From Oryzomonas sp. (lineage in GTDB: Bacteria > Desulfobacterota > Desulfuromonadia > Geobacterales > Pseudopelobacteraceae), in assembly GCA_031292255.1 (NCBI GenBank), contig JARLHN010000044.1, forward strand, positions 1 through 64,000: DNA of 64,000 nucleotides. The letters are read 5' to 3'. Position 1 is the first letter of the stretch; every line of letters begins with the position of its first letter. The translations under genes were made by a program, and so were the position numbers. The notes beneath the pieces were generated by a model. That model had not been told where the DNA came from and searched no databases. It was given only the letters and a program-made list of their open reading frames with translations. Positions 1 through 64,000 of this stretch are shown in pieces.

Positions 1-76
1 GTTTGACTTCCGGTGCAGCTCCAGTCGAGCTACGCTCTCCTTCCGCTGCACCGGGACTGACTACATCTTTTTTCAT
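1..76 (-). CDS. 5' end of an unidentified gene, runs off left edge
   Basis: An ATG on the minus strand at 76 is preceded by a good ribosome site (AAGGAG, read leftwards from about 93) and opens a frame that stays open to the window edge. The 25 visible residues begin MKKDVVSPGAAEGERSS and are rich in Gly, Ala, Ser and charged residues, with no domain visible. The segment also contains an inverted repeat (CGGTGCAG near 11-18 and CTGCACCG near 45-52). It is divergent from the response regulator at 179. Function cannot be given from this fragment. Confidence 0.5.
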   Translation of the reverse strand, partial: MKKDVVSPGAAEGERSSTGAAPEVK

Positions 77-178
77 TGGCTGTCTCCTTGAACAAAAAAT
101 TTACACCATTTCTCTGTCCAAGAAAACCGGGGCCGCTATAGAATTCATAGTCTTAGAAATGGTGGAAGGCGATTTTGC

Positions 179-676
179 ATGATGGAGGAAATTAGCCAAC
201 AAATAAAAAAAGAAAATGCCGGTTTATCTCATGATGTTTCACCTGCCCTAAAAACGCTATTCGACCAGGGCAGGAAAAAGATTCGTATCCTCCTTGCCGA
301 AGATGATTTGGGCAGCCAACTGCTCTTGGGAAGATTACTCGAACGTCTGAACTATGATATCGATTATGCTGAAAATGGCCGAGGTGTGATCGATATGTGG
401 GAAAGAGGCGATTACGATTTGATACTGATGGATGTCGGGATGCCCGGTATCGATGGGCTTGGCGCGACCCGGGTTATCAGGGAAAAGGAGCGGGAAGGTG
501 GCGGCCATATTCCTATTATGGCCATAACGGCTCACTCCGCCGAAAAAGACGAGGAGAGGTGCCTCTCTGCCGGAATGGATGCTTATATTTCAAAACCGAT
601 TGATTTGCGTAAGTGTCTGGAGATGATAGAGCAACTTATCATCGATATCGCCTCATTATCTCAAAGTGCAAGGTAA
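179..676 (+). CDS. Response regulator receiver domain protein (CheY-like, stand-alone)
   Basis: 165 aa. Residues about 35-158 form one CheY-type receiver domain: acidic pair D42/D43 in LLAEDD, phospho-acceptor D85 in LILMDVGMPG, the conserved Thr in MAITAHS (T117) and Lys in ISKPID (K139). The N-terminal 34 residues are a charged extension without a recognised domain and there is no output domain, so it probably acts by protein contact in a phosphorelay. The form resembles receiver modules detached from hybrid histidine kinases. A GGAAGG ribosome site lies just upstream of the tandem ATG ATG. No kinase gene is adjacent, so the partner is unknown. Confidence 0.9.
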   Translation: MMEEISQQIKKENAGLSHDVSPALKTLFDQGRKKIRILLAEDDLGSQLLLGRLLERLNYDIDYAENGRGVIDMWERGDYDLILMDVGMPGIDGLGATRVIREKEREGGGHIPIMAITAHSAEKDEERCLSAGMDAYISKPIDLRKCLEMIEQLIIDIASLSQSAR

Positions 677-734
677 ATTGCACGGAATCCATTGATTTTA
701 TTGGCTTTGTCCAGGAAGAGATTTGAAAAAAATG

Positions 735-753
735 TTGTTGAACATTTCAACAA
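735..753. promoter_or_regulatory. Perfect 8-bp inverted repeat, possible operator
   Basis: TTGTTGAA-CAT-TTCAACAA is a perfect dyad in the AT-rich leader before the small HTH-like gene at 822, with a third related half (GGTTGAAAATATAG) following. The sequence is seen directly; operator function is inference. It has no following T-run, so it is not a good terminator for the preceding response regulator. Confidence 0.35.
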
Positions 754-821
754 AAAGGTTGAAAATATAGTTATCTAAAAATATGAGGGGGGGAGTAAAA
801 AAACGTAGGGGGGTGATCAAT

Positions 822-1088
822 GTGTCAGTCTCACAAATTACGTCTTACGGAACAAACCCTATTAGTGCAGCTTATCTGATTTCGACACAGAGGACGAGTC
901 AATTTACGAGTGTAGCGCCGCAGCCACCATCAAATGCCGATACAGTCCAGCTTTCCGGTTCCGCCCGCGCAAGGTCATTGCAACTTCAAGGCTACTCAGT
1001 CGAGGGAATCGCTGCTAAATTGGGCACGAATGTTCGCATTATTGATCAATATCTGGGTATTGCTGTTCCCGGTACGAAAAAAACCTGA
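822..1088 (+). CDS. Small protein with C-terminal HTH-like motif
   Basis: From a GTG at 822 (AGGGGGG ribosome site about 9 nt upstream) the product is 88 aa; an in-frame ATG at 783 would add 13 basic residues and is less likely. The N-terminal half is Ser/Thr/Gln-rich and looks disordered. The last 40 residues contain a pattern of the kind LQLQGYSVEGIAAKLG..IDQYLG, which resembles the helix-turn-helix of sigma-factor region 4/LuxR-type proteins and is met in small hypothetical proteins of Geobacter relatives (recognition from memory). A terminator follows. Specific function unknown. Confidence 0.65.
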   Translation: MSVSQITSYGTNPISAAYLISTQRTSQFTSVAPQPPSNADTVQLSGSARARSLQLQGYSVEGIAAKLGTNVRIIDQYLGIAVPGTKKT

Positions 1089-1130
1089 TCAAAACGCGCA
1101 TATAATTTCTGTTTCACGATAAAATCTTAA

Positions 1131-1164
1131 AGCCGGGACCTCATGACAGGTTCCCGGCTTTTTC
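1131..1164 (+). terminator. Rho-independent terminator
   Basis: AGCCGGGACC, 8-nt loop, GGTTCCCGGCT followed by a T-run; the stem has one bulged base. It closes the transcript of the HTH-like gene at 822-1088. The remaining bases to 1310 hold no gene that I can support. Confidence 0.85.
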
Positions 1165-1310
1165 GTACAGGATTGGAACATAACTATGTTTAAGCACCCA
1201 CATTTTTCGTTAACGGCACGCTTGAGATCGGGGCCTAAACGGAGGGTCCCGGAAGAACCCTTGACATTGCGAATAAATGACCCACCCAACGTCGGGTTAT
1301 AGGTCCGATT

Positions 1311-2006
1311 TTATTTGGACATGGCAGGTTTTCCCTTGGCAGGTTTATCGTCCGCTTTCGCATCACCCTCTTTGCCTGTATTAACAGAATCCGAAGCGGG
1401 CGTTGGGGGAGTAATAGGGGTAACCACGATTACTTTGGCAATCTCTTCTGCAAAATTATCCCCGATAATGGTGAGGGAAGCCGCGCTGCCGCATTCGCCA
1501 CCCTGGCCGGAGCTATTGGCAAACAATCCCCACATAAAATGTGAATCCCTTATCGGGCAACCCCAGGCAAATGAATTTTTCATGCTGAACTTGGCAAGCG
1601 TGTCATTCTTCGGAGCTGCCGAACTTAACACGAAGTCCCCGTCGAAACGGATCTGGTCAATCTTCGGGGACAATAACCCCGCCAGTCTGCCATCTTCGGT
1701 AAGCTTGGTTATCTTCATGTCAAGCACGTAGTTTCGCGGAACATAGATGACGCATGGCGAGAATTTTTTTCTCTTATATATAGCGTCCGTAACATCTGAT
1801 TCCATCTGTGTCAGGAAGGAATTCTCCGGCGCCAGGCCGCTTCCAGCCGACACCTTGACTGTCACCCTGTCGACACTGCAGATAAGATCATCAGGCTTCG
1901 GACGATTTTGGAATTCTACGGTTTTGATATCTTGGACAGAAGCGCAGCCGGATAGTGCGGCCAATGCAGAGACAAGAAAGACAAATCCAAACAACCTTGT
2001 AATCAT
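1311..2006 (-). CDS. Putative outer-membrane-type lipoprotein, unknown function
   Basis: 231 aa. The N-terminus is a classic lipoprotein signal: basic MITR, hydrophobic stretch and lipobox LSGC with the modified Cys at residue 21. The mature part has several beta-like segments and two further Cys (C45, C84 region) that may be oxidised in the periplasm; the last 40 residues are Pro/Thr then Lys/Asp-rich and probably disordered. The layout resembles DUF4410-like or other periplasmic lipoproteins, but I do not recognise the family securely. It is monocistronic as far as can be seen. Confidence 0.75.
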   Translation of the reverse strand: MITRLFGFVFLVSALAALSGCASVQDIKTVEFQNRPKPDDLICSVDRVTVKVSAGSGLAPENSFLTQMESDVTDAIYKRKKFSPCVIYVPRNYVLDMKITKLTEDGRLAGLLSPKIDQIRFDGDFVLSSAAPKNDTLAKFSMKNSFAWGCPIRDSHFMWGLFANSSGQGGECGSAASLTIIGDNFAEEIAKVIVVTPITPPTPASDSVNTGKEGDAKADDKPAKGKPAMSK

Positions 2007-2175
2007 AGGAATATCCCGTTATTCATGAAATGTTTTGTCAGCCATGATACTGAGCTGCGCGCGGTTGTCAAGACCGCAGACACTACGTAGCCCCTTTTCT
2101 GCACGATTTTATGCCCCGAAGATGAAATGCCCCTTCCGGAAGGGTACTTACTGAGTCGATGCGGCTATTGCAGCG

Positions 2176-2448
2176 TCAATATCTCTCCAGGAGTTCTTTG
2201 GTCGTGTAGGCGTCTGCAAGCATCGCAGACAGCCGTTCGAGTTCTTCAGGCGTATAGACGGCAGTTCCTTTCTTAATTGCAGTCTCGAGACGCCTGATCT
2301 TCTCGGAAAGATCAAAAGTGGGCGGGTTGGGACATTTGTTCGAGATCCCAAACAAACACCAATCTTTTTCCGAGTTATGATTGTTGATAGCATGGGAAAC
2401 CGCAACAAGTGAGAAAACCATCACAATTGCCGGAACAATCCGCTTCAT
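2176..2448 (-). CDS. Small secreted protein, paralogue of the gene at 3172
   Basis: The reading frame is longer upstream, but the ATG at 2448 is chosen because it has a GGAG site 6 nt upstream and begins a signal peptide (MKRIVPAIVMVFSLVAVSHA). The product is 90 aa. The mature protein has a short Cys-x7-Cys segment (WCLFGISNKC) and a C-terminal amphipathic helix region ending in KKGTAVYTPEELERLSAML. That block matches KGSDVYSDEELKALNEQL in the protein encoded at 3172-3492, so the two are diverged paralogues separated by about 700 bp. Role unknown; periplasmic location is inferred from the signal peptide. Confidence 0.7.
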   Translation of the reverse strand: MKRIVPAIVMVFSLVAVSHAINNHNSEKDWCLFGISNKCPNPPTFDLSEKIRRLETAIKKGTAVYTPEELERLSAMLADAYTTKELLERY

Positions 2449-2528
2449 TGTCAACTCCGATGAACGATTTTGAAAACGCCTCATTTCCTCATTCAACACC
2501 CTGACCTCCAACTTTCATTGAACATCGA

Positions 2529-2737
2529 TCATGCTTTTATCAACGCCAGGTTGGTCTTGCTGTCGCGGCCGATGACGTTGGCCTTGAATTCCCTGCCATC
2601 GGAAAGCATGATCATGATCTCGTCCGCGTTCTCTACTACATGGTTTCCGGTGATGATAAGCCATCCTTGTTGATGATGAAGCCGGAACCGAGATCCTGTC
2701 GCTTCATCTTCCGGTCCGAAGTCTGATCGAAAAATGT
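2529..2737 (-). pseudogene. Decayed DegP/HtrA-type serine protease remnant
   Basis: Read leftwards, one frame gives FFDQTSDRKMKRQDLGSGF then IINKDG, and a neighbouring frame continues with IITGNHVVENADEIMIML and SDGREFKANVIGRDSK before a stop at 2529. This is the central part of a HtrA/DegP protease (GSGFII.. to the catalytic His in NHVV). The two parts are joined only by a frame change near 2657-2661. The catalytic Asp expected in KTDLALIK is Asn here (KTNLALIK), the protein stops immediately after, and the Ser and PDZ parts are missing. Upstream to about 2885 a startless open stretch continues without recognisable homology. Confidence 0.75.
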
Positions 2738-2914
2738 GCGGTTGCTTTTGTACGATGGAATCAATTGTACCTTTATCCGGCTTATTGGCAACTCCGGCAA
2801 CCTCCCTTCCGTTCGCCTTGAATCTCAGGCCGACAAACCCCTCGAACAGCGCTGTTTTACAGGCATATGTCGGTTTATTATAATAATTGCCTGAACGACA
2901 ACGAGCATAGCGAG

Positions 2915-2965
2915 TTGGACCGCGAAGGCGCTCCGGAGGAGGCGACCGTAAGGTCGAGTCAAAAA
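2915..2965. repeat. Dispersed repeat, family C (fragment)
   Basis: TTGGACCGCGAAGGCGCTCC...GGTCGAGTCAAAA here matches TTGGACCGCGAAAGCGCCCC...CCTCGTCAAAA in the longer copy at 10590-10738. The rest of the 2738-3171 region holds no supported gene besides the startless open stretch described for the DegP remnant. Confidence 0.6.
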
Positions 2966-3171
2966 TCCCTCCTTTCCGAAACGGAAACCAATTGTTTTTC
3001 CTCCGGAGTTTTCGGATGAAAACTATTTACCCTTCTTACCCCTCCCCCTCCTCCATATACCGCCATTATAAGGCCCATAATCGATATTGATTATCATAGT
3101 CGTTTACATCGGCCGATGAATTGGCTACCATATACCCAGATGAAACAGATCACGTAGGATGGAGGTTTGCC

Positions 3172-3492
3172 ATGACAAGAACAAGCGAAGTTGTTTCAGT
3201 ACTGGCGGTAGCCATGTTCTTCTCTGCCGCGCCGGTCCTTGGGGATGAATATACGGGAACGAACATGGAGCAGCAATCGCAAACAATACAGCAGGGGCAG
3301 AAGGATGAGTGCCTGCTCGTTGCCATGAATTGCCTCAGCGACAGGGCTGATACGGTCCAACAGAGGGTTGACCGTCTGAAGAAAGAGATCGCCAAGGGGT
3401 CGGACGTCTACAGCGACGAAGAACTGAAGGCGCTGAATGAACAACTGAGATGGATCTACAACGATAGCGACAACATCTTTATCTCAGAATGA
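3172..3492 (+). CDS. Small secreted protein, paralogue of the gene at 2176
   Basis: The ATG at 3172 follows a strong GGAGG site and starts a signal peptide (MTRTSEVVSVLAVAMFFSAA, cleavage probably after VLG). The 106-aa product has a Gln-rich stretch, a Cys-x6-Cys pair (CLLVAMNC) and then a predicted coiled helix with the block KGSDVYSDEELKALNEQL that is shared with the minus-strand protein at 2176-2448. Frame extends upstream to 3121 but without a ribosome site. Function unknown; presumably periplasmic. Confidence 0.7.
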   Translation: MTRTSEVVSVLAVAMFFSAAPVLGDEYTGTNMEQQSQTIQQGQKDECLLVAMNCLSDRADTVQQRVDRLKKEIAKGSDVYSDEELKALNEQLRWIYNDSDNIFISE

Positions 3493-3527
3493 TCCCGGTA
3501 CATTGACGCTTCAATGTGACAATGAAA

Positions 3528-3560
3528 CGAGGCTGTGCGGTAGAATGCCGCACAGCCTCG
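3528..3560. terminator. Perfect 13-bp stem-loop after the small secreted gene
   Basis: CGAGGCTGTGCGG, 7-nt loop, CCGCACAGCCTCG is a perfect 13-bp hairpin about 35 nt after the stop at 3492. There is no T-run on the plus strand and a short T-rich stretch on the minus strand, so it may protect or terminate the transcript rather than being a textbook intrinsic terminator. 3561-3828 has no supported gene. Confidence 0.55.
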
Positions 3561-3828
3561 CAATGCTCCCTCTGCAAGACAACATTCAATGATCCTGCAT
3601 CCTCCTCCGAGGGTACGGCAATACCCCTTCCGTTGTCCGAAAAAAGATCCGGGAAACCACATTTGTAACCATGGCCGTTGCGTGATACACTGCCTAAACC
3701 CAAAACAAAAACGGGCCAACCGTAGCTGTTTCCTTACCAATGCAGTACCATTATCCGGGAAGGCTTAAAGGGATTCCTCCTGACAGGGGGGTTGGATTTG
3801 GATGTCACGGTACTAGGGAGATAAAACG

Positions 3829-4812
3829 ATGCGCGCAATGGTCTTGGAACGTCCGGGAACGGCGCTGGAACTGAGGGAGATGCCCATTCCCCGGCCATCG
3901 GCAGGGGAGCTGCTGCTGAATGTCAAGGCGTGCGGCATCTGCCGCACCGACCTGCATGTGATGGATGGGGAGCTGACCGAGCCAAAACTGCCCCTGGTAC
4001 CGGGACACCAGATCGTGGGTGTCGTGGAAGAACTTGGCCTTGGAGTTGCCGGATTCCAACCCGGCGACCGGGTCGGGGTGCCCTGGCTGGGAGGCACCTG
4101 CGGAGAATGCGACTACTGTCTGGCGGGGCGGGAAAACCTCTGCGACCAGGCGCTGTTCACCGGCTACCAGACCAACGGCGGATTTGCCGACTACTGCACC
4201 GCCGACAGCCGCTTCTGCTTCCCTCTGCCGGAAGGCTACCCAGACACCCAGGCCGCACCGCTCCTCTGCGCCGGGTTGATCGGCTTTCGTTCGTTGCGCA
4301 TGGCCGGGGACGGGAAACGGATCGGCATCTACGGCTTCGGGGCCGCAGCCCACATCGTGACCCAGGTGGCAACCTGGCAGGGACGTGAGGTCTACGCCTT
4401 CACCCGCCCAGGGGATGCGGCAGGACAAAATTTTGCGCGGGAGATGGGGGCCTGTTGGGCGGGCGGTTCCTTTGAGCCGCCGCCACAGCAACTGGCCGGG
4501 GCCATCATCTTTGCCCCGGCCGGCGAACTGGTGCCGGCGGCGCTCAAGGCGGTGGCCAAGGGAGGGATCGTGGTCTGCGGCGGCATCCACATGAGTGACA
4601 TACCGGCCTTTCCCTACGACATCCTGTGGGGCGAGCGGAGCATCGTCTCCGTGGCCAACCTGACCCGCCGCGACGGGGTGGAGTTCCTGAAGCTGGCGCC
4701 CCAGGTGCCGGTGCGGACCGAGGTGGAGCTATTCCCCCTGGAGCGTGCCAACGAGGCGCTGGCGGCGCTACGGGAAGGTAGGATCAGGGGTGCCGCGGTA
4801 CTGGTACCCTGA
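3829..4812 (+). CDS. Zinc-dependent alcohol dehydrogenase family protein
   Basis: 327 aa, medium-chain dehydrogenase/reductase. Catalytic zinc ligands are C38 (CGICRTDLH), H60 (PGHQIVG) and C147 (LLCAG); the structural zinc lobe is complete with C91, C94, C97 and C105. The nucleotide-binding motif is GIYGFGAAAH. The short length and the LCAG motif fit the AdhA-like subgroup of bacterial Zn alcohol dehydrogenases that oxidise or reduce simple alcohols/aldehydes with NAD(P); actual substrate is unknown. A GGGAG site precedes the ATG. Stands alone between hairpin and repeat. Confidence 0.88.
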   Translation: MRAMVLERPGTALELREMPIPRPSAGELLLNVKACGICRTDLHVMDGELTEPKLPLVPGHQIVGVVEELGLGVAGFQPGDRVGVPWLGGTCGECDYCLAGRENLCDQALFTGYQTNGGFADYCTADSRFCFPLPEGYPDTQAAPLLCAGLIGFRSLRMAGDGKRIGIYGFGAAAHIVTQVATWQGREVYAFTRPGDAAGQNFAREMGACWAGGSFEPPPQQLAGAIIFAPAGELVPAALKAVAKGGIVVCGGIHMSDIPAFPYDILWGERSIVSVANLTRRDGVEFLKLAPQVPVRTEVELFPLERANEALAALREGRIRGAAVLVP

Positions 4813-4829
4813 CATCTACTACAAATCCG

Positions 4830-5070
4830 TATCTCACGGAGCGCACTGAGGCACAGAGAATGTCAAAGGCAAAACCTATTTAACAGGGATGAACAACCGT
4901 TCCTCCCCCCAGCGGGGGGAAGCTAGGAGGGGGGATCGGTTGAATTTGCCGTCACCCGCTGCCGTGGGGACCAGTAACCGGATTTCATGTTTATCCCGTT
5001 CGTCCCTGTAAAATCGCTTTTGGTTCTCTCTGTGTTTCAGTGTCTTTGTGGAGGTGTTGCTTTGTCTTTC
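4830..5070. repeat. Composite intergenic repeat, families A and E
   Basis: Outer parts read CTCACGGAGCGCACTGAGGC... and ...CTCTGTGTTTCAGTGTCTTTGTGGAGG, i.e. inverted versions of the GAGACACGGAGA family A ends. The middle contains TCCTCCCCCCAGCGGGGGGA and a family B-like TTTATCCCGTTCGTCCC. Similar modules recur near 18411, 27451, 29000, 34418 and 36229. It fills the junction between the dehydrogenase and the convergent RRM gene. Confidence 0.6.
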
Positions 5071-5086
5071 TCTACTAATCGCTGAG

Positions 5087-5848
5087 TTAACGCCCCTTAC
5101 GCGGACCTTTCCTTTCGCCACCCGGACGGGAGGGCCTGCCGCTACGGTCGCCGCTTGTCGGCCTTGACCCGGCTCCGGGCCTTGCGCCGGCATCAGACCT
5201 CGATCCCGCACCGGACCTCGGTCCAGTACCAGACCTTGCTTCGGCACCGGACCTTGATACAGCGCCGATTCTTGATTCCGCAATAGACCTTGCTCGCGAA
5301 CCTGTCTTCGTACCCGCACCGGACCTCGCTTCCGCACCCTGCCTTGCTCCAGCTTCAGACCTCGTTCCCGTTTCAGGCCTTGCTCCAGCACCAGGCCTTG
5401 CTCCCGCATCGGTCCTTGTCCCCATGCTCGGCTTTGCTCCAGCACCGGACCGTGCCTCGGCACCAGGTTTCTGTCCCGCGCCCGGCTTCGGTCTCGCACC
5501 AAACTTAGCTCCGGTCCCGGCTTTTGCTCCGACCCCCGTTTTGGGCCGCGTGCCGAATCCCGGCCTTCTGGCGCCGCCTGCCTTACCCGGTTTGAGTTCG
5601 CTCTGCGGACGGGCGATGCTGACTGTGATGACCCGGTCCACCAAGTACGCTCCGTCCAGAGTTTCCACCACATCCCTGGGGTCCACGTCCGCCGCCATGC
5701 GCACATAGGCGCAACGTTTGAACTCCCTGGTCTCGGGATCTATGATCAGGTGCACGGAGGTCACAATCCCCATCACCGAGAACAGCTTGCGCAATTCCTC
5801 TTCCGTCACCTCTTCCGCCAGGTGCCCTACGTACAATTCCTTTGCCAT
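5087..5848 (-). CDS. RNA-binding RRM protein with long low-complexity basic tail
   Basis: 253 aa. Residues 3-80 are one RNA recognition motif: RNP2 LYVGHL (5-10) and a variant RNP1 KRCAYVRM (44-51), which lacks the usual Gly. Bacterial RRM proteins of this type are normally about 80-110 aa. Here residues 85-253 are a continuous run of short units built on G-A-x-[AS]-R-[SP], such as GAGARP and GAEARSGA, strongly basic and certainly disordered, ending ERKGPRKGR. The tail is like eukaryotic RGG/low-complexity tails in composition. Probable role: single-stranded RNA binding or chaperoning. AAAAGGA ribosome site. The tail DNA is a degenerate tandem repeat and may vary in length between strains. 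Confidence 0.85.
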   Translation of the reverse strand: MAKELYVGHLAEEVTEEELRKLFSVMGIVTSVHLIIDPETREFKRCAYVRMAADVDPRDVVETLDGAYLVDRVITVSIARPQSELKPGKAGGARRPGFGTRPKTGVGAKAGTGAKFGARPKPGAGQKPGAEARSGAGAKPSMGTRTDAGARPGAGARPETGTRSEAGARQGAEARSGAGTKTGSRARSIAESRIGAVSRSGAEARSGTGPRSGAGSRSDAGARPGAGSRPTSGDRSGRPSRPGGERKGPRKGR

Positions 5849-6019
5849 TCCGTATCCTTTTCATTGCTGCGGTTGATTTATAAAGCTTCCCTTTCCCTCG
5901 CCCACCCCTTCAGGCCTTTAGCTCTCTGGGTCCCAGAGGCTCCGCTGGGAGAAGGGATTGCGTTCTCCTTCCGGAGGGGGGTACAGGAGGAGGGCCATGC
6001 AATGTACCCTATGTGCCGG

Positions 6020-6784
6020 CTACTGTTTCTCCCGGTGGATCGCGAACGGTGCCCAGGCCTGGTCGATGGACATGACCTCCAGGGTGTTGATGTTCACGTG
6101 GGCCGGGCGGCTGACGGCCCAATACACTGTCTCGGCGATGTCGCCGGCTGTCAGGGCCTCGGCCCCCTCGTAGACCTTGGCCGCCTTTTCTTCGTCCCCC
6201 TTGAAGCGCACCTTGGAGAACTCGGTCTCGGCCATGCCGGGCTGGATGCAGGTTACCCTCACCTTGGTCCCGAGCAGGTCGCAGCGCAGGTTGCGGGAGA
6301 ACTGGGTAACGAATGCCTTGGTGCCGCCGTACACATTGCCGCCCGGATAGGGCCACGAGCTGGCGGTGGAGCTGATGTTGACGACGTGCCCCCGGTTGCG
6401 GGCCACCATGCCGGGCAGGATCAGGCGGGTGCAGTACATGAGCCCCTTGATATTGGTATCCACCATGGTTTCCCAGTCGTCCAAGTTGACTTGGTGGGCC
6501 GGTTCCAGTCCCAGGGCCAGGCCGGCGTTGTTGATCAGCACGTCGATCTCGCGGAAGGCCGGCGGCAGTGCGTCCACCGCACCCTGCACCGCCTCCCGGT
6601 CGCGAACGTCCAGCGGGATGATATGGGTATCGGCAGTGCCTGCCAATTCCTCCTGCAAAGTCAGCAAAGGATCGATGCGGCGGGCGGTCAGGATCAGGCG
6701 ATTGCCGGGTTGGGCGAAGATACGGGCGCAGGCGGCACCGAAGCCTGCCGATGCGCCGGTGATAAAGATGGTCTGTCCACTCAT
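6020..6784 (-). CDS. SDR family NADP-dependent oxidoreductase (YdfG-like)
   Basis: 254 aa, classical short-chain dehydrogenase: TGASAGFG cofactor motif (9-16), NNAG, catalytic Ser in NISSTAS and Y-x3-K in VYGGTK. The basic residue pair after beta-2 (TARR) favours NADP. Overall pattern, including QPGMAETEFSKVRFKGD and the C-terminal HVNINTLEVM, fits the YdfG group (3-hydroxy acid / malonic semialdehyde dehydrogenases). GAGGAGG site 7 nt upstream. Stands alone; the region 5849-6019 upstream of the RRM gene carries a GGTCCCAGAGG repeat fragment. Confidence 0.88.
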   Translation of the reverse strand: MSGQTIFITGASAGFGAACARIFAQPGNRLILTARRIDPLLTLQEELAGTADTHIIPLDVRDREAVQGAVDALPPAFREIDVLINNAGLALGLEPAHQVNLDDWETMVDTNIKGLMYCTRLILPGMVARNRGHVVNISSTASSWPYPGGNVYGGTKAFVTQFSRNLRCDLLGTKVRVTCIQPGMAETEFSKVRFKGDEEKAAKVYEGAEALTAGDIAETVYWAVSRPAHVNINTLEVMSIDQAWAPFAIHREKQ

Positions 6785-6896
6785 GGCTGCGCCTCCTCGG
6801 GTGTATGGTGTGTGATTTGTACTACATTACGGCCAACGATAAAACAGAAAAAGCCGCGTCCGGCGTGCGCCTTACGTTCACGTAGGCCCGCCTGGT

Positions 6897-7223
6897 CTAC
6901 AGCCCGTTAAGCAGCTTGAAATACTCTGACAGGTTTCTGATGGATTCCAGGGTAGCCTGGTACAGGAACCAACTGAGCACAAGGGTTATGATGGTGAGCC
7001 CGATCTTCCATTTGCGCGACGTATTCGGTCGCAACCAGATGAGCGGCAAGGCCAGAGGCCCTACGCTCAAGAGGGCAATGACGATAAAGCCTTTTCGAAA
7101 ATACCACTTGGTTCCGGCCTCTCCGGAGCGCAGACGGGCGGACGGGCGGAGGAACTCGCCGCAATGTTTGCACTTTACCGCATCGTCTTGGATCTCTTCG
7201 GCACAGAATGGGCACTTTTTCAT
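6897..7223 (-). CDS. Zinc-ribbon membrane protein
   Basis: 108 aa from ATG at 7223 (another ATG three codons earlier at 7232 is possible). Residues 3-23 form a zinc ribbon CPFC-x11-CKHC, followed by a basic linker and two transmembrane segments (about 48-66 and 76-93) with a short cytoplasmic C-terminus. Such zinc-ribbon plus TM proteins are common hypothetical proteins; the beginning MKKCPFCAEEIQDDAVKCKH is typical. Function unknown. Confidence 0.7.
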   Translation of the reverse strand: MKKCPFCAEEIQDDAVKCKHCGEFLRPSARLRSGEAGTKWYFRKGFIVIALLSVGPLALPLIWLRPNTSRKWKIGLTIITLVLSWFLYQATLESIRNLSEYFKLLNGL

Positions 7224-7650
7224 TGATTGCATCTTTCAAGAGGATGGCTCAAGGATTACGGGACGCGTTGCACGGTAACTTCAGGTGAGTTACTTTTGGG
7301 AGCGCGAAGTGATGCGTCGGCTGAAGTGGCAAGTAAAGCTACGGCTAGTAAAAGATGTGTTGGAGATCGTAAAATTATCTATTTTTTCATTGGTCAACTT
7401 GGCCGACCTACGGTTAGATCGCGCATTAGCCATAATATATTATAGCCAGCCCCCCATCGGATCCTCCATTTCCCAATACTATCTTATATCATTATAACGA
7501 TGTACCGGCAATCCACAGTTGATTGATATACAGACTCATATTCGAAGAGTCCATCCAAATTTCAACTCGAAGGATATACGGAGCTATAACCAATACAAAG
7601 GCATTGCTTGTCTCCCCCTTTTGTAATAGGGGGGAATTCTGAATCCAAAC
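7224..7650. other. 427-bp intergenic stretch with no supported gene
   Basis: AT-rich spacer between the zinc-ribbon protein and the pseudouridine synthase. It contains open stretches (e.g. plus strand 7285-7497) without a ribosome site or recognisable product, and a short repeat piece CCCCCTTTTGTAATAGGGGG near 7613-7633, related to the palindromic ends found inside nuoG and the glycerate kinase gene. Confidence 0.5.
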
Positions 7651-8559
7651 CTATTGACCCGAAGTTGCCACACACACGGTCAAACACTCATCCAGCCGGG
7701 CAATGACGGCCTCCGGCTGCTGCCCAAGATACCGCTGCGCCAGGCCCCAAAAACCTTCCGACAGCGGCGCGCAGACCGTCAACGGTCCCGTCTCCGGCCT
7801 GACTACGACCGTACGGAACGAGTGGAGTGCAAAACCGTCGTAATCAGGCAGCTCTCCCGTGCCGTAACGCTTGTCCCCCAGGACCGGATGGCCGATCATC
7901 TCCAGATGCCGCCTGATTTGGTGCATGCGCCCGCTGATGGGCGTCACGGCCAGCAGGGCATTGCCCGCACCGTTCAGCAGGACCGTGTAACGGGTCTCGG
8001 ACTCCTTCTCGTCCAGCGGCTCCGCAATGACGCCGCTCTCGTCGGGAGCCCCCGTTACCAGCGCCAGGTAGAGCTTGTCCAGGCCGGTTTCCTTGACTTG
8101 GCGACCATACATGCCGGCTGCCGTGGAACTCTTTGCCAGGATCACGACCCCCGATGTCCCCCGATCAAGGCGGTTCACGGGGTAGAGCTTGCACGAGGTG
8201 CCGCGCCAAGCCATGTAGGCCATTCCCTCGTCAACCAGGTTTTTTTCCCGTTCCGCGGTGCGGTGCATGGGGAGGCCGGCCGGTTTGTTGACGATGGCCA
8301 CTTGGTCGTCTTCGTAGAGGAGGTCCAGGGCCGGGCGGGTCGTTATGAGCAGGGAGGTGATGGTGGCGCTTTCCTTCAGGGTCACCCGGTCTTTTACAAC
8401 CAGCATGGTGTCCGCAGTGGCGTCGGCGCCGTTGAGCCGTGCCGCGCCGCCCTTGATCAGCTTGCGGCAATAGCCGGGTGCAGCCATGGGCATGAGGGTG
8501 CGCAGGAAGCTTTCCAGCCTGCGGCAATGGTCGTTGTAAGTTATATCAAAGGAGAGCAT
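7651..8559 (-). CDS. RluA-family pseudouridine synthase
   Basis: 302 aa. N-terminal S4-like RNA-binding region (about 10-60) then the RluA catalytic domain with the signature NRLDRGTSG containing the catalytic Asp, YLALV and the RMHQIRRHL block. It isomerises uridine to pseudouridine in rRNA or tRNA; the position modified cannot be assigned from sequence alone (RluA/RluC/RluD-type). The ribosome site is weak. Upstream intergenic DNA carries dispersed repeat family B. Confidence 0.9.
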   Translation of the reverse strand: MLSFDITYNDHCRRLESFLRTLMPMAAPGYCRKLIKGGAARLNGADATADTMLVVKDRVTLKESATITSLLITTRPALDLLYEDDQVAIVNKPAGLPMHRTAEREKNLVDEGMAYMAWRGTSCKLYPVNRLDRGTSGVVILAKSSTAAGMYGRQVKETGLDKLYLALVTGAPDESGVIAEPLDEKESETRYTVLLNGAGNALLAVTPISGRMHQIRRHLEMIGHPVLGDKRYGTGELPDYDGFALHSFRTVVVRPETGPLTVCAPLSEGFWGLAQRYLGQQPEAVIARLDECLTVCVATSGQ

Positions 8560-8588
8560 GGTTGGGGGGTAATCTCAATGTTGCCGCC

Positions 8589-8703
8589 GATGAACGGGAT
8601 GAACGCAGACAACGTCAAAACCAAATTTAATCGAATTTGGAAGCTATCGGCGTTTATCCTATTCATCCCGGTTCCAGACGCCTTTTCAGGTTTTGTCTTT
8701 TTG
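8589..8703. repeat. Dispersed repeat, family B
   Basis: Contains AACGTCAAAACC, an internal perfect hairpin CCAAATT-TAATCG-AATTTGG, then TATCCTATTCATCCCGGTTCC and CCTTTTCAGGTTTTG. A second, diverged copy is at 54098-54200; fragments occur near 4885, 5005 and 18480. Intergenic between the DUF6485 and pseudouridine synthase genes. Confidence 0.6.
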
Positions 8704-8748
8704 CGCTTGTTTAAGCATGGGAAGTGACTTGGGCGCAGGAACGCGCCC

Positions 8749-8946
8749 CTACAGGGATATCTTGCGGTCCCGCATCAGGTTGACCAGGGAGCGGTCGTAG
8801 CTCTTCTCCCCGGCCGGGGTGAACATACAGGCGGTCGCCTCGCCCCGCTCGCGGTGAAAGGCCACACACTGGCAGCAGTTGCCGCGCCGCGAGCAGGCCG
8901 GGGTGTAGGTACAACGGCAGTCATCGCCGGTTCGAGTACAAGACAT
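8749..8946 (-). CDS. DUF6485 family cysteine-rich small protein
   Basis: 65 aa from ATG at 8946, chosen because AAGGAG lies 8 nt upstream; the open frame extends 11 codons further. Cysteines at residues 3, 10, 12, 18, 24, 25 and 27 (CRCTYTPACSRRGNCCQC) and a later Cys before the AGEKSYDRS block match the DUF6485 pattern as I know it. A metal- or Fe-S-binding role is plausible, none is established. It lies between the pseudouridine synthase and the hisG-flanking repeat. Confidence 0.75.
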   Translation of the reverse strand: MSCTRTGDDCRCTYTPACSRRGNCCQCVAFHRERGEATACMFTPAGEKSYDRSLVNLMRDRKISL

Positions 8947-8964
8947 GATGTTTCTCCTTGGAAC

Positions 8965-9073
8965 GCGCCTTTTCCGCAATCCCGGCGTTGACCTTCAGGA
9001 TGCTTTCGTGCGGCGTAGCGCTGCTACGCCTCCTCGGCATCCCTCGGTCGCCTTGGCCTTGCGAAAAAATCGC
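8965..9073. repeat. 109-bp inverted repeat, left copy, flanking hisG
   Basis: Reverse complement of the segment at 9991-10099 with three mismatches by eye. Contains an internal palindrome GGCGTAGC-A-GCGCTACGCC and ends GCGATTTTTTCGC, itself a short palindrome. The two copies bracket hisG exactly, leaving only 6 bp to the hisG stop on this side. Confidence 0.85.
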
Positions 9074-9079
9074 GTTCCT

Positions 9080-9955
9080 CTAAATGATTTTATTTAAAGG
9101 ATACTCGATGATCCCCTCCGCCCCCAGTTTCAACAACTCCGGAACAATACGACGCACCTCTTTCTCGGACATGATGCTCTCAATGGAGAGCCAGTCGGAG
9201 TTGAAAAGGTGCGAGACGGTCGGATTCTTCAGGCTGGGCAGGACCTTGGTGATGGCCTCGATCCGGTCGGCCGGGGCGTTCATCTTGAGACCGACCATCC
9301 CCTCGGCGGCCAGGGAAGACTTCAGGAGTGTGGCGATCTGTTCGATCTTCTCCCGCTTCCAGGGATCGTCCCAGGAGGCCTTATTGACGATCATGACCGG
9401 CACGGACTCCATCAGGTCGCAGACGATGCGCAGGCCGTTGGCCTTGATGGTCGATCCGGTCTCGGTCACCTCCACGATGGCGTCGCACAGGCCGTCAACT
9501 ACCTTGGCCTCGGTGGCGCCCCAGGAGAACTCTACGTTCACCGGAATGTTGCGTTCGGCAAAGTAGCGCTTGGTGAAACCGACCAGTTCCGTGGAGATAG
9601 TGGCCCCGTGCAGGTCTTCCGGCCCCTGGACCTTGGAGTTTCCGGCCACCACCAGCACCCAGCGGGCCGGGCGGCGCGACACCTTGGAATAGACCATCTC
9701 GCAGACCTCGACCACATCCGCCTGGTTTTCCCTGACCCAGTCGCGGCCGGCGATCCCGGCGTCGATGGTGCCGCGCTCCACATACTTGCCCATCTCCTGA
9801 GGACGGATCAGTTTGCAGTTCATCTCGCTATCGTCAACGCCGGGGAAGTAGCTGCGGGACGAGATGCTGATCTGCCAGCCGGACTTGCTGAACAGCTCGA
9901 CAGTGGCGTTTTCCAGGCTCCCTTTAGGTATACCAAAGTTCAAAATATTAGGCAT
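9080..9955 (-). CDS. hisG: ATP phosphoribosyltransferase, long form
   Basis: 291 aa; first step of histidine biosynthesis (ATP + PRPP to PR-ATP). Recognised by the N-terminal [19 protein letters not shown], the PRPP-binding block [13 protein letters not shown] and a C-terminal regulatory domain (about 215-291) typical of the long, hexameric, histidine-inhibited form that needs no HisZ. GAGG site upstream of ATG. hisI lies just upstream in the same direction, separated by one arm of the 109-bp inverted repeat. Confidence 0.95.
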
Positions 9956-9990
9956 AACAACCTCGCATGATGTCGATTTTGTTGATGGAT

Positions 9991-10099
9991 GCGATTTTTT
10001 CGCAAGGCCAAGGCGACCGAGGGATGCCGAGGAGGCGTAGCAGCGCTACGCCGCACGACAGCACCCCGAAGGTCAACGCCGGGATTGCGGAAAAGGCGC
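9991..10099. repeat. 109-bp inverted repeat, right copy, flanking hisG
   Basis: Inverted partner of 8965-9073. It fills the 146-bp space between the hisI stop (10102) and the hisG start (9955), so it would be transcribed between the two genes and could form a strong internal stem-loop. Confidence 0.85.
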
Positions 10100-10101
10100 A
10101 T

Positions 10102-10482
10102 TCATCCCTTCTTATAGACTTCGTCCGGGTTGAAGAGGGGGTTGCTATGCTCCACCCACTGTCCATCCTCCCACCGGACATAAAAACAACTGCGGTTGCC
10201 GGTATGGCAGGCGGCCGGGCCGTTCTGCTTGACCTTGATCACCACGGTGTCGGCATCGCAATCGGTCAGCACCTCCATAACCTCCTGGGTGTTGCCCGAC
10301 TCCTCGCCCTTCATCCAGTACTTGTTGCGGGTGCGGCTGAAAAACCAGGTCTTGCCGCTCTCCAGGGTCAGGTCCAGGGTCTTCTTGTCCATGAAGGCCA
10401 CCATCAGCACCTCGCCGGAGGCGTAGTCCTGGATAATGGCCGGGATCAGGCCGCCCATCTTGTCGAAATCGATCTGAATCAT
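10102..10482 (-). CDS. hisI: Phosphoribosyl-AMP cyclohydrolase
   Basis: 126 aa, single-domain HisI; opens the purine ring of PR-AMP in histidine biosynthesis. Metal ligands are visible in DCDADT and the Cys motif CHTGNRSCF; the [19 protein letters not shown] block is characteristic. No HisE domain is fused. It precedes hisG on the minus strand. Confidence 0.95.
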
Positions 10483-10589
10483 CTCTCCCCCTACGAATTA
10501 ATTGAATTTGAAATTATACGGAAATACCCTGCCGAATGCAATCGGCAAGAGCATGCCGCAGGTTATTCCGGTTTCAAATCAAAGACGAC

Positions 10590-10738
10590 ATCAAAGCGGC
10601 AAGGATCGAGGCGACGAAGGCATACAGATAGTACGTTGAGGAGCCGAAGACAAGTCAACACAATTTTCGGAGCAAATTGGACCGCGAAAGCGCCCCGCAA
10701 GGGGGAGGCCGAAGGCCTCGTCAAAATGCCGCTTTGAT
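10590..10738. repeat. Dispersed repeat, family C (long copy)
   Basis: Bounded by the inverted pair ATCAAAGCGGCA and TGCCGCTTTGAT. It includes GCCGAAGACAAGTCAACACA and TTGGACCGCGAAAGCGCCCC. The right half matches the fragment at 2915-2965. It occupies the space between hisI and the transglycosylase gene; nothing else is seen in 10483-10750. Confidence 0.7.
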
Positions 10739-10750
10739 TTGGAATTGGAA

Positions 10751-12844
10751 TTACTTGATCCCATACAACTGCCGGTAGGTGGCGGCCGAGGCGTAGACCT
10801 TCTTTACGTACTCCCGCGTTTCCTGGTAGGGGATGTTTTCGATGAACTCGTCCTTCTTAAGCCCCTTGAAGCTCTTTTTCCACCGTTCCACGGCCGTTGC
10901 CCCGGCGTTGTAGGCGGCTATGGAATAGATCACATCCCCGTCAAACCCCTTGAGCAGTCCCCGGAGATGTTTGGTTCCCAGTGTAAGGTTGCAACCGGGC
11001 GAGACGAGACTCTGGGGGTCGAAATGCACCTTCTCCCCTGCCGTCTGCCTGGCGGTGGCCGGCATGAGCTGCATCAGGCCGATGGCGCCTGCGCCGGATC
11101 TTATGGTCGGAGAGAATCTGCTTTCGGCCCGGACCAGGGCAAAAACCAGCCCCTCCGAAAGGCCGTTGGCGGCGGCCTGCTGCCGGATCTGTTCCGTATA
11201 GGCCACCGGATAACCGGCCGTCCAGAGCGGCAGATTCGCTGTTTCCCACTTTATCGGACGGTTTTGCAGGAACAGGGCGATGGCGGAACCATAGTCCCCG
11301 GTTTCCAGATAGATGCGGGCCAGTCCCTGGAACGACACCTTTTTGTCGCCGATCCTCTTGCGGGCGGCAGCCACCTCGGCCCGCGCCTCCTCCACCATCC
11401 CCAGTGCCGCCAGCAGGCGCGGCTTCTCGAAGCCGGACAGCAAGGGCAATTCCGCCAGGGCATTGCGCGGCCCCAGAGACTGGCGCTGGTCAGTGATACC
11501 CTGCCGGTCCCGTTGCCAGGTGGCGTAGAATCCGGACGGGTATTCATCCAGAAGCTGGCGGTAATAGACGGCGGCATCGGCATTCGCCGCATTTTCCAGC
11601 GCCCTGGCCAGCCAGTACAGCGCTTTTTCCCTCACGCCGTCGTCTTTGAGCTGCGCCTTGAACGCTTCGGCGGCCACGGCGTAGTCGCCGGCCAGGTAGC
11701 GGCACCAGGCGTCCTCCCAGGCGGCGCGGGGCACGAATTTCGACTCGGGGAAGCTCTTGGGAAGCAGTTCGTACAGGCGTGCCGCCTCTGCGAAACTTCC
11801 CATGTTTTTGCGCAGGCCGGCCGCCTCGACCAGGGCGTTGTCGGCAAACCCCTGTTGCTTCCCTTCGCCGACCAGTTCCATGTAGAGGGCATACGCCTGC
11901 GCATCCTGGCCCTGGCGTTCCAGGGACTTGGCCCGCCAGAAGCGCGCCTCGGAGCTGATGTCCGCCACAGGGCTGGCGGTTGCCCGGAGAAAATATTTTT
12001 CGGCCAGCTTGAAATTCCGCAGGTGGTAGTGGTTCATGCCGGTCCGGAAATCCACCCGGCTGGCAAAGCCCGGGGGCTGACCTTCGGTCGGGATCGTTGC
12101 CAGCGCCTTCAGGGCCGCGGTGAACTCGTTCCGGGTATACAGGCTGGAGGCCCGGCGGAAAAGTTCCTCAGACGTAAACCCGGTGGCCTTGACGCCGCTC
12201 TTTTCCAGGTCGGCCAGCCGTTCCCGTGATTGTTTTGCCTGGGCCGAGGTCGGATTGTTCAGCCAGACGCTGCGGAAGACCTGGGCCGCCCCCTCCTTGT
12301 CGCCAATCTCCTCCCGGCTGCGGGCCGACAGGAACAAGGCGTCCACCGAGTCTCCGCCGGCGGCGTATTGCTCCACAAAGGCCTGATACGCCTTGAGCGC
12401 CCCGCGGTAATCACCGGCCCCGAACATGCTGTCCGCAGCCAGTTTGTCGGCACGGCGGATCAACAGGGAGCCGGGGTAGGTCCTTGCAACGGCCATGGCC
12501 TTGGCTGCGGCCTCGGCATACCGCTTCTGTTTCATCAGCGCCTCGGCCTGGTACAGGGCCGCGTAGTCCGCCACCAACGGCAGCTTCTGCTCGGCCTCGA
12601 CCAGCAGTGGCAAGGCCACGTCCCCCTTTCCCAGGTGCAGGGCGGCCACGCCGAGCAGAAAGCTGCGCTGTGGCGATTCGGCGCATTTCTTGGCCATGGC
12701 ATAAGCGTCGGTGTAATTCTTTTCGCGAAACTGTGCGGCGGCAAGGGAGACCAGATCGTCGGCACGGGATGAGATTGCAGCGGGGAGACAGAGGGATACG
12801 CCGGTCAGGGCGACCAGGAACGGCTTATATGGAGCGTGAAACAT
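10751..12844 (-). CDS. Slt70-type soluble lytic murein transglycosylase
   Basis: 697 aa from ATG at 12844, which begins a signal peptide (MFHAPYKPFLVAL... ending around SSRA); the frame extends 14 codons further without support. The body is a long alpha-solenoid of TPR-like helical repeats (about 25-520) as in Slt70, followed by a C-terminal SLT domain with catalytic Glu in VRAESRFSP, then GAIGLMQLMPATA and AAYNAG. It cleaves peptidoglycan glycan strands to 1,6-anhydromuropeptides in the periplasm. Length fits the family. Confidence 0.92.
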   Translation of the reverse strand: MFHAPYKPFLVALTGVSLCLPAAISSRADDLVSLAAAQFREKNYTDAYAMAKKCAESPQRSFLLGVAALHLGKGDVALPLLVEAEQKLPLVADYAALYQAEALMKQKRYAEAAAKAMAVARTYPGSLLIRRADKLAADSMFGAGDYRGALKAYQAFVEQYAAGGDSVDALFLSARSREEIGDKEGAAQVFRSVWLNNPTSAQAKQSRERLADLEKSGVKATGFTSEELFRRASSLYTRNEFTAALKALATIPTEGQPPGFASRVDFRTGMNHYHLRNFKLAEKYFLRATASPVADISSEARFWRAKSLERQGQDAQAYALYMELVGEGKQQGFADNALVEAAGLRKNMGSFAEAARLYELLPKSFPESKFVPRAAWEDAWCRYLAGDYAVAAEAFKAQLKDDGVREKALYWLARALENAANADAAVYYRQLLDEYPSGFYATWQRDRQGITDQRQSLGPRNALAELPLLSGFEKPRLLAALGMVEEARAEVAAARKRIGDKKVSFQGLARIYLETGDYGSAIALFLQNRPIKWETANLPLWTAGYPVAYTEQIRQQAAANGLSEGLVFALVRAESRFSPTIRSGAGAIGLMQLMPATARQTAGEKVHFDPQSLVSPGCNLTLGTKHLRGLLKGFDGDVIYSIAAYNAGATAVERWKKSFKGLKKDEFIENIPYQETREYVKKVYASAATYRQLYGIK

Positions 12845-12859
12845 GAACCTGCCTTTCGT

Positions 12860-13138
12860 AAAAAAGGGCCGCGGGCACGTGCCCATGGCCCTGCTGTGTA
12901 ATGATTCGTTTTGAACAAAAACGTTCTCTCACTCGCTCGCCATCGTTCGCTAAAACCCACGAAGACACCGAGAATACCAGGAGCAAGGCAAGTAAGATCA
13001 ACGATTCTTGATGGTGGTTTTTACCCAAAAATGTTTTTGTGTTTCTCTAAGAATCTCTGTGCCATTGTGAGCTCTATGAGAGAAAGCCTTTGACGAAATG
13101 TTTTTGCTTTTCTCAGTATCTCAATGGCTGAAGTCCGT
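12860..13138. repeat. Repeat-filled intergenic region
   Basis: Begins with a GC-rich hairpin (AGGGCCGCGGGCACGTGCCC...GGCCCT). The rest is degenerate family A material: ACGAAGACACCGAGAATACC, then two direct copies of AAATGTTTTTG(T/C)(G/T)TTTCTC at about 13028 and 13098. No gene is supported; the open minus-strand stretch here is an artefact of the repeat. Confidence 0.55.
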
Positions 13139-14020
13139 TTAACGTTGGGCCAATAGCCGCTTTCCCACCCAATGACTGGCGAACTGGTAGGCGATGCGGC
13201 CGCTACGGTCCCCTTTTTGCTGGGACCAGAGGATGGCCGCCTGCCGGGCCTCGTCATCCCAGATCGACTCGGTGTCCTGCCTGGCGCACAGCTTGCTCAC
13301 CCACTGTCGGACCACCTCCACGTACTGGTCCTGGCTGAAGGGGTGGAAGCCCACCCAGAGGCCGAAGCGCCCGGACAGGGAAATCTTTTCCTCCACCGCC
13401 TCGCCGTGGTGTATTTCATTATTATAGAGCATGGCCCCGCGGTTGTCACTCTCATACTCGGGCAGCAGGTGACGGCGATTGGAGGTAACGTAGATCAGGA
13501 CATTCTCCGGCGGCGCGTAGACCGAGCCGTCCAGGGCACTCTTCAGCATCTTGTAGCTGGACTCGCCGGTTTCAAAGGAGACGTCGTCGGAGAACACGAG
13601 AAAACGGTACGGCTCTGTCTTGATGACATCCACAATATCCGGCAGGTGAACCAGATCGTCCTTGTCCACCTGGATGACCCGCAGCCCCCGGCCTGCATAG
13701 CTGTCGAGGATAGCCCGCACCAGGGAGGACTTGCCGGTCCCCCGGGTCCCCCACAACAGGCAGTTGTTGGCCGGCAGCCCGGACAGGAACTGCCGGGTAT
13801 TCTCCTCCACCACCCGCTTCTGTTCGTCGATACCCAGGAGGTCGTCCAGGGTGATGCTCGCCACCACGTCCAGCGGCTCCAGGTAGCCGGCAAAGGAATG
13901 GCGGTGCCAGTTGGCGGCTGTGGTGACGGACCAGTCGATACGCGGGATCGGCCGAGGGAGGAGTTGTTCCAGCGAGGTCAGCACCCGCTTGAGCTGTGCT
14001 GTCAGTTCGGGGTCGAGCAT
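13139..14020 (-). CDS. DUF815 family AAA ATPase
   Basis: 293 aa. Walker A GTRGTGKSSL at about 90-99, Walker B-like RFLVFSDDVSFE, sensor region NVLIYVTSNRRHLLPEY and a C-terminal lid. This order and the LLGIDEQKRVVEENTRQFLSG stretch are diagnostic of DUF815. The family is AAA+ and of unknown biological role. Two DUF507 genes and a cytochrome follow upstream on the same strand. Confidence 0.9.
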   Translation of the reverse strand: MLDPELTAQLKRVLTSLEQLLPRPIPRIDWSVTTAANWHRHSFAGYLEPLDVVASITLDDLLGIDEQKRVVEENTRQFLSGLPANNCLLWGTRGTGKSSLVRAILDSYAGRGLRVIQVDKDDLVHLPDIVDVIKTEPYRFLVFSDDVSFETGESSYKMLKSALDGSVYAPPENVLIYVTSNRRHLLPEYESDNRGAMLYNNEIHHGEAVEEKISLSGRFGLWVGFHPFSQDQYVEVVRQWVSKLCARQDTESIWDDEARQAAILWSQQKGDRSGRIAYQFASHWVGKRLLAQR

Positions 14021-14130
14021 GTGTCTTTGATCTTTCCGTGTTGTTGTCAGGGTTCACATCTTGGAGCCGCAACGGCGGCAGCAGCCGAAAAGCCGCAATT
14101 ACGACTACGAACTAACCGCGTGGGGCACTG

Positions 14131-14391
14131 TTACAGGTGCCGCTTGGCCAACTCTTCCTGGTAGAATTTTTGGTAGAGGATATCCCAGTCCCGGCTTCCC
14201 GGCGCCCGGTTCCGAAGCTTGTTGCGCACCGCCTCGTCGATCTCCTCCACGGCGCCGAAGAAGGCGCCCAGGGATTGCTTGACCCGGGCCAGGGCCCGGT
14301 TTTCGTCGGTTACATCGGCCAGGTCTTCGCGCCAGATGTGGTCCACGATCCCGTGGGCCATGTGGGATATGCGGTCTTCGGAGAGGCTCAT
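14131..14391 (-). CDS. DUF507 family protein
   Basis: 86 aa, all-helical, beginning MSLSEDRISHMAHGIVDHIW. It is similar in plan to its upstream neighbour (MRLREDQIHRLAEKVYSDLA), so the two are tandem paralogues. The start overlaps the neighbour's stop by 4 nt (ATGA), indicating translational coupling. DUF507 has no assigned function. Confidence 0.85.
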   Translation of the reverse strand: MSLSEDRISHMAHGIVDHIWREDLADVTDENRALARVKQSLGAFFGAVEEIDEAVRNKLRNRAPGSRDWDILYQKFYQEELAKRHL

Positions 14392-14675
14392 AATACGATC
14401 TTCCGTTCCTTTGCCAACTTTTCCTTGATCATTCTGAGCATCTTGCGCCGGTCGATCTCCGCGGCGCCCCGCCCCATGGCGGCAACGGTCTCGTCCAGCA
14501 GCCGCTCTGCGTCGCGCTCCAGTTGTTGCTCGCGGCCGAGATCAAGGCCTATGGCCTTGACTATCCCCGCCACCACGGCGCCCCGTTCCCCCTTGGGCAA
14601 GATCAGCCCATCGTTGGCAAGGTCACTGTACACCTTTTCGGCCAGGCGGTGTATCTGGTCTTCCCTCAGTCGCAT
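14388..14675 (-). CDS. DUF507 family protein
   Basis: 95 aa, helical and strongly charged (ends KLAKERKIVL). First of a coupled pair with the gene at 14131-14391. A GGGG-rich ribosome site lies upstream. It follows the cytochrome gene by 55 bp, so the three may be co-transcribed. Function unknown. Confidence 0.85.
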   Translation of the reverse strand: MRLREDQIHRLAEKVYSDLANDGLILPKGERGAVVAGIVKAIGLDLGREQQLERDAERLLDETVAAMGRGAAEIDRRKMLRMIKEKLAKERKIVL

Positions 14676-14730
14676 ATTCCCCCAAAGAAAGAAGGCCCGC
14701 CGTGGGGCAGGCCTTCGGTTCGCGTCGCTG

Positions 14731-15039
14731 CTATTTCAGAGTCTTCAGGTACCCCAGCAGGGCGGTCATATCCACCTTGGCAAGGGTCTTGAAAGAGGGC
14801 ATGGAGGTGGAGGGGTTCTTCTTCTTGGGGTTTTCCAACTGGGCCTTGAGGTCGCCTTCCTTCAGCCTGGCGGCGACCTTGGTGAGTTCCGGGCCTATGG
14901 CGCCACCCTTGCCGTTGACAATGTGGCAGATGGCGCACTTCTGTTTGAATACCTGCTCACCCTTGCTCTCGGCCTGGGCGGCAACCGTGACGAACGCTAC
15001 GGCAGCAAAAACGGCGATGATGGCAACTGCGCGTCTCAT
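14731..15039 (-). CDS. Small periplasmic monohaem c-type cytochrome
   Basis: 102 aa from ATG at 15039 (AAGGAG 8 nt upstream); the frame is open further up but that part is not a signal. Signal peptide to about AAQA, one haem site CAICH, and a downstream Met in SMPSF as the probable sixth ligand, giving a class I cytochrome c of about 80 residues after cleavage. Likely electron carrier in the periplasm. Confidence 0.92.
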   Translation of the reverse strand: MRRAVAIIAVFAAVAFVTVAAQAESKGEQVFKQKCAICHIVNGKGGAIGPELTKVAARLKEGDLKAQLENPKKKNPSTSMPSFKTLAKVDMTALLGYLKTLK

Positions 15040-15258
15040 GACAAATCTCCTTGGGATTAATCGGATTGGCGGCACATTGTACCCAATCCGGCTGAAATTG
15101 CAATCCATAAACTTTGTGACTTTCCCTCTACTCCCTTATGTGTGTAAAAATTTGTACAACCGTGAGGAACCATTTGTTTGTTATAAATGTTGTATTATTC
15201 ATCCCGATTTCCTATAAATAGACTGTAATACATCAGATAATATTCAGAAGGGGGCTGT

Positions 15259-15375
15259 GTGCCGGAAAAAAAATTTTTGATCTTCCTGGGGATAGTTGCA
15301 GTGGTTCTGATATCGCTTCTCCCCGCCGCTATCAAGCATTTCAGGGAGCATATAAAAAGCCAGAAGAAAAAATGA
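15259..15375 (+). CDS. 38-aa single-span membrane peptide
   Basis: Found by reading the sequence: GTG start at 15259 with an AGAAGGGGG ribosome site 5-8 nt upstream, coding VPEKKFLIFLGIVAVVLISL followed by LPAAIKHFREHIKSQKKK and TGA. One hydrophobic helix with a basic C-terminus, so probably inserted with the C-terminus in the cytoplasm. It ends 52 nt before hemW. No homologue recognised; coding status rests on the ribosome site and composition. Confidence 0.5.
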   Translation: MPEKKFLIFLGIVAVVLISLLPAAIKHFREHIKSQKKK

Positions 15376-15427
15376 AGCCCGCGTCTCCATCAGCCACGGC
15401 AAACCCCAGCGTTCACACAACGCTCTG

Positions 15428-16573
15428 ATGTTCACACGCCTTTACATCCATATACCCTTCTGCCGCCGCAAATGCCCCTACTGCGCCTTTGTCTCCCAGG
15501 AGCCCTCTGCCGGCGACATGGAAGAGTATGGAGACATCCTGCTGGCGGAGATGGGCCTGGCAGCCCAAGCCTTTAGAGCGGAGAGGCCACTGACGTCGGT
15601 CTATTTCGGCGGCGGCACCCCCTCCTTGCTCGATCCGCGGCAGGTTTCCCGGCTCCTGGAGCAGGCCGCACGCCTGTTCGGCCTGGGGCAGGAAGCCGAA
15701 ATCACCCTGGAGGCCAATCCGGGCACCGTGGACCAAGAGCGATTGGCGACTTTCCGTGCCGCCGGCGTCAACCGCCTCTCCCTGGGGGTGCAATCCTTCC
15801 ACGACCCCATGCTCATAATCTTGGGGCGCATCCACAGCGCAACAGAGGCCAAGGAGGCCTTTCAGGCCGCCCGGTCAGCCGGTTTCGCCAACATCGGCAT
15901 CGACCTGATCCATGCCCTGCCGGGCCAGACCCTCGCCCTGTGGCGCCGCGAGATTGAACAGGCCCTTGCCCTGGCTCCGGAACACATCTCCGTCTATGGG
16001 CTCACCGTGGAGGAAGACACCCCCTTTGCCGCACAATACGGCGACGGCAGCCCGCTGTTGCCCAACGAGGACCTAGGGGCAACCATGTTCGAGGAGGCGG
16101 ACGACCTTTTGACGGCAGCCGGCTACGAGCATTACGAGATCGCCAACTATGCCCTGCCCGGCCGCCGTTCGGACCACAACAGCGGCTACTGGCGCAGGGA
16201 TGGCTACCTGGGGCTGGGGGCCGGGGCCCACACCTTCCTGCGCACGGGGTACGGCACCCGTTTCGGCAACCCGGCCGACCTGGATACCTATGCGCGGGCA
16301 GTGGCCCAGGGCCGCCTTCCCCACCAGGACGAACAGCCCCTTACCCGACAGGATGCCATGGCCGAGTTCATGTTCCTGGGGCTGCGCATGGCGGACGGCA
16401 TTGACGGCAACGGGTTCCGCCGGGAATTCGGGGTCGGCCTGGACGAGACCTTCGGGGAGGAGGTGTCGAAGCTGGCAACCCTGGGGCTGCTTGAAACGGC
16501 CGGCGACAGGGTTTACCTCACCCGGCGCGGCATGCTTCTCTCCAACCAGGTCTTCGCATCCTTTTTGCCGTGA
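15428..16573 (+). CDS. hemW: Radical SAM haem chaperone HemW
   Basis: 381 aa. Radical SAM Cys triad C12, C16, C19 in CRRKCPYC, SAM-binding GGGTPS, and the HemW-type spacing and C-terminal domain. HemW binds haem and is thought to deliver it to target proteins; it lacks the extra N-terminal region of true coproporphyrinogen dehydrogenase HemN and is often misnamed so. The neighbouring genes are NADH dehydrogenase subunits. Confidence 0.93.
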   Translation: MFTRLYIHIPFCRRKCPYCAFVSQEPSAGDMEEYGDILLAEMGLAAQAFRAERPLTSVYFGGGTPSLLDPRQVSRLLEQAARLFGLGQEAEITLEANPGTVDQERLATFRAAGVNRLSLGVQSFHDPMLIILGRIHSATEAKEAFQAARSAGFANIGIDLIHALPGQTLALWRREIEQALALAPEHISVYGLTVEEDTPFAAQYGDGSPLLPNEDLGATMFEEADDLLTAAGYEHYEIANYALPGRRSDHNSGYWRRDGYLGLGAGAHTFLRTGYGTRFGNPADLDTYARAVAQGRLPHQDEQPLTRQDAMAEFMFLGLRMADGIDGNGFRREFGVGLDETFGEEVSKLATLGLLETAGDRVYLTRRGMLLSNQVFASFLP

Positions 16574-16616
16574 TTTCCCCTTGCCACTCCCTGCAAACCA
16601 TTTATAATCTACTCCC

Positions 16617-17090
16617 ATGATCCCCACACAACTCAGACAGGAACTGGAAGAACGCGTGGCCCAGGCCATCACCCCCCGAGAAGCCGCGGTTGACGTGATG
16701 AAGGGGTTGCAAGGCCACTACGGCTGGCTGACCGACGAGGCCGTGGCAGAGGCTGCCCTCATCTTGGGACTGTCCACTCTTCAGGTGGAGGAGTTGGCCA
16801 CCTTCTACGAGATGATCTACCGCCGGCCCGTGGGGCGGGTGGTTGTCCACGTCTGCGACTCCATCTCCTGTTGGGCCATGGGGAGCGAAACGCTTCTGCA
16901 CCACCTGGAACAACACCTGGGGATAGCGGCCGGCGCAACGACCGCCGACAACGCAGTCACCCTGCTCCCCTGCTGCTGCCTGGGCAACTGCGGCAACGGC
17001 CCGGCCCTGATGATCGGCGACCGGCTCTTCGGCCCGGTTTCCCCCGAACAGGCAGCTGCCATCATCGCCGGCCACCGGGAGGATCAATGA
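16617..17090 (+). CDS. nuoE: NADH dehydrogenase subunit E (24-kDa, 2Fe-2S)
   Basis: 157 aa. N-terminal helical part, then a thioredoxin-like [2Fe-2S] domain with the four ligands in CDSISC (C-x4-C) and the CCCLGNCG block. In complex I and related diaphorases it carries the N1a cluster beside NuoF. The stop overlaps the nuoF start by ATGA. No other subunits of the membrane arm are present nearby. Confidence 0.92.
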   Translation: MIPTQLRQELEERVAQAITPREAAVDVMKGLQGHYGWLTDEAVAEAALILGLSTLQVEELATFYEMIYRRPVGRVVVHVCDSISCWAMGSETLLHHLEQHLGIAAGATTADNAVTLLPCCCLGNCGNGPALMIGDRLFGPVSPEQAAAIIAGHREDQ

Positions 17091-18406
17091 ATACTTCGGA
17101 CCTCCTGATTGCTCGATTTCACGGCGCTGCCACCATGGACAGCACGATCCTCTTCAAACATAACCGGCCGGGCCGGGCCGTGACCTTTGATGAATACCTG
17201 GCCAACGGCGGTTTCAAGGCCCTGCGGAAGGCGCTGGCCGGGATGTCGCCCAATGACGTGCAGCAGGCGGTGATCGACTCCGGCCTGCGGGGGCGGGGCG
17301 GGGCAGGCTTCCCCACCGGCAGGAAGTGGTCGTTCGTCCCCCGCAACCTGCCGGGGCCGCGCTACCTGATCTGCAACAGCGACGAGATGGAGCCGGGAAC
17401 CTACAAGGACCGGGTACTGCTGGAGCACAACCCACACCTGCTGGTGGAGGGGATGGCGCTGACCAGCTTTGCACTGGGGGTGGAGCGCGCCTTCATCTTC
17501 ATCCGCCGCGGCTACGAGCAGGCCGCCCTTAACCTGCGCAACGCCATCGCCGAGGCCCATAAGGCCGGGTTTCTGGGCAACGCCATCTGCGGCAGCGGCT
17601 TCTGCCTGGAGCTGGACGTGCACCTTTCGGCCGGCCGCTACATCTGCGGTGAGGAGACCGCCCTGATGAACGCCCTGGAGGGAATCCGGGCCAATCCACG
17701 GGCCAAGCCCCCCTTTCCGGCCGTCAAGGGGCTGTGGGGCCAGCCCACTGTGGTCAACAACGTGGAGACCCTGGCCAACATTCCGGCCATCATCGCCAAC
17801 GGCCCGACCTGGTTCAAAGCCCTGGCCGCCACGCCGGAAGGGTCCGGCACCAAGCTCTTCTGCGTCAGCGGCCATGTGCGCGACCCCATCTGCCTGGAGC
17901 TTCCCATCGGAACCCCCCTGGGCGAGATCATCGACACCCACTGCGGCGGCATGCGTCCCGGCAGCAGCTTCAAGGCCTGCATCCCCGGCGGCGCGTCCAC
18001 CCCCTATTTCACCAAGGAACACTGGGCAGTGGCCATGGACTTCGACCCGGTGGCGAAGGCCGGCTCGCGCCTGGGCACCGGCGGAGTCGTGGTCTTCGAC
18101 CAGACCACCTGCATGGTGGCAGCCACACTCAACCTGGTACGCTTTTTTGCCCGGGAATCCTGCGGCTGGTGCACCCCCTGCCGGGAAGGACTCCCCTTTG
18201 TGCGGCACACCCTGGAGAGGATCGAGGCCGGCCGCGGCGAGGCGTCCGATATCGACATCCTGAAGGAGCACGTGCACAAGCTGAACTACGCCTTCTGCGC
18301 CCTGGCCCCCGGCGCCATGGGACCGGTGGAGGGGCTGCTGCGACTGTTCGAGGACGAGGTGAGGGAGCATATCACGGGGGGAAAGTGCCCTTTGGGAAAA
18401 CATTGA
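17087..18406 (+). CDS. nuoF: NADH dehydrogenase subunit F (FMN, NADH binding)
   Basis: 439 aa from ATG at 17087, coupled to nuoE. GLRGRGGAGFPTG (NADH/FMN binding), CNSDEMEPGTYKDR, ICGEETALMNALEG and the 4Fe-4S motif ESCGWCTPCREG with a distal Cys in NYAFCALAPGA. It oxidises NADH and passes electrons from FMN into the Fe-S chain. It is followed by a 121-bp repeat before nuoG, which separates it from its usual partner by 157 bp. Confidence 0.95.
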   Translation: MNTSDLLIARFHGAATMDSTILFKHNRPGRAVTFDEYLANGGFKALRKALAGMSPNDVQQAVIDSGLRGRGGAGFPTGRKWSFVPRNLPGPRYLICNSDEMEPGTYKDRVLLEHNPHLLVEGMALTSFALGVERAFIFIRRGYEQAALNLRNAIAEAHKAGFLGNAICGSGFCLELDVHLSAGRYICGEETALMNALEGIRANPRAKPPFPAVKGLWGQPTVVNNVETLANIPAIIANGPTWFKALAATPEGSGTKLFCVSGHVRDPICLELPIGTPLGEIIDTHCGGMRPGSSFKACIPGGASTPYFTKEHWAVAMDFDPVAKAGSRLGTGGVVVFDQTTCMVAATLNLVRFFARESCGWCTPCREGLPFVRHTLERIEAGRGEASDIDILKEHVHKLNYAFCALAPGAMGPVEGLLRLFEDEVREHITGGKCPLGKH

Positions 18407-18410
18407 TTTT

Positions 18411-18531
18411 TGCCACAAAGACATAGTTCCTCCTCCCCCGCTGGGGAGGGAATCGCGAGACCGCTTTTGGATTTATTGATTTGTATCCTGTTCATCCGCT
18501 ATAAGAGCAGTTCTCCGTGTCCCTGTGGCAG
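18411..18531. repeat. Dispersed repeat, family A, between nuoF and nuoG
   Basis: Left end TGCCACAAAGACATAG, right end TTCTCCGTGTCCCTGTGGCA, forming an imperfect terminal inverted repeat. The interior holds TCCTCCTCCCCCGCTGGGGAGGG and a family B-like TTTGTATCCTGTTCATCC. It interrupts the nuoEFG run. Confidence 0.75.
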
Positions 18532-18563
18532 ATTTTGATTATCGATTATAAGATTGAGACACC

Positions 18564-20636
18564 ATGCCGAAACTGATTATCGACGACATACCGGTTGAAG
18601 TCCCCGACGGGACCACAGTGCTCGAAGCGGCCCAGTCGGTGGATATCCCCATCCCCCACTTCTGCTGGCATCCCGCCTTGGGCAAGGCCGGCGCCTGCCG
18701 GGTTTGCGCCGTGAAGCTACTGGACGGCCCGGTCAAGGGGGTGCAGATGTCCTGCATGCTGCCGGCCATGGACGGCATGGTGGTCTCCACCACCGACGAC
18801 GAGGCGGTTGCCATGCGCAAGAGCGTCATCGAGTGGCTGATGATCAACCACCCCCACGACTGCCCGGTCTGCGACGAAGGAGGCGAGTGCCAGTTGCAGG
18901 ACTTCACCATCGCGGGGGGCCACGGCATCCGGCGTTACGACGGCAGGAAACGCACCTACCGCAACCAGTACCTGGGGGAGTTCATCGAACACGAGATGAA
19001 CCGCTGCATCCAGTGCTACCGCTGCACCCGATTCTACCAGGAGTACGCCGGCGGAACCGACTTCGGCGCCATGGGGAGGGCCGCCATCGTCTACTTCGGC
19101 CGCCAGGACGACGGGCCGCTGGAATCCCCCTTTTCCGGCAACCTGGTGGACATCTGCCCCACCGGAGTCTTCACCGACAAAACCGCCCGCTTCCGCGCCC
19201 GTTACTGGGACTACGACATGGCCCCTTCGGTCTGCCCTCACTGCTCCCTGGGGTGCAACACCGTCCCTATGGCGCGCTACCGTGAACTGCTCAAAACAAC
19301 GGCCCGCAGGAACGACAGCGTCAACGGCTGGTTCATCTGCGACAAAGGCCGCTTCTCCAACGCCGGCGTCAATGCTCCGGAACGGCCGCGCCAGGCTCTG
19401 GTGGGCGGAAAGCCGGTCAGCCTGGCCGAGGCCCTGGACGCCCTTGCGACGCTCCTGGGAGAGTTTCTGGAGCTGCACGGCCCGGAAAGCCTGGCCATCG
19501 TGGGTTCTCCCCGCATGGACCTGGCTGGAAACATCATGGCGGCCCGTTTGAGGGAGATGCTCGGTGCCGGGACACTCTGCCTGTTCAATGAAACGGACCG
19601 GGCCGAACTGACCGGCAAGGCGGTCTCTCTGCTGACAACGGAAAACAGCTCCTCCCAGGAGGACATGCGCAACGCCGACCTGATCGCCCTTGAGGGGTGC
19701 GATCTCCTGGACGAGGCTCCAATGATGGCCCTGGCCGTGCGCCAGGCATGGCGAAGCGGGGCGCGGGTGTACATGGTGGGGACGCAAAACGAGATACAAT
19801 CAGCCATGGCTCCCCCCTTTACAAAAGGGGGGCCGGGGGGGATTTTGCAGCAGGACCAAACGGCAAATCCCCCTCAATCCCCTTTAGGTCCCAGAGGGTC
19901 CTTTGTCAAAGGGGGACATAATCGAGAGGCAACCGCCCTTCCCTTCGCATTCGAGCAGGTCGCCTCCCTGGCCGACGTGCCGCTGGCAGAGGCCAAGCGC
20001 CCGGTCATTATCTGCGGAGCCAGCCGCACTGGGCTGGAGTCCATAGGAGAGATCCTGTCAGACTCCACTGCCTCCTTTGATAAAGGGGGACTTCAACCGG
20101 CACTGAAACTGGCTTTTATCCTGGACGGCCCAAACGCCTTCGGCTGCGCCGAACTGGCCCGCCGGCACCATGGCGTGGCCCTGTCAACGGCCCTGGCCGA
20201 TGGCCGGATCAAGGGAATCATCTCCTTTGAGGCCGACCTCTCCCACGATCTCCCGCAAGGGATCACCGTGCTCGGCGCTGCAGACTGGCGGCCGACCGGA
20301 CTCATGACGCGGGCCGGGGTGGTCCTCCCCACAACCACCTGGGTGGAGCAGGAGGGCATCTTTGTCAACAACGAGGGGCGCGCCCAGCGCTTCAAAAAGG
20401 TGATGAACCCCGGCCTTCCGATCAAGGGGCTCACCCCGGAGCTACACCCACCACGGGTGCACGGGATAGACGCGCCCGGAGGCGACGTGGCCCCATCCGC
20501 ACGGCTCATTGCCATGCTGATGCAGCGCCTGGGCGAAACCATGGCGGTTGAACCGCTGAGCGGGCCGTGGGAAACACTGAAGGATCTGGATGCCACGGGA
20601 GCCGGCGTCATGATCCACAAGGGAGAACAGGAATGA
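18564..20636 (+). CDS. nuoG: NADH dehydrogenase subunit G, with in-frame repeat insertion
   Basis: 690 aa. N-terminal ferredoxin-like [2Fe-2S] domain (HFCWHP..GACRVC..MSC), His-Cys 4Fe-4S (HPHDCPVCDEGGECQLQD), 4Fe-4S (CIQCYRCTRF) with a later CPTG, and the N7-like CPHCSLGCN before a molybdopterin-oxidoreductase-like domain. Residues 416-452 (PPFTKGG... to FVKGG) are encoded by a palindromic repeat and have no counterpart in the family; residues around 502-508 (SFDKGG) are a second half-copy. The repeat sits in the catalytically inactive C-terminal domain. The C-terminal domain is otherwise intact and the frame is open throughout. Confidence 0.93.
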   Translation: MPKLIIDDIPVEVPDGTTVLEAAQSVDIPIPHFCWHPALGKAGACRVCAVKLLDGPVKGVQMSCMLPAMDGMVVSTTDDEAVAMRKSVIEWLMINHPHDCPVCDEGGECQLQDFTIAGGHGIRRYDGRKRTYRNQYLGEFIEHEMNRCIQCYRCTRFYQEYAGGTDFGAMGRAAIVYFGRQDDGPLESPFSGNLVDICPTGVFTDKTARFRARYWDYDMAPSVCPHCSLGCNTVPMARYRELLKTTARRNDSVNGWFICDKGRFSNAGVNAPERPRQALVGGKPVSLAEALDALATLLGEFLELHGPESLAIVGSPRMDLAGNIMAARLREMLGAGTLCLFNETDRAELTGKAVSLLTTENSSSQEDMRNADLIALEGCDLLDEAPMMALAVRQAWRSGARVYMVGTQNEIQSAMAPPFTKGGPGGILQQDQTANPPQSPLGPRGSFVKGGHNREATALPFAFEQVASLADVPLAEAKRPVIICGASRTGLESIGEILSDSTASFDKGGLQPALKLAFILDGPNAFGCAELARRHHGVALSTALADGRIKGIISFEADLSHDLPQGITVLGAADWRPTGLMTRAGVVLPTTTWVEQEGIFVNNEGRAQRFKKVMNPGLPIKGLTPELHPPRVHGIDAPGGDVAPSARLIAMLMQRLGETMAVEPLSGPWETLKDLDATGAGVMIHKGEQE
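19809..19917 (+). repeat. Palindromic coding repeat (family F) inside nuoG
   Basis: Starts CTCCCCCCTTTACAAAAGGGG and ends CCTTTGTCAAAGGGGGACA, i.e. two inward-facing palindromic ends. Compared with the copy inside the glycerate kinase gene (41608-41698) it carries six extra codons at 19884-19901 (TTAGGTCCCAGAGGGTCC), a module that also occurs alone in intergenic repeats near 5930, 34420, 51090 and 54235. Confidence 0.85.
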
Positions 20637-20908
20637 CGAAGGACTTTCCCCCATTCGCTCCCTGCGGTTTTTGCGGTGAAACCATCCCCCTGTCCGACCG
20701 AAGAAAATATGGCGTCCGCTGGATCATAGCCGGCTTTTTGGCCGGCCTGGCAACCGGCTGGTACTTCGGCTGGGTTGTGGGCGTGATGGACTGGCTGCTG
20801 CTGTTTGCCTTCGGGCTGTACTCTGTCCGGAGAAAGGATCGATACTATTATCGCTGCAAAGAGTGTACGAACGTTATCAGCCCTTATGATGGGGCCCGGA
20901 AGAGCTGA
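20633..20908 (+). CDS. Small zinc-ribbon membrane protein
   Basis: 91 aa from the ATG at 20633 overlapping the nuoG stop (ATGA), so translationally coupled. CGFC near the N-terminus and CKEC near the C-terminus could form a split zinc ribbon around two transmembrane segments (about 30-47 and 50-66, rich in Gly, Trp and Phe). The arrangement is like the zinc-ribbon protein at 6897-7223. A link to the NADH dehydrogenase is suggested only by the overlap; function unknown. Confidence 0.7.
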   Translation: MTKDFPPFAPCGFCGETIPLSDRRKYGVRWIIAGFLAGLATGWYFGWVVGVMDWLLLFAFGLYSVRRKDRYYYRCKECTNVISPYDGARKS

Positions 20909-21022
20909 ACTCCCACCTTCGTCCAAATTTATCAAATTGACCTGTGTGCCGGGGAGCGCTATAGAGTCATAGGGGAGGCCTGTCCCCAATTTCCCTCCAG
21001 AATAAAACAGCGAGGTAACAAA

Positions 21023-22018
21023 ATGGCCAAAATAACAGACGAGTTGGTGGTCCGCGGTAATCATGTCAAAAACAGGATCGTCATGGCTCCGATGGTCACT
21101 TTTTCCTTTCACGGAGATAACGGCTCTTATTATGGCCAACAGCACGTTGACCATTATACCGCACGTGCAAAAGGCGGTGCCGGTCTTATCATCGTGCAGG
21201 CCACCCGAGTCCTCGGCGCTGCAAATGCAGCCGATATGTGGTCGGCCGACAATATCTCGGTTTTACGACAGATTGCCGACAATTGCCATGGGTACGGCGC
21301 GACGATCATGATGCAGCTCGCCTGCGGCGATACGGACATCAATCTGTTATCGGTCGATGAAATTCATACGATGCAGATGGACATGAAACAGGCGGCCATT
21401 ACGGCTTGTGAAATGGGCTTCAACGGCGTTGAATACCATTTTGCCCACGGTTTCACTCTGTGCAAGTTTCTCGATGCATCCTACAACCGGCGGACAGACG
21501 AATATGGGGGCGATGTCGCCAACAGGACAAGGATTCTGACCGAACTGTTGCCGGAAATTCGCAGCAATACCCATGATAGATTCATAGTCGGCGTGCGCAT
21601 GGGCGAGTATGCGCCGGAAAACCGGGACGGCGTCGAAGCAGCCAGGACTTTTGAAAAAGCCGGTATCGATCTCCTGCACATTTCATTCGGCATGAAGCCG
21701 CCGACACATGCGGTTCCCGAAGGTTTCATATGCAGTCCCATGACCTACAGCGGTTGCAAGATCAAAAAGGAAGTCAACATCCCCGTCATAGCAGTCAATG
21801 AGATCCGCACCGGAGAACAGGTCCACTTCCTGATTGAGAACAATTATGTCGATTTTGCGGGCATCGGCAGGGGCATGTTCGCCGACCCGGAATTTGCCGA
21901 TCATGTGATCAAGGGAGACCCCGTGAACAAGTGTTTTGGCTGTAAAGACAACCAGGGGAAGTGCTGGTGGTTTACCGACCATACCCGATGCCCGGCCCGG
22001 AAAGCGGCAGATAAATAG
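21023..22018 (+). CDS. NADH:flavin oxidoreductase, old yellow enzyme family
   Basis: 331 aa, TIM-barrel FMN enzyme: KNRIVMAPM at the N-terminus, HYTARAKGGAGLIIVQ, a FDGVEYHFAHG-like segment (NGVEYHFAHGFTLCKFLDA) with NRRTDEYGGD, and GIGRGMFADPEFA. It lacks the C-terminal Fe-S/FAD domains of 2,4-dienoyl-CoA reductase, but a cluster of Cys at the end (CFGCKDNQGKC..C) is unusual for a short OYE and could bind iron-sulfur or zinc. Catalyses NAD(P)H-dependent reduction of activated alkenes; substrate unknown. Base composition is slightly AT-richer than the neighbours. Confidence 0.85.
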   Translation: MAKITDELVVRGNHVKNRIVMAPMVTFSFHGDNGSYYGQQHVDHYTARAKGGAGLIIVQATRVLGAANAADMWSADNISVLRQIADNCHGYGATIMMQLACGDTDINLLSVDEIHTMQMDMKQAAITACEMGFNGVEYHFAHGFTLCKFLDASYNRRTDEYGGDVANRTRILTELLPEIRSNTHDRFIVGVRMGEYAPENRDGVEAARTFEKAGIDLLHISFGMKPPTHAVPEGFICSPMTYSGCKIKKEVNIPVIAVNEIRTGEQVHFLIENNYVDFAGIGRGMFADPEFADHVIKGDPVNKCFGCKDNQGKCWWFTDHTRCPARKAADK

Positions 22019-22129
22019 ATTGTTTCTTTTTATCTGTAAATAAGGAAAGGACAAAGGGTCGCGTCTGCCTTTTCCACTTTTTGTAGAATGCAGCCTTGAC
22101 CCCGTAGTGCTCCCGAAAAGAGGAAATCA

Positions 22130-22395
22130 ATGCCAACTATTTCAATGTCCTACGGGATCATAATCCGAATGTACTTTGCGCCGGGCGAACATCCGCCCCC
22201 ACATTCCATGTGTACTATAACGAGTATAAGGCATCCGTTGACATTCGCACATGTGAGATAATTGAAGGCGAACTCCCTAATCGGCAGACAAAATTGGCAC
22301 TGGCGTGGGCTGAGTTGCATCAGGAAGAGTTGATGGCAGATTGGCAGCTCGTAATAAACGGCGAGGAACCTTTCAAAATTCAACCTCTTCAATAA
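22130..22395 (+). pseudogene. DUF4160 protein gene with single-base frameshift
   Basis: ATG at 22130 (AGAGGAAA ribosome site) gives MPTISMSYGIIIRMYFAPGE then HPPPH; the expected continuation FHVYYNEYKASVDI is in the next frame from about 22204. Restoring one T in CACATTCCATGTG (the family reads PPHFHVYY) would make a complete 88-aa DUF4160 protein ending at 22395. Either the gene is inactivated or this is a sequencing slip. DUF4160 is usually paired with DUF2442, as here. Confidence 0.8.
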
Positions 22396-22406
22396 GGAGC
22401 GAGAAC

Positions 22407-22652
22407 ATGTATCCTTCCGTGAAAGAAGTTACACCCAGTGACAACTATATCCTTTCGGTTGTTTTCGACAATGGTGAGAAGGGACATCTCGACATGAAGC
22501 CGATACTCGATTTCGGCATATTTCAGCGAATCAGGGACTATGATGCTTTCAAACGGGTTCGAGTATCTTTCGACACCATTGAATGGGATTGCGGGGTTGA
22601 TCTGGACCCGGAATATGTCTATGCGAGATGCATGACGAGTAAGGCAACATAG
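22407..22652 (+). CDS. DUF2442 family protein
   Basis: 81 aa from ATG at 22407 (AAGGAGCGAGAAC upstream). The pattern V.P...Y.L.V.FDNGEKG..D..P.L..G.F..L.D...F..V.V...I.W..G.DL.PE.VY is DUF2442. It follows the DUF4160 gene by 11 bp; the pair occurs widely and has been suggested to be toxin-antitoxin-like, which is not established. With DUF4160 frameshifted the pair may be non-functional. Confidence 0.85.
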   Translation: MYPSVKEVTPSDNYILSVVFDNGEKGHLDMKPILDFGIFQRIRDYDAFKRVRVSFDTIEWDCGVDLDPEYVYARCMTSKAT

Positions 22653-22812
22653 CCGTCAACGGCACAAATCAACGGGGAAAAAGAGAGATGGAGCACTATG
22701 TTGAAAACATCTTGGAAAAACATGTAAAAGCCAGTAATTTCCGGTTAGGTTTTTGCGACAAGTTAAAATCCCCCTCATCCGCATCACCACTCACATCGCA
22801 AAGCGAGGCACA

Positions 22813-23196
22813 ATGAAAACCGCAATACTGCTGATGGCTCACGGCAGCCGCATCCCCCAGGCAAACGACGCCGCCCGCGAGGTGGCAAAGATGGTTCAGG
22901 AGATGACCGGCTTCGAGATCGTGGAGGTCTCGTTCCGTGAGATGCACGAACCGAACATCCAGCACGGCATCGACACCTGCGTAGACCAGGGCGCCGAGCG
23001 CATCCTGCTGATGCCCTATTTCCTCTTCATGGGTGCCCATGTGCTCCACGACCTGCCCGAGGAGATCGAGACAGCCCAGAAACGCCACCCCGGCCTGGCC
23101 TTGGAGATGGGGGCCCACCTGGGGGTGCACCGCAAGCTGGCAGAGGTGGAAAGCGAGCGGATCAACGAGGCGCTGGACTCTTTGGGGTGGCGCTGA
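22813..23196 (+). CDS. cbiX: Sirohydrochlorin chelatase, small CbiX type
   Basis: 127 aa from ATG at 22813 (GCGAGGCAC upstream; an earlier in-frame start at 22753 is not supported). LLMAHGSR with the metal-binding His and the second conserved HVLHDLPEE fit the short CbiX that works as a dimer and inserts cobalt (or nickel/iron) into sirohydrochlorin, early in anaerobic cobalamin synthesis. Its stop overlaps the start of cbiC (TGATG). Confidence 0.9.
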   Translation: MKTAILLMAHGSRIPQANDAAREVAKMVQEMTGFEIVEVSFREMHEPNIQHGIDTCVDQGAERILLMPYFLFMGAHVLHDLPEEIETAQKRHPGLALEMGAHLGVHRKLAEVESERINEALDSLGWR

Positions 23197-23831
23197 TGGA
23201 CTCCCTGACCATGAAACCGGAGCAGATCGAGGCTGAATCATTCCGCATCATCGACAAGGAGGCCGGGGACCACGGCTGGCCCGAGGCCGAGTGGCAGGTG
23301 GTGCGCCGCAGCATCCACACCAGCGCCGATTTCGAGTATGCAGGCTCCATGGTGTTTTCCGACGGGGCGGTGGAAAAGGCGGTGGCAGCCATCAAAAGCG
23401 GCAGCGCTATCGTCACCGACACCAACATGGCCCTGTCCGGCATCGGCAAGGAACGCCTGGCCCCATTCGGCTGCCGGGCCGTCTGTCATGTGGCAGACCC
23501 GGATGTGGCCGAGTCGGCCCGTAGCTATGGGATCACCCGCTCCATTGCGGCCATGCGCAAGGCTGTGGCCTCCCCGGACAACCGCATCTTTGTCATCGGC
23601 AATGCCCCCACGGCCCTGTTCGAACTGCTGCGGCTCGTCCGGGAGGGCGCGGCGCAACCGGCCCTGATTATCGGGCTGCCGGTCGGCTTCGTAGGTGCCG
23701 AGGAGAGCAAGAACGCCTTGGCGGCCACGGACGGCTCCATCCCCTTCATTACCAACATAGGGCGCAAGGGTGGTTCCAACGTGGCGGCGGCGGTGGTGAA
23801 CGCCCTGACGATCATTGCCGCCAGATCATAG
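23196..23831 (+). CDS. cbiC: Precorrin-8X methylmutase (cobalt-precorrin-8)
   Basis: 211 aa, CbiC/CobH family: contains VVRRSIHTSADFEY with the catalytic His and the DTNMALSGI and GLPVGFVGAEESK blocks. Moves the C-11 methyl group to C-12 to form cobyrinate. It overlaps cbiX by one base and abuts cbiD, giving an evident operon. Confidence 0.93.
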   Translation: MDSLTMKPEQIEAESFRIIDKEAGDHGWPEAEWQVVRRSIHTSADFEYAGSMVFSDGAVEKAVAAIKSGSAIVTDTNMALSGIGKERLAPFGCRAVCHVADPDVAESARSYGITRSIAAMRKAVASPDNRIFVIGNAPTALFELLRLVREGAAQPALIIGLPVGFVGAEESKNALAATDGSIPFITNIGRKGGSNVAAAVVNALTIIAARS

Positions 23832-24953
23832 ATGAAAAAGCCCCTGCGACACGGCTATACCACCGGCGCCTGCGCCGCTGCGGCGGCAAAGGGCGCAGCC
23901 CTGATGCTCGCCCGCCAGACAGTGGTCTCGGAGGTCGCCATCGAGCTGCCCGCCGGCATCTCCGCCACGTTCCAATTGCACGGACAGCGCTTCACCGCCG
24001 ACGTGGCATCCTGCTTCGTAGTGAAGGATGCAGGGGATGACCCGGATGTGACCAACGGGGCCGAACTGCACGCCATGGTGGAACGAATCCCCCCCATCCC
24101 TTATTCTGCCACGGGGGGAAACACCATCATCATCGAAGGGGGCACCGGCATCGGCAAGGCCACCAAACCGGGCCTGGCCGTTGCGCCGGGCGACTGGGCC
24201 ATCAACCCGGTGCCGCGCCGCATGATCGAGCAAGCCGTCCGCGAAGCGATTCACGATTCACGATTCACGACCCACGTCACCATCAGCATCCCGGACGGCG
24301 AGCTGCGCGCGCAGAAAACCCTCAACGCCCGCCTCGGCATACAGGGGGGCCTTTCGATCCTCGGCACCACGGGCATCGTCCGCCCCCTGTCGGCCAAGGC
24401 CTGGACCGACACCATCGACACCGCCCTGGATGTGGCCCGCGCCTGCGGCTGTGGGAACGTGGTCCTTTCCACCGGTCGCACCAGCGAATTGGCGGCCCAG
24501 CACCACCTCGAACATGCAGCCACCCACCCGGTGACCGGGGAGCGGGTGCTGCTCCCGGACGAGGCTTTTGTCATGATGGGTGACCACGTGGCCCATGCCC
24601 TGCGCTCCTGCGCCCAGAGGAACTTTGTCCAGCCGCTCGTCGCCTGCCAGTTCGCCAAGCTGCTCAAGATCGCATGCGGACACGAGAACACGCATGCCGC
24701 CGCCTCGGAGCTGGACCTGTCCCGCCTTTTGGACTGGGCCGGCGAGGCTGGGCTTCCCGAGGCCGTCACCGCGGCCATCGCCCCGGCCAACACCGCCCGG
24801 GAGATCGTCATCGCCTCCAACTTCGACCCCGGCCTGCTGGATCTGGTCTGCAACCAGGCCGCGATAGCGGCACAACGGCATGTTCCAAACCTGAGACCCA
24901 GGTTCCTGGTGGCCGACTACAATGGAGCCATCGCCTTCCACGGCCCTCAATAA
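23832..24953 (+). CDS. cbiD: Cobalt-precorrin-5B C1-methyltransferase
   Basis: 373 aa. GYTTGACAAAAAKGA at the N-terminus and GTTGIVRPLS, STGRTSE and the MGDHV block identify CbiD, which methylates C-1 during anaerobic corrin ring formation. It starts directly after the cbiC stop. Near 24247-24268 the coding DNA contains three tandem GATTCAC heptamers (encoding IHDSRFTT), whose period is not a multiple of three. Confidence 0.93.
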   Translation: MKKPLRHGYTTGACAAAAAKGAALMLARQTVVSEVAIELPAGISATFQLHGQRFTADVASCFVVKDAGDDPDVTNGAELHAMVERIPPIPYSATGGNTIIIEGGTGIGKATKPGLAVAPGDWAINPVPRRMIEQAVREAIHDSRFTTHVTISIPDGELRAQKTLNARLGIQGGLSILGTTGIVRPLSAKAWTDTIDTALDVARACGCGNVVLSTGRTSELAAQHHLEHAATHPVTGERVLLPDEAFVMMGDHVAHALRSCAQRNFVQPLVACQFAKLLKIACGHENTHAAASELDLSRLLDWAGEAGLPEAVTAAIAPANTAREIVIASNFDPGLLDLVCNQAAIAAQRHVPNLRPRFLVADYNGAIAFHGPQ

Positions 24954-25071
24954 CACTTTTTTCTCCCTTGTCACAAAAAAATATGATACATTTCGGGTTC
25001 TTTACGCCATAAACCTCCGTTGTTGAACATTACTACGGGGAATTTTCAACAGCTTGCAAAGGGAGATCGCC

Positions 25072-25539
25072 ATGCCGCAATTCTTTGAAGGCAACCTCGA
25101 CGCCAAAGGCCTGAAGTTTGGAATCGTTGTCGCCCGTTTCAACAGCTTCATCTCCGAACGCCTGCTGGAAGGGGCCCTGGATTCGCTGATCCGCCACGGC
25201 GCCGTTGACCAGGACATCCACGTAGCCCGCGTGCCGGGCGCCTTCGAGATCCCCTTGGCCGCCAAGAAGCTGGCCCAGACCGGGAAGTACGATGCCGTCA
25301 TCTGCCTGGGTGCGGTGATCCGCGGCGCCACCCCCCATTTCGATTTTGTCTCGGCCGAGGTTTCCAAAGGCGTGGCCATGGTATCCCTGGAGAGCGGTGT
25401 GCCGGTCATCTTCGGCGTCCTGACAACCGACACCATCGAGCAGGCCGTGGAGCGGGCCGGCACCAAGGCCGGCAACAAGGGGTTCGAGGCGGCCGCGGGG
25501 GCCATTGAGACCGCCAATCTGCTGAAGGCCCTGAAATAA
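25072..25539 (+). CDS. ribH: 6,7-dimethyl-8-ribityllumazine synthase
   Basis: 155 aa from the ATG after GGGAG (an upstream TTG adds six residues and is unlikely). [30 protein letters not shown] and the [11 protein letters not shown] block define lumazine synthase, the penultimate step of riboflavin synthesis, assembling as pentamers or 60-mers. The stop TAA overlaps the next ATG by one base, so it is coupled to nusB, the usual partner. Confidence 0.95.
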
Positions 25540-25970
25540 TGGGCCTGCGACGGGAAGCACGCGAACTGGCGCTGCAGATACTCTATGCCCTGGACGCCAA
25601 CCCGGCCACCGGTCTGCGCGAAACCCTGCAAACTTTCCGCGAGGAGCAGAGTGACATCCCGGCCACAATCAGGGAGTTTGCCGAGGGGCTGGTGTTGGGT
25701 GTACAGGAGCACCGCGAGGCCATAGACACGGCCATCAAGGCCCGCTCCAGGAACTGGACCCTGGCCCGAATGCCGCGGGTGGACCTGAACGTCATGCGCC
25801 TGGCATCCTTCGAGTTGATGTTCAGGAACGACATCCCCAAGAAGGTCACCATCAACGAGGCCATCGAGATCGCCCGCCGTTTCGGCGACAAGGATTCTCC
25901 GGCCTTCGTGAACGGCATCCTGGACGAGATCGAGGCATGCGCCAAAGCCGAGGAGCCGGCGGAAGACTGA
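25539..25970 (+). CDS. nusB: Transcription antitermination factor NusB
   Basis: 143 aa, all-helical Nus[17 protein letters not shown] at the N-terminus and [34 protein letters not shown].. block. It binds boxA RNA with S10 in rRNA antitermination. Coupled to ribH; followed by a family A repeat before hom. Confidence 0.95.
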
Positions 25971-25979
25971 AAACACAAT

Positions 25980-26084
25980 CTGCCACGGAGACACAGGGAA
26001 AATCAAAGACAGAATTTTGATAATTACTCCTGGTAAAATATGTAGCGTCTTGACGTTCTCCGTGTCTCCGTGTCTCCGTGGCAG
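25980..26084. repeat. Dispersed repeat, family A, perfect terminal inverted repeat
   Basis: Ends CTGCCACGGAGACAC and GTGTCTCCGTGGCAG are an exact 15-bp inverted pair; the right end has an extra GTGTCTCC unit. About 105 bp lie between nusB and hom. In RNA it would form a long hairpin. Confidence 0.85.
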
Positions 26085-26110
26085 AATTGTTTTAATGCGA
26101 GGTAACTTCA

Positions 26111-27427
26111 ATGAGCGATATAAAGGTAGGTCTGATAGGATACGGCAATATCGGGGCCGGGGTGGTCAAGCTGCTCCAGCAGAACGCAGACGTCATCCGC
26201 AGCAAGGTCGGAGCCGGCATCGTGCTGAAAAGGATCGCGGACCTGGACATCACCAGCGACCGGGGTGTCACGGTCGATCCCGCTTGCCTGACCACCGACG
26301 TCAACGCCATCCTTGACGACCCCGAGATCTCGGTGGTGATCGAACTGGTGGGAGGATACGAGCCGGCAAAGACTTTTGTGCTCAGGGCCATCGAGAAGGG
26401 GAAACACATCGTCACCGCCAACAAGGCACTTCTGGCCCTGCATGGCGCCGAGATTTTCTCCGCTGCGGCCCGCAAAGGGGTCGAGGTGCAGTTCGAGGCC
26501 TCGGTGGGGGGCGGCATCCCTGTGCTGACCTCCATCAAAGGGAACCTGGCCGCCAACCGCATCGGCTCCGTGTTCGGCATAATGAACGGCACCTGCAACT
26601 ACATCCTGACCCGCATGACCCAGGAGGGGGCGGATTTCGCCGACGTACTCGCAGATGCGCAGCAGTTGGGCTACGCCGAGCCCGACCCGACCTTCGACAT
26701 CGAAGGGGTGGATACGGCCCACAAGCTGGCGATACTGGTTTCCCTCTGCTTCGGCACGCGCATCGACTTCAACAGTATCTACACCGAGGGGATCTCCCGC
26801 ATCAGCGGTCTGGACGTCAAGTTCGCCAGCGAGTTCGGCTACCGTATCAAGCTTCTGGCAATCGGCAAGCTGACCGACGGCCAGGTGGAGGCACGGGTTC
26901 ACCCCACCATGATCCCGCTTCACAACCCGCTGGCCGAGGTAAACGGCGTGTTCAACGCCATCCGCCTGAGCGGCGACTTCATCGGTCCGGTAATGTTCTA
27001 CGGCCGGGGCGCCGGCCAGAACCCCACCGCCAGCGCCATCGTGGGCGATCTGATCGGGCTCTCCCGCAGCATGATGGCCGGCGCCGGGCGTAGGATGGCG
27101 CCGCTCGGCTTCATGGACGACCAGGTGGCCACGCTTCCGCTCAAACCCATGTCCGAGATCAGCAGCAAATACATGCTCCGGTTCAGTGCCCTGGACAAAC
27201 CGGGCGTGCTGGCCGCCATCGCCGGCTCCCTCGGCAATCACGGCATCAGCATCGAATCCATGGTCCAGACCTCGCACCAGGCCGACGACTCGGCGCCGGT
27301 GCCGATCGTAATCATGACCCACGAGGCCCGGGAAGGGGCCGTGCAGAATGCCCTTGCGGAGATCGACCGTTTCGACGTCATCAGCCAGAAGACCGGCTTC
27401 ATCCGTATCGAGGACAATCTGGAGTGA
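26111..27427 (+). CDS. hom: Homoserine dehydrogenase
   Basis: 438 aa: N-terminal Rossmann GYGNIGAGVVKLL, catalytic part with GGGIPVLTSIKG, YAEPDPTFDIEGVDTAHK, and a C-terminal ACT domain (about 350-430, KPGVLAAIAGSLGNHGISI) for feedback control. Reduces aspartate semialdehyde to homoserine for threonine/methionine synthesis. GAGG site upstream. Not fused to aspartokinase. Confidence 0.96.
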   Translation: MSDIKVGLIGYGNIGAGVVKLLQQNADVIRSKVGAGIVLKRIADLDITSDRGVTVDPACLTTDVNAILDDPEISVVIELVGGYEPAKTFVLRAIEKGKHIVTANKALLALHGAEIFSAAARKGVEVQFEASVGGGIPVLTSIKGNLAANRIGSVFGIMNGTCNYILTRMTQEGADFADVLADAQQLGYAEPDPTFDIEGVDTAHKLAILVSLCFGTRIDFNSIYTEGISRISGLDVKFASEFGYRIKLLAIGKLTDGQVEARVHPTMIPLHNPLAEVNGVFNAIRLSGDFIGPVMFYGRGAGQNPTASAIVGDLIGLSRSMMAGAGRRMAPLGFMDDQVATLPLKPMSEISSKYMLRFSALDKPGVLAAIAGSLGNHGISIESMVQTSHQADDSAPVPIVIMTHEAREGAVQNALAEIDRFDVISQKTGFIRIEDNLE

Positions 27428-27450
27428 GGGCTTAAAAACAAACTGACAAT

Positions 27451-27541
27451 CTGCCGCGGAGACACGGAGAATGTCGAAGGCAGAACCTGATTTAATAGAG
27501 GAGAACAATAGTTCCCCGGTGTCTCTGTGTCTCCGGGGCAG
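27451..27541. repeat. Dispersed repeat, family A, between hom and trpB2
   Basis: CTGCCGCGGAGACACGGAGA at the left and GTCTCTGTGTCTCCGGGGCAG at the right; a 91-bp near-palindrome. The same end sequences bracket the nusB-hom gap. Confidence 0.85.
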
Positions 27542-27583
27542 ATGTTATCTTTTAAGGTTAGACTTCAATTCAGGAGCGGCCAC

Positions 27584-28939
27584 ATGAATACCAAGATTCT
27601 CCTCAGCGAAGACCAGATCCCCCGGCAGTGGTACAACATCATTCCCGACATGCCGGGCCCCCTGGCGCCGGTCATCAACCCCCAGACACTCAAACCGATC
27701 ACTCCGGACGATATGCTGGCCATTTTCCCCATGGCGCTGATTGAACAGGAGATGTCACCCAACCGCTGGATCGACATCCCGGACGAGGTCCGGGAGATCT
27801 ACAAGCTCTGGAGGCCATCGCCGCTCTTTCGCGCCCATCGCCTGGAAAAGGCGCTCGGCACCCCGGCCAAGATCTACTACAAGTTCGAAGGGGTCTCGCC
27901 GGCCGGCTCCCACAAGCCCAACTCGGCCATCCCCCAAGCGTGGTACAACAAGCAGGCCGGCATCCGCCGCCTGGCCACCGAGACCGGCGCCGGCCAATGG
28001 GGCAGTTCCCTGGCCCTGGCCTGCTCCATGTTCGGCCTTGAGTGCACGGTGTACATGGTCAAAATTTCCTGCACCCAAAAGCCTTACCGCAAGAGCATGA
28101 TGCAGTTATGGGGCGCCCAGGTCATTCCCTCCCCCTCCGAATTCACCAATGCGGGGCGTTCGATCCTGGCCCATGATCCGGAATGCCAAGGCTCCTTGGG
28201 GATCGCCATCTCCGAGGCGGTAGAGGACGCCGCCACCCATATCGACACCAACTATGCCCTGGGGAGCGTGCTCAACCATGTTTGCCTGCACCAGACCGTG
28301 ATCGGCCAGGAGGCACGGGAGCAAATGAAGGTCGCCGGCGACTACCCGGACGTGGTCATCGCCTGCTGCGGAGGCGGCTCCAACTTCGCCGGGCTGGCCT
28401 TTCCCTTCATCGCCGACCGGGCCGCCGGCAAGAACGTGCGCTGCCTGGCCGTGGAACCGGCCTCCTGCCCGACCCTGACCAAGGGGATCTATGCCTACGA
28501 CTACGGGGATACCGCCAAAATGGCGCCCATTTCCATGATGTATACCCTTGGGCACGACTTCATGCCGCCCGGCATCCATGCCGGCGGGTTGCGCTACCAC
28601 GGCGAGTCCCCCCTGGTATCCCAGTTGCATCACGCCGGACAGATCGAGGCCAAGGCCTACAAACAGAACGCCTGTTTCGAAGGTGCACTGCTCTTCGCCC
28701 GCAGCGAGGGGATCATCCCGGCTCCCGAATCGTCCCACGCCGTGCGGGCCGCCATCGACGAAGCGGTGTTGGCCAAGGAAGAGGGGAAGGAAAAAACCAT
28801 CCTGTTCGGCCTGTCGGGCCACGGCCAACTGGATATGGGTGCCTACGACGCCTACCTCTCCGGCAGCCTGGAGGACTACGAGTATCCGGAGCAGAAGATC
28901 CGCGAGGCGTTGGAACGGCTGCCGCAGGTGGATCTGTAA
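27584..28939 (+). CDS. trpB2: TrpB-like protein TrpB2 (tryptophan synthase beta-like)
   Basis: 451 aa from ATG at 27584 (CAGGAG 8 nt upstream). PLP-dependent fold type [10 protein letters not shown] with the PLP Lys, [10 protein letters not shown] phosphate-binding loop, and [13 protein letters not shown]. The longer N-terminus ([15 protein letters not shown]) and length separate it from TrpB1. TrpB2 makes tryptophan from indole and serine without binding TrpA; it may salvage indole. A standard TrpB is encoded 2.5 kb downstream. Confidence 0.93.
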
Positions 28940-28954
28940 TACGAAAACAGGCAG

Positions 28955-29030
28955 TCTGCCACAGAGACACGGAGAACGTCACAGACAAGGATATCAAATA
29001 GTTCCTTCCCCCAGCGGGGGGAGGGTACTT
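28955..29030. repeat. Half family A repeat with GC-rich module
   Basis: CTGCCACAGAGACACGGAGAACGTCACAGACAAGG, then TTCCTTCCCCCAGCGGGGGGAGGG; no right arm. Fills the junction between trpB2 and trpF. Confidence 0.65.
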
Positions 29031-29053
29031 TAAGACTCAGAGGCAAAACGCAT

Positions 29054-29710
29054 ATGATAAAAGTCAAGATCTGCGGCATAACCAATCTTGAGGATGCCCT
29101 GACGGCCGTTGACGCCGGAGCCGATGCCCTGGGTTTTGTCTTTCACCCCAAATCCCCCCGGCACGTGTTCCCCGAACAGGCCGCCGCCATCATCCGCCAT
29201 CTGCCTCCCTTCGTTCAGGCCGTCGGCCTGTTCGTCGATGAGCCCTTGGATATGGTTAACGCCACCGCCGACCAGTGCGGACTCGACCTGGTCCAGCTTC
29301 ACGGCGTGGAAAAACCTGGGTACTGCGACTCGGTCAGGCGCCGCGTCGTCAAGACCTTTCGCGTGAAGGACATCACTTCCCTTGAACCGATGCGGGATTA
29401 CCGGGTTGCCGCGTTTCTGCTCGATGCCTGGTCGCCGGCGGCCCACGGCGGTACCGGGCAGACGTTCAACTGGGAGATTGCCGCCTGCGCGGCACAGTCC
29501 AACCGCATCATCCTGGCCGGCGGACTGACGCCGGGGAACGTGGCGGAAGCTGTCCGCAAGGTGCGCCCCTATAGCGTGGACGTTTCCAGCGGCGTGGAAT
29601 CCGGTCCGGGAAAGAAGGACAGCCGCAAAATCGTTGATTTCATCTCCAACGCCAAAAACGCTCTAGATCGTTTGGTTGCACCGGCAAACCAGGATATCTC
29701 TCACCATTAG
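29054..29710 (+). CDS. trpF: Phosphoribosylanthranilate isomerase
   Basis: 218 aa, (beta-alpha)8 barrel. KICGITNLEDA with the catalytic Cys, GADALGFVFHPKSPR, LVQLHG, the catalytic Asp in LLDAWSP, and GGLTPGNV...DVSSGVESGPGKKD are diagnostic. Amadori rearrangement in tryptophan synthesis. A membrane-protein gene follows 11 bp later, then trpB. Confidence 0.95.
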   Translation: MIKVKICGITNLEDALTAVDAGADALGFVFHPKSPRHVFPEQAAAIIRHLPPFVQAVGLFVDEPLDMVNATADQCGLDLVQLHGVEKPGYCDSVRRRVVKTFRVKDITSLEPMRDYRVAAFLLDAWSPAAHGGTGQTFNWEIAACAAQSNRIILAGGLTPGNVAEAVRKVRPYSVDVSSGVESGPGKKDSRKIVDFISNAKNALDRLVAPANQDISHH

Positions 29711-29721
29711 GGTAGCCCCCC

Positions 29722-31428
29722 ATGCAACAGCAGACCAAACAAACTGATTCATTCTCCCGTGCCATGGAGTGGCTCCCCCTGCTCCCCCTGATCCTGTCGA
29801 GCCTCGTCATGTGGAGATTCCATCATCCGCTCGGCGTCTCGGCAGACGGACACACCTACCTCCAGATCGCCCGGAACATCCAGATGGGGATCGGCCTCGG
29901 ATGGCAGGCCCTCTGGGCGACGCCGCTCCCACCCATCATCATAGCCGGGGTGGACAGCGTTCTGGGGATACACGACCTCCTGCGAACGACCGGGCTCATC
30001 GCTCCGGTCATGGGCGTGTTGCTTACCGCCTCGGTATACTTTCTTGCCGACGGGCTCCTGGGTCGCAGAATAGCTCTGACGGCCGCCCTGGTTACCGCCG
30101 TGACCCCCCATTTCCTGTGGATCACATTCTCTACTGAACCGGAGATCTATTATACGGTATTCCTCGTCACGGCCCTGGGACTGCTCTGCCGCGCTGTCGT
30201 GCGCAATTCGCCGCTCTATGCCTGCGGTGCGGGCTGTGCGTTCTGTTGTGCCTATATGAGCCGTTCGGAAGGGTTCCTGATCATGGTCCTCACCGCCATG
30301 GCGCTCCTCATCTCCCAGGGGAGGCAGGTATTTCGTACGTTCATGCCCCGCATCATCGCAACCACGATCATGGTGTTTTTTCTCGCCGCTTCGCCGTATC
30401 TGCTGTTTCTCAAGCACAACTACGGCACATTCGTCATCAGCCCCAAGGCTACCTATGTTCTGATCTGGATGAAGTCGAGGGTATACCACGACAACGACAA
30501 GGGCGAACAGGGCAATGACGATCTTTGGGGACTCACGCACGAGGGGAAGCTCAAATGGCAGGTACCGTCGGGTATCGGAGACCTGGCGGCCTATCTCCTC
30601 GTGGATCCCGCAAAAAGTGCCCGGGTCTATTGCCACAACCTTGCGATGGAGTTGCCCGGCAGGATTCCGAACAACAGCGGCGCCCTGCATTTTCCCAACG
30701 TTTTCCCCGTGTATCTGTCGCTTTTGGCGTTCATCTCGCTTTTCGTCCCCTGGGGGGATGCCTCGGCCAAGAAAAAGATCACCGTTACGGCCCCGTTTCT
30801 CATTCTACTGATCTTGCCGGTATTCACCGAGGGGTGGTGGAAATACCTCGTGCCCTATGCACCGCTTCTCGTTATCCTGGCCTCGGCAGGAATGGTGTTT
30901 GCGGTGGATGCATTGGACCGTAAACTGTTTCGGGGCGACCGACGTATCGGCACCTTTGTGATCGTATTGTGTACGCTCAGCATCATGACCTATTATCTGG
31001 ACCGGTACGGCGACGGGCTCATAGCGAAACTCATTGTTCCGAAATCGGGAACAACGGGCAAACCGGCCGTGCCTGAGGACGCAAGCCGCAACATCAGGCT
31101 CAATTATGCCGAAGATGCCCGCAAGTCGGGCCAATGGGCCGCCGCACACTATGGTGCCGGGAAAAACTACATGGTTCCATGGAACAAGATGATCTATTAT
31201 CTGGATGGTTTTTGGACCGCCCTGCCGGTAGCCACCCCTCAAGAGACCTATGCCTACGCCATCCGCAACCACGTAGACCTGCTGGTATTCGAGGTCAGGG
31301 AACCGGAGATTCCCGACATGGAACTGATTTCGGCCGCTCCGGGCTTTTCCCTTGATTACATCTACCATTCCGACAGCTCTCCGTATCGGGTGGCCTTTTA
31401 TCGACCCATTACCCATTTAACGTACTGA
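29722..31428 (+). CDS. GT39/ArnT-like polytopic membrane glycosyltransferase, predicted
   Basis: 568 aa with about ten transmembrane segments in the first 400 residues and a soluble C-terminal domain. After the first TM comes [17 protein letters not shown], the acidic first-loop motif of GT-C fold transferases that use polyprenyl-phosphate sugars (Asp in DGHTY), and later a second acidic TEPEIYY motif. So a lipid-linked sugar donor and periplasmic-facing active site are likely; acceptor unknown. It is embedded between trpF and trpB with 11-bp spacings, an unusual place for such a gene. Confidence 0.75.
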
Positions 31429-31439
31429 CAGGTGGCACT

Positions 31440-32630
31440 ATGAAACTACCCGATAAACATGGACACTTTGGCGCATTCGGCGGACGCTACGTCCCCGAGA
31501 CACTCATGCCGGCACTCCTTGAGCTGGAAAAGGCCTACGAGAACTACCGTCACGACCGGGAGTTCAAGCAAGAGTTTGAATACTACCTGCGCCAGTACGT
31601 GGGCCGTCCCAATCCGCTCTATTATGCCGAGAAACTGACCAAAAAGCTGGGTGGCGCCAAAATATACCTCAAGCGCGAAGACCTGAACCATACCGGCGCC
31701 CACAAGGTGAACAACACCATCGGCCAGGGGCTTCTGGCCAAACGGATGGGCAAGAAACGGGTCATCGCCGAGACCGGGGCGGGACAGCACGGTGTGGCCA
31801 CCGCCACCATCGCCGCACTGTTCGGGATGGAGTGCGAGGTGTTCATGGGCGAGGAGGACACCCGACGCCAAGCCATGAACGTCTTCCGCATGCGGCTTCT
31901 GGGGGCAACGGTCACGCCGGTCACCGCCGGCACGGCGACCCTCAAGGACGCCATGAACGAGGCCATGCGCAACTGGGTTACCACCATCGGGAACACCTTC
32001 TACGTCATCGGCACCGTGGCCGGGCCCCACCCCTACCCCATGATGGTGCGTGACTTCCAGTCGGTCATCGGCAACGAGGTCAGGAAGCAGCACCAGAAAG
32101 CCGAAGGGCGCCTGCCCGACTACCTGGTTGCCTGCGTCGGCGGCGGCAGCAACGCCCTGGGCCTGTTCTACCCCTTCCTGAAGCACCACAAGGTCAAGAT
32201 GATCGGGGTCGAGGCGGCAGGCTACGGCATAGAGAGCGGCAAGCACTCAGCCGCCCTCTGCGCCGGTTCGCCCGGCATCCTGCACGGCAACAAGACCTAC
32301 CTGCTCCAGGATGAGCACGGTCAGATCACCCCGGCCCATTCGATCTCGGCCGGCCTTGACTATCCCGGCGTGGGTCCCGAGCATTCCTGGCTGAAAGAGA
32401 CCCTGCGGGCCGAATACGTCTCCATCACCGACGACGAGGCCCTGGAAGGGTTCAGCGTGCTGACCAGGGAGGAGGGGATCATGCCGGCCCTGGAGTCTTC
32501 TCATGCCATCGCCTATATCCTGAAGCTGGCCCCAAGCCTGGCCAAGGACAAGTCCATCGTGGTCTGCCTGTCGGGTCGGGGAGACAAGGATATCCATACC
32601 GTTGCCGACGCCATGGGGATCGAATTTTAA
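31440..32630 (+). CDS. trpB: Tryptophan synthase beta subunit
   Basis: 396 aa. PLP Lys in [27 protein letters not shown] and [12 protein letters not shown] identify the canonical TrpB1. It condenses indole with serine in complex with TrpA. No trpA follows; an intrinsic terminator begins 30 bp after the stop. ACAGGTGG ribosome site. Confidence 0.96.
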
Positions 32631-32659
32631 ATCTCGTTTTAATATTTTAAACTTTACTA

Positions 32660-32686
32660 AAAGCCTGACCGTTCAGGCTTTTTTTG
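32660..32686 (+). terminator. Rho-independent terminator after trpB
   Basis: AAAGCCTGA-CCGT-TCAGGCTTT followed by TTTT. A strong 9-bp stem that ends the hom-trp transcript before pta. Confidence 0.92.
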
Positions 32687-32755
32687 TTTGACCGCTACCA
32701 CGGTTTCAACTATACATATACCACTGTTCTATTAACCACAAGGAGGTTACTACTC

Positions 32756-33760
32756 ATGCATCTTGTTGACCAGATCAAGGAGAAGGCACGGAAGAACCGG
32801 CAGACCGTGGTCCTGCCGGAGAGCTACGATGAGCGGATGCTGTTCGCTGCCGAGAAGATCGTGAAGGAGGAGCTGGCACGGATCGTCATCCTGGGCGATC
32901 CGTCCAAGATCCGGGCCGAAGCCGCCGCCAAGGGAGTGAACCTGACAGGGGTGGAGCTGCTCAACCCGGCCGACTCCCCCAAGCTGGAACAGTATGTGGC
33001 CGATTTCGTCGAGCTGCGCAAGGCCAAGGGAATGACCCCCGAAGAGGCCCGCGCCCTCTTAACCGCGCCGGACAACCTGTACTACGCAGGCATGATGGTG
33101 CGTAACGGCGACGCCGGAGGCCAGGTTGCCGGCGCCACCGGCACCACCGGCAACGTTCTTAAAGCCGCCTTCCAGACCGTCGGTCCGGCCAAGGGGATCA
33201 AGACCGTCTCCTCCTTCTTCCTGATGATCACCAAGACAGCCGGCTTCGGCGAGAACGGCATCATCCTGTTCGCCGACTGCGCCGTCAACCCCAATCCGGA
33301 CGCCCAGGCCCTGGCCGAGATCGCGGTTGCCACGGCCGGCAATTGCAAGGCCTTTCTGGACGTGGATGCCCGCGTGGCCCTTCTCTCTTTCTCTACCAAG
33401 GGGAGCGCCAGCCACCCTGACTGCGACAAGGTGCTCAAGGCCCTGGAGATCGCCCGGCAGATCAAGCCGGACATGCAGATCGACGGCGAACTCCAGGCCG
33501 ACGCCGCCCTGCTCCCCAAGGTCGGCGAGAAAAAGGCCCCCGGCAGCTCCGTTGCCGGCAAGGCCAATGTGCTGGTCTTCCCGGATCTGGACGCGGGCAA
33601 CATCGCCTACAAGCTGGTGGAGCGGGTGGCCGGCGCCGAGGCGGTCGGGCCGATCATCCAGGGCCTGGCCAAGCCGGTCAACGATCTATCCCGCGGCTGC
33701 TCCGTGGATGATATCGTCAACGTCAGCGCCATCACGGCTGTTCAGGCGGCCCAGGCATAG
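32756..33760 (+). CDS. pta: Phosphate acetyltransferase
   Basis: 334 aa from ATG at 32756 with an ideal AAGGAGG site; the open frame upstream overlaps the terminator and is not used. Single PTA_PTB domain: [44 protein letters not shown] and [15 protein letters not shown]. Interconverts acetyl-CoA and acetyl phosphate. The short form lacks the regulatory N-terminal domains of the E. coli enzyme. ackA is not adjacent. Confidence 0.96.
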
Positions 33761-33780
33761 CTCCAGGAACACTTGAAATC

Positions 33781-33819
33781 GGGTCCTTCCCCCTCACTTG
33801 ACGGGAGGGAGAAGGACCC
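33781..33819. terminator. Strong hairpin after pta
   Basis: GGGTCCTTCCCCCTC, short loop, GAGGGAGAAGGACCC with one mismatch, 20 bp after the pta stop; no T-run. Continues into CTCTGGTGCCTGAAGGGA, a variant of the GGTCCCAGAGGG module. The remaining bases to 34071 hold no supported gene. Confidence 0.55.
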
Positions 33820-34071
33820 TCTGGTGCCTGAAGGGACTTCCCGAAACAGGTAATGTTGCAAATTGCCGGTGCCCCAACCATTGCCCCCTTGAAAGTCTCT
33901 ACCAAAATGTACTAGTTATCCTCTGTAATGATACATCAGCCGACTAAGCAAACAAGTCTTTGTAAAAATTGAGTTTTCCATGGGCCCACCTGTGGGACGC
34001 CCCCTGTTCGCATGATGATGTTTTGACCTGCCCCCAATCCCTGTTAAAATTTCCTTGAAAGGAAGATCTCA

Positions 34072-34371
34072 ATGCGAAAAAACGGGATCATTGTATTACT
34101 GTTCATGACGCTGACGGCCGTCCCCTGCCGCGCGGATACCTCCCCCAAGGAAGACGGCAGGGATATCGGCCAGGGACTGAAAAAATTCGGCAAGGAGACC
34201 GGAAAGACATTTAAAGAGGGGGGCAAGGAGTTCAGCCAGGGCTTCAAGAAACTCGGCAAGGAATCGGGCCAGACCACAAAGAAGGCGGGGAGATCCATGG
34301 GAGAGTGGTTCAGGGACATGGGACATTCCATCAAGCGGTTTTTCAGCGGCAGATCCGACGCCACGAAGTAG
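34072..34371 (+). CDS. Small secreted protein with 11-residue amphipathic repeats
   Basis: 99 aa. Signal peptide MRKNGIIVLLFMTLTAVPCR-A, then repeated units of the form G-x-x-[FL]-G-K-E-[TS]-G-[KQ]-T (GLKKFGKETGKTFKEGGK, then GFKKLGKESGQTTKKAG), ending with WFRDMGHSIKRFFSG. The 11-residue period, high Lys/Gly and lack of Cys resemble LEA-like or membrane-surface helices. The Cys in VPC-R is near the cleavage site but does not make a convincing lipobox. AAAGGAAG ribosome site. Unknown function. Confidence 0.75.
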   Translation: MRKNGIIVLLFMTLTAVPCRADTSPKEDGRDIGQGLKKFGKETGKTFKEGGKEFSQGFKKLGKESGQTTKKAGRSMGEWFRDMGHSIKRFFSGRSDATK

Positions 34372-34417
34372 CTTTCCAGACATTGAACGCAAAATATTCT
34401 GGCACACCGAAAAATCC

Positions 34418-34505
34418 CTTAAGGCCCCAAAGGGTCCTCCCCCCAGCGGGGGGAGGTTAGTCAGGTTGCAACCTTCTTCCCCCTCCCTAACCCGCTGGAG
34501 GAGGG
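34418..34505. repeat. Composite GC-rich repeat between convergent genes
   Basis: Contains TTAAGGCCCCAAAGGGTCCT (family E module), CCCCCCAGCGGGGGGAGG, then a loosely inverted second half TTCCCCCTCCCTAACCCGC TGGAGGAGGG. Lies between the small secreted gene and queC on opposite strands; may act as a bidirectional terminator. Confidence 0.6.
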
Positions 34506-34518
34506 AATATTTATTGCC

Positions 34519-35199
34519 CTACCGGTTTACATACCTGAGCGGGTCCTTCAGCCCTGCCTCGGCAAACCCCTTCAACCGCAGACGGCAGGAGTCGCATTGC
34601 CCGCAGGAAAGACCCTCCGGCGTCGGATCGTAGCAGGAATGGGTCAGCCCGTAATCAACCCCCAGCTCAACCCCCTTCCTGATGATCTCGGCCTTGGTCA
34701 GGTCGATGAGCGGCGTATGAATGCGAAAACGCCCCGACTCTTCCACGCCGGCCTTGGTGGCCAGGTTGGCCATGGCCTCGAAGGCTGCTATATAGGCAGG
34801 ACGGCAGTCCGGGTAGCCCGAATAATCGAGAGCGTTGACGCCGATGTAGATGTCGAATGCCCCCAGCACCTCGGCCCATCCCAGGGCAAAGGAGAGAAAG
34901 ATGGTGTTGCGGGCCGGCACATAGGTGACCGGGATATCGCTCCCCACTCCCTCCTTGGGCACGGCTATGTCAGCCGTCAGGGCGCTCCCTCCCATCAGGC
35001 GCAGGTCGAACTCCACCACCAGGTGTTCGACGGCGCCCAGCCGCACCGCATTGGCCTTGGCCACCTCCAGTTCGCGGCTGTGCCGCTGGCCGTAGGAAAA
35101 GCTGATGGCATAGGGAGTAAACCCTTCTGTCTGGGCCATTGCCAGGCAGGTGGTTGAATCCAGACCGCTGCTGTAAAGAACAACCGCTTTGCGCTTCAT
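34519..35199 (-). CDS. queC: 7-cyano-7-deazaguanine synthase
   Basis: 226 aa from ATG at 35199; a much longer open frame upstream overlaps the next gene and is not used. ATP pyrophosphatase P-loop reads [10 protein letters not shown] (usual form SGGLDST), with the [15 protein letters not shown] block and the C-terminal zinc site [10 protein letters not shown] preceded by THSCY. Converts CDG to preQ0 in queuosine synthesis. Other que genes are not in the window. Confidence 0.94.
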
Positions 35200-35292
35200 T
35201 GTATCTTGTCCCTTCTTTTTGAGCTGATTATTGCCAAGCTTTCGTGATAGTATCAAAAAAAACGCGCTGGTAAATTCAAAAATGAGGTTCAC

Positions 35293-36108
35293 ATGAAAAA
35301 GAGCCGTCTCCTGTCTCTGGCTTTCGTCGTTCTTTGCAGCGTTGCCACCGTTTCCCTTGCCGCACCGGATACCCCCAACGTACCGGCCGGCCACCCGAAG
35401 ATCGAATACCCCGCCCAATCGACGACCCACCAGCAATCGGAGCCTCTCACCGGCAAGGTGCTGCAAGTTTTGAACGGCGGCGGCTACAGCTATATCTACC
35501 TGCAGAAAGACAAGGGCGAAAAGACCTGGATAGCCGTCACGGAGATCAAGGCCAATGCGGGCGACCGCATGAGTTTCAAGGAAGGTCTTGTCATGAAGAA
35601 CTTCCAGAGCAAGACCCTCAAACGCACCTTCGACAGCATCGTCTTCTCCAATGGTGTTGTCCCGCAACCGGGGAAGGCCGCTGCAAGCAGCCCGGCAAAG
35701 GCTGCCCCGCAAGCGGCAGCGCCGTCAAAGCAGCAATCCGCCCCCATGGGCAGCAAGGTTGCCGTGATGCCCAAGGAGAAGCGGATTTCAGTACAAAAGG
35801 CCACCGGCCCCAACGCCTACACCATTGCCGAGATATACCGCAACAGCGCCAAGCTCGACAAGAAGCAGATCGTTGTCCGGGGCAAGATCGTCAAGGTTAC
35901 CTCCAGGATCATGAAGAGAAACTGGGTACATATACAGGACGGCAGCGGCTCCCAGGCCAAGGGCACCCATAACCTGGTGTGTACAACCACGGCAACGCCC
36001 CACCTGGACGACGTGGTTACGGTCAAGGGGACCGTAGCCAAGGACCGGGACTTCGGATACGGCTACCATTACAACGTTCTCATCGAGAACGCCACCATAA
36101 GCAAATAG
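35293..36108 (+). CDS. Secreted two-domain protein with OB-fold-like repeats (NrfJ-related)
   Basis: 271 aa. Signal peptide to about SLAAP. Two related beta-rich domains, about 50-125 ([18 protein letters not shown].., KTWIAV) and about 160-271 ([20 protein letters not shown], ending [11 protein letters not shown]), joined by an Ala/Pro/Lys-rich linker. The G-K-[IV]-x-[KQ]-V...W[IV].[IV] pattern is that of periplasmic OB-fold domains found in NrfJ-type proteins associated with cytochrome systems. Family placement is from pattern memory; function unknown. Confidence 0.7.
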
Positions 36109-36138
36109 AAGCCCACCAAGATTCAAGACACCCCCACA

Positions 36139-36166
36139 AGCCCCTCCCCACGGAGGGGCTTTATTG
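36139..36166 (+). terminator. Rho-independent terminator
   Basis: AGCCCCTCC-CCAC-GGAGGGGCT followed by TTATT, 30 bp after the stop of the OB-fold gene. Confidence 0.85.
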
Positions 36167-36228
36167 TGCAGCATTCATGCCATTATCCCCCCGAAGCATT
36201 TGAACTACCGTTATTGGGATTATTCTGC

Positions 36229-36340
36229 CACAGAGCCACGGAGACACAAAAAACATAATAGAAAAAGGAGCTAAACAGTTTTTCGCCCCAGCGGGGGGTG
36301 GATAGGAGGGGGGATACGTTGAATTTGCAGCCGCCATTGT
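36229..36340. repeat. Family A left end plus GC-rich module
   Basis: CTGCCACAGAGCCACGGAGACACA followed by CGCCCCAGCGGGGGGTGG and GGGGGGATACGTTGAATTTGC; the last part equals GGGGGGATCGGTTGAATTTGC near 4930, so the same composite occurs twice. 36341-36430 has no gene. Confidence 0.65.
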
Positions 36341-36430
36341 CGCCCATGACATGCAGGGAGCCGACCCGGCAGCGCCCAGCCCCTCCAGCGGGCTGCTTGC
36401 CAGGAGCCGCGGGAGTTGCTACAGTAGGCC

Positions 36431-37516
36431 ATGCCCGACAACGTGCGCACCCATTACGAACTCTACCCCTACCCCAGGTACCCGGTGCTGGCCTCTGTGC
36501 GCCGATGCGATACCTACGCCCTCAACCTGACCGCCCTGTGGACCCGCTTCAACGGTTCGCTGCCGCCTCGCGAGGCACAACGAATACTGATCGCCGGCTG
36601 CGGTAGTTTCTCCCCCTACCCCTTTAGCCTGGCCAATCCCGATACCCCCATAACCGCCCTCGACCTATCCGCCCGCACCCTTCACCGCGCCCGCCTGCAC
36701 TGCCTGCTCCACGGCCGCACCAATGTGAGCTTTTGCCGGGGCGACCTGCTGGACGCCTCCCTGACGGACGGCCCTTTCGGCCTGATCGATGCCTACGGCG
36801 TGCTCCATCATCTCGATGATCCCCTGGCCGGGCTGAAGGCCCTGGCGGGATGCCTCGCACCGGGAGGAGTTCTGAGGTTGATGGTCTACAGCCGCTACGC
36901 CCGCCGTGAAGAGGAGTCAATCCGCCGCGCTTTCCGCATGCTGGGGGTGGCCGATCCGGCCGCGGCACGGAGGATGATCGCCCGCGCCAGACCCGGGTCG
37001 CGCCTGCGTCGTTTCGCCGACGGATCGCATGAGGCCGCCTATGACAGCGGGCTGGCGGACGCCTTGCTGCACCCCCGGGTCCACACCTTCCGTATCGGCG
37101 GCCTGCTGGAGCTGGTCCGACGGAGCGGCCTGGAGCCTCTGCTGTTTGCCCACCACGGCGCCCTGGAGACCGTCGAACAGGAAGTGGAACGGCTCACGAC
37201 CATGGAGGCTGCACGGCACGCCCCCGGCAACTTCATCCTCTACGCCGGCCGTGATGTCAGCGGCCCCTGCCGTGGCAACGGAGGCTCCCTTGTCATGCTC
37301 AATCCCTGCCTTTCCCGCGTCGTCACGCCTTTTAGCCTGGGAGGCGTGCCTATTGCCCCGCGCCTGGGCATTCCCAATCCAGTCCTCAACCGCCCGGAAC
37401 GGGCTTTTCTGCGGGGCTTCCGTTACCCCCGGCCGTGGAGCGAGCTTTCCGGCCCCGACCGCGCTGCTCTGCCGGCCTATTGGACGGCACTGTTTCTGTT
37501 GCAGTTCAGGCAATGA
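36431..37516 (+). CDS. Class I SAM-dependent methyltransferase
   Basis: 361 aa. SAM motif I ILIAGCGSFSPYPFSLA at about 52-68, acidic post-I ALDLSARTL, and AYGVLHHLDDPLAG. The leader YELYPYPRYP precedes the fold, as in methyltransferases of peptide or polyketide substrates (YPYP motif). The C-terminal 100 residues (FSLGGVPIAPRLGIPNPVLN...) form an extra domain not recognised. Substrate unknown. Tail-to-tail with the DNA-repair-type gene at 37527. Confidence 0.8.
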   Translation: MPDNVRTHYELYPYPRYPVLASVRRCDTYALNLTALWTRFNGSLPPREAQRILIAGCGSFSPYPFSLANPDTPITALDLSARTLHRARLHCLLHGRTNVSFCRGDLLDASLTDGPFGLIDAYGVLHHLDDPLAGLKALAGCLAPGGVLRLMVYSRYARREEESIRRAFRMLGVADPAAARRMIARARPGSRLRRFADGSHEAAYDSGLADALLHPRVHTFRIGGLLELVRRSGLEPLLFAHHGALETVEQEVERLTTMEAARHAPGNFILYAGRDVSGPCRGNGGSLVMLNPCLSRVVTPFSLGGVPIAPRLGIPNPVLNRPERAFLRGFRYPRPWSELSGPDRAALPAYWTALFLLQFRQ

Positions 37517-37526
37517 TCAGATCAAC

Positions 37527-38336
37527 TCACACTGATCCGTCGAACTCCACCAGATGGGCGCGGAAACGCAGCGGCACGAGATTCTGTTGGAGCCGGGGGT
37601 TATGGCGCTCCGGGATGGCCATGCGCTGGAAATAGGAGCGCCAGAGGCGGCTGCACAACTCCTCGTCGGCGGTCAGGCCCGGCGGGCACGCCAGGGCAAC
37701 GCCCCTGACCAGGCGCCACGACCCTTGGTCGCACAGGACCAGGGATGAACGGCGCAGGTCGTGGATCATCCAGGGGCGGTCGTTCAGCCGTTCCCTGAAG
37801 TGGGGGGCGATGAAGGTAAGGATGTCGGCATCCGGCTCGATCCGGGCATAGAGGAGCGAAACAGCCGGCCTGTCCGTTGCTTGGCCCTGTTCCCCGTCCA
37901 ACTCCTCCCCGGCAGGCCATGACACCTCCCGGAAGCGCACGAATCCGGTAAATCGGTGGGCCTCGTGGACGACCTTACGGGAGAGCCGGCACACCGAGGA
38001 GACCGGATCCCGGGCCAGCATGTACCGCATCCGCCTCCCCTGTTCCAGCCCCACCACCACGTACCGCCACAACAGCTCCTCAACCCCGGCAACCTCACTG
38101 TGAAAGGCGTAGCGCAGCGTGGCAAATGCCTCACGGGAAACCTCTGACACGAACCGCTCCCGGAACCGGAGCGCCGTTTCCCGCTCCGTAACCACATCAA
38201 GAGCAGCACCCGCAAATAGCCCCCCTTGGCCGTCAGCACCCGGACGCAGGAATTCCCCATCCCTCTGCCCGGATTCAAGGCACACCGCCAGGGCGCAAAG
38301 AAACCCCTCGAAACTCCCGTCATAGCTGTAGCGCAT
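37527..38336 (-). CDS. TIGR03915-type protein, partner of radical SAM DNA repair protein
   Basis: 269 aa from ATG at 38336; a GTG at 38342 overlapping the upstream stop is also possible. Begins MRYSYDGSFEGFLCAL, contains a DUF4130-like domain, and has PHFRERLNDRPWMIHDLRR and a C-terminal R.NPRLQQNLVP.R. This is the partner of a TIGR03916 radical SAM protein in many bacteria, directly upstream here with a 2-nt gap. The pair is predicted to act on DNA (UV-lesion type repair or modification), which is prediction from the family and not shown. Confidence 0.82.
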   Translation of the reverse strand: MRYSYDGSFEGFLCALAVCLESGQRDGEFLRPGADGQGGLFAGAALDVVTERETALRFRERFVSEVSREAFATLRYAFHSEVAGVEELLWRYVVVGLEQGRRMRYMLARDPVSSVCRLSRKVVHEAHRFTGFVRFREVSWPAGEELDGEQGQATDRPAVSLLYARIEPDADILTFIAPHFRERLNDRPWMIHDLRRSSLVLCDQGSWRLVRGVALACPPGLTADEELCSRLWRSYFQRMAIPERHNPRLQQNLVPLRFRAHLVEFDGSV

Positions 38337-38338
38337 GA

Positions 38339-39625
38339 TCACAACTCCCCCGTCAGCGCCGATGCATCGGTTTGCACCGGAAACAGCTCCAACTGGTCCA
38401 GCCGCGCCGGACGCCTCTCCGGCGCCAGCAGCCGTGCCACCAGTCCGGCCCCATCCAGGCGGATGCCTCCCAGGTAGCGCCCGCCGGCGGTCAGGAAGTA
38501 GCGCGCCCTCTTGAGAACCACTCCCAGCCGCTTCAACTCCGCCTCCCCAAGCCTGGCATGGCGCCGGGCAACGAGGATGCGCCGGGCCGAGCGCACGCCA
38601 ATGCCCGGCACCCGCAGCAGGACCTCGTAATCGGCATTGTTTGCCTCCACCGGAAACAGATGCAGATGGCGCACGGCCCAGTCACTCTTGGGATCGAGGC
38701 GCATATCCAGGTTGGTACGGACTTCGTCAAAAAGCTCATGGGCGGCAAACCCGTAGAAGCGAAGCAACCAGTCGGCCTGGTACAGGCGATGCTCCCGCAA
38801 CAGCGGCGGAGCGGGGAGCGTCGGCAGGCGGCGGTCGTCGGACCCCGGCACAAAGGCCGAGTAGTAGACCCGCTTCATGTCCAGTCGCCGGTAGAGCCCC
38901 TCCGACAGGGTGATAATCTCCAGGTCGCTCTCCGGCGTGGCCCCCACGATCAATTGAGTGCTTTGGCCGGCCGGCGCGAACTGGGGCGCCTTGCGCGACC
39001 TTGTGCGTTCTGCGTGAGCGGAAGAGATCAGGCCGCTCACTTGGCGCATGGGGGCGATCACCGCTTCGCGGGGTTTGTCCGGCGCCAAAAGCGCCAGGCT
39101 CCGGCGGGTGGGAAGCTCGATATTGATGCTGACCCGGTCGGCGTAGCGACCGGCCTCGGCCACCAGCAGCGGATCGGCCCCCGGCACGATCTTGAGATGG
39201 ACATAGCCGTTGAAACGCTCCCCTTCGCGCAGCTTGCGCACCACCGCGATCAACTGTTCCATGGTGTAATCCACGGAGCGGGTCACGCCGGTGCTGAGAA
39301 ACAACCCCTCGATGTAATTCCGGCGATAGAAATCCATGGTCAGCCGCACCACCTCGTCCGGGGTAAAGGCGGCCCGGGGGATGTCGTTGCTACGGCGGTT
39401 GACGCAATAGGCGCAGTCGAAGATGCAGGCGTTGGTAAGCAGAATCTTGAGCAGGGAAATACAGCGGCCGTCGGCGGTCCACGTGTGGCAGATCCCGGCG
39501 GCGGCGGTGCTGCCCACCCCGCCTGGCGTGCCCCGGCGATTGCTGCCGCTGGAGGAACAGGAGACATCGTATTTGGCACTGTCCGCAAGTATCTCCAGGC
39601 GTTGTTCGAATGGCTGGTCGTTCAT
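38339..39625 (-). CDS. Radical SAM protein, putative DNA modification/repair (TIGR03916)
   Basis: 428 aa from ATG at 39625. Radical SAM Cys triad in CIFDCAYC; N-terminal conserved KYDVSCSSSGSNR with Cys; C-terminal helix-hairpin-helix VPGIGVRSARRIL indicating nucleic-acid contact. Coupled to the TIGR03915 gene downstream. The longer upstream frame overlaps the repeat at 39658 and lacks a ribosome site. Best reading: an Fe-S radical enzyme acting on damaged or modified DNA. Confidence 0.86.
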   Translation of the reverse strand: MNDQPFEQRLEILADSAKYDVSCSSSGSNRRGTPGGVGSTAAAGICHTWTADGRCISLLKILLTNACIFDCAYCVNRRSNDIPRAAFTPDEVVRLTMDFYRRNYIEGLFLSTGVTRSVDYTMEQLIAVVRKLREGERFNGYVHLKIVPGADPLLVAEAGRYADRVSINIELPTRRSLALLAPDKPREAVIAPMRQVSGLISSAHAERTRSRKAPQFAPAGQSTQLIVGATPESDLEIITLSEGLYRRLDMKRVYYSAFVPGSDDRRLPTLPAPPLLREHRLYQADWLLRFYGFAAHELFDEVRTNLDMRLDPKSDWAVRHLHLFPVEANNADYEVLLRVPGIGVRSARRILVARRHARLGEAELKRLGVVLKRARYFLTAGGRYLGGIRLDGAGLVARLLAPERRPARLDQLELFPVQTDASALTGEL

Positions 39626-39657
39626 GGTGGCCCCGCAGTAGTTTTTCACCTGACTCC

Positions 39658-39797
39658 GTGACGCCTGAACGGCGGAGCGAGCGGCATGCCGGAGTCCAAC
39701 GCCGCCCATGCAGCATCACGCCGGTTGTGCCGTGCGTCCTCCGCTACGGTGGAGACATGGCCGGCAATGCCGGGACTGAGGCATACCGATTCAGGTT
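39658..39797. repeat. Dispersed repeat, family D (degenerate copy)
   Basis: Starts GTGACGCCTGAACGGCGGAG and contains CATGCCGGAGTCCAACGCCG, GTGCCGTGCGTCCTCCG and GACTGAGGCAT, all shared with the 52371-52532 copy; the right end here (GATTCAGGTTTTT) has lost the clean inverted terminus. Confidence 0.75.
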
Positions 39798-39856
39798 TTT
39801 CAACAAAACTGTGTCGTGCGCGGAGATTATAACAGGGACATGGGACAGAATACGTC

Positions 39857-40537
39857 CTACAGATCGATATTTTCCTGAAACGAGAGCTGCATGCTGTTCA
39901 GCTCCAGGGCCGCGAGGTATCCCATGTCGGGCTTCCGGGCGGTGACGCAACCGTTGTCCAGCATGATCTTGTCACTGTACAGCGAGGCTTCGAGCCGTTG
40001 CCGCGTCACCATGGTATGGCCGCACACCAGCCGTCTGCCGCCGATGCGTTGCCGGTCCACCACATCGGATCGGGTCCAGAGCATGGCGCCGGTGTCGTCA
40101 TAGGGGTCGAAGGGGGGCGTCAACTCAAAGTTGAGGCCGGCATGGACGATGACGAAGTCGTCCAGCAGCACGTAGTAGGGAAGAGAGTGGAGGAGATGCA
40201 GGTAGCGGTGGGGGATGTCGCCCGGACCATCGGCCTGGAAACTTTCCAGGGTGGCCAGGCCGCCGTTGGTGGCCCACATGTCCATGGCCGACTGGTTGTA
40301 GGGGGCCCGCAGGCACATCTCCTCGTGGTTGCCCCGAACCGACGTGACGTTGAAGCCGGCTGTCACCAACTGGAAGATAAAGTCCAGGACACCCTTGCTG
40401 TCCGGTCCCCGGTCGATCAGATCCCCCAGCAGGTAAAGGCTGTCGCCGGGGGCCAGACTGATCACCCGTGTGACCAGCTGCCGCAGGGTTCGTGCGCAGC
40501 CGTGGACGTCGCCGATGGCGAAGATTCTGGGGGTCAT
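39857..40537 (-). CDS. PPP-family metallophosphoesterase (Ser/Thr phosphatase-like)
   Basis: 226 aa. Metal-binding motifs GDVHG (9-13), GDLIDRG (38-44), GNHE (69-72), then HAGLN and CGHT. This is the bacterial PPP phosphatase group (PrpA/ApaH-like). The ATG overlaps the stop of the glycerate kinase gene by ATGA, giving an operon of nitroreductase, glycerate kinase and phosphatase. Could act on phosphoproteins or dinucleotides; length is short for ApaH. Confidence 0.88.
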   Translation of the reverse strand: MTPRIFAIGDVHGCARTLRQLVTRVISLAPGDSLYLLGDLIDRGPDSKGVLDFIFQLVTAGFNVTSVRGNHEEMCLRAPYNQSAMDMWATNGGLATLESFQADGPGDIPHRYLHLLHSLPYYVLLDDFVIVHAGLNFELTPPFDPYDDTGAMLWTRSDVVDRQRIGGRRLVCGHTMVTRQRLEASLYSDKIMLDNGCVTARKPDMGYLAALELNSMQLSFQENIDL

Positions 40538-41934
40538 GGCATTGTACTCCTGTCGCCTGCTATAAGGATGACCTGCACATCCATCACATTGGTCCCGGTC
40601 GGCCCGCTCTTGAGCAGAGCACCGCAGCGATCCAGCAGCGGGTAAGCGTCGTTGGCCGCAAGGTGGCTCGGCGGGTCGAGCCCGGCGCGCCGGGCCATGC
40701 TGACGGTCTCCCCATCCACCATGGCTCCTGCCGCATCGGTTGGCCCGTCGATACCGTCCGTACCCGCGGACAAGAGGCTGATGCCGGACGTGCCGGCGAT
40801 CTCCAGGGCAAATGAGAGGGCTAACTCCTGGTTGCGCCCTCCTCTGCCGCTTCCCTGGACCGTGACCGTGGTCTCGCCGCCGCTCAGCAGGCAGACCCGT
40901 TGCCCGGCGTGCAGGTTCGAACGGACGCGCAACGCTTCCCTTGCCAGCTGTTTGCCGGCCTCCCGCGCCTCCCCGGCCACGGTTTCCCCCCGGATGTTCA
41001 CCTCCAGCCCCAAGGACCGGGCTGCTGCGGCGGCTGCGGAGAGGGCATCGCCGTTGCGCGCCGCAATGATACTCTCAACCCGTGCGAAGAGGGGATCGCC
41101 CGGCTTGGGGGTCTCGGCCACGGTCCCGGCGCGGCCCTGTTCCAGGCGCAACCGGACAGCCGGAGGCACCCTTTCCGTCAGGCTAAAGCGCTCCAACACC
41201 GTCCAAGCGTCGTTGAACGTAGTCGGGTCGGCCACGGCCGGGCCTGAAGCGATCACGTCCAACCGGTCCCCCGGCACATCCGAGATCATAAGGGAGATGA
41301 CCTGGGCCGGGAAGGCCAGACGGGCCAGTTGCCCCCCCTTGACGGCGGAAAGGTGCTTGCGCACGGTGTTCAGTGCGTGGATATCGGCGCCGGCCTCCAT
41401 CAGGAGTCGCGCCGTAATCCGTTTCTCATCCAGGGTGATCCCCTCCGCCGGGACCGACAACAACGCCGATCCGCCACCGGAGATCAGGAGGAGCAGCAGG
41501 GTGCGCTCGTCGCAGGCCCGGGCCAGCGACATGACGCGGCGGCCCGCCGCCTCGCCGGCGCTGTCGGGGTGGGGATGGCCGGCAGTGACGACTTCGATGG
41601 ATTTAAGTCCTCCTTTGACAAAGGGGGATTGAGGGAGATTTGCCTCTGCGTCATGGGAAGAAATCCCCCCCGCCCCTCCTTTTTTAAAGGGGGGAGTTCC
41701 CTTCGGAGCTATGACCAAGCCGCTGGAGATCAGGTTGCCCAGGCGCTCCTCGGCAGCCAGCGCCATGGGGATGGCCGCCTTGCCGAAACCGGCCACCACG
41801 AGTCGCCCGAACCCCCCGCCGCGATAGCGCTCTCCTGCCCGCTCCAGGTGTCCTCCCAGGGCCGTGCCCGGCTCCACCGCCGCCCGGGACGCCCTGAAGA
41901 GCGCCTCCAGGGTCTGGGTGTCGATGTTCGTCAT
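40534..41934 (-). CDS. Glycerate 2-kinase (MOFRL family) with in-frame repeat insertion
   Basis: 466 aa from ATG at 41934 overlapping the nitroreductase stop. N-terminal DUF4147 domain (VVAGFGKAA, LISGGGSALL) and C-terminal MOFRL domain (LLSGGETTVTV, GTDGIDGPTDAAGA). Phosphorylates glycerate with ATP to 2-phosphoglycerate. Residues about 80-110 (TPPFKKGGAGG to SPFVKGGL) are translated from the palindromic repeat and interrupt the strand pair LVIAPKG...IEVVTAGHP; motifs on both sides are intact, so the enzyme may tolerate the loop. Confidence 0.88.
   Translation of the reverse strand: MTNIDTQTLEALFRASRAAVEPGTALGGHLERAGERYRGGGFGRLVVAGFGKAAIPMALAAEERLGNLISSGLVIAPKGTPPFKKGGAGGISSHDAEANLPQSPFVKGGLKSIEVVTAGHPHPDSAGEAAGRRVMSLARACDERTLLLLLISGGGSALLSVPAEGITLDEKRITARLLMEAGADIHALNTVRKHLSAVKGGQLARLAFPAQVISLMISDVPGDRLDVIASGPAVADPTTFNDAWTVLERFSLTERVPPAVRLRLEQGRAGTVAETPKPGDPLFARVESIIAARNGDALSAAAAAARSLGLEVNIRGETVAGEAREAGKQLAREALRVRSNLHAGQRVCLLSGGETTVTVQGSGRGGRNQELALSFALEIAGTSGISLLSAGTDGIDGPTDAAGAMVDGETVSMARRAGLDPPSHLAANDAYPLLDRCGALLKSGPTGTNVMDVQVILIAGDRSTMP
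41608..41698 (-). repeat. Palindromic coding repeat (family F) inside glycerate kinase
   Basis: Read in the gene direction it begins CTCCCCCCTTTAAAAAAGGAG and ends CAATCCCCCTTTGTCAAAGG. Same ends, orientation and reading frame as the copy in nuoG but without the 18-bp nested module. Confidence 0.85.
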
Positions 41935-42518
41935 GGGCAAAACGGTCCTTCGCACACGGTCTGCGCCAGTTTGCGCCGGTCATTGGGGGTTTCCCGCCCC
42001 TGCAACGCCTCCGGCAGATCCTCCATCCGGCCGGGTCGCCCGATGGCCGCCATTGCCTCCACCTGGTAGTCGTCCGGGATGTTCAGGGTCGTCCGGGCCC
42101 GGTCGTAGTCGAACCCCTGCATGCCGTGGACCACATATCCCCGCAGGCACCCCTGCAGGGCCAGGTTCTCCCAGGCGGCCCCGGTATCGTAGGAGTGGGT
42201 GCGGGACGGCTTGCCGTTGTGATCGAAAGTGGTCTTGGAGACCATCACCAGAAGCGCCGCGGCGTTCACGCACCACGCCCTGTTGGCATCCACCAGCAGG
42301 TCGAAGAAGAGCGGCCAGTGCTTGCTGTCGCGGCTGGCATACAGGATGCGCCAGGGCTGGTTGTTGTAAGAGGAGGGCGCCCAGCGGGCCGCCTCGAACA
42401 GCACCATCAAATCCTCGGCAGGTATCTCCTCCCCCGACATGGCGCGGGGCGACCAGCGGTTCAGAAATATGGCATCGATGAGATGATCTGCGTGTCGTTT
42501 GTCGCTGCCTTTGATCAT
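41931..42518 (-). CDS. Nitroreductase family protein
   Basis: 195 aa, FMN-dependent nitroreductase fold: NRWSPRAMSGEEI, ARWAPSSYNNQPWRI, GAAWENLALQG, and AAIGRPGRM. Reduces nitro- or quinone-type compounds with NAD(P)H; true substrate unknown. AGGAT ribosome site. First gene of a coupled three-gene operon (ATGA overlap with glycerate kinase). Confidence 0.9.
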   Translation of the reverse strand: MIKGSDKRHADHLIDAIFLNRWSPRAMSGEEIPAEDLMVLFEAARWAPSSYNNQPWRILYASRDSKHWPLFFDLLVDANRAWCVNAAALLVMVSKTTFDHNGKPSRTHSYDTGAAWENLALQGCLRGYVVHGMQGFDYDRARTTLNIPDDYQVEAMAAIGRPGRMEDLPEALQGRETPNDRRKLAQTVCEGPFCP

Positions 42519-42818
42519 GGCGATATCCTTTCAATAACCAGTTAAATTACCTTACCGAAGTACTGCTTCACGCGCGCGCAAAGGTTGCTCCGGCTACCGT
42601 TGGGGAGGAACAGGGCACTTCCATGATCGTAAGGTTATACGACACCCGCGGGGAGTGCAAGCCGGGATGTGGTGATTTGCCGCAAAAGCGGCATTACCTA
42701 TGGCAAGTCTTGAGAGCGCCGGTTTGAACCCGGAGAACGTGATGGTGTGTTTCAAGAAAACGGTGCGGGAAAACCGGTCATTCGGCGGGGGCGACTCATT
42801 CACACGTAGATTGCTCCT
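42519..42818. other. 300-bp intergenic stretch, no supported gene
   Basis: Between nitroreductase and the antitoxin gene. An open plus-strand frame from 42700 (MASLESAGLNPENVMVCFKK) runs into the antisense of the antitoxin gene; it has no ribosome site and no known homologue. A G/C-rich ACGCGCGCGCAAAGG tract lies near 42572. Promoter of the nitroreductase operon is probably here. Confidence 0.4.
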
Positions 42819-43124
42819 CTACGCGGCGAGCGGGAGTGAATGCACCTCTTTATCAAGCCTGTCCTCCAAAGCTTCCAACGCTACCTCCATGTCGTAATGC
42901 GTCTGAAGATTCAGCCAGAATTGCGCCTCCATGTTGAAAAAACGCCCCAGGCGAAGTGCAGTGTCGGCGGTTATCGCCCGATGGCCGCGCACGATCTCGT
43001 TGATACGGCGGGGGGTCACGCCGATATCTTTGGCCAACCGATACTGACTGATCCCCATTGGCTCCAGAAATTCCGTCAAAAGGATTTCGCCGGGATGGAT
43101 CGGTGGAAAATCACGCTTTGTCAT
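42819..43124 (-). CDS. higA: HigA-type antitoxin (XRE family)
   Basis: 101 aa from ATG at 43124 with GAGGTG upstream. PPIHPGEILLTEFLEPMGIS then the HTH (YRLAKDIGVTPRRINEIVRG) and LGRFFNMEAQFWLNLQ are the HigA addiction-module antitoxin. DNA-binding repressor that neutralises HigB. Its toxin gene upstream is truncated (43136-43255), so this copy is an orphan or a relic. Confidence 0.92.
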   Translation of the reverse strand: MTKRDFPPIHPGEILLTEFLEPMGISQYRLAKDIGVTPRRINEIVRGHRAITADTALRLGRFFNMEAQFWLNLQTHYDMEVALEALEDRLDKEVHSLPLAA

Positions 43125-43135
43125 GATGACACCTC

Positions 43136-43255
43136 TCAATGGTAATCAACGATCTCAACGTCATACACATCGTTGCCTTTCCAGGTAAAGCAGATGCGCC
43201 ATTGCTTGTTGATCCTCATGCGGTGTTGTCCTTGCCTGTCATGAAATTTTAGCCA
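43136..43255 (-). pseudogene. 3' remnant of a HigB toxin gene
   Basis: Reading leftwards to TGA at 43136 gives GAKWLKFHDRQGQHRMRINK then QWRICFTWKGNDVYDVEIVDYH, the C-terminal part of a HigB/RelE-like RNase. The upstream two-thirds, including the start, is absent: the frame runs into the end of the acetyltransferase gene whose stop lies at 43249. The join suggests a deletion or a recombination at that point. An internal ATG could only give the last 27 residues. Confidence 0.8.
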
Positions 43256-43866
43256 CTTAGCTCCGAGATTAACTCCTTGCACCAGAATTGCATGGTGTGA
43301 TCCCGTTTGTCGCCATCGGTTTCACGCCAGATAAAATGAGTGGTTATGCCTGAAAGATGGGTAAAACCGGTACGGGCAAGGAATCTTGTAATGGGTATGT
43401 AGTCACGCGGGCGTAAGGGGTGATCACCTGGGCGCTCAACGGTGGCGCAGATGAGTCTGTGGTAGCAGCCGAGAGAACGGATGTGGCTTTCCAATTGGTC
43501 AAGCAGCCTCTGGCCGAGTCCGCAATTGCGATAGCCTAAGCGAAAAAGCAGTTCCCCGACGTAATATATCTCATCGAGGGGAAATGATATCCCCGTAAAG
43601 ACGTCAATCATCTGTGCGCCTTCATGGATAAGAGGCATGCCTGTAGCCGCTCCAATTACCGCCAACCCGTCATAGGCCAATATGACACAGGCATCAGGTG
43701 CCTCGGCGTAGGTGCCCAGGTATGTGAGTTCATCTTCCCTCCTTCCTTGATAAAGATAGGGATACTCCGGGAAGATGTCGAGACGGAGCGTTGCCAGATC
43801 GTCCAGTACGTCTGCAATGGCAGTCCCAGTCAGCAATTGTTCGGTAATTTCCATATTGCCGTTCAT
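43249..43866 (-). CDS. GNAT family N-acetyltransferase, predicted
   Basis: 205 aa from ATG at 43866 (AAGAGGC ribosome site). The central part IYYVGELLFRLGYRNCGLGQRLLDQLESHIRSLG has the acetyl-CoA binding R/Q-x-x-G-x-G/A-like turn (YRNCGLGQRLL) followed by a Cys-His-Arg strand and FLARTGFTHL. Substrate unknown. The C-terminus abuts the truncated HigB remnant, and the final residues may have been supplied by the junction. Confidence 0.72.
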   Translation of the reverse strand: MNGNMEITEQLLTGTAIADVLDDLATLRLDIFPEYPYLYQGRREDELTYLGTYAEAPDACVILAYDGLAVIGAATGMPLIHEGAQMIDVFTGISFPLDEIYYVGELLFRLGYRNCGLGQRLLDQLESHIRSLGCYHRLICATVERPGDHPLRPRDYIPITRFLARTGFTHLSGITTHFIWRETDGDKRDHTMQFWCKELISELSG

Positions 43867-43939
43867 GCAGAGCCTCTTTACTGACGCCTGATCGTTCAAT
43901 CTCTGTGATCCCATACTTGTTTCAATGGGGAATAGTTAT

Positions 43940-44860
43940 CTATTCAATAGCGGACATTTGACGGAGTTTCGTGACATCACGCAACGGCGGCGCACCGAAC
44001 ATTCGATTGTATTCACGATTGAACTGAGATGGACTCTCATAGCCAACCTGAAATGCTGCGTTTGCAGCATCCATACGCTCTGCCAGCATTAAACGCCTGG
44101 CTTCCTGCAACCGCAGTCGCTTCTGGAACTGCAATGGGCTTAATGCGGTCATCGAACGGAAGTGATGATTAAACGTAGATGTGCTCATGCGGGCCAACGC
44201 AGCGAGTTCATCGATACTAAACGGCTCCGAAAAGTTAACCTTCAGCCAATCAATTGCCTGTGCAATCTGATGGCTCTGACTCCCCGCCGATGCTATCTGC
44301 CGCAAGCGTTCACCTTGCTCGCTCACAAGTAGACGGTAGATGATTTCTCTTTGTATAACAGGCGCAAGAATCGGGATATCCTTCTGCTCATCAAGCAAGT
44401 CGATTAACCTTTGAAAGGCATTGAGCAACGGCAGAGTCATCTCGCCGAGCACCAAGCCACGGCTTGATTGCTGTGTACGTGGTTGTGGGATGTTACTGTC
44501 AACCATCAGTTGTGAAATGACGCGCTGGTCAAGTTTATACACAAACCCCAGACAAGGCCTTTCCTGACTTGCTTCGACAATCTGCACCATAGTGGGTAGA
44601 TGTACTGATGCGATCAGAAAGTGGCGAGCATCATACACATAGGTGTCATCTCCGAGCAGCGCGCGCTTGGCCCCCTGAGCGACCAGGCAAATGCTTGGTT
44701 CGTACATGGCGATTTGCGGCTGGGTTGGCTCGTTTCGTTGATAAATTTGCAAGCCCGGAATTGCAGTCTCAATTATGTCATCTTTGTTGGCCCATCGAGC
44801 AATGCTATTGCCAAGAATTTCTGTCGCAACTTCCATACTCCCATTCTTAACATCCCGCAT
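43940..44860 (-). CDS. AraC family transcriptional regulator
   Basis: 306 aa. N-terminal AraC_N-type cupin (about 25-175) and C-terminal double HTH (about 200-295) with IDELAALARMSTSTFNHHFRSMTALSPLQFQKRLRL and AAFQVGYESPSQFNREYNRMFG split over two helices. Divergent from the SDR gene at 45049 with 188 bp between, so it probably controls the SDR-AKR-cupin-CMD-flavoprotein cluster. GAGG site upstream. Confidence 0.92.
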   Translation of the reverse strand: MRDVKNGSMEVATEILGNSIARWANKDDIIETAIPGLQIYQRNEPTQPQIAMYEPSICLVAQGAKRALLGDDTYVYDARHFLIASVHLPTMVQIVEASQERPCLGFVYKLDQRVISQLMVDSNIPQPRTQQSSRGLVLGEMTLPLLNAFQRLIDLLDEQKDIPILAPVIQREIIYRLLVSEQGERLRQIASAGSQSHQIAQAIDWLKVNFSEPFSIDELAALARMSTSTFNHHFRSMTALSPLQFQKRLRLQEARRLMLAERMDAANAAFQVGYESPSQFNREYNRMFGAPPLRDVTKLRQMSAIE

Positions 44861-45048
44861 AATGGCCTCTTTTCAAATGATTTCCTTCAATTGGATTTTA
44901 CCCGCACCAATTTAACGTTTCAACCAATTTTCAATGATTCGTCCTATTATGCAAGAAATTGACAAAATCGTTCTATCTGCCTTTGTTCGCTTAGAGTTAG
45001 GATACAATCATCAACTACGGTTGTCGGACGGATGAAAGGAGAATCATT

Positions 45049-45813
45049 ATGTACCTATCTTTTGAGAACAAAGTTGCACTAGTTACCGGAGCCGCCTCCG
45101 GGCTGGGCCTTGCGACAGCAAAGGCATTCGCGGAGGCTGGCGCTTCAGTGGTCCTGGCGGACTGGAATGAGAAGGCGGTGCATTCTGCATCTGAGGAATT
45201 GGCTGCCCAAGGTCACAAAACTCTCGCCATTCACTGCGACGTCTCTGATGACGCGCAGGTAGAAGCGATGGTTGAACAGGCTGTCGCCACTTTCGGTCAT
45301 CTGAATGCAGCCTATAATAATGCAGGCATTCAAAATATTCTCGCGGAAGCCGCTGACCAGACACGGGAAGATTTCGACCGAGTGATAGGAATCAATCTCC
45401 GCGGCGTGTGGAGTTGCATGAAGTTCGAGCTGCAACAGATGCGTAAGCAAGGAAGTGGCGCAATCGTCAACTGTTCGTCCCTTGGTGGCCTTGTGGGCGG
45501 TGCCGAGCGTGGGATCTATCACGCAGCGAAGCATGGAGTTATTGGGCTGACCAAAAGCGCGGCTCTCGAATATGCTGCACGGGGCATTCGGATAAACGCC
45601 GTATGTCCTGGGTTGATCTGGACGCCGATGGCAGACCGGATGGTTGCCTCCGGCCAGGGCGAAGCACTCGAAGCGATGACAAAGTGCATCCCAATGGGAC
45701 GGCATGGGCGTGCCGACGAAATTGCCGATATGGTACTGTTTCTTTGTAGTGAGGCAGCAAGCTACGTGACTGGCCAGTCCATCTCGGTGGACGGCGGATT
45801 CATCATGCGCTGA
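45049..45813 (+). CDS. SDR family oxidoreductase
   Basis: 254 aa, classical SDR: TGAASGLG (13-20), DV after beta-3, NNAG, catalytic Ser in NCSSLGG, YHAAK, and the C-terminal GQSISVDGG. Acidic residue after beta-2 (VLADWN) favours NAD(H). Ideal AAGGAG site. First gene of the cluster facing the AraC regulator. Substrate unknown. Confidence 0.92.
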   Translation: MYLSFENKVALVTGAASGLGLATAKAFAEAGASVVLADWNEKAVHSASEELAAQGHKTLAIHCDVSDDAQVEAMVEQAVATFGHLNAAYNNAGIQNILAEAADQTREDFDRVIGINLRGVWSCMKFELQQMRKQGSGAIVNCSSLGGLVGGAERGIYHAAKHGVIGLTKSAALEYAARGIRINAVCPGLIWTPMADRMVASGQGEALEAMTKCIPMGRHGRADEIADMVLFLCSEAASYVTGQSISVDGGFIMR

Positions 45814-45859
45814 AGGAAAGCTCACGAGATTCAACATTGAGGTCAACGCTTACGCGTGA

Positions 45860-46927
<1,068 letters not shown>

Positions 46928-47040
46928 AAACGTAATGATCTCGTCGTGAGCAACGAGATGCGTTTTCGGTTCGTCATTGATCTGATTTTTGACAAAGAAT
47001 GATGTTTCAGCTGGCCGCACAGGCAGATAAGGAGCCCATA

Positions 47041-47172
47041 ATGTGCACTAACTGCAACGAACCCAATAATGAACATAGTATTGCACTACCTGGTCGGTGT
47101 AAAACCCGCACTTTGGGAAACATGGAGGCTGCATTGGATTGGCTTCGACAGCCTGCACCAGAGAGGAGATAA
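47041..47172 (+). CDS. 43-aa Cys-containing small protein, predicted
   Basis: Found by reading the sequence: ATG at 47041 with AAGGAG 8 nt upstream, coding MCTNCNEPNNEHSIALPGRC then KTRTLGNMEAALDWLRQPAPERR and TAA. It ends one base before the cupin ATG, and the cupin ribosome site lies within its last codons, so it may be a leader or a coupled small protein. CxxC at the N-terminus could bind metal. No homologue recognised. Confidence 0.45.
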   Translation: MCTNCNEPNNEHSIALPGRCKTRTLGNMEAALDWLRQPAPERR

Positions 47173-47173
47173 A

Positions 47174-47686
47174 ATGAGATTTGCAGTAATGATTTTGTCG
47201 CTTTCACTTCTTGTGTCGGCAGATTCATTTGCAGGCCGGGCATCAGCCGACGAGGCAAGCAAACCGTCACAAACCATATTTCGGGCCGGTTCTCAGGCCT
47301 CCATCAAAGCACCTGCCAATTATTTTACCGGAAATGTTCGTATTGACCCGCTATTTTATGCGAATGATTCGGTACCCTTTTCCGGTGCGTATGTCACTTT
47401 CGAGCCAGGGGCCAGGTCCGCATGGCACACTCACCCGACTGGGCAGTACCTGTTGGTAACCGCTGGCGTTGGCCGCACACAAGTATGGGGAGGCCCTATT
47501 GAGGAAATCAAAGCGGGAGACGTAATCTGGTGCCCGCCAGGGGTAAAGCATTGGCACGGAGCCGCACCCGCCACTGCAATGACGCATATTGCCATCACGG
47601 GAACACACAACGGCAAGAACGTTGAATGGCTGGAAGAAGTCACCGATGAGCAATACAACGGCAAACAAGGGAGCAAGCATGAATAG
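47174..47686 (+). CDS. Secreted cupin-domain protein
   Basis: 170 aa from ATG at 47174 (AGGAG upstream). Signal peptide MRFAVMILSLSLLVSADSFA, then one cupin barrel with metal-ligand motifs WHTHPTGQYLLV and the second CPPGVKHWHGA. Same family as periplasmic cupins that accompany carboxymuconolactone decarboxylase-like proteins. The next gene overlaps the stop by 8 nt. Confidence 0.87.
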   Translation: MRFAVMILSLSLLVSADSFAGRASADEASKPSQTIFRAGSQASIKAPANYFTGNVRIDPLFYANDSVPFSGAYVTFEPGARSAWHTHPTGQYLLVTAGVGRTQVWGGPIEEIKAGDVIWCPPGVKHWHGAAPATAMTHIAITGTHNGKNVEWLEEVTDEQYNGKQGSKHE

Positions 47687-48410
47687 AAAAATCACCCTGT
47701 TCCTGACAATCATTCTTACCTTGATATTCGGCTTTGCCGCCATTTCGGGAGCACAAACCATGGACAAAAATCAGGCTTTGAGCGCGAAACAGCAAGGTAT
47801 CGTCACCATCGCGGCCTTTACCGCCAAGGGCGATATGGAAAAATTGAAATCAGCTTTGAATGAAGGTCTGGATGCAGGCTTGACCGTGAATGAAATCAAG
47901 GAGATCCTGGTTCAATTGTATGCTTATGCGGGATTCCCGCGCAGTTTAAATGGCCTTGGTGCTTTTATGGGTGTTATGGAAGAACGGCAGAAAAAAGGGA
48001 TTAAGGATGAAGCCGGCAAGGAGGCAAGCCCCTTTCCTGCCAATAAAAGCAGTATCGAGTTTGGAACGGAAATCCAGGCGCGCCTGGCAGGAAAGCCGGT
48101 CACCGGGCCGCTTTTTACATTCGCTCCCGCTATCGATCAGTTTTTGAAGGGACACCTGTTCGGCGATATCTTCGGTCGTGACAATCTGGACTTCCAGAGC
48201 AGGGAGATTGCCACCATTTCGGCTCTTGCCAACATGGAAGGTGTCAACTCGCAACTCCAGGCTCATTTTAACATTGGGTTTAATACCGGGTTGACTGAGG
48301 CGCAGTTGAGGAGCCTGATTTCCGTTCTCAATGCCAAAGTTTGTAAGAAAGAAGGCGAAAACGCCAAAGAGATATTTGGCAAGATTTTAGGCAGCAGAAA
48401 GCCTCTGTGA
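47679..48410 (+). CDS. Secreted carboxymuconolactone decarboxylase-like protein
   Basis: 243 aa from ATG at 47679. Signal peptide to about ISGAQT. Two CMD/AhpD-like helical halves, around 30-105 (GIVTIAAFTAKGD..LVQLYAYAGFPRSLNG) and 160-235 (REIATISALANMEGVNSQLQAH). No CxxC redox pair is present, so it is not an AhpD peroxidase. Periplasmic export of a CMD protein is typical of this cluster type. Reaction unknown. Confidence 0.87.
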   Translation: MNRKITLFLTIILTLIFGFAAISGAQTMDKNQALSAKQQGIVTIAAFTAKGDMEKLKSALNEGLDAGLTVNEIKEILVQLYAYAGFPRSLNGLGAFMGVMEERQKKGIKDEAGKEASPFPANKSSIEFGTEIQARLAGKPVTGPLFTFAPAIDQFLKGHLFGDIFGRDNLDFQSREIATISALANMEGVNSQLQAHFNIGFNTGLTEAQLRSLISVLNAKVCKKEGENAKEIFGKILGSRKPL

Positions 48411-48431
48411 GATGATTTGAAAGGATAAATT

Positions 48432-48971
48432 ATGGCAAAGAAGATACTGGTATTATCTGCAAGCCCCAGGAAGGGTGGTAATTCCGAACTGTTATGCGAC
48501 CAGTTCATTCGTGGGGCAGCAGAAGCAGGAAGTCTGGTGGATAAAATATTCGTATGTGATAAGCGAATCAATTACTGTACTGCCTGTGACGCCTGTCAAG
48601 GGAATGGCGGCAGGTGCGTCCAGAAGGATGATATGGCGGAAATCCTCGATAAGATGATCAGCGCTGACGTGCTCGTCATGGCAACGCCGGTCTATTTCTA
48701 TACGATGAATGCCCAGATGAAGACTTTGATTGACAGGACGTATGCACGGTATATCGCAGTGAGCAATAAGGAGATGTATTTCATAATGACCGCCGCTGTC
48801 GGTAATAAAAACTTGTTGGAAAGGACTCTTGAGTCATTCAGAGGTTTTACCACCTGCTTGAGCGGAGCCAAGGAAAAGGGTGTCATCTATGGAACCGGTG
48901 CCTGGAACAAAGGGGACATCAAAAAAAGCCCCGCTATGGATCAAGCGTATGAGATGGGAAAGTTTGTCTAG
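48432..48971 (+). CDS. Flavodoxin-family NAD(P)H-dependent oxidoreductase
   Basis: 179 aa. FMN-binding LSASPRKGGNSELL and ATPVYFYTMNAQMKT; a Cys-rich segment CTACDACQGNGGRC matches iron-sulfur flavoproteins/NADPH-dependent FMN reductases. Last gene of the AraC cluster. AAAGGA ribosome site. Electron donor/acceptor unknown; may bind a 4Fe-4S cluster through the Cys motif. Confidence 0.9.
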   Translation: MAKKILVLSASPRKGGNSELLCDQFIRGAAEAGSLVDKIFVCDKRINYCTACDACQGNGGRCVQKDDMAEILDKMISADVLVMATPVYFYTMNAQMKTLIDRTYARYIAVSNKEMYFIMTAAVGNKNLLERTLESFRGFTTCLSGAKEKGVIYGTGAWNKGDIKKSPAMDQAYEMGKFV

Positions 48972-49175
48972 GTTTGGAAACACCGGTAAGCCAATACGTT
49001 CCGGACGGAAATCTCAGTTCCGTCAAATCATCGCCGGTTGAAAAGCAGTTTCTGCCACTTATTTATCTATCGTTGAACACCGACCCAAAAGCTCATTTTT
49101 TTATATGGATGAATAAGGAGACTGAGAGAACCCTGATAATATTCAATTACTTGGAATACAAGTTCGCCAACACCT

Positions 49176-50357
49176 TTAACCCACTGCCTGCAACACGACG
49201 CACTTCAAGTACTCCGACTCCGGGAACGAGAGCAGGACCGGGTGGTCCGGGGCCTGGGACCGGGCCGTGACCAGGCGCACCTCGCGCCGGGCAAGGCGGG
49301 CGGCCTGCGCCAGCAGGTCGCGGAACGGTTCCCGGCCCATGTGATAGGAACAGGAGCAGGTGATCAGGTAGCCGCCCGGCTCCAGGAGTTCCAGGGCGCG
49401 GCGGTTGACGGTGAGATACCCCTTGGTCGCTTCGGCGATGTTCTTGCGGCTCTTGACAAAGGCCGGCGGGTCCATGACAATCACCCCGAAACGCCGCCCT
49501 TCGTGGTGCAGGGAACGCAGGCGCTCGAAGGCGTCGCACTCCTCGAAGACGGCCCTGCCCGCCAGGCCGTTCAACTCGGCGTTGCCGGCCGCCTGGGCCA
49601 CGGCCCGGGCCGAGATGTCGATCCCCAGGGCCGATGCGGCGCCGAAGGAGGCGGCATGCACGGCCCAACTCCCGGTGTAGCAGAAGCAGTCCAGCACCGC
49701 CTTCCCCCCGCAGACCCCCTTCAGCAGCAGATGGTTCTCCTTTTGATCCAGAAATCCGCCGGTCTTCTGCCCCTCCCGCAGGTTCACCTGGAAGCGGAGG
49801 CCGTTCTCCTCCATCTCCACCAGGTCGGGGATCTCGCCCGCCAGGACCTCCACACGCTCCTCCAACCCCTCCAGTAGCCTTACCCCCACGTCGTTGCGGG
49901 CAATGATCCCGGCCGGGGCAAAGAGCCTGTGCAGCGCCTCCAGCAAGATATCCCTGCGCCGGTCCATGCCTGCCGAAAGGAACTGCACCGACAGGCGGTC
50001 GCCGTACTTGTCCACCACCAGGCCGGGGAGAAAATCGCTCTCGCCGTACACGGCCCGGAAGGTGGCAAAGGCGGGATAGAGAGCCCGGCGGTGCGCCAGG
50101 GCAACGGCAATGCGCTTTTCGTAAAATTCAACGGAGTCCAGATCCTCCCGCCGGTGGGCAAGGAGACGAAAGGCGATCAGGGATCGGGGGTTGTAATGGC
50201 CGCAGCCGATGAAGCCGCCCCCTGCGTCGTACAGCTCGGCCGCCGCGCCGGGGCCGGTGTCTTCGCCGGCAACCTCCCGGATCTCGTTGCTGAAGGCCCA
50301 GGGATGGCCTGACTTGATGCGTTTTTCTTCGTTCTTGTGCAGGGTGATGCGAGTCAT
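49176..50357 (-). CDS. rlmI: Class I SAM-dependent rRNA methyltransferase (RlmI-like)
   Basis: 393 aa. N-terminal PUA domain (about 1-75, HPWAFSNEI), then EEA1-type linker and a Rossmann methyltransferase with DCFCYTGSWAVHAASFGA, GIDIS and VMDPPAFVKS. The DPPAF motif is that of RlmI and relatives that methylate a 23S rRNA cytosine at C5. GAGGAT site upstream. 48972-49175 between it and the flavoprotein has no gene. Confidence 0.88.
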   Translation of the reverse strand: MTRITLHKNEEKRIKSGHPWAFSNEIREVAGEDTGPGAAAELYDAGGGFIGCGHYNPRSLIAFRLLAHRREDLDSVEFYEKRIAVALAHRRALYPAFATFRAVYGESDFLPGLVVDKYGDRLSVQFLSAGMDRRRDILLEALHRLFAPAGIIARNDVGVRLLEGLEERVEVLAGEIPDLVEMEENGLRFQVNLREGQKTGGFLDQKENHLLLKGVCGGKAVLDCFCYTGSWAVHAASFGAASALGIDISARAVAQAAGNAELNGLAGRAVFEECDAFERLRSLHHEGRRFGVIVMDPPAFVKSRKNIAEATKGYLTVNRRALELLEPGGYLITCSCSYHMGREPFRDLLAQAARLARREVRLVTARSQAPDHPVLLSFPESEYLKCVVLQAVG

Positions 50358-50469
50358 GGCGGATCCTCAATGGGTAACCGGCTTTTGCAGATGCAACCGG
50401 GTTGGCGATAGTGCGCTGGTGTCGGCACGGCAGCTCATACGGCGTATCCGGCCGAGCGGGTGAAGGGGG

Positions 50470-51003
50470 TCAGCGGGGAGCGGTGCGCCTCAGCAGAGCC
50501 TCGGCGATGGTGATCCGCTCGGGCATGTCAAGGACATCCGACTGGGACAGAAAGAGCGCATTGACCGCCACCAGGAGCGTGTTCAGATTATCCACGTCGA
50601 TGATGACGGAGCCGGGGAGCGATTCGCTTTCGGTCAGGTTGCGGGGGCAATAGTCGATCCGCCGCTCCTGCCCGGTGCCGTAGATGATGGGGAGGCCGTG
50701 GGTGCGGCAGATGATCGGGCGGGCGCCATACAGCAGGCACAGATGGTTATGGAGCAGCGGGCACCGCTCACCTTCCGCATGTTCCCCCACGTGGCCACGG
50801 ATATCCTCCGCCTCCTTTTCGGGGAGCGCATCGAGGGCCGCGGCCAGGGCCGCCGCTTCCACCGGAAAGAGCGTAATGGCCGTACAGCAGGCGCTGCATC
50901 CCTCGGAGCAGGTGATCTGATCCTTCAAGACCTTAGCTATGCCGCTGCAGAGGGCATCGATGCGCGCTACCAGTTGGCGATAGTTATTCAGGAGCTCTTC
51001 CAT
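50470..51003 (-). CDS. YkgJ-family cysteine cluster protein
   Basis: 177 aa. Cys motifs CSEGCSACC, ICRTHG and DYCPRN provide ligands for a zinc or Fe-S centre as in the YkgJ family (CxxCxxxCC-type). Helical scaffold elsewhere. Function unproven. The ribosome site is weak. It lies upstream of the methyltransferase on the same strand, 112 bp apart. Confidence 0.85.
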   Translation of the reverse strand: MEELLNNYRQLVARIDALCSGIAKVLKDQITCSEGCSACCTAITLFPVEAAALAAALDALPEKEAEDIRGHVGEHAEGERCPLLHNHLCLLYGARPIICRTHGLPIIYGTGQERRIDYCPRNLTESESLPGSVIIDVDNLNTLLVAVNALFLSQSDVLDMPERITIAEALLRRTAPR

Positions 51004-51039
51004 ATATGAGGATTACCACATACGGGAAAAAAAGAAAAG

Positions 51040-51250
51040 GGGGGCAAACGCCGCTGCCCCCGGATATGATCCTCGCCCCCCCCCTGCCCTTTAGGCCCCA
51101 GAGGGTCCTCCTTATCGCGTAGGGAAATATCTGGGTTTATTCCTCCCCTCCTAGCTTAGGAGGGGACGGGGGTGGTAGCCATCCACAGATCACCACCCCC
51201 TGACCCCCTCCTAAACTAGGAGGGGGAAAACTGCGCGTCATTTTATTCAG
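51040..51250. repeat. Composite GC-rich repeat cluster
   Basis: Contains TTTAGGCCCCAGAGGGTCCT (family E module) and two near-inverted CTCCCCTCCTAGCTTAGGAGGGG / CCCCCTCCTAAACTAGGAGGGGG hairpins flanking CACCACCCCC. Fills the gap between the YkgJ gene and the quinone oxidoreductase gene; no coding. Confidence 0.65.
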
Positions 51251-51277
51251 GTGAACCCGCTGGGAGAGGGAATCCTG

Positions 51278-52264
51278 CTATTGTATCTTCAGTACGATCT
51301 TGCCGAAATGCTTGTCCTCTTCCATCATGCGGTGGGCATCCGCCACCTGGTCGATGGCAAAGACCTTTTCGATGATCGGCGTCACGGTACGGTCGGCGAA
51401 CTTGGGCAGGGCTCGGCGGGTGAACTCTGCAACGATCTCCCCCTTTTCCGCAACCGGCCGGGAGCGGAGCACGGAGCCGATGATCTGCTGCCGCTTCACC
51501 ATCATCAGGGCCAGATTGAGCTCGGCCTTGATGCCGCTGGTAACGCCGATGACAACCAGCCGCCCCTTGTAGGCCAGGGAGTTCATGTCGGGCGCCAGGT
51601 ACTTGGCCCCCACATGGTCCAGAATCAGGTCCACGCCTTTCTTGTTGGTGTACTCCTTCACTGCCTCGGTAAAATCCGGGGTCTCGCGGAAATTGATCAG
51701 GAAATCCGCGCCCACCTGCCTGACCCGCTCCATCTTCTCCGGCGAAGCGGTCACGATCAGCTTGCAGGCCGGAGCAAGGGCGCGGCAGAGCTGGATCGCC
51801 GCCGTGTTGACACCGCCCCCGCCGCCGTGCAGGATGGCGGTCTGTCGGTCCTGGAACTCGCCGATGATGAAGACGTTCAGAAACGCGGTGATGTAGGACT
51901 CACAGACGCAGGCCGCCTCCTCGAAAGACATGGAGTCCGGTATGGCCATCAGGTGGCAGGCATAGGCCACGGCATACTCGGCGTATCCGCCCCCCCCCAC
52001 CAGGGACATGACCCGCTGCCCCGCCTGCCAGCCGCTGACGCCCGGCCCCAACTCCTCGATGACGCCCGCGACCTCCAGGCCCAGGATCTCCGAATCCCCC
52101 GGAGGAGGGGGATATTTCCCCTCGCGCTGCACCAGGTCGGGACGGTTGATACTGGTGGCATGCACCTTGACCAGCACCTGCCCTTCACCGGGCACGGGAC
52201 GTTCCACCTCTCCCACCTTGAGCACCTCAATACCGCCGAATCCTTCCATCAAAACCGCTTTCAT
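51278..52264 (-). CDS. NAD(P)H-quinone oxidoreductase (zeta-crystallin / PIG3 type)
   Basis: 328 aa, MDR superfamily without zinc ligands. GLEVAGVIEELG, LVGGGGYAEYAVA and the cofactor motif ILHGGGGGVNTAAIQLC; SIRKxG-type block near the middle. The LHGGGGGVN loop replaces the usual GxGxxG form. PIG3-type enzymes reduce quinones with NADPH. GGAGG site upstream. Monocistronic. Confidence 0.88.
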   Translation of the reverse strand: MKAVLMEGFGGIEVLKVGEVERPVPGEGQVLVKVHATSINRPDLVQREGKYPPPPGDSEILGLEVAGVIEELGPGVSGWQAGQRVMSLVGGGGYAEYAVAYACHLMAIPDSMSFEEAACVCESYITAFLNVFIIGEFQDRQTAILHGGGGGVNTAAIQLCRALAPACKLIVTASPEKMERVRQVGADFLINFRETPDFTEAVKEYTNKKGVDLILDHVGAKYLAPDMNSLAYKGRLVVIGVTSGIKAELNLALMMVKRQQIIGSVLRSRPVAEKGEIVAEFTRRALPKFADRTVTPIIEKVFAIDQVADAHRMMEEDKHFGKIVLKIQ

Positions 52265-52370
52265 AGCCCTAACCTCCTGATATGCATATGGTTGACATAT
52301 TCCTCAAAACCCTGTTTGGCCGTTGAATGTACCCACTTCCCGTTATTTTGTAAACACAAAACCTGAACCT

Positions 52371-52532
52371 GTGACACCTGAACGGCGGAGCGAGCGTCAT
52401 GCCGGAGTCAAACGCCGGCCGTGAAGTACCATGCCGTGCGTCCTCCGTCTTGGAGTAGACACTGCCGACAACGCAGAGACTGAGGCATGGGGGCGAGCGA
52501 AGCCGCGAGGGCGTCACGGGTTCAGGCGTCAC
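52371..52532. repeat. 162-bp MITE-like element, family D, with terminal inverted repeats
   Basis: Left end GTGACACCTGAAC and right end GTTCAGGCGTCAC are inverted with one mismatch over 13 bp. The interior is related to 39658-39797 in mosaic blocks. It contains no ORF. Flanking bases give no clean target duplication by eye. It lies 80 bp before surE. Confidence 0.8.
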
Positions 52533-52611
52533 ACAGGAACAGCGCCTTGATTTATGCCACGTTCCGTGCGATAAATATTATCCTATATATTCCATCACAG
52601 GATGTATCCAC

Positions 52612-53355
52612 ATGAACATTATGGTCACCAACGACGACGGTATCCACGCCCCCGGCATCCTGGCCCTGGCCGCGGCCCTGGGCGAACTGGGCACCGTCAC
52701 GGTCGTGGCCCCGGACCGCGAACGGAGCGCTGCCGGCCATTCCCTGACCCTGCACTCGCCGCTGCGGGTCTTCGAGCTGCACAAGGGTTTTTTTGCCGTG
52801 GACGGCACGCCGACCGACTGCGTCAACATGGGCATTCACAGCCTGCTGCCCACAAGGCCCGACCTGGTGGTGTCCGGCATCAACCACGGCCCCAACCTGG
52901 GGGACGACGTGACCTACTCGGGCACCGTGGCCGCTGCCATGGAGGCCAACCTCATGGGCATCCCGGCGATTGCCGTCTCCCTGGCAACCTATGAACGCCA
53001 CGGCCACTTCGACGCCGCCGCCGGGGTGGCTCTGCGGATCGCCCGCCAGGTCCTGACCAACGGACTGCCGGCCGACACCTTCATCAACGTCAACATCCCC
53101 GACTGCCCGGCAGAGGAGATGCAGCCCACCCTCGTCACCCGACAAGGCAAACGCTCCTTCACGGGCACGATCATCGACAAGACCGACCCCCGCGGCCGCA
53201 AATACTACTGGATCGGCAGCGAGGAACCGGCCTTCAACGACGACGTGGGTACCGACATCCACGCCCTCAACCGCAGACATGTCTCCATCACCCCGCTGCA
53301 CCTGGACATGACCAATTACGAATCCATGAAGGTTCTTTCCCAATGGTCCCTGTGA
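52612..53355 (+). CDS. surE: 5'/3'-nucleotidase SurE
   Basis: 247 aa. NDDGIHAPG with metal-binding Asp pair (D8, D9), APDRERSAAGHS, and NHGPNLGDDVTYSGTVAAAMEA are diagnostic. Dephosphorylates nucleoside monophosphates; stress survival. AGGATG site. It begins the surE-pcm-rpoS group. Confidence 0.95.
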   Translation: MNIMVTNDDGIHAPGILALAAALGELGTVTVVAPDRERSAAGHSLTLHSPLRVFELHKGFFAVDGTPTDCVNMGIHSLLPTRPDLVVSGINHGPNLGDDVTYSGTVAAAMEANLMGIPAIAVSLATYERHGHFDAAAGVALRIARQVLTNGLPADTFINVNIPDCPAEEMQPTLVTRQGKRSFTGTIIDKTDPRGRKYYWIGSEEPAFNDDVGTDIHALNRRHVSITPLHLDMTNYESMKVLSQWSL

Positions 53356-53416
53356 CGCGGCTGGACATGCCCCCTGGCCTCTGGTATAGTCTCCTTTTTC
53401 CACGGGGCACACACGC

Positions 53417-54079
53417 ATGAATTATGAGATCGCCAGAAAACGGATGGTACAGGAGCAGATCATCGGGCGCGGCATCAGCGACCGCCGGGTCATCGACGCC
53501 ATGATCAAGATCCCGCGCCATATCTTCGTCCAGGAGGCGTTCGCGGCCCAGGCCTACAGCGACACCCCCTTGCCCATCGGCGAGAAACAGACCATCTCCC
53601 AGCCCTATATGGTAGCCCTGATGACCGAGCTCTTGGCCCTCACCGGCACGGAAAAGGTGCTGGAGATCGGGACCGGCTCAGGCTATCAAACCGCCATCCT
53701 GGCGACTCTCGCCGACCGGGTCTGCACGGCCGAACGTATCCGCCCCCTGGCGATGCGGGCGAGAAAATGTCTCGATTCCCTCGGCCTTTTCAACGTAAAA
53801 TTACGGATCAACGACAGTGACAACAGCCCTATCGGCTGGGATGATGAGGCCCCCTTCGACGCCATCATGGTCACGGCCGGGGCGCCCGAGGTGCCGCAGG
53901 TGCTGACCGACCAACTCGCTGCCGGCGGCAGGCTGGTTATCCCGGTGGGGAGCGAGATCAATCAGCAGTTGCTCAGGATCGTGAAGGACAGGGACGGAAC
54001 CCTGCAGACCGAGGAGTCGGTCGGGTGCCGTTTCGTGCCGCTGGTCGGCCGGCAGGGTTGGCATATCGACGGCAAGTAG
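53417..54079 (+). CDS. pcm: Protein-L-isoaspartate O-methyltransferase
   Basis: 220 aa. [17 protein letters not shown] and SAM motif [15 protein letters not shown] are characteristic; [12 protein letters not shown] and VPLVGRQGW finish the fold. Repairs isoaspartyl residues in aged proteins. Follows surE by 61 bp and is followed by rpoS after 236 bp. Confidence 0.95.
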
Positions 54080-54097
54080 AGTACCTTGGAACACAAC

Positions 54098-54275
54098 GGA
54101 TGAAGGCAGATAACGTCAAAACCATGATGTAACCGGGGTTGGAATCTATCGGTGTGTATCCTATTCATTCCTGTTCCGGACGGCTTTCCAGGTTTTTCCC
54201 TTTAGCTATTGTTTCGCCATCTTCAGCCCCTTTAGGTCCCAGAGGGCCTTCTCGTCGAGAGAGGGGGGGGTAAGA
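54098..54275. repeat. Dispersed repeat B plus family E module
   Basis: AACGTCAAAACC, ATCTATCGGTGTGTATCCTA and CCAGGTTTTTCCC match 8589-8703; followed by CTTTAGGTCCCAGAGGGCC. Occupies the pcm-rpoS gap, where NlpD is encoded in many proteobacteria; no nlpD is present here. Confidence 0.65.
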
Positions 54276-54315
54276 AATATTGAGTGCTGGATGGTAAAAG
54301 GAGCGAGGACCGGCT

Positions 54316-55284
54316 ATGTTACGTGAACACCTTCTGGACAGCGTATTCATTGAAAAAGAGCCCCTGGTCAATGTTGCCCTGGCCCTGGATGACGTGGACG
54401 AACCGTTGGAGTTTCCCGATGACGAGGATGTTCATGAGGAGGAGGCTGCTGACGGGAAGCTCCCCCTTGAAGAGTTGGAAAGCTACGACGACGCCATCAA
54501 GATCTACCTGCGGGACATCCAGCGCACGCCGCTTCTGAACGCCGAGTCGGAAAAGGAACTGGCCCGCAAGGTTGAAAAGGGGGACAAGGCCGCCAGGGAC
54601 AAGATGATCGAGTCCAACCTGCGGCTGGTGGTGAAGATCGCCAAGCGCTACATCAACCGCGGCCTCCCTTTCCTGGACCTGATCGAGGAGGGAAACCTGG
54701 GGCTGATCAAGGCGGTGGAGCGCTTCAGCCTTGCCAAGGAATGCCGCTTCTCCACCTATGCCACCTGGTGGATCCGCCAGGCCATCGAACGCTCCCTGGT
54801 CAACCAATCCAGGACCATCCGCCTGCCGGTGCACGTTTCCGACGACATCAACCGCATGCTCAAGGCCACCCGCGCCCTCTCCCAGACCCTTCAGCGCGAG
54901 CCCTCAGTCCAGGAGGTGGCCGACGCCATGAAAGCCAAGGTGGCTTACACCCGCCGGCTCATGACCCTGCTGCGGCGCACCTGTTCCATGGAGACCCCTA
55001 TCGGCGACGGCAACGACTACTTCCTCATCGACACCATCGAGGACAGTTCCCTGGTATCGCCGTCGGAACTGCTGGAAAACGTCAACCGCTTCGAGATGAT
55101 CTCCCGCTTCTTCGATGAACTGAGCGACAGCGAGCAAAAGATACTGAAGCTGCGTTTCGGCCTGGACGACAAGGAGCCCCAGACCCTGGACACCATAGGC
55201 CAGAGCTTCGGCGTCACCCGGGAACGCATCCGCCAGATCGAGGCCAAGTGTCTGGAGAAGCTGCGCAAGCTGTCGGAAGAGTAA
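54316..55284 (+). CDS. rpoS: RNA polymerase sigma factor RpoS
   Basis: 322 aa. Region 1.2 ([16 protein letters not shown]), region 2 ([13 protein letters not shown]), region 3 ([13 protein letters not shown]) and region 4.2 ([20 protein letters not shown]) are complete. Acidic residues 1-60 precede region 1.2. Stationary-phase/stress sigma factor of the sigma-70 family. AGGAGCGAGG ribosome site. The order surE-pcm-rpoS supports RpoS over RpoD/RpoH. Confidence 0.95.
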
Positions 55285-55297
55285 ACCTTACAGCGGC

Positions 55298-55335
55298 AGT
55301 TAGGCCACAGGATCACGAAGACACGGAGAATCATC
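55298..55335. repeat. Fragment of family A
   Basis: GCCACAGGATCACGAAGACACGGAGAATCATC after the rpoS stop. The rest of 55336-55486 has no feature besides an open stretch in the apt frame without a start site. Confidence 0.5.
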
Positions 55336-55486
55336 GTAGGGGCGCTGCTTGCCGCGCCCCGATCGGGCGGAGCAAGTGCCGCACCTACCGTTCATACGAT
55401 TGACCACCTGTGCAATACCTCTGTACCCCTGCGACTCAGTGGCACATGTTTCATCGAATTTCACAACCAACAAGGAGCACAACCAG

Positions 55487-56002
55487 ATGGACGAGTTAAA
55501 GAACATCATCCGCGACATCCCGGATTTCCCCAAGAAAGGGATTATTTTCAAGGACATCACCACCCTGCTGCAGGACGCCAAATCGTATCACCGCATGATC
55601 GACCTGCTGGCGCACCAATACATCGGCAAGCACGTGGACAAGGTAGTCGGCGTGGAGGCCCGCGGTTTCATCATCGGTTCGGCCCTGGCCTACAAACTGG
55701 GGGCCGGCATCGTGCTGGTGCGCAAACCGGGCAAGCTCCCGTCTGAGACCTTCAGCAAGACCTATGATCTGGAATACGGCACCGACACCCTGGAGATCCA
55801 CAAGGACGCCTTCAAGCCGGGCGAACGCATCCTGATAGCCGACGACCTGCTGGCCACCGGCGGCACCATGGCAGCGGTGGTGGATATGGTGCAGAGCATG
55901 GGCGGGGATATCGTGGATTGCTGTTTCATGGCCGAGCTGGAATTTCTCGAAGGGCGCAAGAGGCTGCCGGAGGGGAAGGTTTTCTCGCTGCTCAAGTTTT
56001 AA
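55487..56002 (+). CDS. apt: Adenine phosphoribosyltransferase
   Basis: 171 aa from ATG at 55487 (AAGGAG 10 nt upstream; frame continues upstream to 55349 unsupported). [32 protein letters not shown] and the PRPP loop [13 protein letters not shown] identify Apt. Adenine salvage: adenine + PRPP to AMP. Confidence 0.96.
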
Positions 56003-56082
56003 GGACCCACACGGAACACCAGGCGAGCGTTTCGCTTGAAACAGGAGCGCAACTCTGCTATAAAAGTTTTTTACTTCAATCT

Positions 56083-56159
56083 GTCCCCGTAGCTCAGCAG
56101 GATAGAGCACTTCCCTCCTAAGGAAGGGGTCGGACGTTCGAATCGTCTCGGGGACGCCA
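56083..56159 (+). tRNA. tRNA-Arg (anticodon CCT)
   Basis: 77 nt with encoded CCA. Acceptor stem GTCCCCG/CGGGGAC, D-arm GCTC/GAGC, anticodon stem CTTCC/GGAAG with loop CTCCTAA (anticodon CCT), T-arm GGACG/CGTCT with TTCGAAT. Reads AGG codons. tRNA-Arg(CCT) genes are frequent integration sites, and phage-type genes start downstream. Confidence 0.95.
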
Positions 56160-56166
56160 ATAATAT

Positions 56167-56202
56167 AAGGCACTTACAAGGTTATCTTGTAGGTGCCTTT
56201 TC
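56167..56202 (+). terminator. Rho-independent terminator after tRNA-Arg
   Basis: AAGGCACTTACAAG-GTTAT-CTTGTAGGTGCCTTTT: 14-bp stem with one G-T/T-C mismatch and T-run. Just downstream are two near-repeats TTCATACTTTATTCATACTTTT (56217-56238). Confidence 0.9.
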
Positions 56203-56362
56203 TGTTTAACAGAATCATTCATACTTTATTCATACTTTTGCCGCCTACTGGCGCCCATGAAAATCTTCTTCCCGCCCGGATCTCCGAGCCGATTGCAAAG
56301 TCTCCCCTCCAAGTGTACACTTCGACGGCATATTGTGAGAAATAACCATTCTGGGGGGGGCA

Positions 56363-56926
56363 ATGAAATCAATTCTGGTTTCAGGCGCTATTTTCGCCGT
56401 CATGGTATGTATGGCTTGTCCATCAGCATTTGCTCTTGATGCCTCAAGCTATATAACAAATGTTGAACGATCTGGGAGTTGGTCTGTTATTGAGTTGGCA
56501 TTTTCAAAACAGATTATTTACAGAATAGGTTCCGACTCAATCAGCGAGCCAAGCGCCCATATAGTATTTGACTTTGCACCATTATCAAATTGTAAACCTA
56601 CTCCAGCAGATTTGATCCTTAATTTTGGTTTCTATGATGATGTTATGAATAATGGAGAACTGCCTTTCGAATATAAACTTCCAAGTCAAAAGCATGTTAT
56701 AGAACTTGTTCATTCTGCAATGTCACCTAAAGATTCATTTGCTTTTTTTACATTTAAAAGTCTTACCGTTAAAAATATGCTACTGTCTAAAGATAAGGGC
56801 AAATTAGCCGTTTCAGTATTACCAAGTGGTGATGGTAGAGTTAAAAAGTCAAATATTTACTTCGATTTGGATGGTTTTTCTTTAGCTTATAAAAAAGCAA
56901 GAGAGTTGTGTAGAGATAACATTTAA
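56363..56926 (+). CDS. AT-rich secreted protein, probable horizontally acquired cargo
   Basis: 187 aa. Signal peptide MKSILVSGAIFAVMVCMACP.. to AFA, then a beta-rich domain with F/Y- and D-rich strands, no known motif. The gene is strikingly AT-rich compared with its GC-rich neighbours. The start is preceded by a run of eight G (56353-56360) which serves as the ribosome site. It lies between the tRNA and the prophage regulatory genes on the opposite strand. Function unknown. Confidence 0.65.
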   Translation: MKSILVSGAIFAVMVCMACPSAFALDASSYITNVERSGSWSVIELAFSKQIIYRIGSDSISEPSAHIVFDFAPLSNCKPTPADLILNFGFYDDVMNNGELPFEYKLPSQKHVIELVHSAMSPKDSFAFFTFKSLTVKNMLLSKDKGKLAVSVLPSGDGRVKKSNIYFDLDGFSLAYKKARELCRDNI

Positions 56927-56982
56927 AACTATAAGGAATATCTCCATATAATATGCGTCAAAACCGGCAACCAAACGTTGAC

Positions 56983-57013
56983 AAAAAAGGCCGCCCCGAT
57001 CTGGAGCGGCCTT
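56983..57013 (-). terminator. Rho-independent terminator of prophage regulatory operon
   Basis: On the minus strand AAAGGCCGC...GCGGCCTTTTTT, a 9-bp stem with a T-run, 18 bp past the stop at 57031. Confidence 0.85.
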
Positions 57014-57030
57014 TGCTATATTTCAATATA

Positions 57031-57225
57031 TCACTGCTCCATCCGCGCCTGGTCAATCTGATCCACAATGCCGTCTATCTTCCGGCGCCCCTCCGCTGTG
57101 AGTACCGCAAGCGGGTGATAATCGGCAATGCCGGCGTTGTTCTTCAACTGATTCGACAACGAGTCGAAGAAGCACCGGCAAACGTCCAATTCCCTGAATA
57201 CTGCCGCTGTCGTCACTGCGTTCAT
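57031..57225 (-). CDS. Small phage-type protein
   Basis: 64 aa, helical and acidic, beginning MNAVTTAAVFRELDVCRCFF. AGGAGG site inside the upstream gene, whose stop overlaps by ATGA. Last gene of a three-gene minus-strand operon. Not recognised. Confidence 0.6.
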   Translation of the reverse strand: MNAVTTAAVFRELDVCRCFFDSLSNQLKNNAGIADYHPLAVLTAEGRRKIDGIVDQIDQARMEQ

Positions 57226-57536
57226 GGTGTGTACCTCCTGGTTTTCGATTTACGGCGGCCATAGGTGCCACCGATTTGCATGTTTTCAAGCGCCGCCTTG
57301 ACGGCTGCCGGTATGAACTTGTTCGGGTTCCCTGGAATGTATGGGATTTTCCCCGTGTTGACGAGCTTAGAGACGGTTGTGCGGCCCCAGCCAGTGAATT
57401 TCAGAACATCATCAGTATCCCAAAGCCCATTCCGGCCATCTTCAAGGAATGCCCGGAGCCGCTCCGCGCCGTCTTCCGGGTGCCGCTCTAGGTAGTCCGC
57501 AACCTGGCCGACGATTGCACAAAATTCGGCGTTCAT
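57222..57536 (-). CDS. Helix-turn-helix (excisionase-like) DNA-binding protein
   Basis: 104 aa. Residues about 38-72 read LWDTDDVLKFTGWGRTTVSK then LVNTGKIPYIPGNPNKF, a MerR/Xis-like winged HTH for reading a promoter or attachment site. The N-terminal helix pair may dimerise. Coupled on both sides by ATGA overlaps. Regulator or excisionase of the prophage is likely. Confidence 0.7.
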   Translation of the reverse strand: MNAEFCAIVGQVADYLERHPEDGAERLRAFLEDGRNGLWDTDDVLKFTGWGRTTVSKLVNTGKIPYIPGNPNKFIPAAVKAALENMQIGGTYGRRKSKTRRYTP

Positions 57537-58174
57537 GCTGCCAACCTCCTTTCATGATCTGAAATGCCAACATGAGTTCGGCGGTAATCCGCCCGGGCTT
57601 TCAGATACCGGACCGCCGCAGTTCTGCCGCACCTCGCAATGGTCTTCATTATCCGGCAATCGTCGGCTTTCCCGTCAAGACAGGCGCGGAATTCATCAAG
57701 CTCTGCATCTGGCGCCTTGCTGGTGGCCGATCTCAGCGCCGCCAAGGTAGCGACAAGGTGTTCGCTACAAAGCTCTTCGAAATCGAAATCTTCTCGCGTG
57801 GTCGCTATGCCGTTACTGGCCGCCAGCTTTCCAAGGGTGCGCCGGCGCATTTCGAGTATGGCGCGGGCCTGGAGCACCTGAGCCTCCGACATGCCAAGGC
57901 GAGCTGTGACAATCTCTTTGCGTCGAATGCTTTCCGCCGCTGGGATGCAGAGCCCGCGCCCGTGGCCGGCTTCCAACTTCCGTGGCCGGTCCTTGCTGGG
58001 AATGTGGTCGGTGATGATCTCGTGGGCCTGGAGGATGAATTCAGGCGGAAAGAAGCAGCGGGCCGTCCGGCAACCGCAGACTTTCCAACCGTCGCCTTCC
58101 TGGCCGATGATCGTACCTTTGAGCCGTCGAATATCTCCTTCACGTTTGAAGTAGATCGTCTGTCCCGGTTTCAT
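57533..58174 (-). CDS. Unidentified phage-type protein
   Basis: 213 aa from ATG at 58174 with GGGAGGAGAC upstream; the listed frame begins six codons earlier. Residues 1-45 form a small beta region with Cys-x-Cys and another Cys (VCGCRTARCFF); the rest is helical and basic. Probably a nucleic-acid-associated phage protein, but no family is recognised. Strong sigma-70-like promoter upstream. Confidence 0.6.
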   Translation of the reverse strand: MKPGQTIYFKREGDIRRLKGTIIGQEGDGWKVCGCRTARCFFPPEFILQAHEIITDHIPSKDRPRKLEAGHGRGLCIPAAESIRRKEIVTARLGMSEAQVLQARAILEMRRRTLGKLAASNGIATTREDFDFEELCSEHLVATLAALRSATSKAPDAELDEFRACLDGKADDCRIMKTIARCGRTAAVRYLKARADYRRTHVGISDHERRLAA

Positions 58175-58206
58175 GTCTCCTCCCTTTTTCATCGAAAGAT
58201 GATCAA

Positions 58207-58235
58207 ATTATGGTGGACAAAAAAAGCCCTGTCAA
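58207..58235 (-). promoter_or_regulatory. Sigma-70-like promoter for the prophage regulatory operon
   Basis: On the minus strand TTGACA, 17-nt spacer, CATAAT, 33 bp before the start at 58174. Upstream are two dyads: AGCGT-ATGGAAA-ACGCT and GTGGG-CTATGTA-CCCAC (58268-58304), likely operators. The rest of 58236-58416 has no gene. Confidence 0.7.
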
Positions 58236-58416
58236 CAACAAAATATCAATCATTTCAACAACTTGTAGCGTATGGAAAACGCTAGTGGGCTATGTACCCA
58301 CATGTCTTGCGGTCAAAACTAAACAATATTGAACAGTTGCAAACGAGCTATTTTTTATGACAACGGATTGCCAAAAGGACATTAAAATTCGTGTGGCTGC
58401 TGCTCAGGAACATGAC

Positions 58417-58454
58417 AAAAAAACCCCGCGCCGGATTCATCTCCCGGCGAGGGG
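58417..58454 (-). terminator. Rho-independent terminator of prophage tail operon
   Basis: On the minus strand CCCCTCGCCGGG...CCGGCGCGGGG followed by seven T. It closes the tail-gene operon that ends at 58492. Confidence 0.88.
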
Positions 58455-58491
58455 CGAAAGGCAGGGAGGAACTGCCACATAACATCAAAGC

Positions 58492-59472
58492 CTATTTCGG
58501 CAATGCAAGTGGTCCCGCCGTCAACGTCCCTGGTGTGGTATTGTGGGCCGTGGCCTGGGTATGCTCGGCAATAACTTCCAGTATATCAACAAGCATCTGC
58601 GTACTGCTGTCAGTTCCGCCCGTGGCGACTGTTGCCGAATCAGTGTAACCCTGCCGCCCGGCCTTCACGTCACGGATGAAGGCTTGCGTTTCTGACGGCA
58701 ACCTATTCATGCCTTTACCATCAACGTTGCCCGGCCCCCAGTTGTAGGCTGCAAGAGCCTCGTCAACGTTTCCGTGATATCTATTCAGCATCGAAGCTAT
58801 AAACTGGGCGCCCCCATCAATATTCTCGCCGGGGATCGTGGGATCTACCCCCAGGGACTGGGCTGTCCCAGGCATAAGCTGCATCAAGCCGACAGCGCCG
58901 CGGCGGCTGATAGCATTCGATTTGAAACCGCTTTCTTTTCTGGCAATGGCGTAAAGAAGGTTGACGTCCAGGCCATATTTGCCGGCTGCCCTCTCAAAGT
59001 CTGATTTGAAGGGGACCCAGTTGGATGAATACTTGCTGCTTGGACCGGCACCGGTGATCGCGTTCAGCTTGTCGGCTGGGAGGAAATTTCCTCCGTTTTT
59101 AAATATTTCGTATGCAGCGAGGCCGCCGCCAGCCATCCAGCCAACGGGATTCGATGCAAGCGCCCCTATGAGGCCGGCCCCTTTGCCCCCCAGAGCTCCG
59201 ACTAAATTAAGAGCGCCGCCCGCTGCCATCAGGCCGCCGGCAACTGCCAAGGTCTTCGCAACGGGTCCCAGCTCTCCCGCGGCCTTGCCGAAAACATCCG
59301 CCGCCTGCTGCCACTTGCCGTCAAGAAGAGCCCCCGTAAGTTTCGCTGCCGACATTTCCAACGGTTCGAATATCTTGGATAGTTTCTCGCCGGCCTCGAT
59401 CTTCACAATGTCCTTGGTGGCCTCGGTTGCCTGGCGCCCCAGTGCCGGATTTTTTGGATATCTGCCAACCAC
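58492..59472 (-). CDS. Tape-measure C-terminal part with lytic transglycosylase domain
   Basis: 326 aa in the -1 frame relative to the upstream ORF. Residues 100-150 are a hydrophobic Gly/Ala-rich part typical of tape-measure proteins; 155-270 is an SLT domain with catalytic Glu in ARKESGFKSN, GAVGLMQLMPGTA and AAYNWGPG. A GTG at 59472 has AAGGAGG seven bases upstream, so independent translation is possible. Alternatively it is the continuation of the 496-aa ORF through a frame change at the A6 run 59450-59455. SLT domains in tape measures open peptidoglycan during DNA injection. Confidence 0.8.
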   Translation of the reverse strand: MVGRYPKNPALGRQATEATKDIVKIEAGEKLSKIFEPLEMSAAKLTGALLDGKWQQAADVFGKAAGELGPVAKTLAVAGGLMAAGGALNLVGALGGKGAGLIGALASNPVGWMAGGGLAAYEIFKNGGNFLPADKLNAITGAGPSSKYSSNWVPFKSDFERAAGKYGLDVNLLYAIARKESGFKSNAISRRGAVGLMQLMPGTAQSLGVDPTIPGENIDGGAQFIASMLNRYHGNVDEALAAYNWGPGNVDGKGMNRLPSETQAFIRDVKAGRQGYTDSATVATGGTDSSTQMLVDILEVIAEHTQATAHNTTPGTLTAGPLALPK

Positions 59473-60893
59473 CTGGCCGCCTCCTTGTCGCCGCCTTTGG
59501 CCATTTCCTCAATGCTTCCGCCATTCAAGCGCCCGAGAAATCCTGAATCATTCATCTTTATCAGGCTGTCGGCTGCCCCGCCCGTGATATTCCAGTCCTT
59601 ATACAAGGTCTCAAGCTGGCCGGCCCGGGCTGCCGGGCTTCCGGACAGGCCGCCGATAATGTTCCGTAGGATGTCGGGGCGCTTGAGGAAACCCCCTTGC
59701 CGGATGAGGTTCATTTCGTGAATTTTCTCCCAGGACATGGCCCCCCTGAAACCGCCCATGGCCTGGAACAACTGAATATCACCTGCTGGTGTGCCAGCGC
59801 CTTTCAAGCCGTCTTGCATGACCCCGAAGAATTCCCCAGACTTTGCGTACTGCTTGAAGCTCGTGCCGTCTTTCAATGACAAGGCCGCCGCTGATAGGCC
59901 GGTAATGGCGCCGATCTGTGAAGAGGATGCCCCGGCGCCACCCATGGCGGATGCCGTGGTGTGAGTATCGCGCCCGATCATGGTCAGAAGCTCCGGAAGT
60001 CGGGCCTTGTCCACGCCGCGCTTGACCGACTCCCCCATCGCCAACAGAACTGCATTCGGGATAGCGCTATTATTTCCGGTGGCTCCGTAGATTGAAGATC
60101 GCAATCCGGCCACCTCCGACACGTCCATGCCGGCATATTTGGCAAATGAGCCCGTCAACATGGCAGCGCGTCCCATTCCATGTTCTGCAAGCCCGGTTTG
60201 TGATAGAGCATCTTCCATGCGGAAATACTCGCTTGGATTGATACCCATGGCCGCCGCCATTGATGCCCGGTCCCGGGTCCCCGAAGTGCCCCGGGCGAAA
60301 AGCGGCCCCAGTTCATCCAGGCTGCCACGGTAGGCACCCCTTGATGACCCGATAAAGCCGGCAATACTGCCAAGGCCCACCGCCGCCGCACCGAGCCCGA
60401 GAGTGCGCCGCAACCATTGGTTGTCATTGCTCCCGCTGCGGCCCGCGGTCCCGGTGTCGTCACGACTGGTGACCGTCTGGCCATAGTTTCCGTGCTGATC
60501 GTAGTATTGCTGAGCTGCGGTTTTCCGTGGTTGCGCTGCTTCGGCTGCCCGCCTGCCGACCTCAGCGGCGTGTGCATAGTATGCGGCCTTCGGCGAATGC
60601 CCTCCCATGCTCGCGGGTTCGGTCCGGGGATCTGGCTTGAATACCTTGATAAGCCGTTCATAGTCCTTGACCATATCCTTCACGGCTCTGTTGGCGCCTT
60701 CCAGTTCCTGACGCATTGCTCGGGCTGCTTCTGAGCCGCCTTTCATGACCGCATCGGTGCCTTTACTGCCGGCGACGTTCACGCCAGAAAGCTCTTTGGA
60801 GTTTTTGAGCCCGGTGTTGAGCCCTTCTATTGCTGTTTTTGCATCGCGGACTTTATCGATTCCGTTGACGCGGATATCAATTCCGATTGCCAT
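59403..60893 (-). CDS. Phage tail tape-measure protein, N-terminal part
   Basis: 496 aa, starting MAIGIDIRVNGIDKVRDAKT with GGGAGG upstream. Predicted coiled helices at the start, then Gly/Ala-rich hydrophobic stretches ([17 protein letters not shown]) and helix repeats, as in tape-measure proteins. It ends 70 nt after entering the overlap with the SLT-domain ORF; its last residues (HWGARQPRPPRTL) look out of frame, and a -1 shift at the A6 run would restore QKNPALGRQATEA. Sequence error, mutation or slippage are alternatives. Confidence 0.75.
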   Translation of the reverse strand: MAIGIDIRVNGIDKVRDAKTAIEGLNTGLKNSKELSGVNVAGSKGTDAVMKGGSEAARAMRQELEGANRAVKDMVKDYERLIKVFKPDPRTEPASMGGHSPKAAYYAHAAEVGRRAAEAAQPRKTAAQQYYDQHGNYGQTVTSRDDTGTAGRSGSNDNQWLRRTLGLGAAAVGLGSIAGFIGSSRGAYRGSLDELGPLFARGTSGTRDRASMAAAMGINPSEYFRMEDALSQTGLAEHGMGRAAMLTGSFAKYAGMDVSEVAGLRSSIYGATGNNSAIPNAVLLAMGESVKRGVDKARLPELLTMIGRDTHTTASAMGGAGASSSQIGAITGLSAAALSLKDGTSFKQYAKSGEFFGVMQDGLKGAGTPAGDIQLFQAMGGFRGAMSWEKIHEMNLIRQGGFLKRPDILRNIIGGLSGSPAARAGQLETLYKDWNITGGAADSLIKMNDSGFLGRLNGGSIEEMAKGGDKEAARWLADIQKIRHWGARQPRPPRTL

Positions 60894-60911
60894 GACAGCC
60901 TCCCTTTGAAA

Positions 60912-61901
60912 TTACCGTGTGTGGTAGGTCTCGCCGTCCGGACCATGGAAGATACCCTGCCGAGCCGCTTGCTGCCGGGCTGCTACATTTTGCGCATTAC
61001 TTACTGCGGCCTTCATTTCGGAAAGCGTCATCTTATCCAAATGGAGGAGGTTCGGGTCCCCGCCCAGACGCAGCATTGCCAACTGTTGCCCCGAGTACTG
61101 CCCTGTACGGGCCGGATGAACCGACTGGCGCAAGTTTTGGGCAAGCGAGGGAGATTGAGCAGGTGCCGGTGAGGGTGCAGGAGATGTCGCCGGGGTCGTT
61201 GACGGCTGATCAAATCCCCAGATTCGCTTATTCTGGCCCCAAGGCTGCCGGGCGAGGCCGACGACAGGGCGCTCCTCGGCCTTTACCGGTGAAGGTGAAA
61301 GTGCAGGGCTGGGTGCTGGTTTTGCTGGGGTAGCTGCCTGATGAACTGTTCTCGAAACCGCTGGCTGTTGTTTGGCGTTGCCCGCCAAGAGCCCGGCTGA
61401 CCGTTTTACCAGTAGGTGAGTTAGTGGTTTTAACATGGGTGTAGTTCCTCTCGTGGTTGATGTGGTCGATTTCTGAATAGCATCAAGTTCGGCGAAGGCA
61501 GCTAAAACCTGTCCTTTGGTCAATACCGTGTTCCGGCCTTCTCGTTCGTAGAACCGTTTCCATTCTTCTGGTGTGAATACCTTGGATTTTTCAGAGCCCA
61601 ACAACGCCACCTGCAGGTTACCATTGGACAAAATTTGGAAGTCGAACACCTTCCCGTCCATGTTAAGCCGCCAACGTTTTGCAGTTTTCATTCTTGACGC
61701 GGTGGCCGCACGTTCACGTTCATTTCTCTCGTCTGTTCGGCGGGTCCATTCTCCCTTTTCTCGGTTTGGCGCCGTCGGAATGCTCTTATGGAGAGCAACA
61801 GCGTCGAAGATATCCAACGCTTTTTCTATGACATGTGGCTTCTGTCCTGGCCTGCCTACGACCTGCATAATTTTTGACATAACTTGGCTACGGGTTGTCA
61901 T
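60912..61901 (-). CDS. Phage-type protein with proline-rich linker, unknown
   Basis: 329 aa. The N-terminal half is basic and helical, with a KVFTPEEWKRFYEREG block; residues about 180-265 are Pro/Ala/Ser-rich linker, and the C-terminus is GGDPNLLHLDKMTLSEMK. Start overlaps the upstream stop by ATGA (GGAGGGG site). Position just before the tape measure suggests a tail role; unidentified. Confidence 0.65.
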   Translation of the reverse strand: MTTRSQVMSKIMQVVGRPGQKPHVIEKALDIFDAVALHKSIPTAPNREKGEWTRRTDERNERERAATASRMKTAKRWRLNMDGKVFDFQILSNGNLQVALLGSEKSKVFTPEEWKRFYEREGRNTVLTKGQVLAAFAELDAIQKSTTSTTRGTTPMLKPLTHLLVKRSAGLLAGNAKQQPAVSRTVHQAATPAKPAPSPALSPSPVKAEERPVVGLARQPWGQNKRIWGFDQPSTTPATSPAPSPAPAQSPSLAQNLRQSVHPARTGQYSGQQLAMLRLGGDPNLLHLDKMTLSEMKAAVSNAQNVAARQQAARQGIFHGPDGETYHTR

Positions 61902-62182
61902 TTCACGCCCCTCCTGCTTTTCTTGACCTTTGCCGGTGAAAAAAGGTCCGTGAGAAGACCGTCATTGCTCGTCTGCATGCTTTCGGCAATGCCGATACCT
62001 GACAGTCGACATGGGACCTCTTGAGGCCACCCCATCGCGTAAAGCGCAACCCAGGCGCGGGCCTCTGCATCTCCGGCCTTTGCCGCCTCGATTGCGGTCG
62101 CCACGATCTGTTTCCAAGTGTCCGCGGTGAGCTGTTCCGTAAATATCCGCATGGCTTCAAACTCGCTGAATTTTTTCCCCAT
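61898..62182 (-). CDS. Small phage-type protein
   Basis: 94 aa, begins MGKKFSEFEAMRIFTEQL, helical, then basic C-terminus (KVKKSRRGVK). GGGAGG site. Coupled by ATGA to the next gene. Unidentified. Confidence 0.65.
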   Translation of the reverse strand: MGKKFSEFEAMRIFTEQLTADTWKQIVATAIEAAKAGDAEARAWVALYAMGWPQEVPCRLSGIGIAESMQTSNDGLLTDLFSPAKVKKSRRGVK

Positions 62183-62197
62183 CCTTTTATTCCTCCC

Positions 62198-62653
62198 TTA
62201 TCTTTTTTTTCGTGGATACCGACGAGCAAGGTCATCCCAATCAACCGCGTTCGGGTCCTTTACGATCAAATCCAGAACTTCGGACGGCAGCCTGTCGTAA
62301 TCGGTTCCATCATCACCAGCAACTGCGTACAGCTCAGATTCAGTCCAGAACTCCATTCCAATGCCATTGGCCTGTAGTCTTTCGATATCTTCCGGGGTAA
62401 TCAATTTTGAGTGCTCACTCGCCCATTCACCGCGCCGGCGCTGGCAAGCGAGCAATTCCCCGCCAGACAGTGTTTTGAAGAACTTCTCCACTCCGGCGTC
62501 ACCTTCGCGCCGCGCCGCATCGAGTGCCAGCATAAGTTCGTTGAAGCGCTCCGGCGTGACGGCCCTGGCTTCGACCTCTGTACGAGCCGCACGGCCACGC
62601 TGAAACTTGGATTCTGCTTCTTTTATCCGCTTATTGAGTATTGATCTACTCAC
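62198..62653 (-). CDS. Phage-type protein, unknown
   Basis: 151 aa from a GTG with AGGAGGGAGACC upstream. Starts VSRSILNKRIKEAESKFQRG; the N-terminus resembles that of the 52-aa neighbour (NRPALNKRLKEAEVK). The rest is mixed helical with acidic C-terminus and RRYPRKKR end. Function unknown. Confidence 0.65.
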   Translation of the reverse strand: MSRSILNKRIKEAESKFQRGRAARTEVEARAVTPERFNELMLALDAARREGDAGVEKFFKTLSGGELLACQRRRGEWASEHSKLITPEDIERLQANGIGMEFWTESELYAVAGDDGTDYDRLPSEVLDLIVKDPNAVDWDDLARRYPRKKR

Positions 62654-62665
62654 GGTCTCCCTCCT

Positions 62666-62824
62666 TCAGGGTAATTGCTCACCAAACAGCTTGGCAAAGG
62701 TGTCTCGTGCTTCCAACAATCGGTAAAGTTCCCTCATCCCGCCCCTTATTATGCGGGGTGCTTTATCTGTCCGGACCTTTACTTCGGCCTCTTTCAGCCG
62801 CTTGTTGAGTGCCGGCCTGTTCAT
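62666..62824 (-). CDS. 52-aa phage-type protein
   Basis: Not a long frame but well supported: ATG at 62824 overlaps the upstream stop by ATGA; reads MNRPALNKRLKEAEVKVRTD then KAPRIIRGGMRELYRLLEAR and DTFAKLFGEQLP. Its stop is followed at once by the ribosome site of the next gene. N-terminus is similar to the next gene's product, suggesting duplication. Confidence 0.7.
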   Translation of the reverse strand: MNRPALNKRLKEAEVKVRTDKAPRIIRGGMRELYRLLEARDTFAKLFGEQLP

Positions 62825-63120
62825 GATCTGCCGCCCTCAAGTTGCTTCTCGATTTCGGCAATGCGCTGCTCCAGGTCAGAATCGGCAATGACTCTGTGAA
62901 GAATAGCAAGCAAGTTGCCCAGGCGTGACGCGTCCGCCACGTTGATTTGACCGTTACGTGCCTCAGCGTACAGCCGCCCCAGCTCGGCCCGGACGTGCCC
63001 CACCTTGGTAAGCACGAACTTCCGGACCTTGACCGGGGGGGGCGTCTGCGGTTGCTTGTTTTCTGAGACTTTGCGCTTTTTTTTGCCTATCTGTGGCTTG
63101 CCATTTTGCCGGTTTTGCAT
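62821..63120 (-). CDS. Small basic phage-type protein
   Basis: 99 aa. N-terminal 35 residues are Lys/Pro/Gln-rich and disordered; residues 38-95 form two helices (VGHVRAELGRLYAEARN.. ADASRLGNLLAIL). Coupled by ATGA to the 52-aa gene. Unidentified; could be a DNA-packaging or scaffold accessory protein. Confidence 0.65.
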   Translation of the reverse strand: MQNRQNGKPQIGKKKRKVSENKQPQTPPPVKVRKFVLTKVGHVRAELGRLYAEARNGQINVADASRLGNLLAILHRVIADSDLEQRIAEIEKQLEGGRS

Positions 63121-63145
63121 ACCTTTTATCCCCTGCTTTACGATA

Positions 63146-63442
63146 TCAACCGCGGCTCTCGTCGGCCATCTCTTTGCCCGTGCGCCGTTGCTGTTTTAGG
63201 AAGGTTCTGACCTCCCTGTACAAACGTGCGTATTCGTCGAGTAACGCCCTGGCAGGGAAAAGTTCCCCGCCTTCCAGCAACTGCACGGCTTCTTCTGCAA
63301 GGGTTGATGGTGTTGCGCGAAAAACTACAAATTCCTGCGGATTTTTTTCATCGGGGAGTAGTTGTAATTCGCATCCCAGGAAACGCGCCACGGTGCCCTG
63401 TTTCACGGTGGGAAGATCTATGTGGTTAGTACATGTGCTCAT
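63146..63442 (-). CDS. Small phage-type protein
   Basis: 98 aa from ATG at 63442 with GGAGG 12 nt upstream; the listed longer frame adds a region antisense to other genes. Begins MSTCTNHIDLPTVKQGTVAR, with a C-terminal helix ARALLDEYARLYREVRTFL. Unidentified. Confidence 0.65.
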   Translation of the reverse strand: MSTCTNHIDLPTVKQGTVARFLGCELQLLPDEKNPQEFVVFRATPSTLAEEAVQLLEGGELFPARALLDEYARLYREVRTFLKQQRRTGKEMADESRG

Positions 63443-63458
63443 GGTAGTGTTGCCCTCC

Positions 63459-63713
63459 TTATGCCTGGCCTCGGGCTGCAGTTGCCCGGAACAATTCCGC
63501 ACGTAGCTGCTCGATCTGCAAAGTGGCCGTGTTTTCAACCTCCTGCCACTCCTGGAAGGCGAATGCCAGCGCAACATACGCCCGCGCTGCAACGTCGAAC
63601 GGAATCGGGGCGCTTGTGGGCTCGGCTACGGTTAATGCCTGTTTCAGCCCCTCAAGAGCTTCAGCGTGGTTGAGATATTCAGGTGTCAACGTCTGGTTGG
63701 TCATGGGTGCCAT
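63459..63713 (-). CDS. Small phage-type protein
   Basis: 84 aa from ATG at 63713, or 81 aa from the ATG at 63704. Helical, with Ala/Glu-rich segments (AEALEGLKQAL, AYVALAFAFQEWQ). First gene visible after the repeat-rich leader at 63738-63814. Unidentified. Confidence 0.6.
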   Translation of the reverse strand: MAPMTNQTLTPEYLNHAEALEGLKQALTVAEPTSAPIPFDVAARAYVALAFAFQEWQEVENTATLQIEQLRAELFRATAARGQA

Positions 63714-63737
63714 TTCTTTTTTTTGATTTTTTTACCG

Positions 63738-63814
63738 AACTATCTTCTAACTATCCTCGAACTATCCTCGAACTGCTCTATTCAGAAGTTGAATATTGAA
63801 TATTGAATGTTGAA
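63738..63814. repeat. Tandem 11-bp repeats followed by 8-bp repeats
   Basis: Four 11-bp units AACTATC(T/C)TC(T/G) (63738-63781, last unit diverged) and then TTGAATAT units of period 8 (63789-63814). Iteron-like, in the leader of the gene at 63459-63713. Regulatory or origin-like role is a guess. Confidence 0.7.
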
Positions 63815-63847
63815 AAGCTTCCGCCGTAAGAGAGAGATGAGCAAGGA

Positions 63848-64000
63848 TCAAATCTTCCGCTCCTTGCCGCTCCTACCCTTTCTACCGCCTGCGCATTTCG
63901 CCGAATAGGCACGACAGGCCGCCGTCACCTCCAGCCTGGCCAGTTCATTCCAGATCCGGCCATCACAACTCTGCAACCACCCGATTCGTGACAGTTCTTC
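63848..64000 (-). CDS. 3' end of a phage-type gene, runs off right edge
   Basis: Minus-strand frame open from the window edge to TGA at 63848, 50 residues: EELSRIGWLQSCDGRIWNEL then ARLEVTAACRAYSAKCAGGR and GRSGKERKI. Basic C-terminus. Start lies outside the window. Unidentified. Confidence 0.5.
   Translation of the reverse strand, partial: EELSRIGWLQSCDGRIWNELARLEVTAACRAYSAKCAGGRKGRSGKERKI

Follow-up and report, generated by a model that had tools for sequence, protein, structure and literature searches.

How does a palindromic repeat come to lie within the reading frame of a conserved gene, and what allows it to stay there? The question is raised by nuoG, which encodes the 690-residue NADH-quinone oxidoreductase subunit G (18564-20636, plus strand; open reading frame, translation and Pfam matches to Fer2_4, NADH-G_4Fe-4S_3, Fer4_Nqo3, Molybdop_Fe4S4 and Molybdopterin). 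The gene is part of the window, the 64,000-nucleotide stretch of DNA that was analysed (C30:1-64000), which belongs to a genome of 3.72 Mb in 44 contigs that is 88% complete. The closest named NuoG loci include those of Geobacter sp. palsa_1151 (82%) and Oryzomonas japonica (76%). A sequence-only reading had placed an in-frame palindromic repeat at residues 416-452 of this protein. The finding is real, and it is more general than first stated.

Element A and module m2 in nuoG and across the genome

The repeat is termed element A here. It extends from hairpin to hairpin over 19812-19915 (plus strand; sequence, genome matches and NuoG comparison) and encodes PPFTKGGPGGILQQDQTANPPQSPLGPRGSFVKGG. 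Residues 416-452 are thereby borne out, while the originally proposed span of 19809-19917 has to be adjusted to the element itself, its given end lying inside codon 452. Element A is a palindromic sequence of ~85 bp in which two CCCCCTTT-NNN-AAAGGGGG hairpins are joined by inverted GGGGGGATTT/AAATCCCCC arms. Hairpin ends and arms form terminal inverted repeats, and both the sequence and the folds display two inverted REP-like hairpins around a short spacer. In the nuoG copy, the left hairpin (CCCCCCTTT ACA AAAGGGGGG, 19812-19832, plus strand) is followed by the inverted inner arms (GGGGGGGATTT ... AAATCCCCC, 19835-19873, plus strand) that surround a variable core, both identified from sequence and DNA fold. 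The right hairpin (CCCC / TTTGTCAAAGGGGG, 19879-19915, plus strand), recognised by comparison with an uninterrupted copy in a glycerate kinase gene, is split by a second module, m2 (CCCTTTAGGTCCCAGAGGGTCCT, 19880-19902, plus strand, 0 mismatches to the pattern). With m2, the copy as delimited measures 104 bp and is composed of separate hairpins. The DNA fold z-scores of A are -3.1 for the nuoG copy, -4.7 for the copy in nuoG of the sister genome G116 (L175) and -0.6 for the glycerate kinase copy. A comparison with known RNA families gave one match (20.4 bits vs a gathering score of 74, E 0.44), which is taken as chance.

A second nuoG copy, missed by the sequence-only reading, lies at 20071-20089 (plus strand). 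This single-hairpin remnant encodes SFDKGGL and is identified by its pattern and by a full element at the equivalent site of L175. The intact L175 copy can be read without a stop over its whole length in two of the three forward frames, which makes the common frame of the A copies less surprising. In an AlphaFold2 model of NuoG, residues 417-455 have a pLDDT below 50 and adopt no secondary structure, between flanking blocks with mean values of 95 (391-400) and 93 (461-470). As no homologue of the insert is present in the alignment and the segments 40-48, 113-131 and 632-635 likewise fall below 50, the model hints only weakly that the insert may be disordered.

Both modules are multicopy in the genome. 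A DNA search with the whole nuoG stretch gives 19 matches at E<=1e-3, and the palindromic hairpin pattern, counted on both strands, has 50 forward and 48 reverse matches vs 1 and 2 for the reversed control. Grouping of the fetched stretches together with the window gives 41 separate A sites, of which 13 carry both hairpins at the chosen threshold. More than half (27/41) fall in no open reading frame of at least 100 residues, as does a lone A hairpin in the window (7614-7632, plus strand). Four sites are located in Pfam-backed genes: the two sites in nuoG, the second being the remnant, one in the glycerate kinase gene and one in cbiA, where A occupies the stretch that links the CbiA domain to GATase_3. 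Ten more fall in unsupported reading frames or upstream of a gene start. Nine reading frames are treated as unsupported (L108, L111, L115, L126, L128 and the second frame of L131, with no Pfam match; L113, L114 and L121, outside the Pfam comparison), and panC (L131) is excluded because the repeat precedes its likely true start. Element A is thus found both between genes and in frame within unrelated conserved genes.

The second gene named by the sequence-only reading encodes a 473-residue protein with DUF4147 and MOFRL domains (40534-41955, minus strand; open reading frame and Pfam), which is named glycerate kinase after these domains and that reading. It does contain element A, oriented with respect to its gene as in nuoG and read in the same PPFxKGG frame (PPFKKGGAGGISSHDAEANLPQSPFVKGG, 41609-41693, minus strand; sequence and pattern). 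The copy is built like that in nuoG, minus the m2 interruption. Hairpin-like short remnants are present at its position in four congeners (two clear, two eroded); the fifth congener provides only a fragment, and six more distant relatives have no insert. In the nuoG and glycerate kinase copies the hairpin spacing is a multiple of three, as it is in only 3 of the 12 two-hairpin copies outside recognised genes of this genome. This phase argument is not relied on, since most genic copies elsewhere were found by a query with both hairpins in one frame and the hairpins are out of phase in the A copies of L303 and L321, whose gene context is unclear.

The 18 bases that are additional in the nuoG copy (TTTAGGTCCCAGAGGGTC, 19883-19900, peptide LGPRGS) belong to m2 and, as proposed, equal a separate module, which matches 42 places of the genome at up to 3 mismatches vs 0 for a reversed-pattern control. 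Further copies in the window are found at 33813-33835 (minus strand), 34416-34438 (plus strand, adjoining a CCCCCCAGCGGGGGG palindrome), 51087-51109 (plus strand) and 54228-54250 (plus strand). The proposal that m2 entered A inside nuoG is not supported. In this genome m2 occupies one and the same internal position of A in nuoG and in L108, L110 and L116, which are outside recognised genes, and it is located in the right end of A in cbiA of G097 (L391), a different genus. The nested state is not peculiar to nuoG of this genome, and the composite need not have arisen there; a single insertion of ready-made A with m2 is the simpler history. The module is also lodged within other kinds of repeat in this genome. 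Elsewhere, with B, C and D denoting further repeat families, nuoG holds it inside a B copy in G118 (L178) and inside a D copy in G110 (L203), and cbiA of G082 (L395) has it within a B-like hairpin. Judged by eye, it resides inside A, B, D and at least two more repeat types, and in A and D it directly follows the CCCC of the terminal hairpin.

The window harbors other repeats as well. A pair of 120-nucleotide inverted repeats (8961-9080 and 9984-10103) is 94% complementary with 903 nucleotides between the arms, and CTGCCACGGAGACACGGAGAA-type repeats at 25969-26011, 27440-27482 and 28945-28987 represent another multicopy family.

For a draft and probably metagenome-derived genome, false joins made by the assembler have to be considered, as repeats can connect unrelated sequence. 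In one contig of G074 (L183, G074:C111), nuoG (46210-47457) runs into a C-family repeat and then into the reversed first half of cbiA (47474-48163); two genes that both bear repeats have here been joined by recombination or by misassembly. In the window, however, the reading frame is open on both sides of the insert in nuoG and in the glycerate kinase gene, and the sister genome has A at the second nuoG site in its own assembly. An assembly artefact is therefore very improbable.

Two NuoG loops and the families that occupy them

In an order-wide search, NuoG relatives were recovered from 140 of 141 genomes. The alignment comprises 109 distinct proteins. By identity, 87 of its rows are Geobacterales-like, and one gene (L043 and L202) appears twice among them. 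Loci with a short frame, frame breaks or a contig end were left out (L183/L064, L196/L036, L198/L061, L245/L072, L249/L074, L076, L084-L087); the break in L245 occurs at a G run and involves no repeat. At site 1, the position of the large insert, A is found in 1 of the 87 genes, B in 5 and C in 3 (L174, L190, L176); this genome carries A with m2, and all five congeners carry B. The NuoG of Oryzomonas japonica (L071) has a B insert. At site 2, A occurs in 3 genes, as a full element in L175 and as remnants in this genome and in L214, and m2 within a D copy in one (L203). Most relatives have no repeat motif at either site. Inserts of at least 8 residues are located at the two sites, close to residue 623 in a loop confined to one clade, and in the C-terminal part, and the internal ones that derive from repeats are those at sites 1 and 2. 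Windows with a motif number 10/87 at site 1, one of them a chance hit by eye, vs 1/1043 elsewhere, and 3/87 at site 2 vs 1/1379 elsewhere; Fisher values overstate these differences, and likewise that for the cbiA linkers given below, because related genes are not independent. Three A-motif hits in nuoG outside both sites are weak and look like chance by eye. At the end of NuoG, m2-bearing repeats form the C-terminal tail in G115 (L172) and G118 (L178) and, reversed, in G114 (L173); the peptide PLGPRGSS is encoded by an exact m2 copy in two of these three tails.

The families differ in abundance, with match counts that may include a palindromic copy once for each strand. B has 54 matches in G115, 47 in G117, 17 in G116, 10 in G118, 8 in this genome and 4 in G114. 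D has 42 in this genome, 40 in G116, 27 in G076, 12 in G110 and 0 in G079, some through its m2 part alone. C is represented by 8 matches in G066 and 9 in G076, mostly 20-35 bp ends, and by fewer or none in five others, with 0 in this genome and G118; as a repeat family it rests on fewer and shorter matches than A, B and D.

An in-frame insert at this place is supported, as no other of the 87 rows has A at site 1. An empty site beforehand is not a necessary part of that history: each of the five congeners has B there, and this genome branches within their group in the tree, paired with G116 (support 100/99) and adjoined by the other four. For the B copy in nuoG of G116, the best match within each of G115, G114 and G117 is the nuoG copy of that genome (90, 88 and 87%), which fits descent from one insertion. 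By parsimony on the tree, the likeliest order of events would be that the genus ancestor had B at site 1, and that ready-made A with m2 took its place in this genome. At site 2, an A copy common to this genome and G116 would have collapsed in frame to one hairpin here. A clean empty site or a target duplication was sought at the insert positions and none could be read in these hypervariable linkers.

Linkers of CbiA and other proteins, and the likely origin of the inserts

Across the family, the A peptide has matches in 35 of 76 genomes at E<=0.01. Matches to cbiA were obtained in 63/76 genomes, and 50 loci, the incomplete L397 among them, were taken for a count of linkers: 31/50 contain A, B or C vs 1/277 equal windows elsewhere in those genes. 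Fused double-ABC proteins provided 31 linkers from 35 loci, four having no readable linker. Here, A occurs in 4/31, and by eye three linkers are C-like, one is B-like, two are eroded-A-like and that of L345 is a tandem repeat. The linker of this genome's own double-ABC protein was inspected and has no repeat. At the m2 position, the linker of G074 has 21 additional bases, which correspond to m2 apart from 1 substitution and 3 extra bases; that of G121 (L336) has 18, whose assignment to m2 depends on position and length alone, since 5/19 mismatches are no better than chance hits in the locus. A long Ser/Arg/Pro-rich linker insert common to L364 (G117) and L366 (G114) may belong to a further repeat family.

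Different repeat families, A, B, C and D, some with nested m2, occupy the two nuoG loops, the CbiA-GATase_3 linker and the double-ATPase linker. Ordinary drift of hypervariable linkers or slippage of low-complexity sequence, with repeat likeness arising by chance, would agree with the differing linker lengths among relatives and with the tandem repeat of L345. It is a negligible alternative, because the inserts match repeats that are present many times elsewhere in those genomes and comparable windows from other parts of those genes almost never contain the motifs; for A, B and D these counts speak against it.

The cbiA linkers additionally retain the palindrome at synonymous positions. In 22 linker peptides of the PPFxKGG type, all 44 proline codons are CCC or CCT (CCG 0/44), vs a CCG share of 629/1153 proline codons in the remaining cbiA sequence. 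Glycine is encoded by GGG in 38/44 cases vs 563/2164 elsewhere, and the loop codon is variable. The palindrome is being kept or renewed at the DNA level, and its preservation in a widespread insert argues against plain neutral decay of a single old insertion. Any of three processes could suffice for the pattern: recent insertion, conversion by other copies, or selection. Selection might act on the mRNA, where hairpins of any family could, for example, slow ribosomes at domain boundaries. The preserved cbiA stems and the inter-domain location of two of the positions (CbiA-GATase_3 and ABC-ABC) speak for such a role. Against it, motif-free cbiA linkers are mostly not unusually folded (only 3/19 reach a within-gene folding rank below 0.2), several A-bearing cbiA linkers lack strong folding as well, the nuoG sites are loops rather than obvious domain boundaries, and most NuoG relatives have no repeat motif there. 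A function as mRNA hairpins is thus improbable and was set aside.

The explanation that we consider probable is that RPE/REPIN-like non-autonomous repeats survive in frame in flexible linkers that are refilled repeatedly (RPE, Rickettsia palindromic element). Element A would be a small REPIN/MITE-like repeat of two inverted hairpins flanking a short core, presumably mobile as a unit, and m2 a second palindromic module lodged in one hairpin of an A sub-family and in other families. Copies of A would disperse across the genome, and genic copies would last where the frame is kept and the Pro/Gly/Lys-rich peptide, presumably translated and probably neutral, falls in a flexible loop or linker. As such tolerant places are few, unrelated families would pile up at them, accumulating, eroding and succeeding one another at identical spots. 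The palindrome kept at synonymous sites of cbiA counts against the neutral part of this reading, and one location against its linker part. In G119 and G102, the A-bearing protein combines MFS, acyltransferase and AMP-binding domains, and the AMP-binding match starts, at profile position 43-46, about where the insert ends, so that A probably lies in an early loop of that domain and not between domains.

A mobilising enzyme was sought through the Y1_Tnp family, and no A or m2 is present in the 5.3-6.8 kb around the three matches in this 88% complete genome. One match is an open frame of 246 residues, one has an internal TAG and one is short and below the cut-off. The longest Y1/RAYT-like gene (L135:2438-3161, G000:C32) possesses its own 24-bp inverted ends (ATAAGGGGACAGGCTACTTATTGA), unlike the palindromes studied here. 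RAYT/IS200 as the mobiliser was accordingly not retained.

Tolerance might be combined with targeting, such that a hairpin resident in a linker serves as landing or recombination site for the next palindrome. The placement of m2 described above, the apparent replacement of B by A at nuoG site 1 and the cbiA stems kept at synonymous sites around a varying loop codon are in line with this. In addition, outer palindromes of two kinds bracket 16/41 A sites (9 and 7) vs 66 and 92 of 2000 positions drawn at random from these stretches. Yet these outer motifs are loose, none of the three genic copies in the window has outer palindromes on both sides, no genic junction is unmistakably palindrome-into-palindrome, and loss followed by independent insertion could yield an equal pattern. 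We regard targeting as possible but less likely than not. A further-reaching form would make certain Geobacterales linkers long-lived docking sites. A resident hairpin would draw in the following repeat or act as its template, unrelated families would take turns in frame, one module would come to lie within another, and renewal of the palindrome would outpace its decay. This is speculative and rather unlikely; if true, selfish DNA would have supplied part of the CbiA and fused double-ATPase linkers and of the two NuoG loops in a large share of the family. The tree with its many site states (empty, A, B, C, D, nested, collapsed) offers a comparative system for how selfish DNA becomes protein and for whether linkers evolve through repeat insertion.

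Relation to known repeat systems

Conserved genes with palindromic repeats in frame are known best from two intracellular groups with reduced genomes, Rickettsia and Wolbachia. Here, environmental bacteria with ordinary genomes have in-frame repeats of several families at common sites in core metabolic proteins. The Wolbachia palindromic elements are reportedly a comparable case, with palindromic repeats likewise between genes and in frame inside conserved genes. The occupation of one linker by several repeat families and the nested m2 look new: no report of multi-family hot spots or in-frame nested modules was found in the literature searched, which lay mostly outside subscription journals and supplementary alignments.

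The in-frame state itself is already known from this group, as multicopy repeats in frame in genes of Geobacter bemidjiensis and G. metallireducens have been described by Aklujkar et al. (PMC2996986; PMC2700814); the parts of these papers that were consulted do not mention hot spots or nesting, and A, B, C and D may be among these repeats or distinct from them. The Chunjie MITE of Geobacter uraniireducens is, like A, a non-autonomous inverted-repeat element of a relative, which is set apart by its description as a 178-235 bp element with direct repeats and intergenic copies (PMC10969869, in the part consulted). REPINs consist, in the portion of the source used, of two inverted palindromic repeats around a short spacer, and their singlets are read as remnants (PMC3116915). 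Element A is alike in this build, and differs in that some copies are genic, many are bracketed by outer palindromes and no RAYT-like gene was found near A or m2 in this 88% complete genome. Rickettsia palindromic elements are palindromic repeats of ~105-146 bp that, according to the sections consulted, occur between genes and in frame in unrelated conserved genes (PMC2229807; PMC10969869). The likeness to them that the sequence-only reading had pointed out, in a different lineage, is upheld at the level of behaviour, with several unrelated families at common insertion spots and a nested module as further differences. Element A is RPE-like in its behaviour and REPIN-like in its build.
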